Positions 1 through 64,000 of a DNA stretch of 64,000 bases are shown in pieces (position 1 is the stretch's first letter; every line of letters starts with the position of its first letter). The notes beneath the pieces were generated by a model, which saw nothing but the letters and a program-made list of their open reading frames with translations, made no database searches and had not been told where the DNA came from. The DNA lies in NCBI GenBank assembly GCA_012517575.1, contig JAAYUQ010000086.1, positions 1 through 64,000 on the forward strand, read 5' to 3'. This DNA comes from Bacteroidales bacterium. GTDB taxonomy: Bacteria > Bacteroidota > Bacteroidia > Bacteroidales > Paludibacteraceae. The position numbers and the translations under genes are program-made.

Positions 1-339
1 CTCCAAGTCAATGGGTAAACTGTTTTTTGGAAATGCTGGAAGTTGTCCCTGAAAAATTTCATCCTTCGTAGTTCAAAGTCGGGTGGTTGTCAAGGTGATT
101 TTTTTTGGTTTGGTGTCGTCTTTTAAGCTGCCGCATAACGTCTTATTTACGCTATAAATATATAACTTTAGTAAATACAAAATTTAAAACTTGTAATAAT
201 CACTTTTAGCTTGCTTTTACCATAAATCCCCACAAATATACTCAACAATTTTAATCATTCAAAACAAATAATTAAAAAAATTAATCTTTTGTTGAATTGA
301 TTGAATTATTGGAAAGTAAAAAGATAAAATTCATTCATT
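1..339. other. Left-edge region without a recognised gene
   Basis: No confident gene is seen in the first 339 bases. On the plus strand a frame open from the window edge (bases 3-71) encodes 22 residues ending EKFHPS and a TAG stop, which could be the last codons of a gene lying to the left, but it is too short to identify. From about base 125 the sequence becomes very AT-rich with no convincing start or stop. The region lies downstream of the minus-strand radical SAM gene, so it may hold that gene's 3' untranslated end; I see no clear terminator hairpin. Confidence 0.4.
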
Positions 340-1374
340 TTACTGCCAAACGCCAGGAATAGGGGCGTGGCAAAACATACATTTGCCTTCGTTAATGAAA
401 TTTTTGTTAACGGTGAAACCGGTTCGTTCGATTAGCAATTTTTGGCAGGAAGGACAGACGGTATTTTCATATCCAAGCGTAGGAACATTTCCCACATAAA
501 CATATTTCATCCCGGCAGTTTGGGCAATTTCACGTGCGGCAAGCAATGTTTTTATGGGAGTTGGCGGTAAATTGGGCAACTGATGGGCAGGGAAAAAACG
601 ACTGAAATGCAACGGCGTATCTTCAAATCCGTTATCCACCAACCATTTGCACATGCTTGTGATCATTTCTGCCGAATCGGAATAAGTGGGAACAATCAGA
701 TTGGTAATTTCCAGCCACACGCCTTGCTCTTTCAGCGTTTTCAAGGTTTTTAAAACAGGTTCCAGACTGCCGCCGGTGAGTTTTCGGTACAAATGTGTGT
801 CGAAACATTTCAAGTCGATGTTGGCGGCATTCAAAAAGGGACACAAATCCTGCAGCGGTTTTTCGTTGATATAACCATTAGAAACAATCACCGTTTTAAT
901 GTTCTTTTCATGTGCTAGTTTTGCCGTGTCAAAAACATATTCGTAAAATACGGTTGGTTCGGTATAGGTGAAGGCAATACTAGGAATATTGTTTTCGCCG
1001 GCTAATTCCATAACAGCTTCCGGCGGCAAATCATAGGCTCTCAATTTCTGCGGAGAACTTTGAGAGATTTCCCAATTTTGACAGTTCAAACATTTGAAGT
1101 TACATCCGGCAGTAGCCAACGAAAGGATTTTTGATCCAGGCAGGAAATGAAACAAAGGTTTTTTTTCAATTGGATCGACATTCAAGGAGCACGGATTGCC
1201 GTAAGCAAGGGTATAAAGAACTCCGTTGCGGTTTTGACGCGTATGGCAAAGGCCGGTTTTTTCTTCGTACAAGACGCATTGATGAGGACAGAGCAAGCAT
1301 TTTACCGCTCCGTTCTCCAGTGGTTGCTGATACAGCGCCGGTCGAATTAGGTTTGAAGCTAAAAAAGTCTCCAT
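340..1374 (-). CDS. amrS: AmmeMemoRadiSam system radical SAM enzyme
   Basis: The 344-residue protein is a pyruvate-formate-lyase-activase-like radical SAM enzyme. The S-adenosylmethionine/4Fe-4S motif CxxxCxxC is at C91, C95 and C98 (GCNFKCLNC), followed by QNW. An N-terminal CxxCxxxC set (C26, C29, C33) and two CxxC pairs near the C-terminus look like extra metal sites. The segment DPIEKKPLFHFLPG is characteristic of the AmmeMemoRadiSam (AmrS) family, whose members usually occur with Memo-like AmrB and AMMECR1-like AmrA proteins; the substrate is not established. Neither partner is in this window; they may lie beyond the left edge or elsewhere. The start ATG is the first in frame. Family assignment is strong, function within the trio is known only by name. 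Confidence 0.88.
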   Translation of the reverse strand: METFLASNLIRPALYQQPLENGAVKCLLCPHQCVLYEEKTGLCHTRQNRNGVLYTLAYGNPCSLNVDPIEKKPLFHFLPGSKILSLATAGCNFKCLNCQNWEISQSSPQKLRAYDLPPEAVMELAGENNIPSIAFTYTEPTVFYEYVFDTAKLAHEKNIKTVIVSNGYINEKPLQDLCPFLNAANIDLKCFDTHLYRKLTGGSLEPVLKTLKTLKEQGVWLEITNLIVPTYSDSAEMITSMCKWLVDNGFEDTPLHFSRFFPAHQLPNLPPTPIKTLLAAREIAQTAGMKYVYVGNVPTLGYENTVCPSCQKLLIERTGFTVNKNFINEGKCMFCHAPIPGVWQ

Positions 1375-1568
1375 GATGAAACCATCTTAAAAAATGCTTT
1401 TCCAGGAAATATTTCTTCAAAAATATCGAAATTTCTTATTTAAAACAATTTTTTGTTCAATCTCATCCACGTATGAATTTGATTGTAAAAAATCAATTTC
1501 AATAATAAAAAATTTAGTCAGGTGCCGATTTGGAAAACCAATTCATTAAAAAGAAAAAGTTTTATTGG

Positions 1569-2645
1569 CTATTCGTTGAAATTGAGGTAATAATCAATGT
1601 TTTCTTTGATTAATATATCAATGGGAACATAATTGATTCTGTTTATTTTTCGGTTGAAAATCAGATGGTAACTCATATCTCTTATTGAGCAATAGGCTTG
1701 TTTTTCGGGACGTTGCGCAATCAGATATGAAACAATATCCTCTTTCAGATAAGTAATGTTTTCTTCCAGCACGTCGTAGCCAATTAGTTTGATTTCAGGG
1801 TGAGAGAGAATTTTGAAATATTTTGCCAGCCGATGCACTTTCGAGTTAAACGTTATGGCTGCTTGTATTCCCTGACATTCATCAAATATTTTCTGTAATA
1901 ATTTTATGTTTCTTTCGTCGTCGTCTTCAAAAATTTCGACCGATAATAATTCAGTGGTGTCGTTCAACCGATTTTCTTCCATGTAACGCAAAAACCCTTT
2001 TTTGCGATTTTCCGTTTGAATGGCGCCGGAACTGCCTTTTCGAAAAGTATGAAGAATCAGTATTCTGCTGTTGGGTGGTAGAGATTGAAACAGCAATTTT
2101 CCGCCAATGTATCCACTAAGGGACGAATGCTGGCCATAATAGGCGATAAAGTCGGCATCTTCTATCATGGAATCGATAAACGAAAAAGGTATATTCTTTT
2201 CTGAAAGCTGATGCGTGAACTCCAACGTTTCTTGCCTGAAAACCGGCGACATAATCACAGCATTGGGTTCGTATTTCATTACTGTTTTGGCGGCTTCCAC
2301 AAACGAACTGCTGTCAAACTGATTGAAATACTCTATCAGCACTTCCACCTTGTAATTTTCAAACTCTTCGGCTGCCTGTCGAAACCCTTTTTCTATGCTT
2401 TCCCAATATTCTCCTTTTTGATAAGCGGGGAAAAGGCAAATAAACCGGTAACTTTTTTTGGAAGCCAGCGAGCGTGCCAATAAATTGGGCGAATAATTTA
2501 TTTCTTCCAATACTTTATTTACTGCCTTTCGGCTTTTTTCTGAAACAATACCTCGTTGATGAAGCACACGGTCAACAGTGCCGGCTGATACACCTGCCAT
2601 TCTGGCGATGTCCTTGATGCGTATTTTGCCTTTCGCTTTTTCCAT
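1569..2645 (-). CDS. LacI-family transcriptional regulator of the KDG cluster
   Basis: A 358-residue DNA-binding regulator. Residues about 9-28 form a LacI helix-turn-helix (IRIKDIARMAGVSAGTVDRVL) and the rest resembles a periplasmic-binding-protein sugar-sensing domain (from about residue 60). I chose ATG 2645 rather than the in-frame GTG at 2681, because that GTG lies inside a 26-bp palindrome (2663-2688) that looks like an operator and just downstream of a good minus-strand -7 element. The gene is divergent from kdgK-eda-exuT, which strongly suggests it controls them and itself in response to a uronate-derived sugar, perhaps KDG. That ligand is an inference from context. The variation VDRVLH in place of the classic VSRVLN recognition helix is common in Bacteroidota homologues. 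Confidence 0.88.
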   Translation of the reverse strand: MEKAKGKIRIKDIARMAGVSAGTVDRVLHQRGIVSEKSRKAVNKVLEEINYSPNLLARSLASKKSYRFICLFPAYQKGEYWESIEKGFRQAAEEFENYKVEVLIEYFNQFDSSSFVEAAKTVMKYEPNAVIMSPVFRQETLEFTHQLSEKNIPFSFIDSMIEDADFIAYYGQHSSLSGYIGGKLLFQSLPPNSRILILHTFRKGSSGAIQTENRKKGFLRYMEENRLNDTTELLSVEIFEDDDERNIKLLQKIFDECQGIQAAITFNSKVHRLAKYFKILSHPEIKLIGYDVLEENITYLKEDIVSYLIAQRPEKQAYCSIRDMSYHLIFNRKINRINYVPIDILIKENIDYYLNFNE

Positions 2646-2662
2646 ATCTTTCTTTTTAATTG

Positions 2663-2688
2663 TTATTTTGTGTACGTGCACAAAATAA
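2663..2688. promoter_or_regulatory. Palindromic operator candidate before the LacI-type gene
   Basis: A 26-bp inverted repeat with half-site TTATTTTGTG, centre ACGT-like, and mirror CACAAAATAA. Only one symmetric base pair fails to match (positions 2673 and 2678). It is centred at 2675.5, starts 18 bases upstream of the regulator's ATG and lies directly downstream of the predicted minus-strand -7 element, where bound protein would block initiation. An even-length palindrome with a central CG step fits LacI-family operators. Autoregulation is inferred. Confidence 0.6.
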
Positions 2689-2695
2689 ATCTGTC

Positions 2696-2727
2696 CAAAA
2701 TTAAAATAAATTTTTGATAATGTGAAA
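2696..2727 (-). promoter_or_regulatory. Predicted promoter of the LacI-type gene
   Basis: On the minus strand the -7 element TAATTTTG (2703-2696) matches the Bacteroidota consensus TAnnTTTG exactly. A TTTC sequence (2727-2724) sits 20 bases upstream in the -33 position, a partial match to TTTG. The predicted start, about 2689, abuts the palindrome at 2663-2688. Confidence 0.5.
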
Positions 2728-2743
2728 TTGTTTTGTATTTTTG
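2713..2743 (+). promoter_or_regulatory. Upstream promoter candidate for the KDG operon
   Basis: TTTG at 2713-2716, a 19-base spacer, then TATTTTTG at 2736-2743, a full match to the Bacteroidota promoter pattern on the plus strand. Transcription from about 2750 would give a leader of nearly 300 bases before kdgK containing the inverted repeat at 2765-2831. A second, nearer promoter (2974-3004) may be the main one. Confidence 0.4.
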
Positions 2744-2764
2744 CTCACAAATCAGAAAATATTT

Positions 2765-2831
2765 TTGAGACCATTTTTCGGTTGCATGATTTGATTTTTC
2801 TTTATGGTAACTTGAGAAATTTTGGTCTCAA
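2765..2831. repeat. Spaced inverted repeat upstream of the KDG operon
   Basis: TTGAGACCA at 2765-2773 is matched exactly by its reverse complement TGGTCTCAA at 2823-2831, 49 bases apart. The arms share the core GGTC/GACC with the palindrome at 3002-3013. They could be two half-sites of a regulator that loops DNA, or pair in a leader RNA started at about 2750. No function is shown. Confidence 0.4.
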
Positions 2832-2973
2832 TTTTTAATGTCCAGAATGTTTTTTGTTTTATAATTAATTGAAGCAAAGGTAATAAAACTAATTTCAAAA
2901 TATTCGTCTTCCAAAATTTTTTATCCGGATATTTTTTCGGATGAAATAAATAGCACAATAGACTAAAAATTAT

Positions 2974-3004
2974 TTTGAAAGTGAACATAAAAGCATTAAT
3001 TTTG
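2974..3004 (+). promoter_or_regulatory. Predicted main promoter of kdgK-eda-exuT
   Basis: TTTG at 2974-2977, a 19-base spacer, and TAATTTTG at 2997-3004 match the Bacteroidota sigma-ABfr-type promoter in both boxes. The predicted transcription start is about 3011, giving a leader of roughly 38 bases before the kdgK ATG. The -7 box overlaps the palindrome at 3002-3013, so this promoter is likely repressible. Confidence 0.6.
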
Positions 3005-3013
3005 GTCGACCAA
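3002..3013. promoter_or_regulatory. Operator candidate TTGGTCGACCAA at the kdgK start site
   Basis: A perfect 12-bp palindrome, TTGGTCGACCAA, overlapping the end of the -7 box and the predicted transcription start. The form TTGGTnnACCAA resembles sites bound by FadR-subfamily GntR regulators such as the hexuronate repressors ExuR/UxuR of proteobacteria. It differs from the 26-bp palindrome before the LacI gene, so a second regulator encoded elsewhere is possible. This is inferred from form and position only. Confidence 0.5.
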
Positions 3014-3033
3014 TTATATTATTAACAATTAAT

Positions 3034-3040
3034 AAAGGAG
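3034..3040 (+). promoter_or_regulatory. Shine-Dalgarno-like site of kdgK
   Basis: AAAGGAG lies 8 bases before the kdgK ATG (3049). This is a strong ribosome-binding sequence at standard spacing, unusual for Bacteroidota, where the anti-Shine-Dalgarno end of 16S rRNA is largely unused. Confidence 0.55.
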
Positions 3041-3048
3041 ACTGAAAA

Positions 3049-4092
3049 ATGAGCAAAAAAATTGTAACATTTGGAGAAGTAATGCTTCGTTTGGCAACGC
3101 CGGGATACGAAAGATTCAGTCAGGCTACTCAGTTTAGCGCAACTTTTGGCGGAGGAGAAGCCAATGTGGCAGTTTCGCTGGCCAATTACGGAATGGAAAC
3201 AGAGTTTGTTACACGTTTGCCGCAAAATGAAATTGCCGAATCGTGCATTATGGATTTACACAAGCACAATGTGGGTACACATTATGTTTTACGGGGCGGC
3301 GAGCGCATGGGAATTTATTTTCTGGAAACCGGTGCAGTAGCGCGAGGAAGTAAAGTAATTTACGATCGGGCTCATTCTTCTATCGCCGAAATTCAGCCGG
3401 GCATGATAAATTGGCGGGAAGTACTGAAAGATGCCGATTGGTTTCACTGGACAGGCATTACTCCGGCCATTTCGCAAGGCGCTGCCGATGTTTGCCTCGA
3501 AGCCGTAAAAGTGGCCAATGAATTGGGTGTAACGGTATCAACAGATTTGAATTTCAGAAAAAATCTTTGGAAATACGGGAAATCCGCTTCCGAAATAATG
3601 CCCGCGCTGGTGGAAGGATGTGATATTATTCTCGGAAATGAAGAAGATGCAGAAAAAGTTTTTGGTATCAAGCCGGAAAATTTTGATGTTTCCCGTACTG
3701 GTGGAGAAATTGATTCTGCCGAATTTGAATCTGTTTGTCAACAGTTAATGAAAAAATTTCCACGCGCTAAAAAAGTGATTATTACTTTGCGCGGTTCCAT
3801 CAATGCCAATCACAATACATGGGGTGGTGTACTCTACAGTGATGGAAAACTCTATCAATCGAAACGTTACGACATAACGCATATTGTGGACAGAGTGGGT
3901 GGCGGCGATTCTTTCATGGGCGGACTGATTTATGGCTTATTGACCTATGAAGGAAACGATCAGAAAGCGTTGGACTTTGCTGTGGCTGCTTCGTGCCTGA
4001 AACATACCATTTATGGCGATTACAACCTGGTTACCGTGAAAGAAGTGGAAGCATTGATGAGTGGAGATGAAAGCGGTAGAGTTTCCCGGTAA
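3049..4092 (+). CDS. kdgK: 2-keto-3-deoxygluconate kinase (PfkB family)
   Basis: A 347-residue ribokinase/PfkB-family sugar kinase expected to phosphorylate 2-keto-3-deoxygluconate to KDPG in the cytoplasm. The N-terminal substrate-side motif GGGEAN is at 34-39. The C-terminal signature DRVGGGDSFMGG starts at D281, with catalytic base D287. The substrate is assigned from the neighbours: a KDPG aldolase 49 bases downstream and a hexuronate-type transporter after it. In a PfkB protein alone the sugar would be uncertain. The ATG has a Shine-Dalgarno-like AAAGGAG upstream and a short predicted leader. First gene of a three-gene operon divergent from a LacI-type regulator. Confidence 0.9.
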   Translation: MSKKIVTFGEVMLRLATPGYERFSQATQFSATFGGGEANVAVSLANYGMETEFVTRLPQNEIAESCIMDLHKHNVGTHYVLRGGERMGIYFLETGAVARGSKVIYDRAHSSIAEIQPGMINWREVLKDADWFHWTGITPAISQGAADVCLEAVKVANELGVTVSTDLNFRKNLWKYGKSASEIMPALVEGCDIILGNEEDAEKVFGIKPENFDVSRTGGEIDSAEFESVCQQLMKKFPRAKKVIITLRGSINANHNTWGGVLYSDGKLYQSKRYDITHIVDRVGGGDSFMGGLIYGLLTYEGNDQKALDFAVAASCLKHTIYGDYNLVTVKEVEALMSGDESGRVSR

Positions 4093-4141
4093 AATTCTTG
4101 AAATTATTGAAAATTTTAATAATTAAATACTGAATAAAATC

Positions 4142-4816
4142 ATGCAATTCAATAAAATAGATGTACTCAAGACAATGAATGATACCGGAGTGGTGCCGGT
4201 GTTTTACCACAGCAGCCCAGAAACAGCCAAAAGTGTAGTAAAAGCTTGCTATGAAGGCGGAATCAGAGCTTTTGAATTCACCAACAGAGGAGAATTTGCT
4301 CACGAAGTTTTTGGCGAACTGGTAAAATTTGTTCAAAAAGATTGTCCCGATATGATTATGGGTGTCGGTTCGGTAATCGATGCGCCCACAGCAGCACTGT
4401 ATATTCAGATGGGAGCCAATTTTGTGGTAGGTCCTTTGTTTAATCCCGATGTGGCGAAAGTGTGCAACCGTCGTTTGGTTCCATATATGCCTGGATGCGG
4501 TTCGGTTTCCGAAATTGGACTTGCGCAGGAAGCAGGCTGCGATGTATGCAAGGTTTTTCCGGGAGAAGTTTTGGGACCGGCTTTTGTAAAAGCCCTAAAA
4601 GCGCCCCTGCCCTGGTCGAATTTGATGGTTACTGGCGGTGTAAAACCCGAAGAAAGCAATTTGAAAGGATGGTTTGATGCCGGTGTGATGTGCGTAGGAA
4701 TGGGATCAAATTTGTTCCCTGCGGAAAAAATAAGGTCTTCCGATTGGGAAGCTGTTACAGACTTATGCAGAGAAACTTTACACTTGATAAAACAAATTCG
4801 GAAAAACAATAAATAA
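4142..4816 (+). CDS. eda: KDPG / 4-hydroxy-2-oxoglutarate aldolase
   Basis: A 224-residue class I aldolase that should cleave 2-keto-3-deoxy-6-phosphogluconate to pyruvate and glyceraldehyde 3-phosphate. The Schiff-base lysine is K137 in DVCKVFPG, and the general base glutamate is E45 in FEFTNRG, matching E45 of the E. coli enzyme. A phosphate-binding Gly-rich loop (TGGV, then GMGS) follows. It lies between kdgK and the transporter with gaps of 49 and 41 bases, so all three are probably co-transcribed and supply the lower half of uronate breakdown. Confidence 0.92.
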
Positions 4817-4857
4817 CTTATTTTACAAAGAAGCTAATATCATAAAAACAAAAGAAA

Positions 4858-6312
4858 ATGGAACAGAGAACTCAGAAAATGTCAAACTTCAGGTGGACAA
4901 TTGTCACACTATTGTTTTTTGCTACCGCAATCAATTATTTGGACAGGCAGGTTCTTTCCCTGACGTGGAAGGATTTCATTGCTCCCGAATTTCATTGGAC
5001 GAATACTCATTATGGCACCATTACTTCGTTATTTTCGTTGTTTTATGCCGTAGGGATGTTGTTTGCCGGTAGAATTGTAGATAAGTTAGATACCAAAAAG
5101 GGTTTTCTGTGGGCAATAGGAATATGGTCATTAGGAGCGGTTTTACATGCTTTTTGTGGAATAGCCACTTCAGGAATTATTGCAGGTAAATGGTTGGTAG
5201 GTTTTGCGGGAGCGAAGGAAGCCATTGCTTCAGTAAATAATATTTCGATGGTGCTGAATGTGAGTGTAACTTTATTCATATTTGCCCGTTTAGTGCTTGC
5301 AATCGGAGAATCGGGCAACTTTCCGGCTTCTATCAAATCGGTTGCAGAATATTTTCCAAAGAAAGACCGTGCTTTTGCCACCAGCATTTTTAATGCCGGA
5401 TCGACCGTCGGAGCATTGGCTGCGCCGGTTGTTATTCCGGTTATTGCCGAAAAGTGGGGCTGGGAAATGTCATTTATCATTATCGGAGCTTTGGGTTTTA
5501 TTTGGATGGGATTTTGGGCATTTTTCTATAAAAAACCCGAAGTACATCCAAAAGTAAATGAACTTGAATTGGATTACATTCATTTGGATCATGCCGATGA
5601 GGCTGCCGTGAATCCTAATGCCAATACTGAAAACGAAAAAAAGCTCAGCTTCAAACAGTGTTTTAAATTTAAACAAACATGGGCTTTTGCTTTTGGAAAA
5701 TTTATGACGGACGGCGTTTGGTGGTTTTATCTTTTCTGGACTCCGGCTTACCTGAGTTCTGTTTATGGACTGAAATCTTCTGATCCAAGAAGTCAGTTGG
5801 CTATATTTGTGCTTTATGCTATTACACTGTTGTCTATTATTGGAGGCTGGCTCCCTACTTATTTTGTCGATAAGAAAGGTATGCATCCTTATGCCGGAAG
5901 AATGAGAGCCATGTTGATTTTTGCATTTTTCCCTTTATTGGCGCTTTTTGCGCAGCCATTGGGTCATATTTCTTACTGGCTACCTATTATCATCATTGGT
6001 ATAGCGGGGGCAGCTCATCAATCGTGGTCGGCCAATATTTTTTCTACCGTCAGCGATATGTTTCCTAAAAGCGCTGTAGCTACAGTTACCGGCATTGGAG
6101 GGATGGCCGGGGGAATTGGATCCATGTTTATCAACAAGGCATCTGGTGCTTTGTTTGACTTTGCCGGGCAGACCCAAATGTCATTTCTGATTTTTAAGGG
6201 CGAAGAAGCGGGCTATTTTATTGTTTTTTCTTTCTGTGCAGTAGCGTATCTCATTGGTTGGGTGGTGATGAAAGCCCTGGTTCCAAAATATTCTCCCATA
6301 ACTGATTTGTAA
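4858..6312 (+). CDS. exuT: Hexuronate-type MFS transporter
   Basis: A 484-residue major facilitator superfamily permease with about 12 membrane segments. Residues 26-30, NYLDR, in the first helix, and the following RIVDK-type loop are typical of the anion:cation symporter branch that includes ExuT (hexuronates), GudP (glucarate) and KDG-related carriers. The exact substrate (galacturonate, glucuronate, KDG or a related acid) cannot be read from sequence. Last gene of the KDG operon, followed by a strong bidirectional terminator. The symbol is given by family resemblance and context. Confidence 0.82.
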   Translation: MEQRTQKMSNFRWTIVTLLFFATAINYLDRQVLSLTWKDFIAPEFHWTNTHYGTITSLFSLFYAVGMLFAGRIVDKLDTKKGFLWAIGIWSLGAVLHAFCGIATSGIIAGKWLVGFAGAKEAIASVNNISMVLNVSVTLFIFARLVLAIGESGNFPASIKSVAEYFPKKDRAFATSIFNAGSTVGALAAPVVIPVIAEKWGWEMSFIIIGALGFIWMGFWAFFYKKPEVHPKVNELELDYIHLDHADEAAVNPNANTENEKKLSFKQCFKFKQTWAFAFGKFMTDGVWWFYLFWTPAYLSSVYGLKSSDPRSQLAIFVLYAITLLSIIGGWLPTYFVDKKGMHPYAGRMRAMLIFAFFPLLALFAQPLGHISYWLPIIIIGIAGAAHQSWSANIFSTVSDMFPKSAVATVTGIGGMAGGIGSMFINKASGALFDFAGQTQMSFLIFKGEEAGYFIVFSFCAVAYLIGWVVMKALVPKYSPITDL

Positions 6313-6325
6313 ATGATTATTAAGT

Positions 6326-6365
6326 AAACACAAAAGAGCGCCCAGCAAAGCGCTCTTTTGTGTTT
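6326..6365. terminator. Bidirectional terminator between exuT and rsmE
   Basis: A perfect 16-bp stem: left arm 6326-6341 (AAACACAAAAGAGCGC), 8-base loop, right arm 6350-6365. The GC-rich part is nearest the loop and both outer ends carry A/T tracts, so it can stop transcripts from both convergent genes. Confidence 0.85.
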
Positions 6366-6459
6366 GTAATTATTGTTTTCTGTCAATGAAAAGGAAATTG
6401 GTTCTCTATAGAAATTATTCAGAATCAATGTTGGAAGAAAAGCAAAAGTCTTGCTAAAC

Positions 6460-7188
6460 TTACTGATTGACAAATGCTACTGTGGCACAGGCTATCATGC
6501 CTGCAGTTTCGGTACGAAGCCGGCTGCTGCCCAGAGAAACAGGTTCATAACCTTCTTCAATGGCTTTTTCCACTTCGTCCGGACTAAAATCACCTTCTGG
6601 CCCAATGAGGATGGCTACTTTTGATGACTTGCGAACCAGATTTTTAAGTAATTTTTTTTCTTTTATTCTGATACAAGTGTTTGTTTCGACTTCATCGTAG
6701 CAATGAGCTATAAATTTTTGTTCGGCTGAAATTTTTTTTATTGCTTCTTCATAGCTACAAAGCGGATGCAATAGCGGAAAGTTGGCTTTTATAGATTGTT
6801 TGGACGCAGCAACTATGATTTTTTCAAGCCGCTCGGGTTTGACAATTTTTCGTTCCGAAAATCGACAAATAATTGGAGTTATTTCATGAACGCCTATTTC
6901 CGTAGCTTTTTCGATAAACCATTCGAAACGTTCTATGTTTTTGGTTGGAGCAATGACAATATGGAGTTGATAATTCGTGTTACCTGCATCGGGAAGAATT
7001 TCCGAAATCTCAAATTCACAATGTCGACTTTCGGGTAAAGTAATAGTTGCCAGAAAACAGCCACCTTTACCATCAACCACCATGATTTTATCTCCTTTCT
7101 GTAAGCGAAGGACTTTTATGGCATGCTGCGATTCCTCTTCGGGCAATATATTGCTAAAAGTTGCATCTGGAGCATAAAATACAGTCAT
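6460..7188 (-). CDS. rsmE: 16S rRNA (uracil-1498-N3)-methyltransferase
   Basis: A 242-residue SPOUT-fold methyltransferase of the RsmE family that methylates U1498 of 16S rRNA using S-adenosylmethionine. The knot-forming motifs GPEGDF (196-201) and LGSSRLRTET (219-228) are present, with an N-terminal PUA-like barrel. I use the ATG at 7188 (MTVFYAPD), which aligns with family starts; the in-frame ATG at 7215 would add nine residues of no family similarity. It is convergent with exuT across a shared terminator, with folD 88 bases upstream on the same strand. Confidence 0.92.
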   Translation of the reverse strand: MTVFYAPDATFSNILPEEESQHAIKVLRLQKGDKIMVVDGKGGCFLATITLPESRHCEFEISEILPDAGNTNYQLHIVIAPTKNIERFEWFIEKATEIGVHEITPIICRFSERKIVKPERLEKIIVAASKQSIKANFPLLHPLCSYEEAIKKISAEQKFIAHCYDEVETNTCIRIKEKKLLKNLVRKSSKVAILIGPEGDFSPDEVEKAIEEGYEPVSLGSSRLRTETAGMIACATVAFVNQ

Positions 7189-7276
7189 GGTGCGATATGA
7201 ACCTTCAATTAACAAATGAGTGGGAAAATTTTAAAAACAGCCATAAAAATGTAAAAAGAGAAAAGGTTTTGATTTA

Positions 7277-8164
7277 TTATTTGCCGTAAATTTCTCCTTT
7301 TGCTGCCAGCAAGGTGTTTTTCATAAGCGAAACACGTGTCATAAGTCCAACCCCGCCAGGCACCGGCGTAATGTAGGATGCTTTGGTTGCCACATCATTA
7401 AAGTCGACATCTCCTTTCAGTTTGAAGCCCGATTTGGTTTCTGTTGAAGGCACTCTTGTTGTTCCAACATCGATGATTACAACGCCATCCTTTACCATGT
7501 CGGCTTTCAAAAATTCCGGTTGTCCCAGTGCAGCAACAATAATATCGGCTTCCCGGCAAATTTCTTTCAGATTTTGGGTGCGACTGTGGCATACGGTAAC
7601 GGTGGCATCGCCCGGATAACCTTTTTGCATTAACAGCATGGCAGTGGGTTTGCCTACAATATTGCTTCTGCCGATGACAACGCAATTTTTCCCGCAGGTT
7701 TCAATTTGGTAACGTTTTAGCAATTCCATGATACCGGCAGGAGTAGCCGAAATATAGCAAGGCAATCCAATGGACAATCGCCCGACATTGATGGGATGGA
7801 AACCATCCACATCTTTTCGGTAATCAATGGCTTCGATAATTTTTTGTTCCGAAATATGTTTGGGCAAAGGCAATTGAACTATGAATCCATCTACGTCGGA
7901 GTCTCTATTCAGGCGGTCAACTTCTTCCAATAACCTTTCTTCGGTAACATCTTCTTCGAAGCGTATCAAAGTGGATTGAAATCCACAAGTTTCGCAATCT
8001 TTTATTTTACCGGCTACGTATGATTCACTGCCGCCGTCGTGTCCCACAATAATGACTGCCAAATGAGGTCTTTTCATGCCAGCCTCCATCATTCGTTTTA
8101 CTTCTTCCGCTATTTCAGTTTTTATTTGCTCCGAAATGAGCTTACCATCCAATAGTTTGTACAT
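7277..8164 (-). CDS. folD: Bifunctional methylenetetrahydrofolate dehydrogenase/cyclohydrolase
   Basis: A 295-residue FolD enzyme interconverting 5,10-methylene-, methenyl- and 10-formyl-tetrahydrofolate in one-carbon metabolism. The active-site segment [13 protein letters not shown] carries Y49 and catalytic K53. [24 protein letters not shown] (NADP-binding domain) and [11 protein letters not shown] are the usual conserved blocks. Length is normal. It is a single gene or the first of a pair with rsmE; no regulatory site is obvious. Confidence 0.95.
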
Positions 8165-8425
8165 GTACAGATTAATATAAAAGTATTCTTGTTTGACTAT
8201 CTGAAATTTTCGTACAAAAATACCGTTTTTTGACCAATTTCAGAAAACTTGTGCCAACTATCTATGACAAATGGTTTGTTGAGTTTTGGTATCGAAATTT
8301 TTATAACTATATTCAGGAAAACTGATTTTCAGTATTTTAAATAAAAATTTTCTGTTATAACTTGGCAGAAAACTTTTTAGGGTAGCAACTTTTGTAATAA
8401 TCGAAATAGAAAAATTCAAATAAAA

Positions 8426-9148
8426 TCATAAAACAGAATGAATCACCTCCCATGAAGTTTTCATCAGGTCAGGAATACGGTCGGGAAGATAAGGCGTTAC
8501 CTCAATAGGCTGATGAATAATCATTTCTATAACGCCGGGTTTAACTTTGAAACTTGTTTTTGATAATCGTTCAAAACTTCCTTTGATGGTAACAGGGACA
8601 ATGGGAAGTGCCAAGTCGGCAGCAATTTGGAAAGCACCTTTTTTGAATTTTCTCATTTGTCCGTTGGAGGAGCGTGTTCCTTCAGGGAAAACAACTATGG
8701 AATTCCCCTTTTTCAGTTGTTTTTTAGCTTTTTCGATGCTGACTTTTGCAGCATGAGCATTGGAACGGTCAACGAAAATATGTCCGGCCATTTCGCTGGC
8801 CAATCCTACAAAAGGAACTTTTCGGAGTTCTTTTTTCATAATCCATTTGAACCGAACCGGAAGCCAGCCATAAATTACAAAAATATCGAACATGCTTTGA
8901 TGATTGGCAGCAAAAACGTAAGATTTTCCTCTTTCGATTTTTTCCAGTCCCTTCACTTTCACTTTTATGAAGAATAGTGCGCATGTGGCTTTCGACCACC
9001 ATCGCGCTGGCAAATATGAAATATTACTGTTCGGGAAAATCGGCGACAGAATAATGGTAAAGATACATGTCAGCAACGTTAAAACAATTTCAATGGGAAC
9101 GCAGATAATCCATTGATATACAGAGAATAAGCAATTTTTAATTTTCAT
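8426..9148 (-). CDS. plsC: 1-acyl-sn-glycerol-3-phosphate acyltransferase
   Basis: A 240-residue membrane-anchored acyltransferase that acylates lysophosphatidic acid to phosphatidic acid in phospholipid synthesis. The HxxxxD catalytic motif is NHQSMFD with H83 and D88, and the glycerol-phosphate-binding motif FPEGTRS is at 154-160. One or two hydrophobic segments near the N-terminus (about 10-40) should anchor it to the inner membrane. Isolated on the minus strand, with about 260 and 180 bases of AT-rich spacer on its two sides. Confidence 0.9.
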   Translation of the reverse strand: MKIKNCLFSVYQWIICVPIEIVLTLLTCIFTIILSPIFPNSNISYLPARWWSKATCALFFIKVKVKGLEKIERGKSYVFAANHQSMFDIFVIYGWLPVRFKWIMKKELRKVPFVGLASEMAGHIFVDRSNAHAAKVSIEKAKKQLKKGNSIVVFPEGTRSSNGQMRKFKKGAFQIAADLALPIVPVTIKGSFERLSKTSFKVKPGVIEMIIHQPIEVTPYLPDRIPDLMKTSWEVIHSVL

Positions 9149-9324
9149 GCTGTGTAATTTTTTGAAATAAAGAAAAATCGATCAATGAATTTTAAAATCC
9201 AACGTTTTTTAGAATTTTTTATGTTGAAATAAATTATGCTAAAAAGAATTTTCACTGCAAAGATATATGTTTCCTGCACGAATAAAAAACACCATTAATT
9301 CAACAAACAATATTGCTCAATTGT

Positions 9325-10284
9325 TTATTTAAGCTTTATTTTACGGGCCTGACTAACAAACAGTCCACCCACTACAATCGCTATACCCATCCATTTAAGC
9401 GTGGTTAATTGTTCATTTAAAAATATCCAGGAAAAAACAGCTGTAAATACCGGTATCAGATTGGTAAAAACATTGCTGCGAGCTACTCCGATTCGTCTCA
9501 CCACCCTTGCAAAAAGGACATAAGCTATTACCGAAGCGAAAATGGACAGCATAAGTAAAGCTTCAATGGAAGAACGTGTAAAATGTAAAGTTGAAAAATA
9601 GGAATAATCGGTCAATAGAGAAGTAGGAACAAAAAACATCAATCCGAAAAGGCTTTGATAAAGAATAATGTTCAAGGTGTAATACTGAATGGAAATTTTT
9701 TGCAGAACAACGGCATAACAAATGGCTGAAAAAACGGCAAAAAAGAGTAAAACTATGCCGAGTGGTTGCACATGGAAATTGCCGCTTGGTTCAAAGATAA
9801 CCAGAAAAACACCGGAAAGCGACAGAATTATTCCGGCAACATTGAACCAACCTATGCGTTCTCTCAGAATCAAAAAAGCCAGCAGAGGAGAGAAAACAGG
9901 AATGGTGGAAATAATAACCGAAGCCAGCGTGGATGAAACCATCGTCAAACCGAAAGTTTCGCCAATATAATACAGGTAGGGTTCAAAAAGTGCAAGCAGC
10001 AAAAACCATTTCAAATCTTTTTTCTGAATTTTCTGAAAGCGTCCTGAAAGTAGCGAAACGAGTAACAATAGCACCGAAGCAATGATTAATCGGCAGGTTA
10101 TCAGCATCATGGGACGAAAGGAAGTCAATGCTGCTTTTGTCCAGATAAATGAGAAAGCCCAAATAAGCATGGCTGCGACAATGGAAACATATAAACCCAA
10201 TGATTTGAATCTTGACATATATTTACGAATCAACTTATAGTTTAAAATTTTGTTTTCTTGCTTTGACAAAGAATTTTTAATCAA
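9325..10284 (-). CDS. EamA/DMT-superfamily transporter
   Basis: A drug/metabolite-transporter protein of up to 319 residues with about ten membrane segments arranged as two EamA repeats; the second begins around the PLGIVLLFFAVFSAICYAV stretch. Substrate unknown: the family includes amino-acid and metabolite exporters. The start is uncertain. ATG 10218 (MSRFKSLG) would directly precede the first membrane helix, whereas 10284 adds 22 charged residues; I keep the longer form but think 10218 at least as likely. It reads away from the tRNA-Asn gene. Confidence 0.8.
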   Translation of the reverse strand: MIKNSLSKQENKILNYKLIRKYMSRFKSLGLYVSIVAAMLIWAFSFIWTKAALTSFRPMMLITCRLIIASVLLLLVSLLSGRFQKIQKKDLKWFLLLALFEPYLYYIGETFGLTMVSSTLASVIISTIPVFSPLLAFLILRERIGWFNVAGIILSLSGVFLVIFEPSGNFHVQPLGIVLLFFAVFSAICYAVVLQKISIQYYTLNIILYQSLFGLMFFVPTSLLTDYSYFSTLHFTRSSIEALLMLSIFASVIAYVLFARVVRRIGVARSNVFTNLIPVFTAVFSWIFLNEQLTTLKWMGIAIVVGGLFVSQARKIKLK

Positions 10285-10300
10285 ATTTCAGTCAAAAATT

Positions 10301-10332
10301 ATTGTGTATATCAAAAAAGATTATTACTTTTG
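10301..10332 (+). promoter_or_regulatory. Predicted promoter of tRNA-Asn
   Basis: ATTG at 10301-10304, a 20-base spacer, then TACTTTTG at 10325-10332 matches TAnnTTTG. The predicted start near 10340 would give a short tRNA leader. Confidence 0.5.
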
Positions 10333-10360
10333 CCTTCGCTTTTTGAAAGCAATATGAAAT

Positions 10361-10434
10361 TCTTCCTTAGCTCAGTCGGTTAGAGCATCTGACTGTTAAT
10401 CAGAGGGTCCTTGGTTCAAGTCCAAGAGGAAGAG
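10361..10434 (+). tRNA. tRNA-Asn(GTT)
   Basis: A full cloverleaf can be folded. The acceptor stem is TCTTCCT with AGGAAGA, the D-stem GCTC/GAGC, and the anticodon stem TCTGA/TCAGA around loop CTGTTAA. Anticodon GTT is at 10395-10397, and the T-stem is CTTGG/CCAAG with TTCAAGT. The discriminator is G10434, followed by CAA, so the CCA tail is not encoded. A terminator follows directly. Confidence 0.97.
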
Positions 10435-10435
10435 C

Positions 10436-10461
10436 AAAACCACCGAAAAGGTGGTTTTTTT
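10436..10461 (+). terminator. Terminator of tRNA-Asn
   Basis: Stem AAAACCACC (10436-10444), loop GAAAA, stem GGTGGTTTT (10450-10458) running into seven Ts (10455-10461). It begins two bases after the tRNA discriminator. Confidence 0.85.
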
Positions 10462-10474
10462 GTTTGTATGCTTT

Positions 10475-12013
10475 TTATCCTGCCCAACCTTCCCGATCCA
10501 GATTTCTGTAATTAATGGCTTCGGCAATATGATAAGGCAAAATTTTTTCCGAATCGTCCAAGTCGGCAATAGTTCTGGAAACTTTTAAAATTCTGTCGTA
10601 AGCGCGTGCCGACAGATTCAGTCGCTGCATGGCATTTTTCAATAATTCCAATCCTTCCTTGTCAGGTACGGCGAACATGCGTTGTAGTTTGGTAGTCATT
10701 TGCGCATTGCAGTAAACGCCATCGATATCACGAAAGCGTAGTTCCTGAATTTGACGTGCTTTGATAACCCTTTCTCGGATTTGTGCGCTGCTTTCGGCAT
10801 CCCTTTTTTCGGAAAGTTTTTCAAAAGGCACGGGGACAATTTCGATGTGAATATCTATTCTGTCGAGAAGCGGTCCCGAAATACGGTTCAAATATTTCTG
10901 TACTACTCCCGGAGCGCAGACACATTCTCTTTCGGGATGGTTATAATACCCGCAAGGACATGGATTCATGGCTGCCACCAGCATAAAGCTGGCAGGATAT
11001 TCAATGGTAAATTTGGCTCTCGAAATACATATTTTTCTGTCTTCCAATGGCTGTCGCAAAACTTCGAGAACAGTTCTCTTAAATTCCGGCAACTCATCCA
11101 GAAAAAGAACGCCATTGTGAGCAAGCGAAATTTCTCCGGGTTGAGGAAAAGTACCGCCGCCTACCAGCGCTACATCCGATATTGTATGATGCGGACTTCG
11201 GAAAGGTCGCTCGGAAATGAGCGATGTGTTGCTGTCGATATTACCCGCAACGGAATGAATTTTGGTTGTTTCCAGTGCTTCATGGAGAGTCAAAGGCGGT
11301 AGAATGGTAGAAATTCTTTTGGCCAGCATGGACTTTCCCGCGCCCGGAGGTCCTATCATGATAATATTGTGTCCACCTGCAGCGGCAACTTCGAGCGCTC
11401 TTTTTACATTTTCCTGTCCCTTTACTTCTGCAAAATCTACTTCGGACTGGTTTAAGTTATTGAAAAATTCTTCTCTTGTATTTACCAGCGTAGGTTCGAG
11501 TTGATTTTTTCCATTGAGAAAATCGATTACTTCCTTTAAGTTTTCCACGCCATAAACTTCCAAATTATTGACTACGGCGGCTTCACGTGCATTTTGCTTG
11601 GGCAGGATAAATCCTTTGAATTTTTCTTCTCGGGCTTTGATAGAAATGGGCAGAACACCTTTTATCGGTTGCAAACTTCCATCCAGCGACAATTCTCCCA
11701 TAATGACGTAATGTTGAAGCACTTCTGGATTGATTTTTCCATCAGCTGCCAAAATGCCAATGGCCAAAGGCAGGTCGTAAGCTGAACCTTCTTTGCGAAT
11801 ATCGGCCGGAGCCATGTTGACCACAACTTGTTTGTGTGGCATTTTATATCCGATATAATCCAAAGCAGAAGCAATGCGTTCATGACTTTCCTTCACCGCA
11901 TTGTCAGGAAGCCCTACCAGAAAGAAACGAATCCCTTGATTTACATTGACTTCAATGGTAATAATGGTGGCATTGATACCTTGAACAGCAGCTCCAAAAG
12001 TTTTTACCAGCAT
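10475..12013 (-). CDS. comM: YifB/ComM-family Mg-chelatase-like AAA+ ATPase
   Basis: A 512-residue AAA+ protein. An N-terminal Lon-protease-like/ChlI domain (about 1-170) is followed by the ATPase core with Walker A GPPGAGKS at 221-228 and Walker B LFLDEL at about 303-308, and a C-terminal Mg-chelatase-related region with a Cys-rich stretch (CPCGYYNHPERECVC). In Vibrio and Haemophilus ComM is a hexameric helicase that drives branch migration during natural transformation. dprA at 31.5 kb is another transformation-related gene, but both are widespread in bacteria not known to be competent. Length is typical. Confidence 0.9.
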   Translation of the reverse strand: MLVKTFGAAVQGINATIITIEVNVNQGIRFFLVGLPDNAVKESHERIASALDYIGYKMPHKQVVVNMAPADIRKEGSAYDLPLAIGILAADGKINPEVLQHYVIMGELSLDGSLQPIKGVLPISIKAREEKFKGFILPKQNAREAAVVNNLEVYGVENLKEVIDFLNGKNQLEPTLVNTREEFFNNLNQSEVDFAEVKGQENVKRALEVAAAGGHNIIMIGPPGAGKSMLAKRISTILPPLTLHEALETTKIHSVAGNIDSNTSLISERPFRSPHHTISDVALVGGGTFPQPGEISLAHNGVLFLDELPEFKRTVLEVLRQPLEDRKICISRAKFTIEYPASFMLVAAMNPCPCGYYNHPERECVCAPGVVQKYLNRISGPLLDRIDIHIEIVPVPFEKLSEKRDAESSAQIRERVIKARQIQELRFRDIDGVYCNAQMTTKLQRMFAVPDKEGLELLKNAMQRLNLSARAYDRILKVSRTIADLDDSEKILPYHIAEAINYRNLDREGWAG

Positions 12014-12065
12014 AAAGAATTTTTTTATGATATAGATTCAGATAATTGTTTTTTAATAGAATGAC

Positions 12066-13100
12066 TTATTTTTTTAGTAGCTTATCTACCGAAGCAGACA
12101 GGGTAAACAACTGTTCAAAAAATACTTTTCCTTCCGATACGTGAAATTCCATCGCCAATTTTCCATTAATTCTATTGCTTTTCAGCATGTTCCAATACCA
12201 TTTGCTTTCAAAATAACTGTCAGAACGAAGAAATGGATTACTCCAGTAAAGATTCCAGCCGTGTTTGTCGTACAGTCTCATTCTCGCATCGCCCCAATAA
12301 AGCGTATTGGAAATACCAAATTTTCGGTATTCAATTTCATTTCTGACAACCAAACCGGAAGGCGTAAAAGTCATGTTGTCCACGCCGCGTTCGCGCTCAA
12401 AACTCTGCAAAATACCGGCAGCAAAGATGAGTGTATCCAAATGGGTAATAGAAGTTATATCGATGCCAGCCGAAAGATGGGCCAGCAGATTGTCGCAAAC
12501 GTGAAATTCGGAATTGCGTGGAGACGTATTGGCATAGTGGAACATATAGGACTGAAAATCGGCAAAAAACAAATGATGGCGTTTGTTGGCTGAAGCTCCA
12601 ATAAAAAACGATTCCCGTTCAGTGGCTGTTTGGTGTCCTGTCCAATCGAGCCAGAGGTTGAAAAAAGAAGTCGGATTGGCAACTTGCCAAAAAAGTCCCT
12701 GTAAATTGGGTCGGAAATATCGAATGGAATCTTTAAAAAAGAAATCGGAATAATTGGAAAGAATATTCTGACGTGGAAAAGAGCCAGCACGAAAAAGAGT
12801 TTTTTGTGATTGGTACTGATAATAAGCTACCAAATCAATTTTTTCTATGGTTTTTTGAGAACCGGAAATGTTTAATAAATCTGCGCCTCCATGTAACGAA
12901 TTATTTTTGTCCCATTCCACAGCCAGTGCGGGAATTAAATGAACACCTTTCATGGTTTGGTCGATGGTGAGGGTAGAAGAAGAAAATTCGGTGTTGTCAA
13001 AAAAATAGTTTAATCCCAATTCACCTTTTAATACTTGACCATAAAGAGAGAAAGGCAAGAATAAGCCAAGCAGAAAAAAAACACGAATTGATCGAACCAT
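12066..13100 (-). CDS. Predicted outer-membrane beta-barrel protein, unknown function
   Basis: A 344-residue protein with a signal peptide (MVRSIRVFFLLGLFLPFSLYG, cleavage probably before Q). It then alternates amphipathic and aromatic stretches with repeated W/Y-ending strands, as in outer-membrane barrels; there are no internal membrane helices. I do not recognise a named family. The start at 13100 is preferred over 13133, because the upstream GTG/ATG region overlaps a TAnnTTTG-like element on the minus strand (13138-13131). It lies 52 bases upstream of the comM-like gene on the same strand and may be co-transcribed with it. It could be a porin-like or structural envelope protein; confidence in the barrel is moderate. 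Confidence 0.65.
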   Translation of the reverse strand: MVRSIRVFFLLGLFLPFSLYGQVLKGELGLNYFFDNTEFSSSTLTIDQTMKGVHLIPALAVEWDKNNSLHGGADLLNISGSQKTIEKIDLVAYYQYQSQKTLFRAGSFPRQNILSNYSDFFFKDSIRYFRPNLQGLFWQVANPTSFFNLWLDWTGHQTATERESFFIGASANKRHHLFFADFQSYMFHYANTSPRNSEFHVCDNLLAHLSAGIDITSITHLDTLIFAAGILQSFERERGVDNMTFTPSGLVVRNEIEYRKFGISNTLYWGDARMRLYDKHGWNLYWSNPFLRSDSYFESKWYWNMLKSNRINGKLAMEFHVSEGKVFFEQLFTLSASVDKLLKK

Positions 13101-13336
13101 AAAATTTTTGCTTTCAAAATTAATTTTAAGCAAAAATACTGATTATCTTTTCAATTTTACCAATAGTCAACAAAAATTTATTTTTCAAAGCAGTTTTTCT
13201 CCGGTTCAAGCATCAAAATAATTTTTCTCGGGGAAAAACAGACAAATTATGGAATTTGTAAAGAGACTGTTGGGTTTAAGTATAATTGAAAACTTGGATT
13301 TTCACAATGAATTTTATTGTGCTTGACTTCAGCTTT

Positions 13337-15949
13337 TTATTTTCCCAAGATGATTTTTTTGATTTCGTTCAGTTTATTGAGTGCTTCAACGGGAGTTAAG
13401 TTGTTTATGTCCAGATTTTTAATCTCGTCCCTTATTTGTTCCAGCACAGGATCATCAAGTTGAAAAAAGGAAAGCTGGTAACCTTCTCTTTGTTGGGCAA
13501 TTTTATCAACCGGTTTGGAAATATCGGATTGACGGTTATCCGTTTCGAGCTGTTTAAGTATTTGTTCGGCTCGTTTTACAATACTTTGAGGCATCCCTGC
13601 CATTTTAGCCACATGAATACCGAAGCTGTGTTCACTTCCGCCTCGAACCAATTTTCGGAGAAATATCACCTTGTTGTCCACTTCCTTAACCGAAACATTG
13701 AAGTTTCTCACCCGCGAAAATGATTTTTCCATTTCGTTCAGTTCGTGGTAATGCGTAGCAAAAAGCGTTTTAGCCTTGTGAGCAGGATGTTCGTGAATAT
13801 ATTCTACAATTGCCCAAGCAATAGAAATACCGTCATAAGTGCTTGTTCCTCTTCCCAGCTCGTCAAAAAGAACCAAACTGCGGGAGGAAAGATTGTTCAG
13901 AATACTGGCTGCTTCGCTCATCTCAACCATAAAAGTTGATTCGCCCAAAGAAATGTTATCGCTTGCTCCAACACGGGTGAAAATTTTATCTACTACGCCA
14001 ATTTTGGCGCTTTCCACCGGCACGAAGCATCCCATTTGCGCCATAAGGGTAATCAGAGCCGTTTGTCGAAGCAAAGCCGATTTTCCGGACATGTTGGGAC
14101 CGGTGATAATCATGATTTGCTGTCCCGAACTGTCGAGATATACATCGTTGGCAACATAACTTTCACCCAGAGGAAGTTGTTTTTCGATAACCGGATGTCT
14201 GCCTTGATGAATTTCCAAAATTTCAGATTCGTTAATTTCGGGACGGACATAATGGTTTTCTTTCGAAACTTTTGCAAAGGAAAGCAGACAATCTAACTGG
14301 GCTATCAGGTTCGAGTCGAGTTGAAGAGCCGGAATATATTCGGAAAGACTTAATACCAATTCGTTGAACAAACGGGTTTCAATGTCCGTAATTTTTTCTT
14401 CTGCTCCGAGTATTTTCTCTTCATAGTCTTTCAATTCTTCTGTAATATAACGCTCGGCATTTACCAGTGTCTGTTTACGTATCCATGTTTCGGGTACCTT
14501 CTCTTTATAAGTATTGCGAACTTCGAGGTAGTAGCCGAAAACATTGTTGAATCCTATTTTTAAGCTCGGAATGCCTGTTGCTTCGCTTTCGCGTTCCTGA
14601 ATTTTTTGCAGAAAATCTTTTCCTGAGAAAGCCAGTTCTCTCAATTCATCAAGATCGGCATTAACGCCTCTTTTAATAATATTTCCCCGATTGATAAGTA
14701 TGGGAGGATCGTTTTGAATTTCCTTTTCAATTTTTTCGGAGATAATAGAGCAGGCATTTAATTGGTCGGCAATGGTGCGCAAAGTGATATTTTCAGTGTG
14801 GGAACAAAATTGTTTTATTGGTTCTATGGCTTTGAGCGCCGTTTTCAACTGAACCACTTCTCGCGGATTAATTCTGCCGACAGCAATCTTTGACACCAAA
14901 CGTTCCAAATCGCCTATCAAGGCAATGTTTTGCTCAAGGGCTTCTTTCAACTCAGGATGTTTGAAAAAGTAGTCGACTACATCCAGCCTTTCGTTGATAG
15001 ATTTTACATTTTTCAGCGGGAAAGCCATCCAACGTTTCAGCAGTCGGCTGCCCATTGGGCTGATGGTTTTATCCAAAACTTCGAGCAAGGTTTTTCCGCC
15101 TTCGTTGATAGCTTCAAAAAGTTCAAGATTTCTTACTGTGAATCTGTCGAGCCACACAAAACGATCTTCTTCTATTCGGGAAAGTTGGGTAATATGTCCT
15201 GTCTGTTGATGATGAGTCAGGTCGAGATAGTAAAGAATGGCGCCGGCTGCAATCACTCCGTTGGCAAGTCCTTCTACGCCAAAGCCTTTCAAACTTTTTG
15301 TTTCAAATTGTTTTAGCAGCCTGTCTTTGGCAGCATCAAGGGTGAATACCCAATCTTCGAGCGGATAGGAGTAAAATTTGGTTCCAAATAAATTTTCAAA
15401 TTCCTTCTTTTTTGTACGGTCGAAAATAATTTCCTTGGGCGAAAAGCTGTTCAGCAGCTTATCAACATATTCGTTTGTTCCTTCAGCCAGCAGGAATTCT
15501 CCGGTAGAAATATCCAGGAAGGCTATACCGGCCTGATTTTTATTGAGATATACACTGGCTAAAAAATTATTTTCCTTGTGGTTGAGAATGGTGTCGTTAT
15601 AAGTAACGCCGGGAGTTACCAGTTCGGTTATGCCTCTTTTTACAATTTTTTTTGTCAGTTTTGGATCTTCCAGCTGGTCGCAAATAGCTACTCTTTTTCC
15701 TGCTCTTACCAGTTTTGGAAGATAAGTGTCCAATGCATGATGAGGAAATCCTGCCAATTCCACACTTTTTGCCGATCCGTTGGCGCGACGCGTGAGGGTA
15801 ATCCCCAAAATTTCAGCAGCTTCGATGGCATCACTCGAGAAAGTTTCGTAAAAATCGCCGCAACGAAACAATAAAATAGCATCGGGATGTTTTGATTTCA
15901 TCTCGAAATATTGTTTCATTAAAGGCGTTTCTACAATTGGTTCAGACAT
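13337..15949 (-). CDS. mutS: DNA mismatch repair protein MutS
   Basis: An 870-residue MutS1. The mismatch-recognition domain holds the Phe-x-Glu type segment CGDFYETF near residue 30, followed by connector, lever and clamp domains and a C-terminal ABC-type ATPase with Walker A GPNMSGKS and Walker [13 protein letters not shown]. The C-terminal tail has the helix-turn-helix used for dimerisation. It recognises base mismatches after replication and recruits MutL. Length is standard; no truncation. It stands alone between the barrel gene and a glycosyltransferase. Confidence 0.97.
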
Positions 15950-16019
15950 ATATAGATAATCTTTGCTCTCTAAATTTGAATAATTGAAGTGTAGGACTTT
16001 CCAGATGGGGAAAAATATT

Positions 16020-17150
16020 TCAGTGCTTGAAAAAAAGGCTGTTGATGGCAGCGGTCATTTTATCCCAGCCATATTTTTGCTTTTCTGTTTTTATATTGGG
16101 TAAAAATGTTTCTTCCCGATGATTTTGATAAAAATCAACTATGGCGTCGGCAATTTCTTTGGGTTGTCCGTTCACCACATAACCAACTTTTCCGTTAGGG
16201 ATAATTTCAGCCAAGCCCCCCACATTGGTAACCAGCATGGGTTTTTCAAAGTGATAGGCAATTTGACTGACTCCACTTTGGGTAGCAGACCGATAAGGTT
16301 GTGCCACCAAATCGGCTATGCTGAAATAGTATTTTACCTCACTTTCAGGAATAAAGTTGGTTCTAAGTTCAACTCTGTTGCCCAGTCCCAAATGAGCAAT
16401 CTGTTTTAAATAAGGTTCGGGATTCTCGTAAAATTCGCAGGCAACAACCAGTTGTACCTCCATATCTTTAAGTCTCTTATCTGCAAAAGCTTCCAGCAGC
16501 AAATCCAATCCTTTGTAATGACGGATAAATCCGAAAAACAAAACATAACGTTTATTTTCGGGCAAGCCCAGTTTTAAAGCAGCTTCGCTTTTCGATACAA
16601 TTTTTCCGTAATGGTCGTAAACAGGATGAGGAACAACAATTTTTGGCTTATTTTTCTTGTCAAAATGTTGGATATCTTCCACTACAGAATTTGCCATAGC
16701 CAAAAAACCATCCATATTTTTTACGAAATATTGTGGCAACCACTTGTCCAATGGTGTAGGTTCATGAGGAATCATATTGTGAACCAGTCCCACCATTTTA
16801 GTTTGCGGAGAACGTGCATATTGCGCAATAGTTGCAAAACAGGGTGCTATAAAAGAAGTCCAGTAACAAAATATGACCAAATCGGGCGCTTTCTTCTTGA
16901 TTTCTTTCCCAACTTTTATCCAATTGAGAGGGTTTATCGAACTGATGCGGCGCTGAATTTTAAGGTCTTTCGGAGTCTTTTCTGATGAAAACTGAGACTT
17001 TCCCGGGAACAGGAAATTTGGGTATTGAAGAGTAAAAGTGATTATTTCTACCTCATGGCCTTCACTGGCGTATTCACGCGCCAAACGTTCGTTGAACGAA
17101 GCCAAACCCCCTCTGTAAGGATATGCTGTACCGACAATAATGATTTTCAT
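16020..17150 (-). CDS. GT4-family glycosyltransferase
   Basis: A 376-residue GT-B-fold glycosyltransferase. The N-terminal motif [14 protein letters not shown] is typical of GT4 enzymes, and the C-terminal half has [17 protein letters not shown] and the nucleotide-sugar loop ([15 protein letters not shown], then [11 protein letters not shown]). It transfers a sugar from an activated donor, probably to a cell-envelope glycan or lipid. Donor and acceptor cannot be told, and no polysaccharide cluster surrounds it. A TAATTTTG element on the minus strand (17177-17170) may be its -7 box. Confidence 0.85.
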
Positions 17151-17257
17151 ATAAGATTTTTTCTATTTGCAAAATTACAAAATTTCCGACGAATAAAATT
17201 TCTGTTTTTTTGTAAAATACAAAACTCCTGTAACAAATTGTCAAATTGGGCATTAGC

Positions 17258-17288
17258 ATTGGAGAAGAACTAAAATTTTTTATCTTTG
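17258..17288 (+). promoter_or_regulatory. Predicted promoter of tadA
   Basis: ATTG at 17258-17261, a 19-base spacer, then TATCTTTG at 17281-17288. The in-frame TTG at 17286 is part of this -7 box, so translation must begin downstream, at the ATG 17325. Confidence 0.55.
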
Positions 17289-17324
17289 CAATCAAAATGC
17301 TTTATTTATAGGAAATTTAATCAG

Positions 17325-17765
17325 ATGGAAGATAATCAGGATATTAAATTTATGAAACAAGCGCTTTCGGAAGCTCACAAAGCAGCTGAAAAAGATGAAG
17401 TTCCCATTGGTGCAGTAATAGTATGCCAGGAAAATATTATTGCACGTGCCCACAACCTCACTGAGACTTTGAATGACGTTACGGCACATGCCGAAATGCA
17501 GGCCATCACTTCAGCTGCTAATTATTTGGGAGGTAAATATTTGACCGACTGTACCATGTACGTTACCATAGAGCCTTGCGTTATGTGTGCCGGAGCCCTG
17601 AGATGGGCACAAATTAAGAAAATTGTTTACGGAGCTTCCGATGAAAAACGAGGATATTCAAAATTCGCACCCAATGCGTTACATCCCAAAACAGAAGTGC
17701 TTCCGGGGGTGCTGGCAGAAGAATGTGCGGCGTTGATACAGGGTTTTTTTAAAAGAAAAAGGTAA
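17325..17765 (+). CDS. tadA: tRNA adenosine(34) deaminase
   Basis: A 146-residue zinc deaminase of the CDA fold that converts A34 of tRNA-Arg(ACG) to inosine. The zinc and catalytic motif HAE is at 55-57, and PCVMC (84-88) supplies the other ligands. The ATG at 17325 is chosen because the longer form would start inside the predicted promoter. Its stop codon lies in the left arm of a long-stem terminator shared with the convergent thioredoxin gene. Broader guanine or cytosine deaminases are related, but the length and motifs favour TadA. Confidence 0.92.
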   Translation: MEDNQDIKFMKQALSEAHKAAEKDEVPIGAVIVCQENIIARAHNLTETLNDVTAHAEMQAITSAANYLGGKYLTDCTMYVTIEPCVMCAGALRWAQIKKIVYGASDEKRGYSKFAPNALHPKTEVLPGVLAEECAALIQGFFKRKR

Positions 17766-17817
17766 AGACATTTTAAATAGTCAGCTCTATTTTTAACTTT
17801 CAAAATGTCTTTACCTT
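17759..17817. terminator. Long-stem terminator between tadA and thioredoxin
   Basis: A perfect 16-bp stem between 17759-17774 and 17802-17817 with a 27-base loop. The left arm begins within the last codons and stop of tadA. The A/T-rich ends allow termination in both directions for the convergent genes. Confidence 0.7.
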
Positions 17818-17839
17818 ATTTTCCGCAGTATTTTCCCTC

Positions 17840-18136
17840 TTATCCGGCAGCTTTTATTTGCTGCATTAAGGTGTTTTTATCTATTGCTCCTGAATGTTTC
17901 CAAATCACATTTCCTCTTTTAAACAACATAAAGGTTGGAACTGCCTGTATTCCGTATTTGGCAGCCAATGCCTGATTTTTGTCCACATCCACTTTCAGCA
18001 CGCGTGCCTGTCCCTGAATTTCCTTTCCCAAACTTTCAATCACGGGACTCATGGCTTTACACGGGCCACACCATGTAGCAAAAAAATCTACCAATACCGG
18101 TTTGTCTCCATTTATGATATCCTGAAAAGTTTCCAT
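17840..18136 (-). CDS. trxA: Thioredoxin
   Basis: A 98-residue cytoplasmic thioredoxin with active site WCGPCK and the cis-proline loop AVPTF. There is no signal peptide or membrane segment, so it is a general disulfide reductant rather than a periplasmic TlpA/ResA-like protein. It is slightly shorter than the typical 105-110 residues, lacking part of the N-terminal strand region. It lies 61 bases downstream of the Hsp20 gene on the same strand; the two may form a small stress operon. Confidence 0.93.
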   Translation of the reverse strand: METFQDIINGDKPVLVDFFATWCGPCKAMSPVIESLGKEIQGQARVLKVDVDKNQALAAKYGIQAVPTFMLFKRGNVIWKHSGAIDKNTLMQQIKAAG

Positions 18137-18197
18137 AATTTTTTTCTTTCTTGTTTCGACAGTAAAAAAGGACTGCCTTCTAAAATTTCATTTTTTG

Positions 18198-18638
18198 TTA
18201 TTGAATGTCAATCTTTCGAGCCGGTTTTACTTTGGCTTCTTCTTTCTTTAGAATAATAATTTTTAGAATTCCGCTTTCATAAAAAGCCGAAATTTTTTCT
18301 GCATCTGCTGTTTCGGGTAAAATAAAAGAACGTGAAAACGACTGATAACTGAACTCGCGTTTTGTGTATTCTCCTTCCGTTTTTTCTTCGTCCAGTTTTT
18401 TGTTGGAAGAAACCGTCAGCACATCGTCGTTTATTTCGATTTTAATATCGCTTTTTGCGTAACCGGGCGCTGCCACATCAATTTCAAAAGCTTCACCACT
18501 TTGTTTGATGTTTACTGCCGGTAAAGTAGTAAGGTTCGTCGCCAGTTCCCGTTCCGTCCAGTCGGCGTCATTCCACTCGTTATCGAAATATGGGTCAAAA
18601 ATTGATGGCAGTTGTTCGGTTAGTCTGTTGGTTGCCAT
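18198..18638 (-). CDS. Hsp20/alpha-crystallin small heat-shock protein
   Basis: A 146-residue ATP-independent holdase chaperone. The alpha-crystallin domain spans about 42-135: it begins PAVNIKQSGEAFEIDVAAPG and ends with the family motif ESGILKIIILKK. The C-terminal I-x-I (KIDIQ) should dock neighbouring subunits in the oligomer. A strong Shine-Dalgarno-like GGAGGG precedes the ATG. It is followed by thioredoxin on the same strand. No CIRCE element is visible upstream. Confidence 0.93.
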   Translation of the reverse strand: MATNRLTEQLPSIFDPYFDNEWNDADWTERELATNLTTLPAVNIKQSGEAFEIDVAAPGYAKSDIKIEINDDVLTVSSNKKLDEEKTEGEYTKREFSYQSFSRSFILPETADAEKISAFYESGILKIIILKKEEAKVKPARKIDIQ

Positions 18639-18645
18639 ATCTCAG

Positions 18646-18651
18646 CCCTCC
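18646..18651 (-). promoter_or_regulatory. Shine-Dalgarno-like site of the Hsp20 gene
   Basis: The minus strand reads GGAGGG, seven bases before the ATG at 18638. This is a near-complete anti-Shine-Dalgarno match, unusual among the genes in this window, most of which have only A-rich leaders. Confidence 0.5.
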
Positions 18652-18865
18652 ATTATTTTAATTGGTTAAACATGTTCATTTTACAATTGAAATTGAAACA
18701 AAATAAGTACCAGAAGAAAAAATAGTCATTTTGACAATATCAACTGATTGAAAGAAGGTCATTTAGGCAGAAATACATAAAAAAATCTTATCTGAAATGA
18801 AGAACGGGTTATTTCGAGAAGCGCAACTTTTTTAAATTTCAAATCAGGGAAATTTAAAAATTAAA

Positions 18866-18997
18866 ATGATCAAAGTTTTTCCGAGAGATAGCCGAATAAA
18901 TATGGCCAAAAAACCGGAGGCAAATATCGAATTATTGAAATATGACAAAAAATGGATAATTTTGCAGTACTTAGATAAGAATTTTTTTGAAGAATAA
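18866..18997 (+). CDS. Doubtful 43-residue small protein
   Basis: An ATG-started frame encoding a basic, Lys-rich peptide beginning MIKVFPRDSRINMAKK and ending DKNFFEE. Nothing similar is recognised and there is no clear ribosome-binding site. A good promoter for the downstream O-methyltransferase gene lies inside it, which argues that the stretch is intergenic. Kept only because it is the longest frame in a 408-base gap. Confidence 0.2.
   Translation: MIKVFPRDSRINMAKKPEANIELLKYDKKWIILQYLDKNFFEE
18934..18964 (+). promoter_or_regulatory. Predicted promoter of the O-methyltransferase gene
   Basis: ATTG at 18934-18937, a 19-base spacer, then TAATTTTG at 18957-18964, with a predicted start near 18971 and a leader of about 76 bases. 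Confidence 0.5.
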
Positions 18998-19046
18998 ATT
19001 CAGGTGATAGTACCCGAATTTATTTTTTTCCAATAAAGAAGCATCA

Positions 19047-19673
19047 ATGTCGTTGGAAGATTACATATTGCAACATTCGGACAGAGAGCCGGCCTATTTG
19101 ACAAAAATCAGTCGTGATACGTATGTCAAACTTCTGAATCCCAGAATGGTTTCCGGCCATTTGCAAGGCAGAGTTCTGGCCATGTTGTGCAAAATGATTC
19201 GACCTCATACAGTGCTCGAAATCGGCACTTTCACCGGATATTCTGCTTTGTGTATTGCCGAAGCATTGAAGGAGGATGACGTTTTGCATACTGTTGAAAT
19301 AGATGATGAGCTGGAAGATTTGATTCTGGAAAATTTTGCCGGTTCGGAGCATGGGCACAAAATTCAATTGCATGTAGGAAATGCGTTGGAAATTATTCCC
19401 ACCATGAATGAAGTTTTCGATTTGGTGTTTATCGATGGAGATAAAAGAGAATATACCGCATATTATGAAACGGTTTTTCCGAAACTCGCTAATGGCGGTT
19501 TTATTCTTGCCGACAACACTTTGTGGAACGGGAAAGTTATTACGGAAACGAAAGCAAACGACAGACAAACGCTCGAAATCTTACGTTTCAACAATTTGAT
19601 AGTGGCCGATGACAGGATAGAAAAAGTAATGTTGCCCTTGAGGGATGGATTGACGATTATCAGAAAAAAATAA
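19047..19673 (+). CDS. Class I SAM-dependent O-methyltransferase
   Basis: A 208-residue methyltransferase of the caffeoyl-CoA/catechol O-methyltransferase family (Methyltransf_3). The SAM-binding glycine motif is LEIGTFTGYSALCIAEAL (about residues 56-73), followed by the acidic VEIDDE and the metal-binding pattern FIDGDKREY and LADNTLWNG. Bacterial members methylate small hydroxylated molecules with broad specificity, so the physiological substrate is unknown. It runs into the thioesterase gene after five bases and is probably co-transcribed with it. Confidence 0.88.
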   Translation: MSLEDYILQHSDREPAYLTKISRDTYVKLLNPRMVSGHLQGRVLAMLCKMIRPHTVLEIGTFTGYSALCIAEALKEDDVLHTVEIDDELEDLILENFAGSEHGHKIQLHVGNALEIIPTMNEVFDLVFIDGDKREYTAYYETVFPKLANGGFILADNTLWNGKVITETKANDRQTLEILRFNNLIVADDRIEKVMLPLRDGLTIIRKK

Positions 19674-19678
19674 ATGTT

Positions 19679-20098
19679 ATGACTTATACTTATGAGCTGG
19701 AAATGAAGGTGCGCGACTACGAGTGCGACTTGCAGGGAATTGTGAATAATGCAGTTTATCAGAACTACTTTGAGCACACGCGGCATGAATTTTTGAGGGA
19801 GAACCAACTTAGTTTTTCGGAATTGCATCAGCAAGGCATTGATGCTGTGGTTGCCCGCATCGAAATAGCATTCAAAAAATCTTTATTGCCGGGAGAAGTG
19901 TTTCTTTCCAAACTTTATCTAAAAAAAGAAGGGGTCAAATATAGTTTTTATCATGCATTATTTAAAAAGGCCGATGGATCACTTTGCGCCAGAGCAAAAG
20001 TAGATACAGTGGTAGTGGTCAATGGAAAGATGGTTTCTGCTTACGAACCTTTCGAAAAACTTTTGGCCGACAACGATGCCGAGAAAGAGAAAAAGTAA
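19679..20098 (+). CDS. YbgC-type acyl-CoA thioesterase (hotdog fold)
   Basis: A 139-residue 4-hydroxybenzoyl-CoA-thioesterase-like protein. The catalytic aspartate lies in RDYECDLQGIVNNAVY (about residues 12-27), the typical YbgC/FadM signature of a conserved D then GIVNN-Y. It hydrolyses acyl-CoA or acyl-ACP thioesters in the cytoplasm; chain-length preference is unknown. It starts five bases after the O-methyltransferase stop and 95 bases before the SufT-like gene. The C-terminus is charged (DAEKEKK). Confidence 0.88.
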   Translation: MTYTYELEMKVRDYECDLQGIVNNAVYQNYFEHTRHEFLRENQLSFSELHQQGIDAVVARIEIAFKKSLLPGEVFLSKLYLKKEGVKYSFYHALFKKADGSLCARAKVDTVVVVNGKMVSAYEPFEKLLADNDAEKEKK

Positions 20099-20193
20099 AA
20101 ATTTTTTCTCTTATCAGCAACAATTTGACTTCTCGAAGTGTTTGAAAACCAGAATAACATTTTTTATTGAAGAAACAATCAACAACCTATAAC

Positions 20194-20508
20194 ATGAGTG
20201 ATTTTTTGGAAACTGAAGAAAAGATAGTTCAAATGCTCCGAACGGTATATGACCCGGAAATTCCTGTTAATATTTATGATTTGGGATTGGTTTACAGCAT
20301 CGATGTAAGCGAAGACGGACATGTAGATATCGATATGACTTTGACAGCGCCCAATTGTCCGGTTGCCGATTTTATCATTGAAGATGTCCGCATGAAAGTT
20401 GAAAGTGTAGAAGGAGTAAAGGATGTAGACGTAAACATTGTGTACGAGCCGGCGTGGGACAAAAGCATGATGAGCGAAGAAGCAAAACTTGAACTTGGAT
20501 TATTATAA
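20194..20508 (+). CDS. MIP18/DUF59 Fe-S assembly protein (SufT-like)
   Basis: A 104-residue DUF59-domain protein that in other bacteria helps maturation of Fe-S proteins (SufT). The conserved block VYDPEIPVNIYDLGLVY is at about 15-31, and the key cysteine is in TLTAPNCPVADF. The ATG at 20194 fits the family; the TTG at 20167 only adds nine unrelated residues. It is close to sufE and sufS (convergent, with lpxH between), which supports an Fe-S role. Confidence 0.85.
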   Translation: MSDFLETEEKIVQMLRTVYDPEIPVNIYDLGLVYSIDVSEDGHVDIDMTLTAPNCPVADFIIEDVRMKVESVEGVKDVDVNIVYEPAWDKSMMSEEAKLELGLL

Positions 20509-20583
20509 AAAATATATTTTGAGAAAAAATCCACATACAAATATTAATTGTAGAATGATGTCATCAAGGGGAGGGCAGAAAGC

Positions 20584-21327
20584 ATGATTTACTTTCTTTC
20601 CGATGCTCATCTGGGTTCTCGCTTGATTGAAAATTCACGTGAGCATGAACAAAAACTCGTTCGGTGGTTGGAGCAGATTCGTCGGGATGCGGAAGCCATC
20701 TACCTGCTGGGAGATATTTTTGATTTCTGGTTTGAATACAAAACTGTCGTGCCAAAAGGATTTGTTCGATTTTTGGGGAAATTGGCCGAATTAACCGATC
20801 AAGGTATTGAAATTCATTTTTTTACTGGGAATCACGATATTTGGACCTTCGGCTATCTGGAGGAGGAAATCGGATTGATCGTTCATCGAGAGCCTTTAAC
20901 TGTACAGTTGGGCAACAAACGTTTTTATATGGCTCACGGAGACGGTTTGTACACCAATGAGCCAAAATTTCTTTTTATTAGAAAAATTTTTCACAATTCC
21001 TTTGCCCAGCGAATTTTTCAACTGGTGCCGCCCCGACTGGGACAGGCATTTGGCTATTGGTGGTCGAAAAAAAGTAGAGAGAAAGTTATTGATTTGGATA
21101 ACAAATACTTAGGTGAAGAAAATGAGCATCTTGTTATTTTTGCTAAAAATTATATTTCTACGCATGATGTAGATTTTTTGGTTTTTGGACATCGCCATAT
21201 AGCTCTTGATTTACAGCTGCAGCAGCAAAAAAGGGTAATAATACTCGGCGATTTTGTAGGGATTTTTTCTTATGGCGTTTTTGATGGAGAAAATTTTAGG
21301 CTCGAATATTTTGAACTAAAAGAATAA
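20584..21327 (+). CDS. lpxH: UDP-2,3-diacylglucosamine diphosphatase
   Basis: A 247-residue calcineurin-like metallophosphoesterase that removes UMP from UDP-2,3-diacylglucosamine to give lipid X in lipid A synthesis. Metal ligands are in D7-x-H9 (SDAHLGS), GDIFD (43-47), GNHD (82-85), the AHGD loop (117-120) and GHRH (202-205). Length is normal for LpxH. Related UDP-sugar pyrophosphatases cannot be excluded entirely. The stop is only eight bases from the convergent sufE stop. Confidence 0.88.
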   Translation: MIYFLSDAHLGSRLIENSREHEQKLVRWLEQIRRDAEAIYLLGDIFDFWFEYKTVVPKGFVRFLGKLAELTDQGIEIHFFTGNHDIWTFGYLEEEIGLIVHREPLTVQLGNKRFYMAHGDGLYTNEPKFLFIRKIFHNSFAQRIFQLVPPRLGQAFGYWWSKKSREKVIDLDNKYLGEENEHLVIFAKNYISTHDVDFLVFGHRHIALDLQLQQQKRVIILGDFVGIFSYGVFDGENFRLEYFELKE

Positions 21328-21341
21328 AGTTTGATTTATTC
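21322..21341. terminator. Weak hairpin across the lpxH/sufE stop codons
   Basis: GAATAAA (21322-21328) pairs with TTTATTC (21335-21341) around a six-base loop. It contains both stop codons of the convergent genes. The stem is short and A/T-rich, so termination here is doubtful. Confidence 0.25.
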
Positions 21342-21758
21342 CTGTTTCGATTTGAAAGCCAACGCATACATTTTCATTTGCTTCAGCATAGCCACCAATC
21401 CGTTGGAACGCGTAGGAGACAGATGTTCTCGCAAGCCAATTTTGTCAATACAATACAAATCGGCATTCAGAATTTCGTCCGGTGTGTGCCCAGATAAAAC
21501 ATGAATGAGCAGATAAACAATTCCCTTCACCAGTACAGCATCGCTATCGCCTCGAAAATAAATTTTCCCGTCTTTCATTTGCGCATCCAGCCATACACGA
21601 CTCTGGCAGCCTTCAATCAGATTTTGAGGTGTTTTATATTCATTTTCGAGTGGTTCCAGCGAATTCCCCATATCGATAAGCAGCGCATATTTATCCATCC
21701 AGTCGTCAAACTGACTGAACTGTTCTATCATTTCATCCTGTAATTCGTTGATTGTCAT
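21336..21758 (-). CDS. sufE: SufE-family sulfur acceptor
   Basis: A 140-residue SufE protein that accepts persulfide sulfur from the cysteine desulfurase SufS and passes it to the SufBCD scaffold. The acceptor cysteine is C51 in IEGCQSRVWL, and the helix EMIEQFSQFDDWMDKYALLI is typical. It lies 62 bases downstream of sufS on the same strand. The sufBCD genes are not in this window. Confidence 0.94.
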   Translation of the reverse strand: MTINELQDEMIEQFSQFDDWMDKYALLIDMGNSLEPLENEYKTPQNLIEGCQSRVWLDAQMKDGKIYFRGDSDAVLVKGIVYLLIHVLSGHTPDEILNADLYCIDKIGLREHLSPTRSNGLVAMLKQMKMYALAFKSKQE

Positions 21759-21820
21759 TGTTCCTTAAAATGTATTATTTTTAAAAATTTTCAACCGTAT
21801 TTTTCTTTGACTGCAAGCAG

Positions 21821-23044
21821 TTATTTGAGCATGTTTACAACTTTTTTAAGCGCTTCCGTAAATCGGTCGATTTCTTCTTTGGTATTGTAGAAAGCAAATG
21901 AAGCACGCACAGTTCCGGGAATGCCATACACATCCATAATGGGTTGGGCACAATGATGACCGGTTCGAACCGCTATTCCCAACTTGTCGAGCAACATGCC
22001 AATGTCGTAGGGATGAATTCCATCAACCAAAAAAGAAAGAACGGAAGATTTATTTTTGGCAGTGCCAATAATGTGAATATTTTCTATTTCTTTCAGTCGC
22101 TGTTCGGCGTATCGGAGCAGTTCGTTCTCATAAGCGGCAATCTTGTCGAGTCCGATTTGGTCAACATATCGAAGCGCTTCAGCCAAAGCTGTGGAACCAA
22201 CATAATCTGGTGTCCCGGCTTCAAACTTGAACGGAAGTTCACTATAAGTTGTTTTTTCAAAAGTAACGGTAGAAATCATTTCTCCGCCACCTTGATAGGG
22301 AGGAATGGCATTCAGCCATTTTTCCTTACCATAAAGTACGCCGATACCTGTCGGGCCATAAATTTTATGTCCCGAGAAAACGTAAAAATCGGCATCCAAT
22401 TCCTGTACATCAACCGCCAAATGAGGAACAGCCTGAGCTCCATCAATCAAAACAGGAATGTTTTTTTCATGAGCAATCTGAATGATTTCCTTCACCGGAT
22501 TAATGCTTCCCAGCACATTGGAAACATGAGTTACCGAAACGATTCGCGTTTTTTTGTTGAGCAAAGAAGAATAGGCAGTCATATCGAGTTCTCCATTTTC
22601 GCTGACGGGAATGACGCGCAGCTTCATTGCTTTGCGTTCGCAGAGCATTTGCCACGGAACGATATTAGAATGATGTTCCATTGCCGAGATAACAACTTCG
22701 TCGCCAGCGCTACAAAATGCTTCGCCAAAGGAAAAGGCTACCAAGTTAATAGATTCTGTTGTCCCTCGCGTAAAAACAATTTCTTCTTTTTTTTCAGCAT
22801 GGAGGAACTTTGCAGCAATCAGTCGGGCAGCTTCGTGCGCTTCAGTAGCTTTCAGACTGAGATAGTGAACGCCCCGATGAATATTGGCATTCAGGTGGAA
22901 ATAAGCATATTCGATTTTTTCTACCACGCAACGCGGTTTTTGGGTAGTGGCAGCATTGTCGAAATAAATCAAGTCCTTATTGTAAATTTTCTCGTTTAAA
23001 ATGGGAAAATCGGCTCTGATATGTTCAATTTCTTCTTTATTCAT
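21821..23044 (-). CDS. sufS: Cysteine desulfurase SufS
   Basis: A 407-residue class V aminotransferase-fold enzyme that releases sulfur from cysteine for Fe-S cluster assembly. The pyridoxal-phosphate lysine is K227 in SGHKIYG, the catalytic cysteine is C365 in RTGHHCAQP, and NAATTQ is near the N-terminus. It is a type II (SufS/CsdA) desulfurase, which needs SufE, encoded next. A TAATTTTG -7 element lies on the minus strand at 23088-23081. Confidence 0.96.
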   Translation of the reverse strand: MNKEEIEHIRADFPILNEKIYNKDLIYFDNAATTQKPRCVVEKIEYAYFHLNANIHRGVHYLSLKATEAHEAARLIAAKFLHAEKKEEIVFTRGTTESINLVAFSFGEAFCSAGDEVVISAMEHHSNIVPWQMLCERKAMKLRVIPVSENGELDMTAYSSLLNKKTRIVSVTHVSNVLGSINPVKEIIQIAHEKNIPVLIDGAQAVPHLAVDVQELDADFYVFSGHKIYGPTGIGVLYGKEKWLNAIPPYQGGGEMISTVTFEKTTYSELPFKFEAGTPDYVGSTALAEALRYVDQIGLDKIAAYENELLRYAEQRLKEIENIHIIGTAKNKSSVLSFLVDGIHPYDIGMLLDKLGIAVRTGHHCAQPIMDVYGIPGTVRASFAFYNTKEEIDRFTEALKKVVNMLK

Positions 23045-23324
23045 GTATTATAAAACTACCTGAAGAGTGTTTTTGTTTTGCAAAATTACAAAAAAATGAA
23101 GAAACATTATTTCTGAAATTTTTGGGAAATGTTTTTATTAATGAATTTGAAATAATGAAGAATGAGGAAATGTGATTTTGAAGAAAAGTGAAAACAAGGT
23201 TTTGAATATGAAACGAAAATTCTGATAAATATAGCTTGTCAACATCCAATTTGTAAGTTATTCCATCAGAAAATTTCAAAAAAAACCGTAACTTCGTTGA
23301 ATTAAATGCAAAAATCTCAACTCC

Positions 23325-24326
23325 ATGAAAGTTTTATTTATTGGCGGAACAGGCATTATCAGTTCGGCATGTACGGAAGCAGCCATTGCCAAAGGTATGG
23401 AAGTTTTTCATCTGAATCGTGGAACGACCAATAAAGAAAATGTTCCGAAAGAAGTAGTAACTATTCATGCCGATATCCGCAATGGTGATGAAGCTGAAAC
23501 AAAACTAAAAGGACATTATTTTGATGCTGTGGTCGATTTTATAGCTTTTGAACCGCATCACATCGTTCAGGACATTCAACTTTTCAGAGACTGCACTGCT
23601 CAATTTGTGTTTATCAGCTCTGCTTCAGCCTATCAAAAGCCACCCGAAAAATTGCCAATTACTGAAAGAACTCCTCTGTGGAATCCTTATTGGGATTATT
23701 CACAAAAGAAAATTTTGTGCGAAAAACTGTTGCAGAGTGAAGGAGAAAAATCAGGTTTTCCTTATACCATTGTTCGTCCTTCGCATACCTACAATCAAAA
23801 AAAAGTGCCGGCCATAGGTGGTTACACGGTTTTGCATCGAATGTTGAAGGGGCAGCCGGTGGTGTTGCATGGCGATGGAACTTCTGTGTGGACATTGACC
23901 TATCATCGCGATTTTGCAGTCGGTTTAGTCGGATTGTTGGGAAACAATGCTGCCATTCACCAAGATTTTCACATCACTTCTGACGAATGGTTGACGTGGA
24001 ACGGAATTTATAACATTTTGGCAAGCGAATTGGGCGTTGAGCCAAAAACGGTTCATATTCCATCGGAAATTATTGCCTTATACGATAAGGAAATGGGAGC
24101 AAATTTATTGGGAGACAAATCGCACAGCATGATTTTCGACAATTCCAAGATAAAAAAGTTTGTACCCGAATTTTGTGCCAAAACGCCTTTTAGTTCCGGA
24201 GCGGCAGAAGTCGTTCAATGGTTCAGAGAGAACACCCTGTTCAAAGGACCTGATGCTGCTGTGGAGAATTGGATGAATCGCCTGATAGAAGATTGGCAAG
24301 GGTTCAAGTCGTTTCGAAAACATTAA
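23325..24326 (+). CDS. Atypical extended SDR, NAD-dependent epimerase-like
   Basis: A 333-residue Rossmann-fold protein. The nucleotide-binding motif is GGTGIIS at 8-14, and the YxxxK catalytic pair appears as YSQKK in a DYSQKKILCEKLL segment near residue 125. The proline-rich ISSASAYQKPPEKLP is like plant CSP41/isoflavone-reductase-type SDRs. Its substrate is unknown; bacterial relatives are annotated as sugar-nucleotide epimerases without proof. It is monocistronic with about 280 bases upstream. Classification is good, function is not. Confidence 0.75.
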   Translation: MKVLFIGGTGIISSACTEAAIAKGMEVFHLNRGTTNKENVPKEVVTIHADIRNGDEAETKLKGHYFDAVVDFIAFEPHHIVQDIQLFRDCTAQFVFISSASAYQKPPEKLPITERTPLWNPYWDYSQKKILCEKLLQSEGEKSGFPYTIVRPSHTYNQKKVPAIGGYTVLHRMLKGQPVVLHGDGTSVWTLTYHRDFAVGLVGLLGNNAAIHQDFHITSDEWLTWNGIYNILASELGVEPKTVHIPSEIIALYDKEMGANLLGDKSHSMIFDNSKIKKFVPEFCAKTPFSSGAAEVVQWFRENTLFKGPDAAVENWMNRLIEDWQGFKSFRKH

Positions 24327-24475
24327 ATGGTTAAAGTTGCTTAAACCGTAACACTCACAGTCATAAAGGCAGATTACTGTAATTTTAAGTTGCATGGAAT
24401 GAGCTTTTGAAAAAAAATAATGTATTTTTGTACTCAAATTTCCTCATTTAGCTGAAAACATAAACCATCATTCTT

Positions 24476-26992
24476 ATGAACAAAAGTTTATTTCAAAAAT
24501 TGCTGCCGCATTTTGTAGCGCTCATTTTGTTTTTTTGTTTGTCGTTCTGGTATTTTTCTCCCGTTTTGGAGGGTAAGCAACTGATGGGACATGATACCCA
24601 AAGTTGGATGTATGCAGCCAAAGAGACCCTTGATTACAACCAGACCCATGATGACAAAACCTTATGGACTAACTCGATGTTTAGTGGGATGCCTAATTAT
24701 CAAATTTCGATGACGCAACCCAACAACATTATCAAATATGTAGATCAACTTTTCAAATCCTTGCCTTCGCCCGTATTTTTTCTGGTACTCTATCTTTTGT
24801 GTTTTTATATTTTACTTTTAGCTTTCGGAATCAGTCCGTGGCTGGCCATCATTGGTTCGTTGGCCTTTTCCTTTGCCTCGTATAATTTTATTATTCTCTC
24901 TGTCGGCCATAATTCTAAAGCCATTACCATAGCTTATACTGCGCCACTTATTGGTAGTATTTATATGGCTTTCCGTTCAAAAAGGATGTTGGGAAGCCTG
25001 CTGACGGCACTTTTTCTGAGTTTGGCCATTTACGCCAATCATATTCAAATTCTTTATTATACACTACTCATCGTTTTGGTTTTTGGCTTGGTGGAACTGA
25101 TTTTCAGCATAAAGGAGAAAAAGACAAGCGCTTATTTTAAAACGTTAGGTTTGCTGATTATAGCGGCATTGCTGGCAGTAGGAATGAATGCCACAAGTTT
25201 GCTCACCACCTACGAATACAGTCAGTACACCATGCGTGGAAAATCGACAGGACTTACCATTGATGAACAGAATGCACAACACGGACTAAACAAGGATTAT
25301 ATTACTCAATGGAGTTACGGAATCGATGAAACGCTGACATTGCTTATCCCGAATTTTAAGGGAGGAGCCAGCGCCGGTACACTTTCGCCGGAAAGTAAAA
25401 CCGCCCAGCGACTGACAAGTTATGGAGTTCCCAATGTGGAAAGAATGATGAAAGAAATGCAACTTCCTCTGTATTGGGGCACACAGCCCGGAACAGCAGG
25501 TCCGGTGTATGTAGGAGCAATTGTCTGTTTTCTGTTTGTGTTGGGGATTTTTTTGGTGGATAAACGCACAAAATGGTGGCTATTGCCATTGATTATTCTT
25601 TCCATCATGCTTTCATGGGGAAAAAATTTTATGCCGCTTACCGACTTTTTCATCCAGTATGTTCCTCTTTACAATAATTTTCGTACGGTTTCCATGATTT
25701 TGGTAATTGCCAGTTTTGGTATGGCATTGATGGCCGTATTGGCGTTAAAGGAAGTATTTAAACCTCACGCCGATAAGACAAAACTTTTACGCCCTATTTC
25801 GATCAGTGCAGCAATAGTTGGTGGCATTTGCTTGATTTTTGCTGCTGTTCCTTCTCTGGCAGGAAATTTTGTTTCACCGGCTGATGCGCAATTTACTGGC
25901 GATTATGCTTTTTTGAAAGAAACGCTTCCTCTGGATAGACAAGCTTTACTCCGTAGCGATGCCTTGCGCTCTTTGGCTTTTGTTGTTCTCTCAGCCGGCT
26001 TGATTTGGCTCTATGCCAAAAATCTGGTTAAAAAGAATCTTACTTATGTTTTCTTGGGATGCTTGATGCTGGGAGACTTGGTGCCGGTAGCCAAAAGGTA
26101 TTTAAACGATGACAACTTCACACGAAAAAGAAGCATCGAAAAGTTTGTTCAGCCATCGACTGCAGATAAAATTATTCTTCAAGACAAATCGCAGTTCAGG
26201 GTACTCGATGCTACGGTAGATATTTTCAATGATGCTTCCCCCTCATATTTCCACAAAAATATTGGTGGATATCATGCGGCAAAATTGCGTCGTTATCAGG
26301 AGTTGATCAATGTTCACCTCACAAAGGAACTCGGGCAGTTGTTTGGAGCGTTTGGAAGAGCTAAGACGATAGATGAAATTGTACCGGTGATGGATTCATT
26401 GGGCGTTTTGAACATGCTGAACATGAAATATGTGATTTACAACAAGGAAGCGCCTCCTTTAGTAAATCCTTATGCCAACGGCAATGCATGGCTGGTAAAA
26501 AACATAAGAATTGCTGAAAATGCAGATGAGGAAATGCGTTTGTTGGGAGAAATAGATACCAAAACAGAGGTAGTGGTGGATAAATCTTTTGCATCACTTT
26601 TGCCTGCCAAGATTATTCCCGATTCAACAGCTCGCATTCAACTTGTCAGCTACGAGCCGAATCACCTGATTTATAATTTCAGTTCAAAAACCGATCAGCT
26701 GGCTGTTTTTTCTGAAATTTATTACGATAAGGGTTGGAACGCATACATTAATGGCAGGAAAGTTCCCTATCTTCGTGCCAACTATCTGCTAAGAGCAATG
26801 CCTTTGAAAGCTGGTTCTTATCAAATAGAATTTAAATTTGAACCTGACTCTTACAGAATTGGCAATATAATTGCCCTTGTTTCATCGGTTTTGTTTGTGC
26901 TTTGGCTGCTGGGTTTTATTTATATCAGTTGGAAAAAATCGACTCCATCAAATGGGGAATCGAGAATAGGAGAAAACATTCAGAAAAAATGA
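24476..26992 (+). CDS. YfhO-family multispanning membrane protein
   Basis: An 838-residue inner-membrane protein with an N-terminal helix at about 10-30, many further membrane helices to about residue 520, a soluble extracytoplasmic region (about 540-800) and a last helix near 808-828. This matches the YfhO family, a GT-C-like fold; B. subtilis YfhO is implicated in glycosylating lipoteichoic acid. In Bacteroidota the role is unknown, perhaps transfer of a sugar from a lipid carrier to an envelope glycan. A TATTTTTG box at 24423-24430 may be the -7 element. It is followed 45 bases later by ftsX. Confidence 0.8.
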   Translation: MNKSLFQKLLPHFVALILFFCLSFWYFSPVLEGKQLMGHDTQSWMYAAKETLDYNQTHDDKTLWTNSMFSGMPNYQISMTQPNNIIKYVDQLFKSLPSPVFFLVLYLLCFYILLLAFGISPWLAIIGSLAFSFASYNFIILSVGHNSKAITIAYTAPLIGSIYMAFRSKRMLGSLLTALFLSLAIYANHIQILYYTLLIVLVFGLVELIFSIKEKKTSAYFKTLGLLIIAALLAVGMNATSLLTTYEYSQYTMRGKSTGLTIDEQNAQHGLNKDYITQWSYGIDETLTLLIPNFKGGASAGTLSPESKTAQRLTSYGVPNVERMMKEMQLPLYWGTQPGTAGPVYVGAIVCFLFVLGIFLVDKRTKWWLLPLIILSIMLSWGKNFMPLTDFFIQYVPLYNNFRTVSMILVIASFGMALMAVLALKEVFKPHADKTKLLRPISISAAIVGGICLIFAAVPSLAGNFVSPADAQFTGDYAFLKETLPLDRQALLRSDALRSLAFVVLSAGLIWLYAKNLVKKNLTYVFLGCLMLGDLVPVAKRYLNDDNFTRKRSIEKFVQPSTADKIILQDKSQFRVLDATVDIFNDASPSYFHKNIGGYHAAKLRRYQELINVHLTKELGQLFGAFGRAKTIDEIVPVMDSLGVLNMLNMKYVIYNKEAPPLVNPYANGNAWLVKNIRIAENADEEMRLLGEIDTKTEVVVDKSFASLLPAKIIPDSTARIQLVSYEPNHLIYNFSSKTDQLAVFSEIYYDKGWNAYINGRKVPYLRANYLLRAMPLKAGSYQIEFKFEPDSYRIGNIIALVSSVLFVLWLLGFIYISWKKSTPSNGESRIGENIQKK

Positions 26993-27037
26993 TGCAACGG
27001 AATCAATTAGACAATTTTTAGAAAAAGAACATCGGAA

Positions 27038-27919
27038 ATGGGTAAAAAAAATAATTTTCATAGTTCACGGAGTATAAAAAACATTCACTTCACTTCAACC
27101 TTCAGCATGTCGTTGGTGCTGTTTCTGGTTGGACTGGTAATTTTGTTGCTTTTGACGGCAAGGAATCTCGGTGTAAACGTAAGAGAGAATATCAACCTTT
27201 CCATTATTTTGGATGATGAAATAAAAAACACCGAAATACAGAGGATTCAAAAATATCTGCTTTCTTCGCCTTATGCCAAATCGGTGAGATTTATTTCCAA
27301 AGAGGAAGCCTTGGAGGAACACATCGAAAGTTTGGGCGAAGATCCGCAAAAGTTTTTGGGATACAATCCTTTACTGGCTTCTTTTGAAGTGAAACTGAAA
27401 GCCGAATATGCTAACAATGACAGCGTTGAAATGATTGAATCGAAATTAAAAAAATTTGAACACATCAATCGCATTGCCTATCAGAGAGATATGGTCGACT
27501 TGGTAAATCAGAATATTCAGAAATTGAGTTACATACTGCTCGGAATAGCTTTGGTATTGTTGTTTGTTTCTATGGCATTGATAAACAACACCATTCGACT
27601 CCTTATTTATTCCAATCGTTTTCTTATCAACACCATGAAGCTGGTTGGGGCCACTTGGTGGTTTATCCGTTGGCCTTACATAAAGCAGGGAATGATTAAT
27701 GGATTGGTGGCTTCCCTTCTTTCGCTAATATATTTAGCAGCTACGATTTATTATGTTCAATATGAATTTGGTATTACGGGAATGGTTATCCCTTTTGGCA
27801 CCGCTGCAATGGTATCGGTCATTATTTTGTTTTTGGGAGTTGCCCTTACAGGTATTTCTTCCTATTTAGCGGTAGGTCGATATTTACGCATGGACACCAA
27901 TAATATGTATTTTGTATAA
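27038..27919 (+). CDS. ftsX: Cell-division permease-like protein FtsX
   Basis: A 293-residue protein with a cytoplasmic N-tail, a first membrane helix at about 25-45, a periplasmic domain (about 46-165) and three more helices in the FtsX/MacB-type permease domain. With the ATPase FtsE it regulates peptidoglycan hydrolases at the septum. ftsE is not adjacent, as is usual for Bacteroidota. A DUF2721 gene follows 36 bases downstream. Confidence 0.9.
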   Translation: MGKKNNFHSSRSIKNIHFTSTFSMSLVLFLVGLVILLLLTARNLGVNVRENINLSIILDDEIKNTEIQRIQKYLLSSPYAKSVRFISKEEALEEHIESLGEDPQKFLGYNPLLASFEVKLKAEYANNDSVEMIESKLKKFEHINRIAYQRDMVDLVNQNIQKLSYILLGIALVLLFVSMALINNTIRLLIYSNRFLINTMKLVGATWWFIRWPYIKQGMINGLVASLLSLIYLAATIYYVQYEFGITGMVIPFGTAAMVSVIILFLGVALTGISSYLAVGRYLRMDTNNMYFV

Positions 27920-27955
27920 TATTTTCCGTGTTTCACCTGTTAACTGAAAAGTACT

Positions 27956-28381
27956 ATGAAAGAGCTCACTTTAATAACCCCGACTTTTCTTTTTTCGGCT
28001 GTTTCACTTATTTTGCTGGCTTATACCAATCGTTTTCTGTCGTATGCCCAGTTGGTGCGAACGTTGAAAGATCGCTACATGGAAGATCACTCGGCAGTTA
28101 CGCGAGCTCAGATTATGAATCTTCGTAAAAGGCTCTCACTCACACGGATGATGCAATGGTTTGGCGTGGCCAGTTTGTTGCTATGCGTGGCCACCATGTT
28201 CCTTATTTATGTCGGTTTTCAAACCGTTTCAGCCTATGTTTTCGCTGTTGCGCTTTTTTTACTGATTATCTCCCTTTTCCTCTCTGTTTGGGAAATACAG
28301 ATTTCTACCGGCTCGCTGGAAATTTATCTGAAGGAGATGGAAAATGAAGAAATACAGGAAAAGGAGAGAAATCAAAATTAA
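27956..28381 (+). CDS. DUF2721 membrane protein
   Basis: A 141-residue protein with three membrane helices, at about 8-28, 68-88 and 92-112. A charged loop between the first two (LVRTLKDRYMED, IMNLRKRLSLTRMMQ) and an acidic C-terminal tail (EMENEEIQEKERNQN) fit the DUF2721 family. Function unknown. It sits between ftsX and the NAD synthetase gene, whose ATG begins four bases after its stop, so the three are likely co-transcribed. Confidence 0.8.
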   Translation: MKELTLITPTFLFSAVSLILLAYTNRFLSYAQLVRTLKDRYMEDHSAVTRAQIMNLRKRLSLTRMMQWFGVASLLLCVATMFLIYVGFQTVSAYVFAVALFLLIISLFLSVWEIQISTGSLEIYLKEMENEEIQEKERNQN

Positions 28382-28385
28382 AAAA

Positions 28386-30293
28386 ATGAAAACAAATTTT
28401 GGATTTATCCGTGTTGCAGCTGCAGTTCCCGAACTGAGAGTTTCGGATGCTTCGTTTAATGCTGCAAAAATCATAGAACTGATGCATGCTGCCGAAGAAA
28501 AACGGGCGCAAGTGGTTTGTTTTCCCGAGTTGTGCGTCAGCGGTTACACTTGTGCTGATTTGTTTTTTCAGCAACAATTGCAGGAAGAAGTTTTGAAAGC
28601 CTTGTCCGAAATTCAGATGGCAACCCTGTCGGTTTCCTGTGCCGTTATTGTCGGCGCTCCGCTTCGTTTTCGCAATCGGCTTTTCAATACGGCGGTCGTT
28701 TTACAAAAAGGGCGGATCATTGGTATTGTACCTAAAACTTTTTTACCCAATCATGGCGAATTTTATGAAAAACGCTGGTTTGCTTCGGGGAAAAATCTTC
28801 GTGGACAATCCATTGTTTGTAATGAACAGGAAGTGCCTTTTGGTAGAGATTTGATATTTTCAACGCCTTCTTTTTCTTTTGGAATCGAAATTTGCGAAGA
28901 TTTATGGGCACCGCTTCCTCCCAGTACAGAATTGTGCATGGCAGGAGCAGAAATTATTTTCAATCCTTCTGCCAGCAATGAACTGATAGGTAAACACGAA
29001 TATCGACTTCAACTTATTGAACAACAGTCGGCTCGCTGTCACGCCGGATATGTTTATTCTTCTGCAGGTATGTATGAATCGACTACCGATTTGGTCTTTT
29101 CGGGAAGTGCCATAATTGCAGAAAACGGGAAAATTCTCGACACATCTAAGAGATTTTCTCTTGATTCACAAATGATTTACAGCGAAATAGATGTTGATAG
29201 AATACGTTTCGAAAGAATGCACAACAGTAATTTCAGCATGGATGCGTTACAACAGACTTACAGGAAAATTGAAATGCTGGAGCAGCCTCTCGAACTGAAA
29301 GAAATTAAAAGAATGGTTTCAGCTTATCCGTTTGTTCCGCCGATAGAGAAAAGGGAAGAAAGTTGTGGTGAAATTTTTGCCATTCAAACGGCAGGTTTGG
29401 CGAAACGTTGGCAGCATACAAAAGCCAAATCGCTGATAGTTGGAATTTCCGGAGGTCTCGATTCTACGCTTGCCTTGCTGGTATGTGTTAGAACTGCCGA
29501 CAAATTGAACTTCAGCAGAAACAGCATTATTGGTGTAACCATGCCCGGTTTTGGCACTACCGACCGAACGTATGGCAATGCATTGAACCTGATGAATTCG
29601 TTGGGAGTAACCGGTTTGGAAATTTCCATTAAGGAAGCTTGTCTACAACATTTCAAAGACATTGGACACGACCCGAATATCCACGATGTGATTTTTGAAA
29701 ATACACAGGCACGTGAACGCACGCAAATTCTGATGGATTTGGCAAATAAATACGAAGGATTGGTGATTGGAACCGGCGACCTTTCCGAATTGGCTTTAGG
29801 CTGGGCAACCTACAATGGCGATCACATGTCGATGTATGGTGTAAACAGCGGTATTCCCAAAACTTTGGTTCGTTATTTGGTGGAATACGTGGCACAAAGC
29901 ATGGAAGAAAAAACCAAAAACATTTTGGAAGATATACTGAATACTCCTGTTAGTCCCGAGCTGTTGCCTGCTGATGAGAAGGGAGAAATTCATCAAAAAA
30001 CGGAAGATTTGGTTGGCCCTTACGAGTTGCACGATTTTTTTCTATATTATTTTGTTCGTTTTGGCTTCAGTCCGCAGAAAATTCTTTTTCTGGCGCAGAA
30101 AGCTTTTACCGATAAGTATACGGAAGTAACCATACGAAAATGGTTAAAAGTTTTCTTACGACGTTTTTATGCTCAACAATTCAAACGTTCCTGCTTGCCC
30201 GATGGTCCAAAAGTCGGATCCATCAATCTTTCGCCGCGCGGCGATTGGCGAATGCCGAGCGATGCCTGTTTTCATTGGGACGATATTATTTGA
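28386..30293 (+). CDS. nadE: Glutamine-dependent NAD+ synthetase
   Basis: A 635-residue two-domain enzyme that amidates nicotinic acid adenine dinucleotide to NAD+. The N-terminal nitrilase-fold glutaminase has the Glu-Lys-Cys triad at E48 (CFPELC), K117 (IVPKTFLP) and C170 (GIEICEDLW). The C-terminal synthetase has the ATP-pyrophosphatase P-loop SGGLDST at 355-361. The ATG at 28386 is preferred; the longer frame from 28344 overlaps the DUF2721 gene and adds a basic tail absent from the family. The length agrees with the long bacterial type. Confidence 0.95.
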   Translation: MKTNFGFIRVAAAVPELRVSDASFNAAKIIELMHAAEEKRAQVVCFPELCVSGYTCADLFFQQQLQEEVLKALSEIQMATLSVSCAVIVGAPLRFRNRLFNTAVVLQKGRIIGIVPKTFLPNHGEFYEKRWFASGKNLRGQSIVCNEQEVPFGRDLIFSTPSFSFGIEICEDLWAPLPPSTELCMAGAEIIFNPSASNELIGKHEYRLQLIEQQSARCHAGYVYSSAGMYESTTDLVFSGSAIIAENGKILDTSKRFSLDSQMIYSEIDVDRIRFERMHNSNFSMDALQQTYRKIEMLEQPLELKEIKRMVSAYPFVPPIEKREESCGEIFAIQTAGLAKRWQHTKAKSLIVGISGGLDSTLALLVCVRTADKLNFSRNSIIGVTMPGFGTTDRTYGNALNLMNSLGVTGLEISIKEACLQHFKDIGHDPNIHDVIFENTQARERTQILMDLANKYEGLVIGTGDLSELALGWATYNGDHMSMYGVNSGIPKTLVRYLVEYVAQSMEEKTKNILEDILNTPVSPELLPADEKGEIHQKTEDLVGPYELHDFFLYYFVRFGFSPQKILFLAQKAFTDKYTEVTIRKWLKVFLRRFYAQQFKRSCLPDGPKVGSINLSPRGDWRMPSDACFHWDDII

Positions 30294-30334
30294 TTTAAAA
30301 GAACCACTGTTACATTTTAAAAATTTTGAGATTC

Positions 30335-31402
30335 ATGTTGTTATTTTTTGAAAGAGTAATTCTGGGAAACCGGCTGTCCGATTGGGGAATTTCTTTGCTG
30401 ATAATTTTGGGGGCATTTTTACTGAATAAGGGTATTTCGCTTTTCAACAAAAATGTAATTCAGAAAATTACGGCCAAAAGTAGAAATCGGCTGGACGATA
30501 TATTGGTTAAAACACTTGAGGCTCCAGTTTTACTGGGTATTGCTTTGATTGCCATTTGGGTCGCTGCTCGCCGTCTCGATTTGGGTGCACAGGTTGACAG
30601 AGTCATTTATCGCGCTTATCAGATACTGACGGTTTTGAATATAACCTGGTTTTTGGTAAAATTAACCAGTGCGCTGATAAATGAATATCTTCTGCCGCTT
30701 TCAAAGGAAGAGGAAAGCAACAGGCGGCTCGATGAAAGCATGATCAGAATTTTACGTCGTATTTTACTGGGTATTATTTGGGCTATCGGTATTGTCATGG
30801 CGTTGAACAATGCGGGAGTAAACGTGGGTGCTCTGCTGGCCAGTTTGGGAATTGGCGGTTTGGCGGTTGCTTTGGCAGCACAGGATACGTTGAAAAATTT
30901 TCTTGGCGGACTTACCATTTTCATGGATCGTCCTTTTCGCATAGGCGATCGTATCATTACCGGAGGTTTTGACGGAACAGTGGAAGATGTTGGTATTCGT
31001 AGCACCAGAATCAGAAACTTCGACAAAAGAATCATTACAATTCCTAATTATAAAATTGTGGATGCTGCTATCGAAAATGTTTCCATTGAACCCATGCGGC
31101 GGGTGGTACTGAAAATAGGGCTTACTTATGACACTTCTCCTGAAAAGATGAAAGAGGCTATTACCATACTGAAGAATATGCCAAAAAAAGTTTTGGAAAT
31201 CGACTCAAATGAAGTGAACGCTTATTTTACCGATTTCTCTGAATCGGCATTAATCATCACCTATATTTATTTTATTAAAAAGGAAGCTGACATAATGAAC
31301 ACAATTTCAAAAGTCAATACTGAAATTTTGGATCAATTCAATGCAGCCGGTTTAGACTTTGCTTTCCCAACCCGTACGGTTTATATCGAAAATCAAAACT
31401 GA
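30335..31402 (+). CDS. MscS-type mechanosensitive channel
   Basis: A 355-residue small-conductance mechanosensitive channel. Membrane helices lie at about 15-35, 60-80, 95-115 and 145-165, with the pore-lining helix LASLGIGGLAVALAAQ (about 168-183). The MscS beta-domain signature FMDRPFRIGDRI and the VEDVGIRSTRIR segment follow. It releases solutes under hypo-osmotic shock. ATG 30335 is used instead of the TTG at 30326. It is convergent with dprA, 48 bases apart. Confidence 0.92.
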   Translation: MLLFFERVILGNRLSDWGISLLIILGAFLLNKGISLFNKNVIQKITAKSRNRLDDILVKTLEAPVLLGIALIAIWVAARRLDLGAQVDRVIYRAYQILTVLNITWFLVKLTSALINEYLLPLSKEEESNRRLDESMIRILRRILLGIIWAIGIVMALNNAGVNVGALLASLGIGGLAVALAAQDTLKNFLGGLTIFMDRPFRIGDRIITGGFDGTVEDVGIRSTRIRNFDKRIITIPNYKIVDAAIENVSIEPMRRVVLKIGLTYDTSPEKMKEAITILKNMPKKVLEIDSNEVNAYFTDFSESALIITYIYFIKKEADIMNTISKVNTEILDQFNAAGLDFAFPTRTVYIENQN

Positions 31403-31450
31403 TGAAAACAAGAAACTTATCCGGATTTTTATTTTTCAAGGTTTTATGTT

Positions 31451-32566
31451 TTATTTTACGATCCGATAAAGATTCCCCGGAAAACATTTTACCAGTCCTT
31501 TAAATTCCATTTCCAGCAGTTTGGAAGAGGTTTTGCTGAATGGTTTTGACAACATTATTGCCAATTCATTCACCTGCAGTCCGTCGGGATGTTGACGAAG
31601 CAAAGAAACGATTTCCCTTTCTTCTTCAGAAAGGTCAAAATTTAAAAATGTTTGAGGAACATCTGTTACAGCTTCATTTTGTTTTTCCCAATTCATAAAA
31701 GTTATCAGATCTTCTGCCGATTCTATCAGCGAAGCCTGATTTGCCTTAATCAGCTTGTTGCATCCTTTGGACCATTCGTCTGTTGTGCGACCGGGGAATG
31801 CAAATACATCGCGGTTGTAGTCATTGGCCAATTCGGCAGTAATCAGCGCTCCTCCCTTAACTCCCGATTCTACTATCACCAAAGCATCACATAATCCGGC
31901 AATAATCCTGTTTCGCATTACGAAATTTTGCCGGTCAGGATTGGTTTCACTGAGAAATTCTGTTACCAAAGCACCGTTCGTTAACATTTTTATGGCTGTA
32001 GACCGATGTACGGAAGGATAAATTCTGTCCAAGCCGTGCCCCAACACGCCAATGGTCGGCAAATTGTTGTCGAGAGCTGCTTTGTGAGCGCTGATATCTA
32101 TACCGTAAGCCAGTCCGCTGACAATAGTAAGTTGTGAAATCATTGCCGACAAATCGGAAACCAGTTTTGCCGAATTTTCTTTACCGATTTGCGTGGCGCT
32201 TCGGGTTCCTACAATTCCTACAAATTTTCCTTCGTTTAAATTGCATTTCCCCTTACAGTAAATCATTATGGGCGAATCGGGACATTCCTTCAAGCGATAG
32301 GGGTAGTCTCGGTCGGTGAAATAAATAGGTAAAATATTATTTTTCAGTACGAATTCCACTTCTTTTTCTGCTCGCAACATTACATTCTGAGAAACAATTT
32401 CTTCGGCCAATACCTCGCCTATGCCGGGAATTTTGGACAAGTGCTGTTTTTTCTCGCGAAAAACACCTTCCACACTTCCAACGTAGGCAATTAAATTTTT
32501 TGCAAGAATATTGCCGATGCCATGAATTTGAGTGATAGCTATTTTATATTTCAATAACTCATCCAT
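31451..32566 (-). CDS. dprA: DNA-processing protein DprA
   Basis: A 371-residue DprA/Smf protein: an N-terminal helix-hairpin-helix/SAM-like region (about 1-70), a Rossmann-like DNA-binding core with VGTRSAT, SGLAYGIDISAH and GVLGHGLDRIYP, and a C-terminal winged-helix (DML1-like) domain (about 310-370). It loads RecA onto incoming single-stranded DNA during transformation, but is common in non-transformable bacteria. Its start overlaps the vanZ-like stop by eight bases, so the two genes are translationally coupled. Confidence 0.94.
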   Translation of the reverse strand: MDELLKYKIAITQIHGIGNILAKNLIAYVGSVEGVFREKKQHLSKIPGIGEVLAEEIVSQNVMLRAEKEVEFVLKNNILPIYFTDRDYPYRLKECPDSPIMIYCKGKCNLNEGKFVGIVGTRSATQIGKENSAKLVSDLSAMISQLTIVSGLAYGIDISAHKAALDNNLPTIGVLGHGLDRIYPSVHRSTAIKMLTNGALVTEFLSETNPDRQNFVMRNRIIAGLCDALVIVESGVKGGALITAELANDYNRDVFAFPGRTTDEWSKGCNKLIKANQASLIESAEDLITFMNWEKQNEAVTDVPQTFLNFDLSEEEREIVSLLRQHPDGLQVNELAIMLSKPFSKTSSKLLEMEFKGLVKCFPGNLYRIVK

Positions 32567-32972
32567 TATTTTCTTTTTTATTGTCCGGAGAGTTGATATC
32601 TTTCATTTTATAGAGCAAAACCGACGTAAACAGAAATCCGGCAATAATCCCTGCTATATCGAACAACCAATCGAGCCATTCTGCCGAACGTGGACGAAAA
32701 ACCGAACTTTGTAATAATTCGATTGTTCCTCCAATCAAGATGGGTAATATCAGACTTGTGAGGATGAAAGAAATTTTGGAAGTAAGTACGACATTATCAT
32801 TGTGGAAATCATATACCAATACCGATGAAAAAAATGCATACATCAGAAAATGCACAACCTTATCGGCGTGCCGAAATGTGGGGATATCTTTAAATGTTGA
32901 TGGGCTGGCAAACGACAAATATAAAATTATGAGCAATGCCAGTAAAGATTTCCAATATTTGATAATAAACAT
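32559..32972 (-). CDS. VanZ-like membrane protein
   Basis: A 137-residue protein with about four membrane helices and the VanZ signature HADKVVHFLMYAFFSSVL, then GGTIELLQSSVFRPRSAEWLD. VanZ domains confer low teicoplanin resistance in one case, but most members have no known role. The start is uncertain: ATG 32972 (MFIIKYWKSL) directly precedes the first helix; in-frame ATGs at 32996 and 33017 would add up to 15 residues. Upstream is a palindrome of two opposed -7 boxes. Confidence 0.82.
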   Translation of the reverse strand: MFIIKYWKSLLALLIILYLSFASPSTFKDIPTFRHADKVVHFLMYAFFSSVLVYDFHNDNVVLTSKISFILTSLILPILIGGTIELLQSSVFRPRSAEWLDWLFDIAGIIAGFLFTSVLLYKMKDINSPDNKKENNG

Positions 32973-33040
32973 TTTTATTTTTACCGTATGTGGCATAAAG
33001 CAATAATAGTTTGTCAAGCAATAAATAATTAAACTTTCAT

Positions 33041-33056
33041 TATCTTTGCAAAGATA
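33041..33056. promoter_or_regulatory. Perfect palindrome of two opposed -7 elements
   Basis: TATCTTTGCAAAGATA is a perfect 16-bp palindrome. Each half is TATCTTTG, an exact TAnnTTTG box, so plus- and minus-strand promoters sit back to back between the divergent vanZ-like and M48 genes. Good -33 boxes are not evident on either side, so it could instead be a protein-binding site. Confidence 0.5.
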
Positions 33057-33102
33057 AAACCTGTTACCTGAATATTAAAATTTGTTTTAAAATTTCATCT
33101 TT

Positions 33103-33894
33103 ATGAGAAAATATATTTTTCTAAGTGCATTGGCTGTCGTGTTGGTTTCTTGTTCAAGTGTACTTATCACCGGCAGAAAACAGTTGAATTTTGTTCCCGA
33201 TGCCGAAATTCTTTCCATGAGTAGTCAGAGTTATAAACAATTTATTGATTCTGTCCCTTTGTCAACCAACAAAACCAATACCGCATTAGTGAAAAAAGTT
33301 GGTAAAAATATTTCAGTTGCAGTGGAAGAATATCTGAGAAACAATGGTTTGTCATCCGAAATAAGCAATCTTTCATGGGAATTCAATTTGGTAAAAGATA
33401 CCTCAAAAAATGCTTTTTGTATGCCCGGAGGAAAGGTTGTGGTGTTTGAGGGAATTTTACCAATCACAAAAAATGAAGACGGGTTGGCTGTAGTTATGGG
33501 GCACGAAATTGCTCACGCTATTGCCAAGCACAGCAATGAACGTCTCAGCCAGCAGATGGTAGCCCAATTTGGTGCACAGCTTACCGACCTTTTACTTTCC
33601 AATAAATCCGAAATTACCAGAGCCGGTATCAATACGCTCTACGGCATTGGTGTTCAATACGGAGTTATGCTTCCCTATTCGAGAAAGCAGGAATATGAAG
33701 CCGATAGGCTTGGGTTGATTTTCTTGGCTATGGCCGGCTATAATCCTCAGGAATCGGTTGCTTTTTGGCAAAGAATGGCTGCTTCTTCTTCGGGGAGTTA
33801 CATAGAATTTCTGAGTACGCACCCTTCTGACGAAAATAGAATCAAAAAACTGCAGGAGTCCTTGCCTGAAGCCATGAAGTATTACAAAAAATGA
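33103..33894 (+). CDS. M48-family metallopeptidase lipoprotein
   Basis: A 263-residue zinc peptidase with a lipoprotein signal (lipobox VLVSC, C17), so it should be anchored in the outer or inner membrane facing the periplasm. The zinc motif HEIAH is at 134-138, with the third ligand in EYEAD (197-201) and a conserved NAFCMPGG before it. It resembles the YcaL/LoiP/BepA-type single-domain M48 proteins that degrade misassembled envelope proteins. Substrates here are unknown. A hairpin follows the gene. Confidence 0.92.
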   Translation: MRKYIFLSALAVVLVSCSSVLITGRKQLNFVPDAEILSMSSQSYKQFIDSVPLSTNKTNTALVKKVGKNISVAVEEYLRNNGLSSEISNLSWEFNLVKDTSKNAFCMPGGKVVVFEGILPITKNEDGLAVVMGHEIAHAIAKHSNERLSQQMVAQFGAQLTDLLLSNKSEITRAGINTLYGIGVQYGVMLPYSRKQEYEADRLGLIFLAMAGYNPQESVAFWQRMAASSSGSYIEFLSTHPSDENRIKKLQESLPEAMKYYKK

Positions 33895-33917
33895 TTATGA
33901 ATCCGAAACCTCTTCGC

Positions 33918-33952
33918 AATGCCGGCGAAATAATAAATAATTCGTCGGTATT
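33918..33952 (+). terminator. Hairpin after the M48 peptidase gene
   Basis: AATGCCGGCGAA (33918-33929) pairs with TTCGTCGGTATT (33941-33952), with two G-U wobbles and an 11-base A/T loop. There is no following T-run, so it is a possible 3'-end hairpin rather than a standard terminator. Confidence 0.35.
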
Positions 33953-34068
33953 GCTGTGTCATAGGATTTCAGAAAATAATTGTTTTTTGGTTATAGTCAG
34001 ATATAATGAATGCACTTTTGTGCTGCAGCCTTTTTTTTGAAAGTTTCTAAAAAATTAAAACGTGTATC

Positions 34069-36042
34069 ATGAAAAAAGTTTTTCCTCTATTGTTTCTGTT
34101 TTTCTCTTCTTCGTTTCTTAACGCTCAAACTTCCAGTTTACTCAACGGCAATATTATTGGTACCCGTGAATCGGTTGATTACACCACCAATCAAAGTTCA
34201 ACTACAGTGAACACGATTCGAAATGTTTTCGACAACGATTTCAATACGTTTTTTGCTTCTTACGAGCGCAGTGGAACATGGGTCGGGCTGGATTTGGGAG
34301 CCAAACATGTAATTACCAAGATTGGTTATTCACCCAGAATTTCTTACTCAGCTAGAGTACAACTGGCACTAATTGAAGGAGCCAATTCTCCCGACTTTTC
34401 CGATGCCGTTCCGTTGTATTTGATTCCCAATGCCGCTGCAGAAAATGTAATGACTTATGCAGACGTCAATTGTTCACGCGGTTTTCGTTATGTGCGCTAT
34501 GTTTCTCCTTCGGATGTACGTTGTAATTTAGCGTAATTGCAGTTTTATGGCTATGAAAGCGAAGGGACGAACACAAAATTTTATCAGGTAACTAATTTGC
34601 CAACTGTTTCCATTCATACAGAAAACAGTCAGGATGTTGTTTCAAAAGATGTTTACTTAAAAGGAATTGTTAATTTTATTTCTGATAATGGCAATACCAT
34701 CTACACCGACAGTACTTCAATCAAAGGAAGAGGAAACGCCAGTTGGAATTTTCCAAAAAAACCCTACAAATTAAAATTATACAATAAAGTTAATTTATTG
34801 GGAATGCCGGCAAAAGCAAAAGAATGGACGCTTATCAATAATTATGGCGACAAAACGCTAATGCGGAATATGTTGGCTTTCAAAGTCAGTAAAATGCTCG
34901 ACATGCCTTATACTCCTGCAGGGACGTGCGTGGATGTGATTTTGAATGGTGAATACAAAGGAACTTATCAACTTTGTGATCAGATAGAAGTTCAGAAAAA
35001 CAGGGTAAATATTACCGAAATGGAACCAACAGATATTGCTTTGCCCAATCTTTCGGGAGGTTATTTATTGGAAGTTGATGCTTATGCTTATACTGAAATT
35101 TCCTGGTTTAATTCTACCAGAGGTAATCCTGTTACCATTCATTCTCCCGATGATGATGAAATTGTTCCGCAACAGACACAGTATATTACGGACTTTTTTA
35201 ACACTATGGAACAGGAAGTTTATGGAAGAGACTTTGCAAATGACAATGCTTCTTTCCGAAAACATCTCGATACAAAAACTTTTTTGAAAAATCTTCTTAT
35301 TGGAGAATTCTGCGGAAATACTGACACGTATTGGAGTACGTACATGTATAAACAGCGGAATAATGACACTTTATATACTGGTCCGATTTGGGATTATGAC
35401 TTGTCCTTTGAAAACGACAACAGAACCTATCCCATAAATAATCTGACTGATTTTATTTATTGTACAAACGGTTCTGCTGCTGGTAATATGCGCACTTTTG
35501 TAGATAATGTACTAGCCAGCAATGCTTCAAAAAGAGAATTGTATAATTATTGGAATGGAGTAAGATCGGAAAAATTGACTCAACAATCAATGATTTCGTT
35601 AGTAGATAGTTTAGCAACTTTGCTGGACAGTTCTCAAAAGTTGAATTTTATCCGCTGGCCAATATTGAATACGCTTGTTCATCAAAATCCAGTGATATGG
35701 CGCTCTTATCAAAATGAAGTGAACAATGTGAAAAATTATATCAGTGGAAGATTGACGTGGATGGACTCAAAGCTGCTATCTCTGTATCCTGGCCCTCAGG
35801 CAACCGAGAATCCGACAATAGGCAAATTATTTGTTGAGCATGACAAGGTACTTATTCAAGGATATGACCATCCGTTGATATATAAAATATTTTCCATTAA
35901 TGGACAAATTATTAGTATGGGTTCTTTGCCTGCTGGACAAGAAGCTTCGGAATCTTTGCATACAGGAATTTTTGTTGTGCAACTTCAGGACTTGCTGACT
36001 AAGGAAAAGAGTAGCCAGAAGGTATTTATTTCAGACAATTGA
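34069..36042 (+). pseudogene. CotH-family surface protein broken by one nonsense codon
   Basis: One long frame interrupted by TAA at 34534-34536. The first part (155 codons) has a signal peptide (MKKVFPLLFLFFSSSFLNAQ) and a discoidin/F5-8C-like domain. The second (501 codons, same frame) completes the discoidin domain (LQFYGYESEG), then has a CotH kinase-like domain with IKGRGNASWNFPKKPYKLK and WDYDLSF, and a C-terminal tail ending GIFVVQLQ...KVFISDN, like a type IX secretion sorting domain. The stop falls in the conserved block CNLA-stop-LQFYGY, where relatives have Glu (CNIAELEFYGY), so a single G-to-T change (GAA to TAA) explains it. Nothing else is damaged, so the change is recent, a sequencing error, or read through. 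If intact, the protein would be exported to the cell surface. Confidence 0.8.
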
Positions 36043-36120
36043 AAAGTTACCGGAACGCTTTTTTAGAGTTTAGAAAGATATAAAGCAGGTTTATTGAAAT
36101 TTGTTGGAATGTTATAAAAT

Positions 36121-36152
36121 AAAAAGAGAGTGTTCGTTTTGAACGCTCTCTT
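36121..36152 (-). terminator. Terminator of fabH
   Basis: Arms 36124-36135 (AAGAGAGTGTTC) and 36141-36152 with a five-base loop pair over 12 positions, with one G-T wobble. On the minus strand the stem runs into a T-tract (plus-strand A-run 36121-36125). It may also act weakly for the convergent CotH gene. Confidence 0.7.
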
Positions 36153-36201
36153 GTGTATAGTTATTAAATCTAAATCAAATCTATGGGAGTGAAATTTTTT
36201 T

Positions 36202-37200
36202 CTATTCCTTATTGTAACCCCATTTCAAATAAACAGCACCCCATGTAAATCCTGCTCCAAAAGCTGTAAGAATGATATTGTCACCTTTTTTGAATTTCTT
36301 CTCCGATTCCCACATACACAAAGGAATGCTGGCAGCAGAAGTGTTTCCGTAACGATTAATGTTAACAATAACTTTATCGTATTCCAATCCCACACGTTGG
36401 GCGACGGCGTCGATAATGCGCAAGTTGGCTTGGTGGGGGATTAGCCATGCAATATCGTCTTTTGTAAGGTGATTTCTTTCAAGAATTCTCACTGTAGCAT
36501 CCGACATATCGGAAACCGCATGTTTGAAAACAAACTGACCTTCCTGATAAATATAGTGCATGCGCTTGTCGACAGTTTCGTGAGAAGCAGGATGAACCGA
36601 GCCTCCGGCCTTTAAATTAAGGTGAGTGATGCCAACTCCATCAGTAAACAATATAGAATCGATTATTCCAACTTCTTCTGTTGTTGGTTCCACTAAAACA
36701 GCGCCGGCAGCATCTCCAAAAAGCGGAGCAGTTGCTCTGTCTTCGTAATTAGTTATGGATGACATTTTTTCGGCTCCAATAACCAAAATTTTCTTAAATC
36801 TTCCGGATTCGATTAAACCAGTAGCAGTGGTTAAACCCACGATAAATCCTGCACAGGCGGCCTGAATATCAAAAGCAACGGCGTTTTTAATTCCAACATT
36901 CTGAGTAACCATTGCTGCACACGAGGGAAAAATATAATCAGGCGTTGTTGTTGCGCAAATGACTAAATCGATTTCTTCCGGATTGGCTCCCGACTTTGCC
37001 AACAAATCTTCGACAGCTTTGGATGCCATGAAGGATGTTCCAAGTTCTTTGTCCTTCAAAATACGACGTTCCTTGATGCCTACACGAGTGGTAATCCATT
37101 CGTCACTGGTATCCATCATGTTGCTCAGTTCTTCATTGGTAAGGACATAATCGGGTACATAACCTCCTACACCGGTGATAACTGCATTTATTTTAGACAT
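36202..37200 (-). CDS. fabH: Beta-ketoacyl-ACP synthase III
   Basis: A 332-residue FabH that condenses acetyl-CoA (or another short acyl-CoA) with malonyl-ACP to start fatty-acid synthesis. The Cys-His-Asn triad is C116 (QAACAGFI), H256 (IPHQANLRI) and N286 (GNTSAAS). It is third in the minus-strand set DUF177-rpmF-fabH; the plsX gene often found between rpmF and fabH in other bacteria is absent here. It ends in a good terminator. Confidence 0.95.
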
Positions 37201-37310
37201 ATTGAAAATATATTAATAAAAAATCAAGCCCAAAGCAGAATTTCTTCCTCAGGGCCCAATTATTTTATATATTACGATTTTTATAATTTTTCAAAATTTA
37301 ATGCTTTAAT

Positions 37311-37496
37311 TTAAGCATTAGCCAGCTTTTCGATAGCCAGTTTTCCTCTATAATAACCACATTCGCCACAAACAGTGTGGTAAATATATGTTGCACCACA
37401 ATTGGAACAAATTGCCAGTGTTGGAAGTTTGGCCTTATCGTGGGTTCTTCTTTTTGCGGTTCTCTGATTCGAGTGTTTTCTCTTAGGATGTGCCAT
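37311..37496 (-). CDS. rpmF: 50S ribosomal protein L32, zinc-binding form
   Basis: A 61-residue basic ribosomal protein starting MAHPKRKHSNQRTAKRRTH. Four cysteines in CSNCGATYIYHTVCGECG (two CxxC pairs) make the zinc-ribbon (C+) version. It lies 13 bases downstream of the DUF177 gene on the same strand, the usual arrangement, and 110 bases before fabH. Confidence 0.96.
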   Translation of the reverse strand: MAHPKRKHSNQRTAKRRTHDKAKLPTLAICSNCGATYIYHTVCGECGYYRGKLAIEKLANA

Positions 37497-37509
37497 TTTA
37501 TTTTATTAT

Positions 37510-38088
37510 TTAATTGTCAATATTCTGTAAGTTGTCAAAATCTAAATCGATGAACTGGTTGTGTGTAGAAAAACCGTCTTCTTCCATTTCATCCAGTCCA
37601 AGCGTTGTGTCGTCATTTTCTTCATCGTTTCCTTTGGATGAAGGCAAATGTTTTTTGAGCTTGTTTATCATGCTTTTGTCGCATTCACCGGGAGCATGCA
37701 CATGCTTCACCGGAATGTTTAAAACAATAAATTCGTATAAAAACCAAGCAACATTTATTGCGCCTTCCGCTTCAGGAACAATCACTATATCGTTTTCTTC
37801 TGAAAATTTGCTTCCAAATTTTACGTCCAGACTTTCTTTGTAATGTATTTGCTGATTCATGTCTTCCAGACAACGTGTACAAGGCAAGATTACAAATCCG
37901 TTGAGGTCGAAATCCAGCTTATAAGTCGATGCCTTTTTCTGAACCGTTACTTTTGCCTGAACATTTCCACGCTGAACTTCCGGACTATCAATTTTTTTAA
38001 AGTAAACATCGTCCAAATCAAATTCATAAATGCGTTTCTCGTTGGTGATGTCCTTCAGTACAATGTTGTAAAGTTCAAATTTCGACAT
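37510..38088 (-). CDS. DUF177 (YceD) family protein
   Basis: A 192-residue YceD/DUF177 protein, a family nearly always encoded just before rpmF and linked to 23S rRNA accumulation in bacteria and plants. The conserved motif PCTRCLEDM (about 74-82) is present, and a further Cys is in HAPGECDKS. The C-terminal third is strongly acidic (KGNDEENDDTTLGLDEMEEDG). It starts a three-gene set with rpmF and fabH. Confidence 0.9.
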   Translation of the reverse strand: MSKFELYNIVLKDITNEKRIYEFDLDDVYFKKIDSPEVQRGNVQAKVTVQKKASTYKLDFDLNGFVILPCTRCLEDMNQQIHYKESLDVKFGSKFSEENDIVIVPEAEGAINVAWFLYEFIVLNIPVKHVHAPGECDKSMINKLKKHLPSSKGNDEENDDTTLGLDEMEEDGFSTHNQFIDLDFDNLQNIDN

Positions 38089-38114
38089 GTTGCATAAAAC
38101 TTAAAAAAGCGGTA

Positions 38115-38145
38115 CAAAGGTATAAAATTCTATGCTATTTTGAAA
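38115..38145 (-). promoter_or_regulatory. Predicted promoter of DUF177-rpmF-fabH
   Basis: On the minus strand TTTC (38145-38142), a 19-base spacer and TACCTTTG (38122-38115) fit the Bacteroidota pattern. The predicted start is about 20 bases before the DUF177 ATG. Confidence 0.5.
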
Positions 38146-38211
38146 AATTTTCCGTTTATTTTTCTCAATTTTATAAACTGTTACTTCATTTGTGCCTTAT
38201 TTGTGCTTCTT

Positions 38212-39366
38212 TCACGCTTTCAGCACAATACGAAAAGTTGTTCCTTTGTTGATTTCCGATTGCTTGACAAAAATTTTCCCCTTGTGATATTCTTCAACTA
38301 TTCTTTTAGCCAACGAAAGTCCCAATCCCCAGCCTCTTTGTTTGGTAGTAAATCCTGCAGTAAATACTGCTTTGAATTTTCCTTTATCAATTCCTTTTCC
38401 TGTATCCTTAATGTCAATAATATATTCGTTTGATTTTTTCTGAACAAAAATATCGATAAAACCATTGCCATTCATGGCATCAATCGCATTTTTACACAGA
38501 TTCTCAATTACCCATTCAAAAAGTGGAACATTCAGGTGAATAGCATCATCTTCTGAAGTTTCGAAATGGCATTTTATCAATACTTTTTGTGACGAACGTC
38601 GGCTCATGTATTGAATGGCATTTGATAGCGTTTCATTTAATTTAACCAGTTGCAAATCGGGTGTCGAACCAATTTTGGAAAACCTTTCGGCAATAATCCG
38701 CAGGCGGTTTACATCTTTTCCCATTTCGTCGAACAGTTTGTCTTGATGGCGGCTTTTCAGCAAGTCGAGCCAAGCCAATAAGGAAGAAATGGGAGTTCCC
38801 AGTTGATGGGCGGTTTCTTTAGAAAGTCCAACCCATACCTGATTTTGTTCTGCTTTTTTTGTTCCTGAAAATGCAAGATAACCTATCAGTAAAAATATAA
38901 AAATGACTCCGAGTTGAATGTATGGAAAATATCTTAATTGTTTGAGCAACAATGAATCATCATAGTAAATATGTTGAAGTGTATTGTCGATTCTGACTTC
39001 AATGTGTGAATTTTTCCTTTTCAATCGCTCTATTTCTTTCTGGTAAAATTTATCAACGCCCGACGATGGTTCCTTGACATTCAGGGATGAAATCAAGTTG
39101 TCATTTTCGTCGGTCATAATAACGGGAATAGTAGTGTTTCCGGCGATAATTTCTGAAAAAAAATTAATATCGGTATTTTCGCCTGCCAAAATAACTTGTC
39201 GCATAGCGCCAGCCCAAATTTCCATTTTTTTATGTTCTTCCACCGCCAGCTGTCGAGTGAGCCTGTTGGTAAAGAATATGGAAGCAATTACAATCAATGC
39301 GGCAGCCACTATGAAAATAAGCCTTAGACGATGACTTAGCTGGTAAATTTTATTAAAAGAGAACAT
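38212..39366 (-). CDS. Membrane sensor histidine kinase
   Basis: A 384-residue sensor kinase. Membrane helices at about 16-34 and 147-166 flank an extracytoplasmic sensor domain of about 110 residues. The H-box is KETAHQLGTPISS with H187, the N-box CKNAIDAMNG, and the ATP-lid motifs DIKDTGKGI and GWGLGLSLAKRIVEEY. No HAMP domain is evident. It has no response regulator next to it, so its partner is encoded elsewhere; the signal is unknown. A TAAATTTG box on the minus strand (39405-39398) is a likely -7 element. Confidence 0.9.
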   Translation of the reverse strand: MFSFNKIYQLSHRLRLIFIVAAALIVIASIFFTNRLTRQLAVEEHKKMEIWAGAMRQVILAGENTDINFFSEIIAGNTTIPVIMTDENDNLISSLNVKEPSSGVDKFYQKEIERLKRKNSHIEVRIDNTLQHIYYDDSLLLKQLRYFPYIQLGVIFIFLLIGYLAFSGTKKAEQNQVWVGLSKETAHQLGTPISSLLAWLDLLKSRHQDKLFDEMGKDVNRLRIIAERFSKIGSTPDLQLVKLNETLSNAIQYMSRRSSQKVLIKCHFETSEDDAIHLNVPLFEWVIENLCKNAIDAMNGNGFIDIFVQKKSNEYIIDIKDTGKGIDKGKFKAVFTAGFTTKQRGWGLGLSLAKRIVEEYHKGKIFVKQSEINKGTTFRIVLKA

Positions 39367-39608
39367 GAATAATATTTTTTCGTGATAGTTGCGGCTTCAA
39401 ATTTACATGATATTTCCCAAATTTCACACAGGCGTTGTAAAAACAGTTTCTCAAAGTAAATTCGATTATTTTTTTTTATAGTTTGTTGGTAGAGAGACGA
39501 AATGGCACAACTGTAATTATTTTTCTAATTTTTATTTGATTTGTTGTAGGATATTTAATTTAAACTTGTAATTTTGTGATTGTTCAATTAGCTACAAACC
39601 AAAATATT

Positions 39609-41783
39609 ATGAAACATTTCACAGCTGTTTTTTTGGTTATTTTTCTGTGTTCGGCTTATATTTGCCAAGCAAATAATAGCCATAGAATCCAAATGCTTGC
39701 CGATTCTCTGTTAATATCTTCCGATCAGCTTGAACTTGATTCGCTGGATTCCGTGCCATTGATAAACCTGAATGAGGTGGATGTCTATGGAATAACTTCC
39801 AGCAGACTGGCTTTTCCACTTGTTATCGTCGATAAAAATGCGTTGCAAAATTTTTCATTTACCACTCCTGCCGATGCCTTGCAAAGAGAACCCGGAATTT
39901 TTTTGGCACGCGATGGGATTTGGGCTACTTCTGTAAATATCAGAGGTTTATCTGAACAAAGACTTCTTTTTCTGGTTGACGAAGATCGATTGCTTACGGC
40001 AACAGATATTGCGGCTGCTTTGTCCACTGTAGATTTAAATGCTTTGGAGAGAATTGAGGTTATTAAAGGAGCCGGCTCGGTTTTATATGGAACAGGAGCG
40101 ATGGGTGGCGTAGTAAATTTTGTCCCCGAGCGCCCCACTTATAGCCCTTTTCTGGAAAGTCATGGAAATGTAAATTCATCTTTCAATTCTGCGAATCAGT
40201 TTTGGAGCAACCATGCAAAAGTTCAGTTGACGAATCGTCAATGGTATCTGTCGTTAAACGGAAGTTATCGTACAGCCCAAAATATAAGAACTCCTGAAGG
40301 AAAATTACCAAACAGTCAGTTTAACGATGCTTCTTGGGGCATGCAGGCAGGGATGAAGTCGGTTGAAAATCAGGAATTGCTGGTCAATTATCAGCATTTT
40401 GAAGCATGGAATGCAGGTTTGCCAGGTGGTAGCGCTTTTCCTACAACAGCAAAAGTACGATACAAAGATGTACAACGCAATCATTTTAGTGCAGAATATA
40501 TTTTTTCTGACTTAACTGATTATTTAAAACGCTTGATCTTGAAGGCTTATACGCAAAATATCAGTAGAGATGTAGAAAATATTGTAAATAATTCTACGGC
40601 CATTTTTCCTTCCAGCAATAATAATACTTCAGGCATTAAAGCTGTTGGCGACTGGGAATATACTGCATACAACAAACTGACCTTGGGAGTCGAAGGCTGG
40701 ATAAGAGATGCTAAAACTTCACGTATCAAAGAAGTTCAAACAAGTTCACAAATCAATGTGTTTGGTGAACAGCCGACACCCAATGCCCAGGTGCAGGATG
40801 CCGGAATCTTTGCACAATACAGTTGGGAATTTTCTCCACATTATTGGATGTTGAATGCCGGAATACGATTGGATTATCTGAAAACAACAAACGACAGCGC
40901 TTTTCAGCCGGTGTATAAATATTCCTATTTTCCTGAAAATCCGTCCATGCGAATTTATGAAGATATTCCCCGCAGTTTGCTTTTCAAGGCAGGAGAAAAA
41001 AATGAGTTTTCCTATGCTGCTCATGTCGATTTAATTTTTCATCCTACTCGTCGGCAAAAGTTGGCGCTTTCTGTTTCCAATTCCTATCGGGCGCCTTCTC
41101 TGGAAGAGTTGTTTAAATACATCGATCAGGCGGGAACCCTGCGTGTCGGCAATCCCGACCTAAAGCCCGAAAAAGGAATTTTTTCCAATCTTGGCTACAC
41201 CCTTTCGGAAGATCATTTGTATGTGAAAACCGATCTTTTTGCCAATTATCTTTTCGATTTGATTGCCGAGCAGCACGGAACCTACACTTATCAGGATGAA
41301 AATGGAAATGTTTCACAAAGAGATGCACTTATCAATACGAATATAGACAAAGCACTCTTTTTAGGAGGTGAAATAGAGTTGCAATGGAAAATTAATCCTG
41401 TTTTTTCGATGATGACCAATTTTTCTTATACTCAGGGAAGAAATATAGATAAAGATGCTTTTCTTCCACAAATACCACCCATGAATGGATTATTTTCGGT
41501 GAATTATCATCAAAAAGAACTTATTGATATTTCATTTTCAGCTTTGTGGGCCGCGCGACAAGGAGATGTTGCTCCGGGAGAAAATCCAACGGCTGGTCAT
41601 TTAATTTTTAATGCCGATGTACATACGGAGAAGTTGAGCATGAATAGAAATTATCTGCAGTTTTTTGCAGGAATAGAAAATATTTTTGATAAAGCCTATT
41701 ACAATCATCTTTCCACTACTCGTGGAATATTACGTCTTGAGCCAGGAAGAAATATTTATGTCAAGGCACAATTGGGATGGTGA
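39609..41783 (+). CDS. TonB-dependent outer-membrane receptor
   Basis: A 724-residue receptor with signal peptide (1-21), a short N-tail with a TonB-box-like LNEVDVYG, a plug domain (about 55-165, with VNIRGLSEQRLLFLVD and IKGAGSVLYGTGAMGGVVNF) and a 22-strand barrel ending KAQLGW. It lacks the carboxypeptidase-like N-domain of SusC proteins and has no SusD neighbour. It therefore looks like an iron-, cobalamin- or heme-type receptor; the ligand is unknown. The ATG at 39609 is used because the GTG at 39576 touches the -7 box TAATTTTG (39569-39576). It is solitary, with a terminator after it. Confidence 0.9.
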   Translation: MKHFTAVFLVIFLCSAYICQANNSHRIQMLADSLLISSDQLELDSLDSVPLINLNEVDVYGITSSRLAFPLVIVDKNALQNFSFTTPADALQREPGIFLARDGIWATSVNIRGLSEQRLLFLVDEDRLLTATDIAAALSTVDLNALERIEVIKGAGSVLYGTGAMGGVVNFVPERPTYSPFLESHGNVNSSFNSANQFWSNHAKVQLTNRQWYLSLNGSYRTAQNIRTPEGKLPNSQFNDASWGMQAGMKSVENQELLVNYQHFEAWNAGLPGGSAFPTTAKVRYKDVQRNHFSAEYIFSDLTDYLKRLILKAYTQNISRDVENIVNNSTAIFPSSNNNTSGIKAVGDWEYTAYNKLTLGVEGWIRDAKTSRIKEVQTSSQINVFGEQPTPNAQVQDAGIFAQYSWEFSPHYWMLNAGIRLDYLKTTNDSAFQPVYKYSYFPENPSMRIYEDIPRSLLFKAGEKNEFSYAAHVDLIFHPTRRQKLALSVSNSYRAPSLEELFKYIDQAGTLRVGNPDLKPEKGIFSNLGYTLSEDHLYVKTDLFANYLFDLIAEQHGTYTYQDENGNVSQRDALINTNIDKALFLGGEIELQWKINPVFSMMTNFSYTQGRNIDKDAFLPQIPPMNGLFSVNYHQKELIDISFSALWAARQGDVAPGENPTAGHLIFNADVHTEKLSMNRNYLQFFAGIENIFDKAYYNHLSTTRGILRLEPGRNIYVKAQLGW

Positions 41784-41834
41784 AAAATTTTTTTCTGAGA
41801 AATAGGATCACTGCATTTTACAGGCTGATAAATT

Positions 41835-41877
41835 AAAGGAGTAAAAAAGTCAGCATTCACTGTTTTTTTACTCCTTT
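41835..41877. terminator. Bidirectional terminator between the receptor and lemA genes
   Basis: A perfect 14-bp stem: AAAGGAGTAAAAAA (41835-41848) with TTTTTTACTCCTTT (41864-41877), and a 15-base loop. The strings of A and T suit termination in both directions for convergent genes. Confidence 0.7.
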
Positions 41878-41957
41878 GGATTGATTTTTTTGAGTCTCAA
41901 ATATCTCAGAAAAAAATATCACATTTTTGACTTTTCAGAAATCGTAAAACTTCGTCA

Positions 41958-42542
41958 TTAAAATTTTACTTCGGGCGCTTTTTCTGTTCCGTCCTGCGCT
42001 TCAAAATATGGTTTTTTCTCAAATCCGAATATTGCAGCTATAAGAGAAGTTGGAAAGCGCCGAATGGTTGCATTGTAGTTCATGGCCATTTCGTTAAAAC
42101 GATTCCGTTCCACAGCGATTCGGTTTTCTGTCCCTTCCAGTTGCGCCTGCAATTCTATAAAATTCTGATTGGCTTTCAGATCCGGATAATTTTCGGTAAT
42201 CATCAGCAATCTTCCCAAAGCACTGCTCAATTCTCCCTGAGCTGCCTGAAATTCCTGCAATTTTTCCGGCGTAAGCGAGGTGGGATCAACAGTAACTTGC
42301 GTTGCTTTGGCACGAGCTGCAGTAACTGCTTCCAGTGTCTGACTTTCGTGTGCAGCGTAACCTTTCACAGTGGCTACCAGATTGGGAATTAAATCGGCAC
42401 GTCGTTGATATTGATTTTCAACATTTCCCCACTGGCTCGAAACAGCTTCTTCGGCCGAAACCAGTTTGTTGTAACGGGAAACTCCCCACAAAAGAATCAG
42501 TGCAAGAGCAGCGATAACAATGATAATGGTGTTTTTTTTCAT
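41958..42542 (-). CDS. lemA: LemA family protein
   Basis: A 194-residue LemA protein: one N-terminal membrane helix (about 5-22) followed by a long helical domain with the motif NQYQRRADLIPNLVATVKGY and the usual ITENYPDLKANQNF. Function is unknown in most bacteria. It lies about 110 bases downstream of a TPM-domain gene, a common pairing (LemA with YgcG-like proteins), on the same strand. Confidence 0.93.
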   Translation of the reverse strand: MKKNTIIIVIAALALILLWGVSRYNKLVSAEEAVSSQWGNVENQYQRRADLIPNLVATVKGYAAHESQTLEAVTAARAKATQVTVDPTSLTPEKLQEFQAAQGELSSALGRLLMITENYPDLKANQNFIELQAQLEGTENRIAVERNRFNEMAMNYNATIRRFPTSLIAAIFGFEKKPYFEAQDGTEKAPEVKF

Positions 42543-42652
42543 AATTTTTTATTTAGAAAATTAGTAATTCGTTGCAAATAAGTATTTTAGAAAATTGAGT
42601 AAAATAGAAATCTTAATAGTTTTGATATTGAAGAATTTAAAAATGTCATATT

Positions 42653-43966
42653 TTACCAGCCACTGGTAGCGCCTCCACCGCCCGACATGCCGCCACCAAA
42701 GCTTCCGCCACCAAAACCTCCTCTTCCGCTAAAGATACTGCCAGCAGCAGCACCGCCGATAAATGCACTATTGTTGCGGGTAAGTCGCGGAATACGCCGG
42801 TTTTTGTTTTCTTCGTAGCCGCAAAACTCACACCGATAGGTAAGCCTTTCGGTTCCGGCATTGAAATAAGTGGGCGCCATGGTGAGTTTTTGTTCTTTCA
42901 AAATAAAAGCTTTGGTACCACATTTCGGACATTCTGTGTAAGTGCTGGGTTTATCGATAGTAAAGATTGCTTCGTTTTTACAATTGTCGCAAACAAATAC
43001 ATCGTAATCCACAGCATGAAGTTGTTCTTCAAATTGTTGGGAAAGTTTGAGATAAACATCTTCTTCTTTTTCCGGAACAAAGCGCATCTGACCGCCACAA
43101 ACACTGCAGGGAAAAGGTTCTTTCCGAATTTTGCGAAGTCTGTAGTTGCCATACATCACCGGAGGAATAGTTGTAAATGGCAGAGGGAGCAACAAAAGCA
43201 GATAAACAGCTTTCGATAGTACAAGAATAGCAATGAATGCGGCAACTGGTAAAAATATTGCCATAACGCTGATGATACCGTTCCTTTCATTTTTTGCGGC
43301 TACATAACGTGCCATATTGCTATTGAGTCTTGGATTTTTTTTGACCTTTTCCATAGCATTGCCTATCCACAACCAAGTCAATACCAGCCAGATAAGATAA
43401 AAAGCCAACGCAATAGGCAATATTTCTTTCCAATTTACAGGAGCAGTTTTCTCAACTTGAACAGGTTCTTTTAAAATAATAGCGTTGATACGTTGAATAC
43501 CGGCCAGCATTCCTTCATCATAATTTCCCTTTTTAAATTCGGGAATCATACTTTCAATTTGTATGCGTTTGCAGATGGCGTCAGGCAGAATGCCTTCCAG
43601 TCCATATCCGACTTCAAATGTAACCTTCCGTTGATCCATTACGAAAAGCACGAGTAACCCATTGTCTTCTTTTTCTTTTCCTATTTTCCAATAATTAAAG
43701 AGGTGTTCGGCAAATGATTTAATATCTTCATTACCAATGGAGTTGACTAAAACAACTGCTACTTCGGCTCCCGATTTTTTTTCCAAAGAATCGAGCAAGT
43801 TGTTGATTTGACTTTCGGTTTCAACGTTTAAAATGCCATCAGGATTACTCACAAAAGCAGAACGATTCAGTTTCTTGGGGTTGGGAACTGTTTCAATGGT
43901 ATAGGTCTGGCCCCAAACATAAGTTATTGTAAAAATGGCAAAGAATAGTAACAGAATTTTTTTCAT
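42653..43966 (-). CDS. TPM-domain (YgcG-like) protein with zinc-ribbon tail
   Basis: A 437-residue protein. A signal peptide (MKKILLLFFAIFTITYVWGQ) is followed by a TPM domain (about 25-165, VNSIGNEDIKSFAEHLFNYW, EVGYGLEGILPD) and membrane helices (about 180-205 and 230-275). The cytoplasmic tail has several Cys pairs (CSVCGG, CDNCKN, CPKCGT, CEFCGY) and ends in a Gly/Ser-rich segment. The TPM fold occurs in photosystem repair proteins and in LemA-linked membrane proteins of unknown role. The ATG at 43966 gives the signal peptide; 43987 adds seven residues. Paired with lemA. Confidence 0.88.
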   Translation of the reverse strand: MKKILLLFFAIFTITYVWGQTYTIETVPNPKKLNRSAFVSNPDGILNVETESQINNLLDSLEKKSGAEVAVVLVNSIGNEDIKSFAEHLFNYWKIGKEKEDNGLLVLFVMDQRKVTFEVGYGLEGILPDAICKRIQIESMIPEFKKGNYDEGMLAGIQRINAIILKEPVQVEKTAPVNWKEILPIALAFYLIWLVLTWLWIGNAMEKVKKNPRLNSNMARYVAAKNERNGIISVMAIFLPVAAFIAILVLSKAVYLLLLLPLPFTTIPPVMYGNYRLRKIRKEPFPCSVCGGQMRFVPEKEEDVYLKLSQQFEEQLHAVDYDVFVCDNCKNEAIFTIDKPSTYTECPKCGTKAFILKEQKLTMAPTYFNAGTERLTYRCEFCGYEENKNRRIPRLTRNNSAFIGGAAAGSIFSGRGGFGGGSFGGGMSGGGGATSGW

Positions 43967-43993
43967 TTCCCGATTTCTTAAATTCATTTATTT

Positions 43994-44449
43994 TTAATAA
44001 TAGGAAGAAACGAGGGTTACCTCATAAATCAATGCCGAATAGGGAGGAATTGTAGAGCCGGAGCCATCTTTCCCATAAGCAAGTGAGCTGGGAATGTAAA
44101 AAATGAAAGTTGAACCATCTCGCATCTTGGTAATTCCTTCTTGCCAGCCACTGATGGAACTCGAAAGATAATAATCGTACTGTCCTTCTTCGAACAATGT
44201 CCCATCAATTAAATATCCTTTATAGTTGGCCGTTATCCAACTGCTTGCATTTGGTTTTCTGCCTACGCTTTGATGTATGATTTGATAACACAGTCCGCTG
44301 GAAGTAACTACAAATCCCGAATCGGATTGATGTTTCAACATCCACTGGTCATTCACAATTTTCCAATCTTCATAATTATCTTCTTTACATCCGGTGAAAG
44401 AAAAAATGAGTAGAGTCGAAATAAAAAGTAGGAAACGCGTTGGTTTCAT
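43994..44449 (-). CDS. FKBP-type peptidyl-prolyl isomerase lipoprotein
   Basis: A 151-residue lipoprotein: the signal ends in lipobox FTGC (C21), then a single FKBP domain (about 50-151) with GYLIDGTLFEEG, ITKMRDGSTFIFYIPSSLAYG and the C-terminal strand ALIYEVTLV. It should catalyse proline isomerisation of envelope proteins in the periplasm, although one canonical aromatic residue of the pocket is hard to place. The ATG at 44449 gives a clean signal peptide; 44497 does not. It ends 28 bases before the TPM gene start. Confidence 0.88.
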   Translation of the reverse strand: MKPTRFLLFISTLLIFSFTGCKEDNYEDWKIVNDQWMLKHQSDSGFVVTSSGLCYQIIHQSVGRKPNASSWITANYKGYLIDGTLFEEGQYDYYLSSSISGWQEGITKMRDGSTFIFYIPSSLAYGKDGSGSTIPPYSALIYEVTLVSSYY

Positions 44450-44556
44450 AGGTTGATATTTTTTTACATTTTTTGTAGGAGAAATTCCATTCAACATATT
44501 TTAAAATCAAAATGTTATGATGGTTTTACCCTGCTAAATTATTGAAAATGAATTAA

Positions 44557-45942
44557 TTAATTAATATTTTGTTTATTTTGCTTTCTGTAAAGCTGAGAAA
44601 ACGATTTTTTTGCAAATTTCGGAACAGCTCTTTTGGGTCCCCATCCCCAATAATTTAAAGGATAAAAAGCTGAATTTTTCATTACAGCAGGGAAAAAGTC
44701 AAATCCTTTTCGTTTCGAAGCAATCAGACGAAATCCTTTCATAGCTGCTTTCTCTGCAGCCGGTGAAAGTTGTTGCTCAACCGCTTTTCTTCTGTTTGCC
44801 AAGAAAATATCAGGCAATGGAATTTTTACCGGGCAAACTTCTGCACATTTTCCGCAAAGTGTAGAAGCATAACTCAAATGATAAAAATCGCGGAACCCTT
44901 TTAAAAAAGGCGTAATTGCTGAACCTATCGGCCCGCTGTACGTGGCATTGTAAGTGTAACCGCCAATGGTTCTGTACACGGGACAGCCATTCAGGCAAGC
45001 TCCACATCGAATGCAAGCCAGCGATTCGTAAGCTTCATCGTCTGCAAAAATACCAATTCTCCCATTATCGAGCAAAATTACATACATTTTTTCCGGGCCA
45101 TCAATTTCTCCGGTCTGACGAGGACCTGTAAAAATCGTATTGTAGGCAGTCACTTGTTGCCCTGTTCCGTGAACGGCGAGTAATGGATAAAAAAGCCCCA
45201 ATTGTTCCATTTTCGGAATTATTTTTTCGATACCGGCAAAAACAAGGTGAATTTTCGGGAAAGATGTGCTCATCAAAGCATTTCCTTCATTTTCGGTTAC
45301 GGAAATTCCACCAATGTCGGCAATCAGAAAATTGGCACCGGTAACTCCAATTTGTGCTTGTGTGAATTTTTTTCGCAGCAGGCGACGAACAAAATCAGAA
45401 AGCTCTTCCGGTGTACTTTCGGGCGGAGTGCCGAATTTCTCATGAAACAAATCGGCAATTTCGCTTTTTGATTTGTGCATGGCAGGCGTAACAATATGAT
45501 AAGGTTTTTCTCCTGCCGTTTGAACTATAAATTCACCCAAATCCGTTTCAACCGATTCACAGCCCAATTTTGTAACTGCTGCATTCAAATCGATTTCTTC
45601 CGTAGTCATCGACTTGCTCTTCACCAGTAAACGGGCTTTGTTCTCAACCAGAATTTTTTCGACATAAGCAATTGCTTCTTCGCTATTTCGTGCCCAAAAA
45701 ACCTCGACACCATGAGAAGTGATATTTTTTTCAAACTGAAGAAGATATTCATCCAGATGATTAAGAACTTCACGTTTTATGGCAGCTGCCTGATTTTTTG
45801 CGGCTTCTACATTTCTGTAACGTTTCATTCCTTTTTCCACAGCCAAGTCGTAGCGCGACATATTGAAGTCGATTTTCTTTCGATGGGCTTCATCAAAAGC
45901 AATTCTCGAGGCATCATGATAGAATTTTTTTGCCGTGTTCAT
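44557..45942 (-). CDS. lutB: LutB-like iron-sulfur protein
   Basis: A 461-residue protein of the LutB/YkgF family, part of the L-lactate oxidation complex LutABC in Bacillus and other bacteria. An N-terminal LUD domain (about 70-300) is followed by two 4Fe-4S motifs, C310/C313/C316/C320 (CIRCGACLNGCP) and C363/C366/C370 (CGKCAEVCP). lutA and lutC are not next to it: upstream is an unknown coiled-coil protein and downstream an FKBP lipoprotein. They may lie elsewhere, or the protein may act with another partner. Confidence 0.88.
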   Translation of the reverse strand: MNTAKKFYHDASRIAFDEAHRKKIDFNMSRYDLAVEKGMKRYRNVEAAKNQAAAIKREVLNHLDEYLLQFEKNITSHGVEVFWARNSEEAIAYVEKILVENKARLLVKSKSMTTEEIDLNAAVTKLGCESVETDLGEFIVQTAGEKPYHIVTPAMHKSKSEIADLFHEKFGTPPESTPEELSDFVRRLLRKKFTQAQIGVTGANFLIADIGGISVTENEGNALMSTSFPKIHLVFAGIEKIIPKMEQLGLFYPLLAVHGTGQQVTAYNTIFTGPRQTGEIDGPEKMYVILLDNGRIGIFADDEAYESLACIRCGACLNGCPVYRTIGGYTYNATYSGPIGSAITPFLKGFRDFYHLSYASTLCGKCAEVCPVKIPLPDIFLANRRKAVEQQLSPAAEKAAMKGFRLIASKRKGFDFFPAVMKNSAFYPLNYWGWGPKRAVPKFAKKSFSQLYRKQNKQNIN

Positions 45943-45963
45943 GGTTGAAAGATAGAGAGTTGG

Positions 45964-46851
45964 TTATTTTTTAATTTCAAAAGTGAAACTTCCGATTCTG
46001 AATCCATCCACAAAGAAATCGGCACGATAGGTTCCTATTTGAAGAATTTCATCTACTTTCCAATAAATTACGTCACTCAATGTTTCGCCGGCATATTCAA
46101 AATCTTTTTTTGCCGAATAGGCAATGTATCTGTTTTCATAGAGAAAAACGTCATCCGGATTTTTTGTCATTACTTCACCATCAGGTCTGGTCAGGCGTAA
46201 ATAAAGTGTTTTCATACCAGGTGGACAAGTAATGTTTTTCTGAATGGTATAATTAAACTGTAAAGTATTAATTTTTGAATATCTGCTCGTTTTGCGATTT
46301 CTACTATCCAACGTAATCATGCTAAAATCTGAAATATCCAGCATTGAAGCGCGGGTGACTACTTCCGTCAAGTTTTCCTTTTCTTTTGAAAGTTGTTTCA
46401 CCGTTTCGTTGGCAGCTTCATATTTGCGTTTAACTTCCACGTTTTCGACACGCAAAACTTTGTTGGCAGCGCTTAACGAATCGATTTGATGAACGTATTG
46501 TGCCATCACTGTCCGCAAGGTGGCCAATTCCTTTTTCAATTCGGCAATTCGCTTTGCATTGGTTGCTTTGGTGATTCTCAGTTCCTGCAAAAGCTGTTGA
46601 ACTTTTATTTTTTCGTTTTGAAGCAGTTGTACCAGCGAATCATTTCGAATGGTGGAGGAATAAGTATCGTATTCCAATGCCAGGTCGGAATAATCTTTTT
46701 CCAACTGTTCCTTTTCAAAATTCATCATTTCCACAATTTCTGCCATTTCAGCATCTTTCTGCTTGTTCCTTTGTACGAAAAAAATAGTGGTACCGATTAA
46801 CAGTAGAACAACTACCGACAGTAAAATAAGGATCAAATTATTCTTCTTCAT
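45964..46851 (-). CDS. Membrane-anchored coiled-coil protein, unknown function
   Basis: A 295-residue protein I cannot assign to a named family. One N-terminal membrane helix (about 6-27) is followed by a long Glu/Lys-rich coiled coil (about 30-165). A compact C-terminal domain (about 170-295) has beta-strand character with the sequence CPPGMKTLYLRLTRPDG and ends TFEIKK. The orientation suggests a periplasmic rod with a beta-sandwich head. It lies 21 bases upstream of the lutB-like gene and about 55 bases after murF, on the same strand. Confidence 0.75.
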   Translation of the reverse strand: MKKNNLILILLSVVVLLLIGTTIFFVQRNKQKDAEMAEIVEMMNFEKEQLEKDYSDLALEYDTYSSTIRNDSLVQLLQNEKIKVQQLLQELRITKATNAKRIAELKKELATLRTVMAQYVHQIDSLSAANKVLRVENVEVKRKYEAANETVKQLSKEKENLTEVVTRASMLDISDFSMITLDSRNRKTSRYSKINTLQFNYTIQKNITCPPGMKTLYLRLTRPDGEVMTKNPDDVFLYENRYIAYSAKKDFEYAGETLSDVIYWKVDEILQIGTYRADFFVDGFRIGSFTFEIKK

Positions 46852-46905
46852 TCAGATAGAGATAATTAAGTTATTAAATAGTAGAAATTCATTCAATGAA
46901 ATAGC

Positions 46906-48210
46906 TTATAAAAATGGCAAAACTTTTTCCAAATGTATTCCTCTGGAGCCTTTAAGAAGAATATTCTGTCCTTCCAGAGGAGACGATTCCAAATATTTGA
47001 TTAATTCTTCCACATTTTGAAAAGAGAGATAGCTATCATTGACCTTTTGAAACTGGGGACCAACAAGCAAAACATTTTTAAAACCTTTTTGTTGAAGAAG
47101 TCGAATAATATTCCGATGTTCTTCTTCACTTTGTTCACCCAGTTCGAGCATATCGCCAATGATCAATGCTTTTGGTTCGCCTTCCATTTGTGCAAAGTTC
47201 TGTATGGCGGCACTCATGCTTGAAGGATTGGCATTGTAGGCATCGACAATCAGTTTGTTTTTTTGCGTTACTGTCAGTTGCGACCTGTTATTCTGTGGAT
47301 TATAATTTTCAATGCCTCGTTGTATGGCGCTGTTTTCTACGCCAAAGAAAAAACCTACAGCTACCGCCGCCAAAATATTTTCGGCATTGTAAGAGCCAAT
47401 CAATCGGGTTTCTATCATAAAACTGCCCTCAGGTGTATGACATTTCATTTTCAGGAAAACAGAATTTTCCAAAATTTCGCCCGAAATCGCAGCCGGCTCT
47501 CTACCGGGTACGTTCAAACCATATTCAACAATTCTCTCGTTTGTTGAGAACCCGGCATTTGCAGCCATTTCACGAAGAAAATTATTGTTTTTGTCAATAA
47601 AAATATTTTTCCCATGCCGAAAAACATAGTTGTACAATTCGCCTTTAGTGCGCATGACGCCTTCAAAGGAGCCAAAACCTTCCAGGTGCGCTTTCCCGAC
47701 ATTCGTAATCAGTCCATAATCCGGAGCGGCAATTTGGCATAATTGATCAATCTCACCGGGATGATTCGCTCCCATTTCAATTATTGCCAGCTGATGTTCA
47801 GGTAGCAATTGCAATAAAGTCAACGGCACGCCGATATGATTGTTCAGATTTCCTTGCGTGGAAAGAACTTTAAACTTTTCTTTCAACACTGCGGTAATAA
47901 GCTCTTTTGTTGTGGTTTTTCCGTTGGTGCCGGTAATGCCCAAAACAGGAATATTCGTTTGTTTACGGTGAAAATGGGCCAGTTGCTGCAGGGTTTCCAA
48001 TACATTGTCCACCAGAATAAAGCGATCATCAAGAGCAAATTCCTTTTCGTCCACCACCGCAAAAGCGCAACCTTTTTCCAACGCTGAAAGAGCAAAGGCA
48101 TTGGCATTAAAATTTTCTCCTTTCAATGCAAAGAAAATAGAATTTGCAGGGCAATTTCTGCTATCGGTAGTGATAATCGGGTGTTGAAGAAATATATTGT
48201 ATAATTGCAT
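46906..48210 (-). CDS. murF: UDP-MurNAc-tripeptide--D-Ala-D-Ala ligase
   Basis: A 434-residue Mur ligase that adds D-Ala-D-Ala to the UDP-MurNAc tripeptide in peptidoglycan synthesis. The ATP-binding motif GTNGKTTT is at 94-101, with NHIGVPLTLL and IEMGANHPGEI following and the C-terminal domain beginning near NPQNNRSQL. Length is normal. It is separate from the main mur/fts (dcw) cluster, which is not uncommon in this phylum. Confidence 0.95.
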   Translation of the reverse strand: MQLYNIFLQHPIITTDSRNCPANSIFFALKGENFNANAFALSALEKGCAFAVVDEKEFALDDRFILVDNVLETLQQLAHFHRKQTNIPVLGITGTNGKTTTKELITAVLKEKFKVLSTQGNLNNHIGVPLTLLQLLPEHQLAIIEMGANHPGEIDQLCQIAAPDYGLITNVGKAHLEGFGSFEGVMRTKGELYNYVFRHGKNIFIDKNNNFLREMAANAGFSTNERIVEYGLNVPGREPAAISGEILENSVFLKMKCHTPEGSFMIETRLIGSYNAENILAAVAVGFFFGVENSAIQRGIENYNPQNNRSQLTVTQKNKLIVDAYNANPSSMSAAIQNFAQMEGEPKALIIGDMLELGEQSEEEHRNIIRLLQQKGFKNVLLVGPQFQKVNDSYLSFQNVEELIKYLESSPLEGQNILLKGSRGIHLEKVLPFL

Positions 48211-48294
48211 GGAGCAAATAAAGAATTTTACACTAATTCATTACAAAAATAGTGATAATCCTCTGAATGAAAGGAAACATTCAAATCATTTTAA

Positions 48295-48328
48295 CAAAAA
48301 AAGCCTAACTCATTGATTGAGTTAAGCC
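48295..48328 (-). terminator. Terminator of the first PorT-like barrel gene
   Basis: On the minus strand an 11-bp stem (48328-48318 with 48312-48302), with two G-U wobbles and a five-base loop, is followed by a T-run (plus-strand A-run 48295-48302). Confidence 0.65.
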
Positions 48329-48364
48329 TTTTTATAGAATGAAGCTAAATTTTCCTCTCGCAAC

Positions 48365-48997
48365 TTAGAGATCAAATCCAATTGAAGCTTTGAATTCGTC
48401 ACGAGTCAAAGTGTAATTTTCGCTGTTGTTGGTATCCAGCAATCCCCAGTCGTAACCCAGTCGGAGTTGGACACCCTGTACTTTTATACCAGCGCCGACA
48501 CCCATTTGCAGATCAAAACGCGACTGCGGACTGTTGCCTTCGTCGTCAGTTTTGTAATAATCTATTGTTGTTTCCAACGTGCCTAAACCGCTGGTAACTT
48601 TTCCTGTCGATTTTTTGCTGATACCGATATTGAAACTTGGTCCGCCGAAAATAAACACGCCAACCTTATCACCCGCAGGAATGGTAAATGCCAACCGAAC
48701 CGGAATATCTATCGAATGGAATTGGGTAGATATTTTTGTATCAACAAGCGAACTTTCGTAGGTTTTTGAACTGGTGAGAAAATTGTAGAATAATCCATAC
48801 TGTAAACTTAGTGGCCCTTGAATTTGCAATTCGGCTGTCGGACCCACATGAAAACCGTTCAATGTGTTGAGCGTATCGCCTTCTCCTACAAAAGTTGAGG
48901 AATTGCCGTAGCCGGCTTCCAATCCAAAAGTCTGCGCATTAAGTGAAAAAGCCGTAAACAAAATGGCTGTAGTAACAAAAATCTTAACTTTTTTCAT
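48365..48997 (-). CDS. PorT-like outer-membrane beta-barrel protein A
   Basis: A 210-residue protein with signal peptide (MKKVKIFVTTAILFTAFSLNAQ) and an eight-stranded OMP_b-brl_2-type barrel with IDIPVRLAF, GVFIFGGPSFNIG and VQLRLGYDWGLLD. Its role is unknown; such small barrels are abundant in Bacteroidota. A related gene lies immediately upstream (49140-49802), so the two look like an old tandem duplication. Confidence 0.85.
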   Translation of the reverse strand: MKKVKIFVTTAILFTAFSLNAQTFGLEAGYGNSSTFVGEGDTLNTLNGFHVGPTAELQIQGPLSLQYGLFYNFLTSSKTYESSLVDTKISTQFHSIDIPVRLAFTIPAGDKVGVFIFGGPSFNIGISKKSTGKVTSGLGTLETTIDYYKTDDEGNSPQSRFDLQMGVGAGIKVQGVQLRLGYDWGLLDTNNSENYTLTRDEFKASIGFDL

Positions 48998-49139
48998 ACT
49001 TTTTGATTTTAAGTTGATTACTTAAATTTTAGTTGAACACCTAAAAACAAAAAATATGCCAATGGGTAAAAAGGATGTTTTTACAAGAGAGGAAACCGAT
49101 TTTAAATTTAGACTAATGTGTTTATAAACAGAAAATTAA

Positions 49140-49802
49140 TTAAAACTCGTAACCAAAAGAAACAAACCAGCCACTTTGATGAAGGCTTTCGGTTTTGGAT
49201 TTGTACAAATCTAAAATTCCAAAATCGTAACCACTCTTCAAACTATATTTTCGCCACTGAATGCCACCTCCCGCTCCGAGTTGGAGGTTCAGTCTTCTTA
49301 ATACATTATCGTTATACAATTCGGAATGTGTGGTGTCCTGAGGAATGGTAACATGTTGAAATTCCTGAACAAGTTGGGTGAGTTCAGTTGTTAATGTCGA
49401 AACAGTTTTTTGGGGCTGATATAATCCGATGTTAAAATTTGGTCCGGCGTAGGCAAACAATTTGACCTTTTTTATGGTCAAGGTGTAGTTAAGTCTGACC
49501 GGAATATCAACAGCGTGAGAATAAGTGGTATAGCGCACGTACGTGTCATGTGGAAAAAGTTGTTCTTTAAAAGAATAGAGAAACGAATAATAACCGCCCA
49601 CAGAATAGCTGAAATTGTTTTTCAAAGCGAAGTCGGCTGATACTCCAACTTGTGCACCATCAAAATAAGTGGCACTAAGGCCTGAGCCACTGCGCAACTG
49701 ATTCAAATAACCGGCTTCAATTCTGTATGTCTGAGCAGAAAGAGGAAGATAAAACAATATTATACCGGAAAGAAAAAATACGAATTTTAGAGACTTTTTC
49801 AT
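49140..49802 (-). CDS. PorT-like outer-membrane beta-barrel protein B
   Basis: A 220-residue homologue of the next gene: signal peptide (MKKSLKFVFFLSGIILFYLPLS), VDIPVRLNYTLTIKKVKLF, AYAGPNFNIG, and GYDFGILDLYKS near the end. The barrel terminates in F. Start 49802 is used because the longer ATG (49835) overlaps a TATCTTTG box on the minus strand (49840-49833). Function unknown. Confidence 0.85.
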   Translation of the reverse strand: MKKSLKFVFFLSGIILFYLPLSAQTYRIEAGYLNQLRSGSGLSATYFDGAQVGVSADFALKNNFSYSVGGYYSFLYSFKEQLFPHDTYVRYTTYSHAVDIPVRLNYTLTIKKVKLFAYAGPNFNIGLYQPQKTVSTLTTELTQLVQEFQHVTIPQDTTHSELYNDNVLRRLNLQLGAGGGIQWRKYSLKSGYDFGILDLYKSKTESLHQSGWFVSFGYEF

Positions 49803-49923
49803 GAACGTGCAATTGTAAAAAGTTTTCTGCGGCAAAGATAAGTTTTTTTATTTTAAAGAGAAGCAAGCCGTAAAGTGAAAACAACTGAAGTTATGCTTTA
49901 TCTTGTTAACGTTATTTTCTATA

Positions 49924-51042
49924 TTATTTTCGAGGATGGTTGATTTCAACTTTTTTGGTTTTTTCCATAATTTTATTTCTTTGTTCGACGGCATCCACCA
50001 CATTTTCTGCCAGTTGTCGGAAAGAAATCGATAAAATGCTGTCTTCTTCCGTTGCTATGGGTTTCCCGGCATCGCCCGATTCCCGAATGCTTTGAACGAT
50101 GGGTATTTGTCCCAGTAAAGGTATGTTGAATTCTTCAGCCAGTCGTTTTCCTCCTTCTTTCCCAAAGATATAATATTTATTTTCAGGGAGTTCAGCTGGC
50201 GTGAACCATGCCATATTTTCCACCAAACCGAGTACCGGTACGTTTACTTTTTCATTGGTAAACATATTAATGCCTTTTCTGGCATCGGCCAGCGCTACGT
50301 CTTGGGGCGTAGTTACCACAATAGCTCCAGTAATACCCATTGTTTGTACCAGTGTGAGGTGAATGTCACCTGTTCCGGGTGGCAAATCCATAATAAAATA
50401 ATCCAACTCGTCCCAATGTGCGTCGGTGATCAGTTGTTTGAGTGCATTGCTTGCCATTGAACCACGCCACACCAATGCATTGTCGGGATCGACAAAAAAT
50501 CCGATAGACAAAAGTTTGATACCGTATTTTTCGATAGGGAGAATAAGTTCTCGTCCATCTATTTCCTCCATATAAGGTCGAGCATCTTCCAGTCCAAACA
50601 TTTTGGGAATAGAAGGACCGTGAATATCGGCATCGAGAAGTCCAACTTTATATCCAAGCGAAGCAAGTGCAACGGCGAGATTTGCAGCAATGGTTGATTT
50701 TCCTACACCGCCTTTGCCCGAAAAAACAGCGATAATATTTTTTACGCCGGGAAGAATGGAATTTTCTTTTGCTGCCGGAATTTCTTTTTTATAAACGGCC
50801 GTTATGTTGCCTTTTATGTCCACTTCTTTTCCCACATAAGTCAATACGGCCTGCTCGGCTGCCTTAATAAGAGATTTGATGAATGGATCGTTGGGTTTTT
50901 CAAAAATCAGGGAAAAGCTCACTTTGTTTCCTTCGATGCGGATATTGTCTTGCACCATACCTAAAGATACGATATCCTGACCCTTGCCGGGATAACGCAC
51001 ATGTGAAAGAGCTTCAAGAATTAAATTTGGATAAAGAGTCAT
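49924..51042 (-). CDS. mrp: Mrp/ApbC-type Fe-S carrier ATPase
   Basis: A 372-residue P-loop NTPase with an N-terminal MIP18/DUF59 domain (about 1-90) and a deviant Walker A SGKGGVGKST at 108-117, then DADIHGPSIPKMFG. It should bind and deliver Fe-S clusters. The CxxC that carries the cluster in E. coli Mrp/ApbC (after VENM) is absent: the segment reads VENMAWFTPAELPENKYYIF. It is last in the operon holB-ricT-gldH-trmB-mrp, 21 bases after trmB. Confidence 0.92.
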   Translation of the reverse strand: MTLYPNLILEALSHVRYPGKGQDIVSLGMVQDNIRIEGNKVSFSLIFEKPNDPFIKSLIKAAEQAVLTYVGKEVDIKGNITAVYKKEIPAAKENSILPGVKNIIAVFSGKGGVGKSTIAANLAVALASLGYKVGLLDADIHGPSIPKMFGLEDARPYMEEIDGRELILPIEKYGIKLLSIGFFVDPDNALVWRGSMASNALKQLITDAHWDELDYFIMDLPPGTGDIHLTLVQTMGITGAIVVTTPQDVALADARKGINMFTNEKVNVPVLGLVENMAWFTPAELPENKYYIFGKEGGKRLAEEFNIPLLGQIPIVQSIRESGDAGKPIATEEDSILSISFRQLAENVVDAVEQRNKIMEKTKKVEINHPRK

Positions 51043-51063
51043 TATTTTTTAAATTCTAATGTT

Positions 51064-51825
51064 TTAAATTTTGGTTGTTTGATATTTTGGCCTTCTTCCA
51101 AAACTTTTGTATTGGTCGTGTTCGATTTCCAGGTCAGGTTCAAGAATTTCAGCTTTTTTTTGAAGCTTGAATTCGATATATTTAATGGCAATGCCTCTTT
51201 CGAGCCACTGTTGTTCATAAAAAGTTTTGATGTCGAGTATAGGATTATTGTAAACAACGTGATACAAATTGTCGGTTGAAAATTCCACAGGGAATTGGTT
51301 CAGTTTTGCAAGCTCCTTTGTATAGGTAAACAAAAAATTACTGTCGGTTTTCAAATGAATCAGTGCATTCTCTACAGTGAAACGGCTATAGAGTTTCAGA
51401 AATCCAGACGAAGTAAGTCTTTTGGACACTTTCTTCATCTGTGGGTCGGGAAAAGTCAACCAGATTTCGCTGACTTCATTTTCGTCAAAAAAGTAATGAA
51501 TCATTTCGATGCGGGTGCGCAGAAAGGCTACATTTGGAATTTTCTTTTCAAACGAATATTTGGCTCCCGTCCACATGCGAGCTCCCTTAATGTCCACGCC
51601 GATAAAATTTTTTTTCGGAAAAATTTCAGCCATGCCGACTGTATATTCTCCTTTTCCACAGCCCAACTCGAGAACAATGGGATTTGAATTGCCAAAAAAA
51701 CTTTTATTCCATTTTCCTTTCATTTCGAAATTTGGATGTTCGTTCACCACTATTTGAGCAGGAAACTGAAAAACATGGGGAAAAGTTTCCATCTCGGCAA
51801 ATTTTGCCAGCTTGTTTTTACTCAC
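51064..51825 (-). CDS. trmB: tRNA (guanine-46-N7)-methyltransferase
   Basis: A 253-residue SAM-dependent methyltransferase that makes m7G46 in tRNA. The SAM motif is [11 protein letters not shown] (53-62 region), and the catalytic signature [18 protein letters not shown] follows. The C-terminal tail is longer than in E. coli TrmB and basic. It starts 17 bases after gldH. Confidence 0.93.
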
Positions 51826-51842
51826 GGTTCAAAAAGTTCGTT

Positions 51843-52313
51843 TTACTTTATTTTCTCAACTTTAATACCCACATCGTTAATACCTGACAAGATCGAATCG
51901 CGCATGCCCTGAATAATTTCGTAACGATAAGTTCCGGCATGTGGAAAACTAATTTTCTGAAGGTAAAGAACCGGCATTTCATAAACAGAACCAACTCCCG
52001 AGCCGAGCCATTTTCCCCGATGATCGGCCAGATAACATTCAATAGTGTCTTTTGTTACCGAGTCGTTCACGGGTGAGGACTGACGTAGAAAAAACCAGAG
52101 ATTTTGATAAGGATACTCTCCTCTATGACGGATATTGATATAAACATTATACAGTGAGGCCGTATCAGAAATGGGAATGTCGAAGGTCAACACCGAATCT
52201 TTGTTCCATCCATTCGTAGGGAGTGTTCGATACTGTAAATAGACATCCTTTTGAATGCAGGAAACCATCAGACAGGTTATAGAAAAAAGCAAAACAAATT
52301 TATTTCTTGTCAT
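51843..52313 (-). CDS. gldH: Gliding-motility/type IX secretion lipoprotein GldH
   Basis: A 156-residue lipoprotein with signal and lipobox (LMVSC), followed by a GldH domain containing LTFDIPISDTASLYNVYINIRH. GldH was found in Flavobacterium gliding mutants and is linked to the type IX secretion machinery; in Bacteroidales it is kept even in non-gliding species. The ATG at 52313 gives the lipoprotein signal and overlaps the ricT stop by 14 bases. The longer frame up to 52496 adds lysine-rich sequence that is simply the ricT tail in another frame. Confidence 0.88.
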   Translation of the reverse strand: MTRNKFVLLFSITCLMVSCIQKDVYLQYRTLPTNGWNKDSVLTFDIPISDTASLYNVYINIRHRGEYPYQNLWFFLRQSSPVNDSVTKDTIECYLADHRGKWLGSGVGSVYEMPVLYLQKISFPHAGTYRYEIIQGMRDSILSGINDVGIKVEKIK

Positions 52314-53523
52314 TATCGTTGTTTTCTTTGTTTTGTTCATTTTTTTTAATCGGTTTTGCAATTCTATGCTCGGAAGCCGGCTGTCCATTTGTATTGGAAA
52401 AATTTTTTTGTTTTTTGTTTTTATTTTTGAAGCGTGAATTTTTTCGTTTTCGGTCGTCAAAACGGGTAACGCTTTCCTGTCCCACAACATTTTCAAAATC
52501 TTGTACTACAGGCTGTTGGGATGTACTTTCCGAAATATCTTCCAACTTTTCAGGTTTTATGCCTTTTTTGTTCATAGCAATCACTTCTTTGGCTCTTTTT
52601 ACCGAAATGGTTATGATGTTAGCGCCGAAATTTTGTGCAGTGGAATAGGATATTTGCCCTTTGAAAACGTCTGTTTTGAAATGATAATAAGTATTGTCGA
52701 ACGTTTCCAGTTGAATTTCTTTGGATGGAAATTCTTTCATGGCTTCCTGATAGGTATCCAGTTCATAGTTCATACAGCATTTCAGCTTGCTACATTGACC
52801 GGCCAATTTCTGTGGATTGAGGGAAATGTCCTGACAGCGAGCCGAACTGGTGGCAACAGAATTGAAACAGGTCATCCACGAAGCACAACACAATTCTCTG
52901 CCACAAGGGCCAATTCCTCCAATACGTCCTGCTTCCTGACGTGCACCTATCTGTTTCATTTCAATGCGCACGTGAAAAGTTTCTGCAAAAACCTTTATCA
53001 GTTCTCTGAAATCTACCCGTTCTTCGGCAATGTAGTAAAAAATGGCTTTATTTCCATCTCCCTGAAATTCCACATCTCCGATTTTCATTTTCAGATTCAT
53101 TCTTTCGGCTATTTGTCTGGCCTGAATCATGGTGGCGTGTTCCTTGTTCTTGGCTTCCTGATATTTTTGCAGGTCGGTATCTTTGGCTTTGCGGTAAATT
53201 CGTCTGATTTCCATTTTTTCAGGATGCAAATTGTTTTTTTTCATTTGCAGCAATACAAGTTTGCCTACCAGCGTAACTTCACCTATGTCGTGCCCGGGTG
53301 AGGATTCTACTGCTACCATGTCTCCTTTTTCGAGAGGTATGTTGGTGCTGTTGAGATAATAACCTTTCCGTGTATTTTTAAACTGCACCTCCACAAAATC
53401 GGTTTCTTTCTGGGTCTCGGGCAAATCGGCCATCCAGTCGTGAACGCTAAGTTTAAGGTTGCCACATCGGTTACAGCTTTTCTTTTTTATTTGGTAACCA
53501 CCTATATCTAATCGATAATCCAT
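52300..53523 (-). CDS. ricT: PSP1/RicT-family protein
   Basis: A 407-residue PSP1 C-terminal-domain protein related to B. subtilis RicT (YaaT), which forms an Fe-S-containing complex affecting RNase Y and competence. Cys clusters CGRELCC (C207, C212, C213) and CSKLKCC (C244, C249, C250) are likely cluster ligands. The C-terminal 70 or so residues are low-complexity Lys/Asn/Glu. It sits between holB and gldH, an order typical of Bacteroidota. Start ATG 53523 matches family starts (MDYRLDIGG). Confidence 0.88.
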   Translation of the reverse strand: MDYRLDIGGYQIKKKSCNRCGNLKLSVHDWMADLPETQKETDFVEVQFKNTRKGYYLNSTNIPLEKGDMVAVESSPGHDIGEVTLVGKLVLLQMKKNNLHPEKMEIRRIYRKAKDTDLQKYQEAKNKEHATMIQARQIAERMNLKMKIGDVEFQGDGNKAIFYYIAEERVDFRELIKVFAETFHVRIEMKQIGARQEAGRIGGIGPCGRELCCASWMTCFNSVATSSARCQDISLNPQKLAGQCSKLKCCMNYELDTYQEAMKEFPSKEIQLETFDNTYYHFKTDVFKGQISYSTAQNFGANIITISVKRAKEVIAMNKKGIKPEKLEDISESTSQQPVVQDFENVVGQESVTRFDDRKRKNSRFKNKNKKQKNFSNTNGQPASEHRIAKPIKKNEQNKENNDNDKK

Positions 53524-53627
53524 AATTTTTGAATGCTGGTATTTAATTTTGCGGAAGATCAAAAAGAACACGTAGATTCTTTAAGCTCAGAAAGCGCTTG
53601 AATGGTTTTCCGCCTATTCATAAATTT

Positions 53628-54779
53628 TTATTTTTTCAGTAGTTTTGTGATTTTTAGCGCCAAATCAAAAAAAACCATTTTTGAATTGACATTCTGTTCG
53701 ATGTGTCGTTCTGCCAACGAAAAATCATTCATCATGTCTTCGGCATTGGTTTCGTTGATGAACGGAGCAAATCCCACAGAAAATTCTTTTTCAAACGAAG
53801 TCATAAAGTTCAGTTCAGGTTGATGCAGGTTGAAAATAAAATTTTCACGAATCATGCGTTGTGCATAATTCAGAAATTTTTTTTGTCCTTCTCTTCCCAC
53901 TGTTGCAGCAGCCATGTCCTCCGACCATTGTCGGATTTTTTTCAATGATGCATAATCGCCTTTGTTGCCAACTACCCATGCTAAACGCATAATATTTACA
54001 AAATGTTCAAAATTTTCCCTATTTACGTTATGCTCATCCATCAATGCCAAAGCTTTCAGAAAACTCCCTTCGGAAATTTGAGCAGCGTTGGCCGCTTCAT
54101 TTTCAGAAATCTGGCAACGATTAACCAATGCTTCTGCAATTTCTTCATTGCTTAAGCGAGGAATTTTTACTTGCTGACAACGAGATAAAATGGTGGAGAT
54201 AATTTCTTCGGGCGAATTTGAAACCAGCAGAAAAACTGTGTTTTCAGGAGGTTCTTCCAATATCTTCAGAAGCTTATTGGCACATTGGTCGTTCATCTTT
54301 TCGGGCAACCAAATAAGCATAATTTTGTATTTAGACTCATAAGTCATCAAGTTCACTTTCCGAATTATTTCGTCTCCCTCACTGGTATATATCATTCCCT
54401 GTTTGGCTTCACCTGAAATTTTTCGATACCAGTCGGTTTGGCTGAAATAGGTATGTTCTAAAAACATTTGTCGAAAACTGCCAACAAAATCATCACAAAC
54501 CAGCAATTTTTTTTTCTCCGATTTGATAATTGGAAACACAAAATGCAAGTCGGGATGTGCCAGTTTACTGAATTGAATACAAGAAGGACATTTTCCACAC
54601 GAATCATTTTCGAGAGGATGCTCGCAACAGATGTATTGAGCGTAAGACAATGCCAACTGGAGCTTCCCAATTCCTTCTGGCCCATAGAAAAGTTGGGCAT
54701 GAGGAATTTTCTGTTCCTTCACTGAGCGAATCAATCGCTTTTTTACTTCTTCTTGTCCTATAACTTGAGAAAACAGCAT
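53628..54779 (-). CDS. holB: DNA polymerase III delta-prime subunit
   Basis: A 383-residue clamp-loader subunit. The nucleotide-binding loop is GPEGIGKL (33-40) and the zinc module follows (C52, C61, C64, C67 in CEHPLENDSCGKCPSC). It has the sensor-type arginine region LSRCQQVKIPRLS, as in delta-prime/tau/gamma proteins. It is too short for DnaX and lacks the tau tail. First gene of the five-gene operon with ricT, gldH, trmB and mrp. A TAAATTTG box on the minus strand lies at 54820-54813. Confidence 0.9.
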   Translation of the reverse strand: MLFSQVIGQEEVKKRLIRSVKEQKIPHAQLFYGPEGIGKLQLALSYAQYICCEHPLENDSCGKCPSCIQFSKLAHPDLHFVFPIIKSEKKKLLVCDDFVGSFRQMFLEHTYFSQTDWYRKISGEAKQGMIYTSEGDEIIRKVNLMTYESKYKIMLIWLPEKMNDQCANKLLKILEEPPENTVFLLVSNSPEEIISTILSRCQQVKIPRLSNEEIAEALVNRCQISENEAANAAQISEGSFLKALALMDEHNVNRENFEHFVNIMRLAWVVGNKGDYASLKKIRQWSEDMAAATVGREGQKKFLNYAQRMIRENFIFNLHQPELNFMTSFEKEFSVGFAPFINETNAEDMMNDFSLAERHIEQNVNSKMVFFDLALKITKLLKK

Positions 54780-55042
54780 AGCTTACCGAAAAAATTATTC
54801 TCTATATTCATGCAAATTTACAAGATAATTTTGAAATTTTAATCCGACAGACAAAATTTGGTTTTTTCTGACTGAAAACATGAAATTTCGAAAAAGAATT
54901 TTTTTGAAATACAGGGGAAGTAATTCGGATATAAGAATCTTTTACAATTATTTGTTATACAGTATATAATGATTTATACAAAAGGAATTTTAAAAATTTA
55001 ATGCAAAAAAAATTGTAATTTTGCAGAAAAAAAGAGAACTAT

Positions 55043-56419
55043 ATGGCTTTAAAAGGAACACCCATTGCATTAGGAACGGACAAAATCAGCAAGTTGCTGG
55101 TACAATATTCTTTGCCTGCTATTATTGCAATGACGGCATCATCACTTTACAATATTACCGACAGTATTTTCATTGGACATGGTGTAGGATCACTGGCCAT
55201 CTCGGGATTGGCTGTAACGTTTCCGTTTATGAATCTGTCAGCGGCTTTCGGGTCGTTGGTAGGTGCCGGAGCGGCAACTCTCATGTCGGTACGGCTTGGA
55301 CAAAAAGAATACAGCACGGCAAACCGAATTTTGGGAAATGTTTTTGTGCTCAATATGATTTTTGGACTATCCTTTGCGATCATTTCACTTATTTTTCTGG
55401 ATCCAATTCTTCTCTTTTTCGGAGCCAGCCCTGTCACGCTTCCTTATGCTCACGATTACATGCTGGTGATACTGATTGGAAATGTTTTTACACACATTTA
55501 TCTTGGTCTCAATGGCATTTTGCGTTCGACGGGTATGCCGGAAAAAGCTATGCATGCAACTTTGTTGACAGTATTGATAAATCTGATTTTAAATCCATTA
55601 TTTATTTTTGTTTTCAAATGGGGCATTAGGGGAAGTGCTCTGGCTACTGTAATTTCTCAAGTAGTCATGCTATCGTGGCAAATTCATCTTTTCAGCGACA
55701 AAAATAACTTTGTTCATTTGCAAAAGGGAATTTTTCGGTTGGATAAAAAAATTGTTACAGATTCTTTATCCATAGGGTTGTCGCCATTTTTAATGAATGC
55801 TGTTGCCAGTGTTATAGTCATTGTGATCAATCAAACCTTGATCCGTCATGGCGGCGATTTGGCCGTAGGTGCTTACGGAATTGTGAATCGGGTGAGTTTT
55901 CTTTTTGCCATGATTGTCATGGGACTCAATCAGGGAATGCAACCGATAGCCGGATATAATTTTGGAGCGAGAAATTTTAAACGAGTTAACGAAGTATTGA
56001 AACTTACTATTTTTATGGCTATGGGCATAATGACAGTCGGATTTATAATTGGTGAATTTTTCCCTCACGCCGCAGCTTCATTATTTACAAACGATCAGAC
56101 ACTTATCCGTTTATCGGTTGATGGATTAAGGATTGTATTTATTTTTTATCCGATTGTTGGTTTTCAAATGGTTACTACCAACTTTTTCCAAAGTATCGGT
56201 ATGGCAGGCAAAGCCATTTTCCTTTCGCTTACCCGGCAATTGCTGTTTTTGTTGCCGTTCCTGCTTATATTGCCTACTTTCTACGGCTTAAAGGGAGTTT
56301 GGTACAGTATGCCGGCTGCCGATTTTCTGGCTACTATTGTTGCGGCTTATATGCTTTTTGTCAATTTCAGAAAATATGTCAACCGACACAATGATCATAA
56401 AATCGAATCGGTAAATTAA
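55043..56419 (+). CDS. MATE-family efflux transporter
   Basis: A 458-residue multidrug and toxin extrusion transporter with 12 predicted membrane helices in two halves. The opening LVQYSLPAIIAMTASSLYNITDSIFIGH is a typical MATE first-helix region, here about residues 16-43. It exports cationic compounds using Na+ or H+; the substrate is unknown. A TAATTTTG box (55016-55023) precedes it closely, and a cytidylate-kinase-like gene follows after 13 bases. Confidence 0.93.
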   Translation: MALKGTPIALGTDKISKLLVQYSLPAIIAMTASSLYNITDSIFIGHGVGSLAISGLAVTFPFMNLSAAFGSLVGAGAATLMSVRLGQKEYSTANRILGNVFVLNMIFGLSFAIISLIFLDPILLFFGASPVTLPYAHDYMLVILIGNVFTHIYLGLNGILRSTGMPEKAMHATLLTVLINLILNPLFIFVFKWGIRGSALATVISQVVMLSWQIHLFSDKNNFVHLQKGIFRLDKKIVTDSLSIGLSPFLMNAVASVIVIVINQTLIRHGGDLAVGAYGIVNRVSFLFAMIVMGLNQGMQPIAGYNFGARNFKRVNEVLKLTIFMAMGIMTVGFIIGEFFPHAAASLFTNDQTLIRLSVDGLRIVFIFYPIVGFQMVTTNFFQSIGMAGKAIFLSLTRQLLFLLPFLLILPTFYGLKGVWYSMPAADFLATIVAAYMLFVNFRKYVNRHNDHKIESVN

Positions 56420-56432
56420 AACAAATAGAATC

Positions 56433-57071
56433 ATGAATGAAAATTTTGTTATCAACATCGGACGCCAGCTGGGAAGCGGAGGACATTTGATTGGGCAAGG
56501 CCTTGCTCGCGAATTGGGAATTTCGTTCTATGACAAGGAACTGATTCAGATAGCCTCACAGGAAAGCGGGCTGGCAAAAGAATTTCTCGAACAGTTGGAC
56601 GAAAAAAAAGGTCAGGGGCTTTTCCGCGGAATTTTTGGGCTGCGAAATTCTGTGATGACTGATGAGTTTTACTTTAATGATAATTATCCGAGCAGCGAAA
56701 TGCTTTTTAAGATTCAAAGCGATGTGATACGCAACTTGGCCGAAAAGCAATCTTGTGTTTTTGTAGGTCGCTGTGCAGATTATGTGCTGAAAGATCATCC
56801 GAGAGCAGTAAATATTTTTATCACTGCCGATTTGCCCGACAGGATTGCCCGTGTATGCCGTGATCAGCATTTAACGGAAGAAAAAGCGATGGATTACATA
56901 AAAAAAATGGATAAAAAAAGAGCGGATTACTACAACTATTACACCGAAAAGCAATGGGGTGCCGCTGCTTCCTATCATCTGTGCATCAATTCATCTGTAT
57001 TGGGAATTGAGGAAACAACAGCCTATATTCGTGAATTTGTCGAGAAAAAGTTGAATCTTACCAACAAATAG
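56433..57071 (+). CDS. Cytidylate-kinase-like protein
   Basis: A 212-residue P-loop kinase-fold protein of the Cytidylate kinase 2 family (Pfam-type Cytidylate_kin2). The glycine-rich N-terminal loop is IGRQLGSGGHLIG followed by GLARELGISFYDKEL. The later VFVGRCADYVL, FITADLPDRIARV and KKMDKKRADYYNYYT segments match this group. It is not the housekeeping Cmk: the canonical loop differs and the true substrate is not established. It is probably co-transcribed with the MATE gene. Confidence 0.85.
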   Translation: MNENFVINIGRQLGSGGHLIGQGLARELGISFYDKELIQIASQESGLAKEFLEQLDEKKGQGLFRGIFGLRNSVMTDEFYFNDNYPSSEMLFKIQSDVIRNLAEKQSCVFVGRCADYVLKDHPRAVNIFITADLPDRIARVCRDQHLTEEKAMDYIKKMDKKRADYYNYYTEKQWGAAASYHLCINSSVLGIEETTAYIREFVEKKLNLTNK

Positions 57072-57183
57072 CGATGTAGTCAACTAAGAAATAGATTTAA
57101 ATATCATTCAAAAGCTTTTTAAATAGTATTTTTTTGATGAAAAGTAGAAAACAGCCATCGAAATACTCAAGATATAAAAATCT

Positions 57184-58023
57184 TTAAATAATTCCACTTA
57201 TCATGCGGTCTTTCCCTGAGATGTCTTTTTTTAGTGCAAGTTGTCTGAATCCGCATTCGGTAAGCAAATCAAGCATTTTCTTTCCGCTCTGATAATGAAT
57301 TTCAAAATATAGTTTTCCCCCGATTTTCAAATTCTTACGGGCAAAGTTGGTGATTGTTCTGTAAAATCGAAGTGGATCGTCGTCAGGCACAAATAAAGCC
57401 ATAGAAGGCTCATAATCAATAACATTGCGTTGAATTTCGCTTTTTTCGCTTTCAGGCACATAAGGCGGATTGCTGACAATCAAATCCCATTTTTTGTTGA
57501 ATGCCGGCGGATTAAAAATATCTATTTCCCTGAAATTAATATTTACCTGATTTTGTTTAGCGTTTTCCCTTGCCACATCCAAAGCTTCAGGCGAAATATC
57601 AAAAGCATCCATTTCGGCCAATGGAAAGTTTTTTTTCAGGCTGATGGCTATACAGCCGCTTCCCGTGCCAATATCCAGCATTTTCAAAGGTTTGCTTCTA
57701 TCGTTTCCTAAACAGATCCATTCCACCAACTCTTCAGTTTCGGGTCGTGGAATCAGCACCGACTGATTCACCTTGAAAGGAAGACTGTAAAATTCGGTAC
57801 TTCCTAAAACATATTGTACAGGCTCGTAATTTTTTAGTTTTTTTAAAAAACCATCCAATTGATTGGCTGCTTCACGAGAAATTTGTGTATTTTTGTTTAG
57901 CAAAATTTCTGTTCGTGAAAATCCAGTTAATTTTTCAAGCAACAGATAGCCGATGGCTTGAATTTCACTTTCAGGATAAATTCCTCTCAGTTCGTCACTT
58001 ATGTACTGAAGAATAACTTGCAT
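57184..58023 (-). CDS. prmC: Peptide-chain-release-factor N5-glutamine methyltransferase
   Basis: A 279-residue enzyme that methylates the GGQ glutamine of release factors RF1 and RF2. An N-terminal helical domain (about 1-75) is followed by IPRPETE (91-97), SAM motif DIGTGSG (117-123) and the catalytic NPPY (185-188). A TAAATTTG box on the minus strand lies at 58035-58028, just before the start, suggesting a very short or leaderless mRNA. Convergent with the cytidylate-kinase-like gene. Confidence 0.95.
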   Translation of the reverse strand: MQVILQYISDELRGIYPESEIQAIGYLLLEKLTGFSRTEILLNKNTQISREAANQLDGFLKKLKNYEPVQYVLGSTEFYSLPFKVNQSVLIPRPETEELVEWICLGNDRSKPLKMLDIGTGSGCIAISLKKNFPLAEMDAFDISPEALDVARENAKQNQVNINFREIDIFNPPAFNKKWDLIVSNPPYVPESEKSEIQRNVIDYEPSMALFVPDDDPLRFYRTITNFARKNLKIGGKLYFEIHYQSGKKMLDLLTECGFRQLALKKDISGKDRMISGII

Positions 58024-58258
58024 GTTGCAAATTTAGTTGTTAATTTTGAATTCACGCAATGACAGGAAAATTCTTTTCAGCTTTTTTCTTTAATTTTAGC
58101 TTGATATTTCTCAAGATAAATTTTGGTAAAATATGGGTAATATCCTCTCGCAGATTTGTCCCGATAAAATTAGCGGCAACCGGGAAAAATGATAAAACGA
58201 ATGATCACTTCTGCAAATGATAGTAAATATTTTAATGTTTTATTTGTTTTAAACTTTT

Positions 58259-59326
58259 ATGCAAAGTATCATGGATGTTGAAACAAAATACATGCAACGT
58301 TGTCTGCAACTGGCTTTGCTGGGAGATGGATATACGGCTCCAAATCCGCTTGTTGGTGCTGTTGTTGTGCATGGTGATACCATTATCGGAGAGGGCTTTC
58401 ATCAGCATTTTGGACAAGCACACGCCGAACGCAATGCGATTTTTTCCGTGAAGCAACCCGAGTTATTGAAAAATGCTACTCTTTACGTTAATTTGGAACC
58501 TTGTTCACACTATGGAAAAACGCCGCCATGTGCAAATTTAATTATCGAGAAGGGGATTCCCCGCGTTGTAATTGGCACAATTGATCCAAATCCCAAAGTA
58601 TCGGGAAAAGGTATACAAATGCTGAAAGATGCCGGTATTGAAACGTATGTGGGAGTTCTCGAAGAAAAGTGCCGAGAATTGAACAAGCGTTTTTTTACCT
58701 TTCAGGAACAAAAGCGACCTTTCATTGTTTTAAAATGGGCACAAACCATTGATGGATATATTGATCGCATCAGAAGTAATGTCAGCGAACATCCTTTGTC
58801 GATTTCAAATGAAATAACGAGACAGTTGACGCACAAAATGCGTTCTGAAAATCAGGCTATCATGGTGAGCACCAACACGGTTTTGCTTGATAATCCAAGC
58901 CTCACTGTTAGAAATTGGGTAGGGAAAACGCCAGTTAGAATCACGCTCGACAGACAGGGAAGAATCCCACAAGATTATCATTTGCTCGATGGCTCTGTTC
59001 CTACATTGGTTTTCACCGAAATACAACAGCCTAAACTTGCCAATGTGGAATATATACAGATTGATTTTAAAGAAGAAGGATTGCAGGGAATTTTAAAAAA
59101 AATTTTTGAACGTAATATTCATTCTGTTCTGGTAGAAGGAGGGGCACAATTGCTGAACAGTTTTATTGCAGAAAATTTGTGGGATGAAGCCAATGTGGAA
59201 GTAGCACCAATTGAAATCGGTAGTGGAATTACAGCACCGGTTATGACATGTCAGCCGGTAAACAGAAAAAATTTTGACGGACACGAATGGCTTCATTATT
59301 ATAACACTAAAAAAACGATTAAGTAG
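58259..59326 (+). CDS. ribD: Bifunctional riboflavin deaminase/reductase
   Basis: A 355-residue RibD: an N-terminal zinc deaminase with HAE at 55-57 and PCSHYGKTPPC at 81-91, and a C-terminal DHFR-like reductase starting at about 150 (IVLKWAQTIDGYID). It acts on the second and third steps of riboflavin synthesis. The ATG at 58271 (MDVETKYMQR) is an equally possible start, four residues in. Its stop codon is immediately followed by the ATG of the cardiolipin synthase gene. Confidence 0.94.
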   Translation: MQSIMDVETKYMQRCLQLALLGDGYTAPNPLVGAVVVHGDTIIGEGFHQHFGQAHAERNAIFSVKQPELLKNATLYVNLEPCSHYGKTPPCANLIIEKGIPRVVIGTIDPNPKVSGKGIQMLKDAGIETYVGVLEEKCRELNKRFFTFQEQKRPFIVLKWAQTIDGYIDRIRSNVSEHPLSISNEITRQLTHKMRSENQAIMVSTNTVLLDNPSLTVRNWVGKTPVRITLDRQGRIPQDYHLLDGSVPTLVFTEIQQPKLANVEYIQIDFKEEGLQGILKKIFERNIHSVLVEGGAQLLNSFIAENLWDEANVEVAPIEIGSGITAPVMTCQPVNRKNFDGHEWLHYYNTKKTIK

Positions 59327-60751
59327 ATGTCGGAAATTATTTCGATTTTTTTTATTGCCTTGTATGCTTATACCATACTGACAACTATTTCTGTCCTTTT
59401 GCTCGAGAACAGGAATCCGTCAAAATCTTTGTCGTGGATGCTGATTATTCTTTTTCTGCCGGTGATTGGGTTGATTCTTTACCTGATTTTCGGGCAGGAT
59501 TTGCGCAAGCAGAGAATTATTTCACGAAAAAGCATTTACAGTCTCGATAACCGCGACATTGCCTCGTTTGATTTCAGTAAAATCAATACGGATTTGCTGG
59601 ATGCCCATCAAATGAATCTAATCAAACTGTTGTACCGAAATAGCGAAGCTGTCGGTTATGCCTACAATAAAATCGATGTTTTTTCTGACGGTAAAGAGGC
59701 TTTTGAAGCTATTTTTGAAGCAGTGGAACAAGCGAAGGAACATATTCATCTCGAATTTTACATTATCAGCAATGACAATATTACGAATCGGTTGAAAGAT
59801 TTACTGATAAAAAAATCACGCGAAGGTGTCAGAATCAGGATTATTTACGATTTTATAGGCAGCTTTAACCTTTCTCGAAAATTTTTAAAAACTTTGAGGG
59901 AAGCAGGGATATATGTCCGTCCTTTTTTCCCGCTTCGGTTCCGGATTTCACGCAGCCGAATCAACTATCGCAACCATCGCAAACTACTTGTAATTGATGG
60001 AAAAGTGGCTTTCACCGGAGGAATGAATATTGCCGATCGTTATGTGTATGGTAATCGGTTGGGATATTGGCGCGATACTTTTCTCAAAATTCAGGGTTCA
60101 GCCGTTCACGGGTTGCAGCATCTTTTTTTGAGCGACTGGTATTTTGTGGAAAAGAAACTGATTACCGACAAAAAGTATTATCCTGCGCCCATGCAATTTG
60201 ATAATAATCTGATTCAAATAGTTTCGAGTGGCCCCGACACCGAATGGGAAGCCATTATGCAGGGAGTAGCCAAAGCCATTATGTCAGCAAAAAATTATAT
60301 TTACATTCAATCTCCCTATTACATGCCGACAGAACTGATAGAAGGTTGTTTGCAGTTGGCTGCCTTGAGCGGCGTTGATGTCAGGATAATGATTCCAACA
60401 CGTTCCGATTCACCCATTGCCATTGCCAGCACTTCCAGTTATTTGGGAAAGGTGTTGCAAGCGGGAGTCAGGGTTTTTTATTATCAGAAAGGCTTTTTGC
60501 ACGCAAAAACTATCGTGATGGATGATTTTATTTCAATTGTTGGCTCCTGCAACATTGATTATCGCAGTTTTTATCAAAACTTTGAAGCCAATGCTTTTGT
60601 ATATGAAGAAAAAACAGCCTTAACACTTAAAGAGCTGTTTTTGCAAGACATCCAACACTGCGAGGAAATCACTTTGGAACAGTGGAACAACCGAAGAAAA
60701 TCCAAAAAGCTGATAGATTCCTTTTCCCGTCTTTTCAGCCCGATTCTTTAA
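59327..60751 (+). CDS. cls: Cardiolipin synthase
   Basis: A 474-residue phospholipase-D-superfamily enzyme that joins two phosphatidylglycerol molecules into cardiolipin. Two N-terminal membrane helices (about 5-25 and 34-55) precede two HKD motifs: H217, K219, D224 in NHRKLLVIDGK and H392, K394, D399 in LHAKTIVMDD. Length and order are typical of ClsA-type enzymes. It starts at the base after the ribD stop, so coupled translation is likely. Ends 27 bases from the convergent hydrolase gene. Confidence 0.93.
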   Translation: MSEIISIFFIALYAYTILTTISVLLLENRNPSKSLSWMLIILFLPVIGLILYLIFGQDLRKQRIISRKSIYSLDNRDIASFDFSKINTDLLDAHQMNLIKLLYRNSEAVGYAYNKIDVFSDGKEAFEAIFEAVEQAKEHIHLEFYIISNDNITNRLKDLLIKKSREGVRIRIIYDFIGSFNLSRKFLKTLREAGIYVRPFFPLRFRISRSRINYRNHRKLLVIDGKVAFTGGMNIADRYVYGNRLGYWRDTFLKIQGSAVHGLQHLFLSDWYFVEKKLITDKKYYPAPMQFDNNLIQIVSSGPDTEWEAIMQGVAKAIMSAKNYIYIQSPYYMPTELIEGCLQLAALSGVDVRIMIPTRSDSPIAIASTSSYLGKVLQAGVRVFYYQKGFLHAKTIVMDDFISIVGSCNIDYRSFYQNFEANAFVYEEKTALTLKELFLQDIQHCEEITLEQWNNRRKSKKLIDSFSRLFSPIL

Positions 60752-60778
60752 GAATTTTCTCCGGAAATTTAATACCTG

Positions 60779-62296
60779 TTACAATTTACGGGTGATTCCC
60801 AGCGTCGGAATACTTTCCTGCCTGAAACGATTGACGGCAGTAACTACAAAAGTATAATTTCCTTTGAATTTGTAGGGGAGAGTTCGCAAATCGATACAAT
60901 TTTCGGTTGTGCGGGCAATGATGTTGGCAGGGTTATTCATGTCGCCTACTTCTTTTCCCTTAAAAGCATAAACCACATAATAGGCAGTTTGGCATCCACC
61001 TTCTTCGTTTACTTCTTCCCACAGGAGGAAAGCATCTTTTCCATCTCTCAGTACCCGCAAATTTTGCGGCTGAGCAGAGGGTTCTCCTACAATGTTTCTA
61101 TTTACAGGACAAAGTGCAGGGTAACGATAATAGTTTGAACGCAAACTATCGTTCAAACCCTGTCTGTTCTGCAGAAAAGTTTTTGCACTGAAAAATACGG
61201 CACCGTCCACTTGTGAAAAAGAACGATTCATTTTGATTTGACGAATAATTTCATTCCCAGTCGTCCATGCAGAATTTTTTTTGTCGCCTAAAGAGGATGG
61301 TATTAGTCCGATATACAGATTTTTTCCGTATGAATTTTCTTTCCACCATTTCAACAAAATTTCATAGTTTGCAACTTTTTTGCCGATTTCCCAGTAAAGT
61401 TGAGGGGTAACATAATCGACTGTTCCTTCGGCAAGCCATTTTAAAATATCGGCATATAAATCGTCGTAATTTTGAATACCTGCGCGAGTAGCCGAACCCC
61501 GCGGGTCAACATTATCGTTTCTCCATACCCCAAAAGGACTTACACCGAATTCAACCCATGGTTTGATACTTTTAATGGTTTGTTGAACTTCAGCAATGGC
61601 CATATTTACGTTGTTGCGTCTCCAGTCCGCCTTCTGGCTGGGCGCAAACCCTCTGGGATATTTCATGAACGTTTCATCGTCGGGAAAATCTTCACCTTTT
61701 ACCGGATAAGGATAAAAATAATCGTCAAAATGCACACCATCAACATCATAATGTTCTACAATATCTTCTACAACTTTATTTAAAAAATTACGTGTTTCAT
61801 CCAGCCCTGGATTGAAATAATATTTTCCGCCATAACGAACAAAAAGTTCTGGTTGTCTGAAAAACAAATGATCTTTCGATAAAATCATGGAATCATTGTT
61901 TGTGGTAACCCGATAAGGGTTTAGCCAGACGTGTATTTCCATGCAGCGTCGGTGAGCTTCTTCAATAATAAACTGCAGCGGGTCGTAAAAAGGAGAAGGT
62001 TTCATGCCCTGTCGTCCCGTTAGCCAGTGAGACCAGGGTTCCAGTGTGGAAGGATAAAAAGCATCAGCCATCGGGCGAATTTGTAAAACTATGGCATTAA
62101 TGTTATTTTCCGCGAGCTGATCAAGCATGTTGACAATTTCAGTTCTTTGTTGAGTTGGTAACAAACGATTGGAACTAGGCCAATCGATATTGGCAACTGT
62201 TGCAATCCATACTGCTCTCATTTCTCGTTTCGACTGTGCGTGTAAAACTGAAAAAATAATGAATAATAAAATTACTGTTAATCGAAATTTCCTCAT
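60779..62296 (-). CDS. GHL10 (DUF187) family glycoside hydrolase
   Basis: A 505-residue secreted protein: signal peptide (MRKFRLTVILLFIIFSVLHAQ), a TIM-barrel GHL10 domain (about 22-390) with REMRAVWIATVANIDWPSS, IHVWLNPYR and YDVDGVHFDDYFYPYP, and a C-terminal fibronectin-type-III-like domain (about 405-505). The family acts on peptidoglycan or other glycans; E. coli YngK/DigH relatives cleave denuded peptidoglycan. The exact substrate here is unknown. It lies downstream of the oxidoreductase gene on the same strand, 20 bases apart. Confidence 0.88.
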   Translation of the reverse strand: MRKFRLTVILLFIIFSVLHAQSKREMRAVWIATVANIDWPSSNRLLPTQQRTEIVNMLDQLAENNINAIVLQIRPMADAFYPSTLEPWSHWLTGRQGMKPSPFYDPLQFIIEEAHRRCMEIHVWLNPYRVTTNNDSMILSKDHLFFRQPELFVRYGGKYYFNPGLDETRNFLNKVVEDIVEHYDVDGVHFDDYFYPYPVKGEDFPDDETFMKYPRGFAPSQKADWRRNNVNMAIAEVQQTIKSIKPWVEFGVSPFGVWRNDNVDPRGSATRAGIQNYDDLYADILKWLAEGTVDYVTPQLYWEIGKKVANYEILLKWWKENSYGKNLYIGLIPSSLGDKKNSAWTTGNEIIRQIKMNRSFSQVDGAVFFSAKTFLQNRQGLNDSLRSNYYRYPALCPVNRNIVGEPSAQPQNLRVLRDGKDAFLLWEEVNEEGGCQTAYYVVYAFKGKEVGDMNNPANIIARTTENCIDLRTLPYKFKGNYTFVVTAVNRFRQESIPTLGITRKL

Positions 62297-62316
62297 AATT
62301 CTATTCGTGAAGTTTA

Positions 62317-64000
62317 TTAAATATTATTTATTTTCTTTTTTGAACATTTATCTACCAAATAGACAATAGATTGATAGGGAATACCTGTATTGGTATTCAA
62401 ACCAATTTCGCAAGTGCGGCTGTTACTGTAACCCACCTTAACGTTGGCTTTTTCTATTTGTGGACGGAGTTTTCTCAACGCATGAGCGTTCAGTTCGGGC
62501 AGGGTAAATCCTTTATCGCCGGCAAAGCCACAACACCCAATTTCTTCAGGAATCATTACCTGAGTGCTGCAAAGTTTGGCTATTTTTACGAGTTTCGGCT
62601 GCAATCCCATTTTGATGGTTGAGCAAGTAGCGTGAATAGCAATAGGTTCATCGATAGGGGTAAAGTCCAACTTATCCAACAAAAATTCGTGTATAAATTC
62701 TACCGGCTCATAAAGAGGGAGTTGTTTCATCGAATTGCGCATGTGATAAAGACAAGGACTTTGATCACAAAGAATCGGAATTTTCCCGTTTTCGGAAGCT
62801 TCTCGAAGTGCCGCCTCCAATTCTGAAGATTTCTGTTCTGCTATTGAAAGTAATCCTTTGCTTTCCCAGATACTTCCGCAACACATTTTTTCCATGTTTT
62901 TTGGGAAAATAACTTCGTATCCTGCTTTGTGAAGTAGAGAAACGGTTTTTTCGATAAGCGGCGTCTGTTCGGGGTCATTTTTACTTGTTCCCATCATCTG
63001 ATTCAAGCAGCTTGGAAAATAAACGACTTTCAGTGAAGAACCAGAACCAACTGATGTTGTAACTTCTATTTTACTTCTTCTTTTAGGCATAGCCGTCGTC
63101 CATAAAGGAAATATGCCACCACTTAATTTGTACATTCCTTTTGTAATGAAACTCATTGTTTTGTTTCCCAGCACATTTTGAGCAGTGGAGGCAATATACA
63201 GCACCGATTTCAAACCGGAAGCCACCCACTTGAAATGCTTGGCACTCCATCGTCCCAAAAATTGAGCTGTTGCTTTTGATTTCATGTTTTCGTTGCGAAG
63301 CACATGGATATAATCGCCAACATTTATCGAAACCGGACATGAAGTTTCGCAAAGACCATCGCCGGCGCAGCTTTGTTCTCCCATAAAACTGAAACTTTTC
63401 TCCAATTGCTTCAAACGTCGTGCATTTTCATTGGTGTTTTTTAATCTTTTAATTTCGCGTTGAACCACAATTCTCTGACGTGAAGACATGGTGAACCCTG
63501 CGCTTACACAATTTACTTCACAAAAACCACATTCTATACATTTATCAATGAGCGGATGCACAGCCGGCATGGGTTTAATATTTTCCAAATGGCAACGCGG
63601 ATTCTCATTGAAAATTACTCCCGGATTCAGTATTCCTTCAGGGTCGAAAAGTTGTTTCACTTGCTGCATAATGCTGAAAGCTTTTTCTCCCCATTCTTTT
63701 TTTACAAAGGGAGCCATATTTCTGCCCGTCCCGTGCTCGGCTTTGAGTGAACCGTGATATTTTTCCACCACCATTTCAATCACTTCATTCATCATTTTTT
63801 CGTATTGACGAATAAATTCCTCTTTATCAAATCGTTGGCTGATGATAAAATGAAGATTTCCATCGAGTGCATGTCCATAAATTACGGCATCTTCATAGTG
63901 GTTTTTTATGAAAATTTCGTGTAAATCGTCTGTTGCTTCGGCCAAATCCTCTATGCTGAAAGCCACATCTTCAATAAGACAAGTTGTTCCCAAAGGACGG
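62317..64000 (-). CDS. FAD/Fe-S oxidoreductase, D-lactate dehydrogenase-like, partial
   Basis: The 3' part of a fused GlcD-GlcF-type oxidoreductase; the frame is open through the right edge (RPLGTTCLIEDVAFSIE), so the N-terminal FAD-binding part (several hundred residues) lies outside. Seen here are the end of the FAD-linked oxidase domain, then Fe-S motifs CIECGFCEVNC and CAGDGLCETSCPV, and two CCG motifs (KMCCGSIWES, GCCGFAGDKG). This layout matches the membrane-associated D-lactate dehydrogenase (Dld-II) family. D-lactate is the likeliest substrate, with glycolate or another 2-hydroxy acid possible. Confidence 0.85.
   Translation of the reverse strand, partial: RPLGTTCLIEDVAFSIEDLAEATDDLHEIFIKNHYEDAVIYGHALDGNLHFIISQRFDKEEFIRQYEKMMNEVIEMVVEKYHGSLKAEHGTGRNMAPFVKKEWGEKAFSIMQQVKQLFDPEGILNPGVIFNENPRCHLENIKPMPAVHPLIDKCIECGFCEVNCVSAGFTMSSRQRIVVQREIKRLKNTNENARRLKQLEKSFSFMGEQSCAGDGLCETSCPVSINVGDYIHVLRNENMKSKATAQFLGRWSAKHFKWVASGLKSVLYIASTAQNVLGNKTMSFITKGMYKLSGGIFPLWTTAMPKRRSKIEVTTSVGSGSSLKVVYFPSCLNQMMGTSKNDPEQTPLIEKTVSLLHKAGYEVIFPKNMEKMCCGSIWESKGLLSIAEQKSSELEAALREASENGKIPILCDQSPCLYHMRNSMKQLPLYEPVEFIHEFLLDKLDFTPIDEPIAIHATCSTIKMGLQPKLVKIAKLCSTQVMIPEEIGCCGFAGDKGFTLPELNAHALRKLRPQIEKANVKVGYSNSRTCEIGLNTNTGIPYQSIVYLVDKCSKKKINNI

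Follow-up and report, generated by a model that had tools for sequence, protein, structure and literature searches.

The CotH-type gene in the window (the whole stretch of 64,000 nucleotides analysed here, which makes up positions 1-64000 of a contig of 65,762 bases; the genome comprises 2,496,637 bases in 160 contigs and is 89.32% complete) is interrupted by a single premature stop codon. It most probably represents a nonsense allele of very recent origin in an accessory gene, which encoded a probably secreted CBM62-like/CotH-kinase surface protein. The stop lies in the context GCG-TAA-TTG (34531-34539, plus strand) and is the one interruption in 657 codons, a second lesion being absent; the split of one frame into 155 and 501 codons by a single TAA, as described in the first-pass annotation, was confirmed from the sequence and its open frames (Table 1). 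Residue 155 would be expected to be the last one translated; it lies close to the end of the sugar-binding domain and immediately precedes a conserved glutamate, and the product would be a fragment devoid of this Glu, the last strand of the CBM62-like domain, the kinase domain and the sorting tail. We infer secretion, loss of function and a recent age.

Table 1. Features of the interrupted CotH-type gene (positions in the window).
Feature	Position	Strand	Basis or remark
5' open frame	34069..34536	+	ATG start, 155 aa, ends at the premature TAA
Putative signal peptide, ~20 residues	34069..34128	+	Hydrophobic start aligned with homologue starts; model helix 2-18
CBM62-like domain, last strand lost	34150..34530	+	phmmer, Foldseek
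N-x-x-D-x-x-x-x-T motif, residues 52-60	34222..34248	+	With the lost Glu, forms the predicted calcium site
Premature TAA	34534..34536	+	Alignment column is Glu in homologues
3' open frame	34537..36042	+	Same frame as the 5' part, 501 codons, closes with TGA
CotH kinase domain	34720..35763	+	PF08757, 162.9 bits, E=1.7e-47
Asp419-Asp442 stretch of the kinase domain	35323..35394	+	Each Asp in 87/87 homologues
Weak T9SS type A sorting tail	35809..36003	+	TIGR04183, 13.4 bits, cut-off 23

The residue that the stop replaces is strongly conserved. When the two halves of the gene, joined by X, were used as a tblastn query, 90 of 109 other loci spanned the site (19 did not), and 88 of these 90 carried Glu at the stop column (46 GAA and 42 GAG), the two loci without it (L021 and L022) being 30-32% identical to the query and poorly aligned there. 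Likewise, Glu was found at this column in all 87 homologues of the multiple alignment, which upholds the earlier claim that the stop replaces a conserved Glu. The 88 Glu loci are neither complete nor all independent, since the 80 named loci were the top 80 among the 126 relatives found and since L003 and L036 look like the same contig fetched twice. Among these best 80 of 126, the named relatives are Bacteroidia, mainly metagenome bins, the nearest being a Petrimonas sp. bin (69%). A stop at the aligned site occurred in none of the 90 loci, a set without a genome of the same species. The origin by one G-to-T change that had been proposed for the stop is compatible with the data but not demonstrated, because GAA and GAG are both present among relatives. 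In addition, in-frame stops elsewhere were seen in L088 (near query residues 572 and 595) and L107 (near residue 646), both near C-terminal parts of the protein, where they are perhaps the ends of shorter or frame-shifted tails; as these loci are interrupted at other places, the Glu site does not appear special in being hit.

Several comparisons show that the N-terminal domain is CBM62-like. The window fragment (residues 28-154) matched 2yb7 in a phmmer search (E=1e-24), the family profile also supported this assignment, and the structural model of a homologue, L031 (mean pLDDT 82.8, from a 13-row alignment), matched 2yfu in Foldseek (E=1.4e-10, 37% identity) as well as 2yg0. The phmmer entry for the 2yb7 chain is labelled 'carbohydrate binding family 6', and the same-sequence entries 2yfu and 2yg0 are titled CBM62 of Xyl5A, an identity that is also given for the Clostridium thermocellum module in PMC5063996. 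The Pfam family F5_F8_type_C scored 24 bits against the 5' half of the gene, below its cut-off of 28.2. Thus the domain called discoidin-like in the first-pass annotation is present, but it is more specifically CBM62-like, with its last strand and the conserved Glu falling beyond the stop. The module is incomplete in the interrupted frame, which ends before residue 156, and the last strand of the domain comprises residues 157-163 in the L031 model, just beyond the stop position, so that the truncated product would lack both the predicted ligand and this strand. Since the last strand, the kinase domain and the tail would all be cut off, the stop does not coincide with a domain boundary.

A predicted calcium site offers a structural reason for the strong conservation of the interrupted residue. 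In the CBM32 of LnbB, as described in PMC12926856, D804, T809 and E931 bind calcium through their side chains, and N801, N806, T809 and A930 bind it through their carbonyls. The spacing of the motif in the window protein equals that of N801/D804/T809, and its residues are conserved to different degrees among homologues (D55 in 87/87, T60 in 84/87, N52 in merely 32/87), while Ala155, which precedes the lost Glu, is found in 69/87. Because this spacing and the Ala-Glu pair are the same as in LnbB CBM32, the lost Glu is predicted, by analogy with CBM32 structures, to be a structural calcium ligand of the fold. The same source describes a Glu displaced from the metal in CpCBM32, hence the calcium role is not universal.

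Downstream of the stop, the 3' half matched the CotH kinase family over its full model (PF08757 profile positions 1-322 of 322, with a cut-off of 23.8 bits). The L031 model matched CotH structure 5jd9 in Foldseek (E=5.4e-14, TMt 0.73) and also 5jda. D228 and D251 of Bacillus subtilis CotH, whose variants D228Q and D251A are inactive according to PMC7821199, may correspond to D419 and D442, which are kept in the window protein; this equivalence is suggested by the shared spacing of 23 residues alone. The preservation of the sorting tail, claimed before, stood in part: the tail aligns with homologue tails, and a match to the T9SS tail family was obtained for 5 of 13 relatives, but the score of the window protein itself falls short of the family cut-off. 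The organism probably has a T9SS, since its genome encodes one full-length SprA and has 57 tail matches with E <= 0.001, 56 of which exceed the cut-off. Fusions of CBM62-like and CotH domains (here 34150-35763; among homologues, for instance, L003-L008 and L031-L110) were found in many genomes of gut, rumen and other Bacteroidia, some of them with a T9SS-type tail.

The gene sits between a block encoding DprA, a VanZ-like protein (below the Pfam cut-off) and an M48 protein and a block encoding FabH-type, YceD and histidine-kinase-type ATPase proteins. Both blocks were found, apart from each other, in G001 and G002, which belong to the same genus, and in G003; in G003 they share a contig but are separated by a long distance, and G001 and G002 carry them on separate contigs, the stretches read around one block being devoid of the other. 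The segment 33895-36201 is thus the meeting point of two blocks that are separate in these three genomes. A search with the 3' half gave no match in G003 or in G001 and G002, both same-genus genomes examined. Of 61 genomes, 28 gave some match, counting that of the window itself; the gene is thus patchily distributed, and we take it to be accessory. A second CotH-type gene in the same genome is 37% identical over query residues 1-567 and lacks the interrupting stop; it lies on a 42.5 kb contig (G000:C109, part of it being L192) with ten T9SS-tail matches, which is possibly a surface-protein island. No same-species alleles were found in viral contigs, either by pattern or by protein. The promoter motif TANNTTTG did not match the bases immediately preceding the gene, a result that is uninformative, and the only feature of the window to exceed an Rfam gathering score was a tRNA-Asn gene (10361-10434).

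The integrity of the gene apart from its stop argues for a recent event. At columns fully conserved in 84 relatives (>=45% identity), the window protein keeps the conserved residue throughout, with no break among 11 such columns before the stop or among 44 after it (residues 157-560). At less strictly conserved columns it breaks none before the stop (0/32 at 95% and 0/17 at 98% conservation) and a few after it (3/95 and 2/63, respectively), and 16 and 3 of the 84 relatives, respectively, are as bad after the stop; these breaks could hint at a longer relaxation than proposed here, a possibility that the lack of any further lesion disfavors. An old pseudogene was rejected on account of the lone interruption and the intact fully conserved columns. 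In comparison with the nearest relative, L031, pN was 0.180 before and 0.186 after the stop, while pS was saturated (0.849 and 0.867, respectively), and the low pN relative to the saturated pS on either side indicates long-term constraint on both parts. Of 5904 possible single changes, 291 give nonsense, and under neutral drift with assumed indel rates of 0.05-0.15 per substitution, a second lesion would be expected with 95% probability beyond an age of about 0.010-0.019 substitutions per site; the absence of such a lesion thus bounds the neutral age at about 1-2% divergence.

Relative rates were not relied on, since faster change after the stop appeared in 4 of 5 outgroup choices only and the contrast between the two parts was not significant. 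In the CotH part, changes on the window and L031 branches numbered 38/22 with L032 as outgroup, 43/16 with L033, 32/9 with both and 12/4 with a five-member set, but 25 and 27, with no excess, when L035 and L039 served as outgroup; before the stop, the counts for the five choices were 9/9, 8/9, 7/4, 2/2 and 6/5. The before/after contrast was not significant in any of the four outgroup choices tested (Fisher p 0.41, 0.08, 0.44 and 0.75), the L032 rows, which are two codons out of register, being left out of this comparison and of pN/pS. The window branch measured 0.229 in the 3' tree and 0.106 in the 5' tree, and L033 behaved likewise (0.211 and 0.123). Moreover, the relative-rate test presumes that the window protein and L031 are sisters, which received support of 0.95 (3' tree) and 0.89 (overall), while the 5' tree grouped the window protein with L032/L033 (0.18) and not with L031.

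The main alternative is that the TAA arose as an error in the assembly or consensus, or comes from a minority strain in the metagenome consensus, and that the real gene is intact. The draft state of the assembly (160 contigs, 89.32% complete) fits this explanation, as do the otherwise open frame and the intact fully conserved columns, and according to PMC11017572, assembly errors account for many of the putative pseudogenes in assemblies. However, no homopolymer or simple repeat adjoins the stop, and the gene is exceptional in the sampled part of its genome. Our coding-score scan of the window and 20 further stretches of this genome (265,090 bases, 189 gene-like frames) considered stops and did not count frameshifts. 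It detected nine frame pairs that share a stop; in eight of these the next ATG follows within 16 codons, like in ordinary neighbouring genes, and the CotH gene is the sole pair with a distant next ATG (89 codons). Since just one such split frame was found, the sample shows no generally poor assembly, frameshifts being uncounted. Two stricter codon-score scans, which accepted 36 and 54 genes, were unused; the 36-gene scan missed the CotH locus. Taken together, we consider an error unlikely, while giving it an appreciable chance.

The stop could also be functional, with mostly an N-terminal carbohydrate-binding fragment being made and occasional readthrough yielding a little full-length kinase protein. 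The downstream frame does stay open, as such regulation would require, but UAA followed by U, as here, is an efficient terminator. None of the 39 tRNA genes found in the 89.32% complete genome has the UAA-reading anticodon UUA, and plain shuffling of the 80 bases that follow the stop gave sequences that fold at least as well (z = +1.0; dinucleotides were not preserved in the shuffling), so that an unusual downstream hairpin is not indicated. According to an argument made in PMC7918605, bacterial ribosomes frequently read through conserved in-frame stops, but the stops considered there occupied the same place in at least two genomes, whereas here none of the 90 loci shares the stop. With no second case in 265 kb either, the readthrough offered by the first-pass annotation is very improbable. 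Recoding was rejected on the basis of the 39 tRNA genes found, the unshared stop and a sample that contains no other case.

Gene fission, in which translation would stop at the TAA and re-initiate at the TTG directly after it to give two working proteins, appears more improbable still: the cut would precede the modelled last strand of the domain rather than fall at the domain end, a signal peptide would be missing from the 3' product, and the first ATG lies 89 codons downstream, within the CotH domain. Phase variation commonly affects surface proteins, and a phase-variable switch had been among the earlier suggestions. The stop is of the substitution type, though, no simple repeat over the scan thresholds was present within 34481-34600 (the entire gene has one, seven A at 34755), and the inverted repeats near the stop are short and imperfect; on the two latter grounds phase variation was rejected, and we give it hardly any credence. 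In summary, the lack of a recoding tRNA among the 39 genes found, of an unusual hairpin or repeat at the stop and of a second split frame in the sample, together with a site that is not special, favors a very recent nonsense allele. Thus, among phase-variable loss, very recent decay, sequencing error and readthrough, the four options first put forward, very recent decay is best supported, by the one lesion, the intact conserved columns and the patchy, accessory nature of the gene.

Most simply, the phenomenon is ordinary and not a new mechanism, and taken alone, the interruption of a single accessory gene in a draft assembly matters little; as a by-product, the N-terminal domain was identified as CBM62-like in a CBM-CotH family of gut, rumen and other Bacteroidia. 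Like the single-nonsense and assembly-made bacterial pseudogenes treated in PMC11017572, the gene has a single in-frame stop in an otherwise open frame, with nothing distinctive relative to the cases in that source. The N-terminal domain resembles the CBM62 of C. thermocellum Xyl5A (2yb7, 2yfu, 2yg0) by the phmmer match of the window fragment and the fold of the L031 model. However, this CBM62 is joined to an arabinoxylanase, whereas the CBM62-like domain of the window protein is joined to a CotH domain, and, unlike in Xyl5A, its last strand and conserved Glu lie behind a stop. Likewise, the 3' half resembles CotH kinases (PF08757), including B. cereus CotH (5jd9/5jda), in its match to the full family model and in that of the L031 model to 5jd9, but unlike B. 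cereus CotH, the window protein is fused to a CBM62-like domain and interrupted by a stop, and relatives add a T9SS-type tail. In addition, CotH-like domains have been described in secreted polysaccharide-degrading complexes, the cellulosomes, where structural or regulatory roles were proposed for them (PMC12484212); as a point of difference, some relatives of the window protein (5/13) have a T9SS-type tail.
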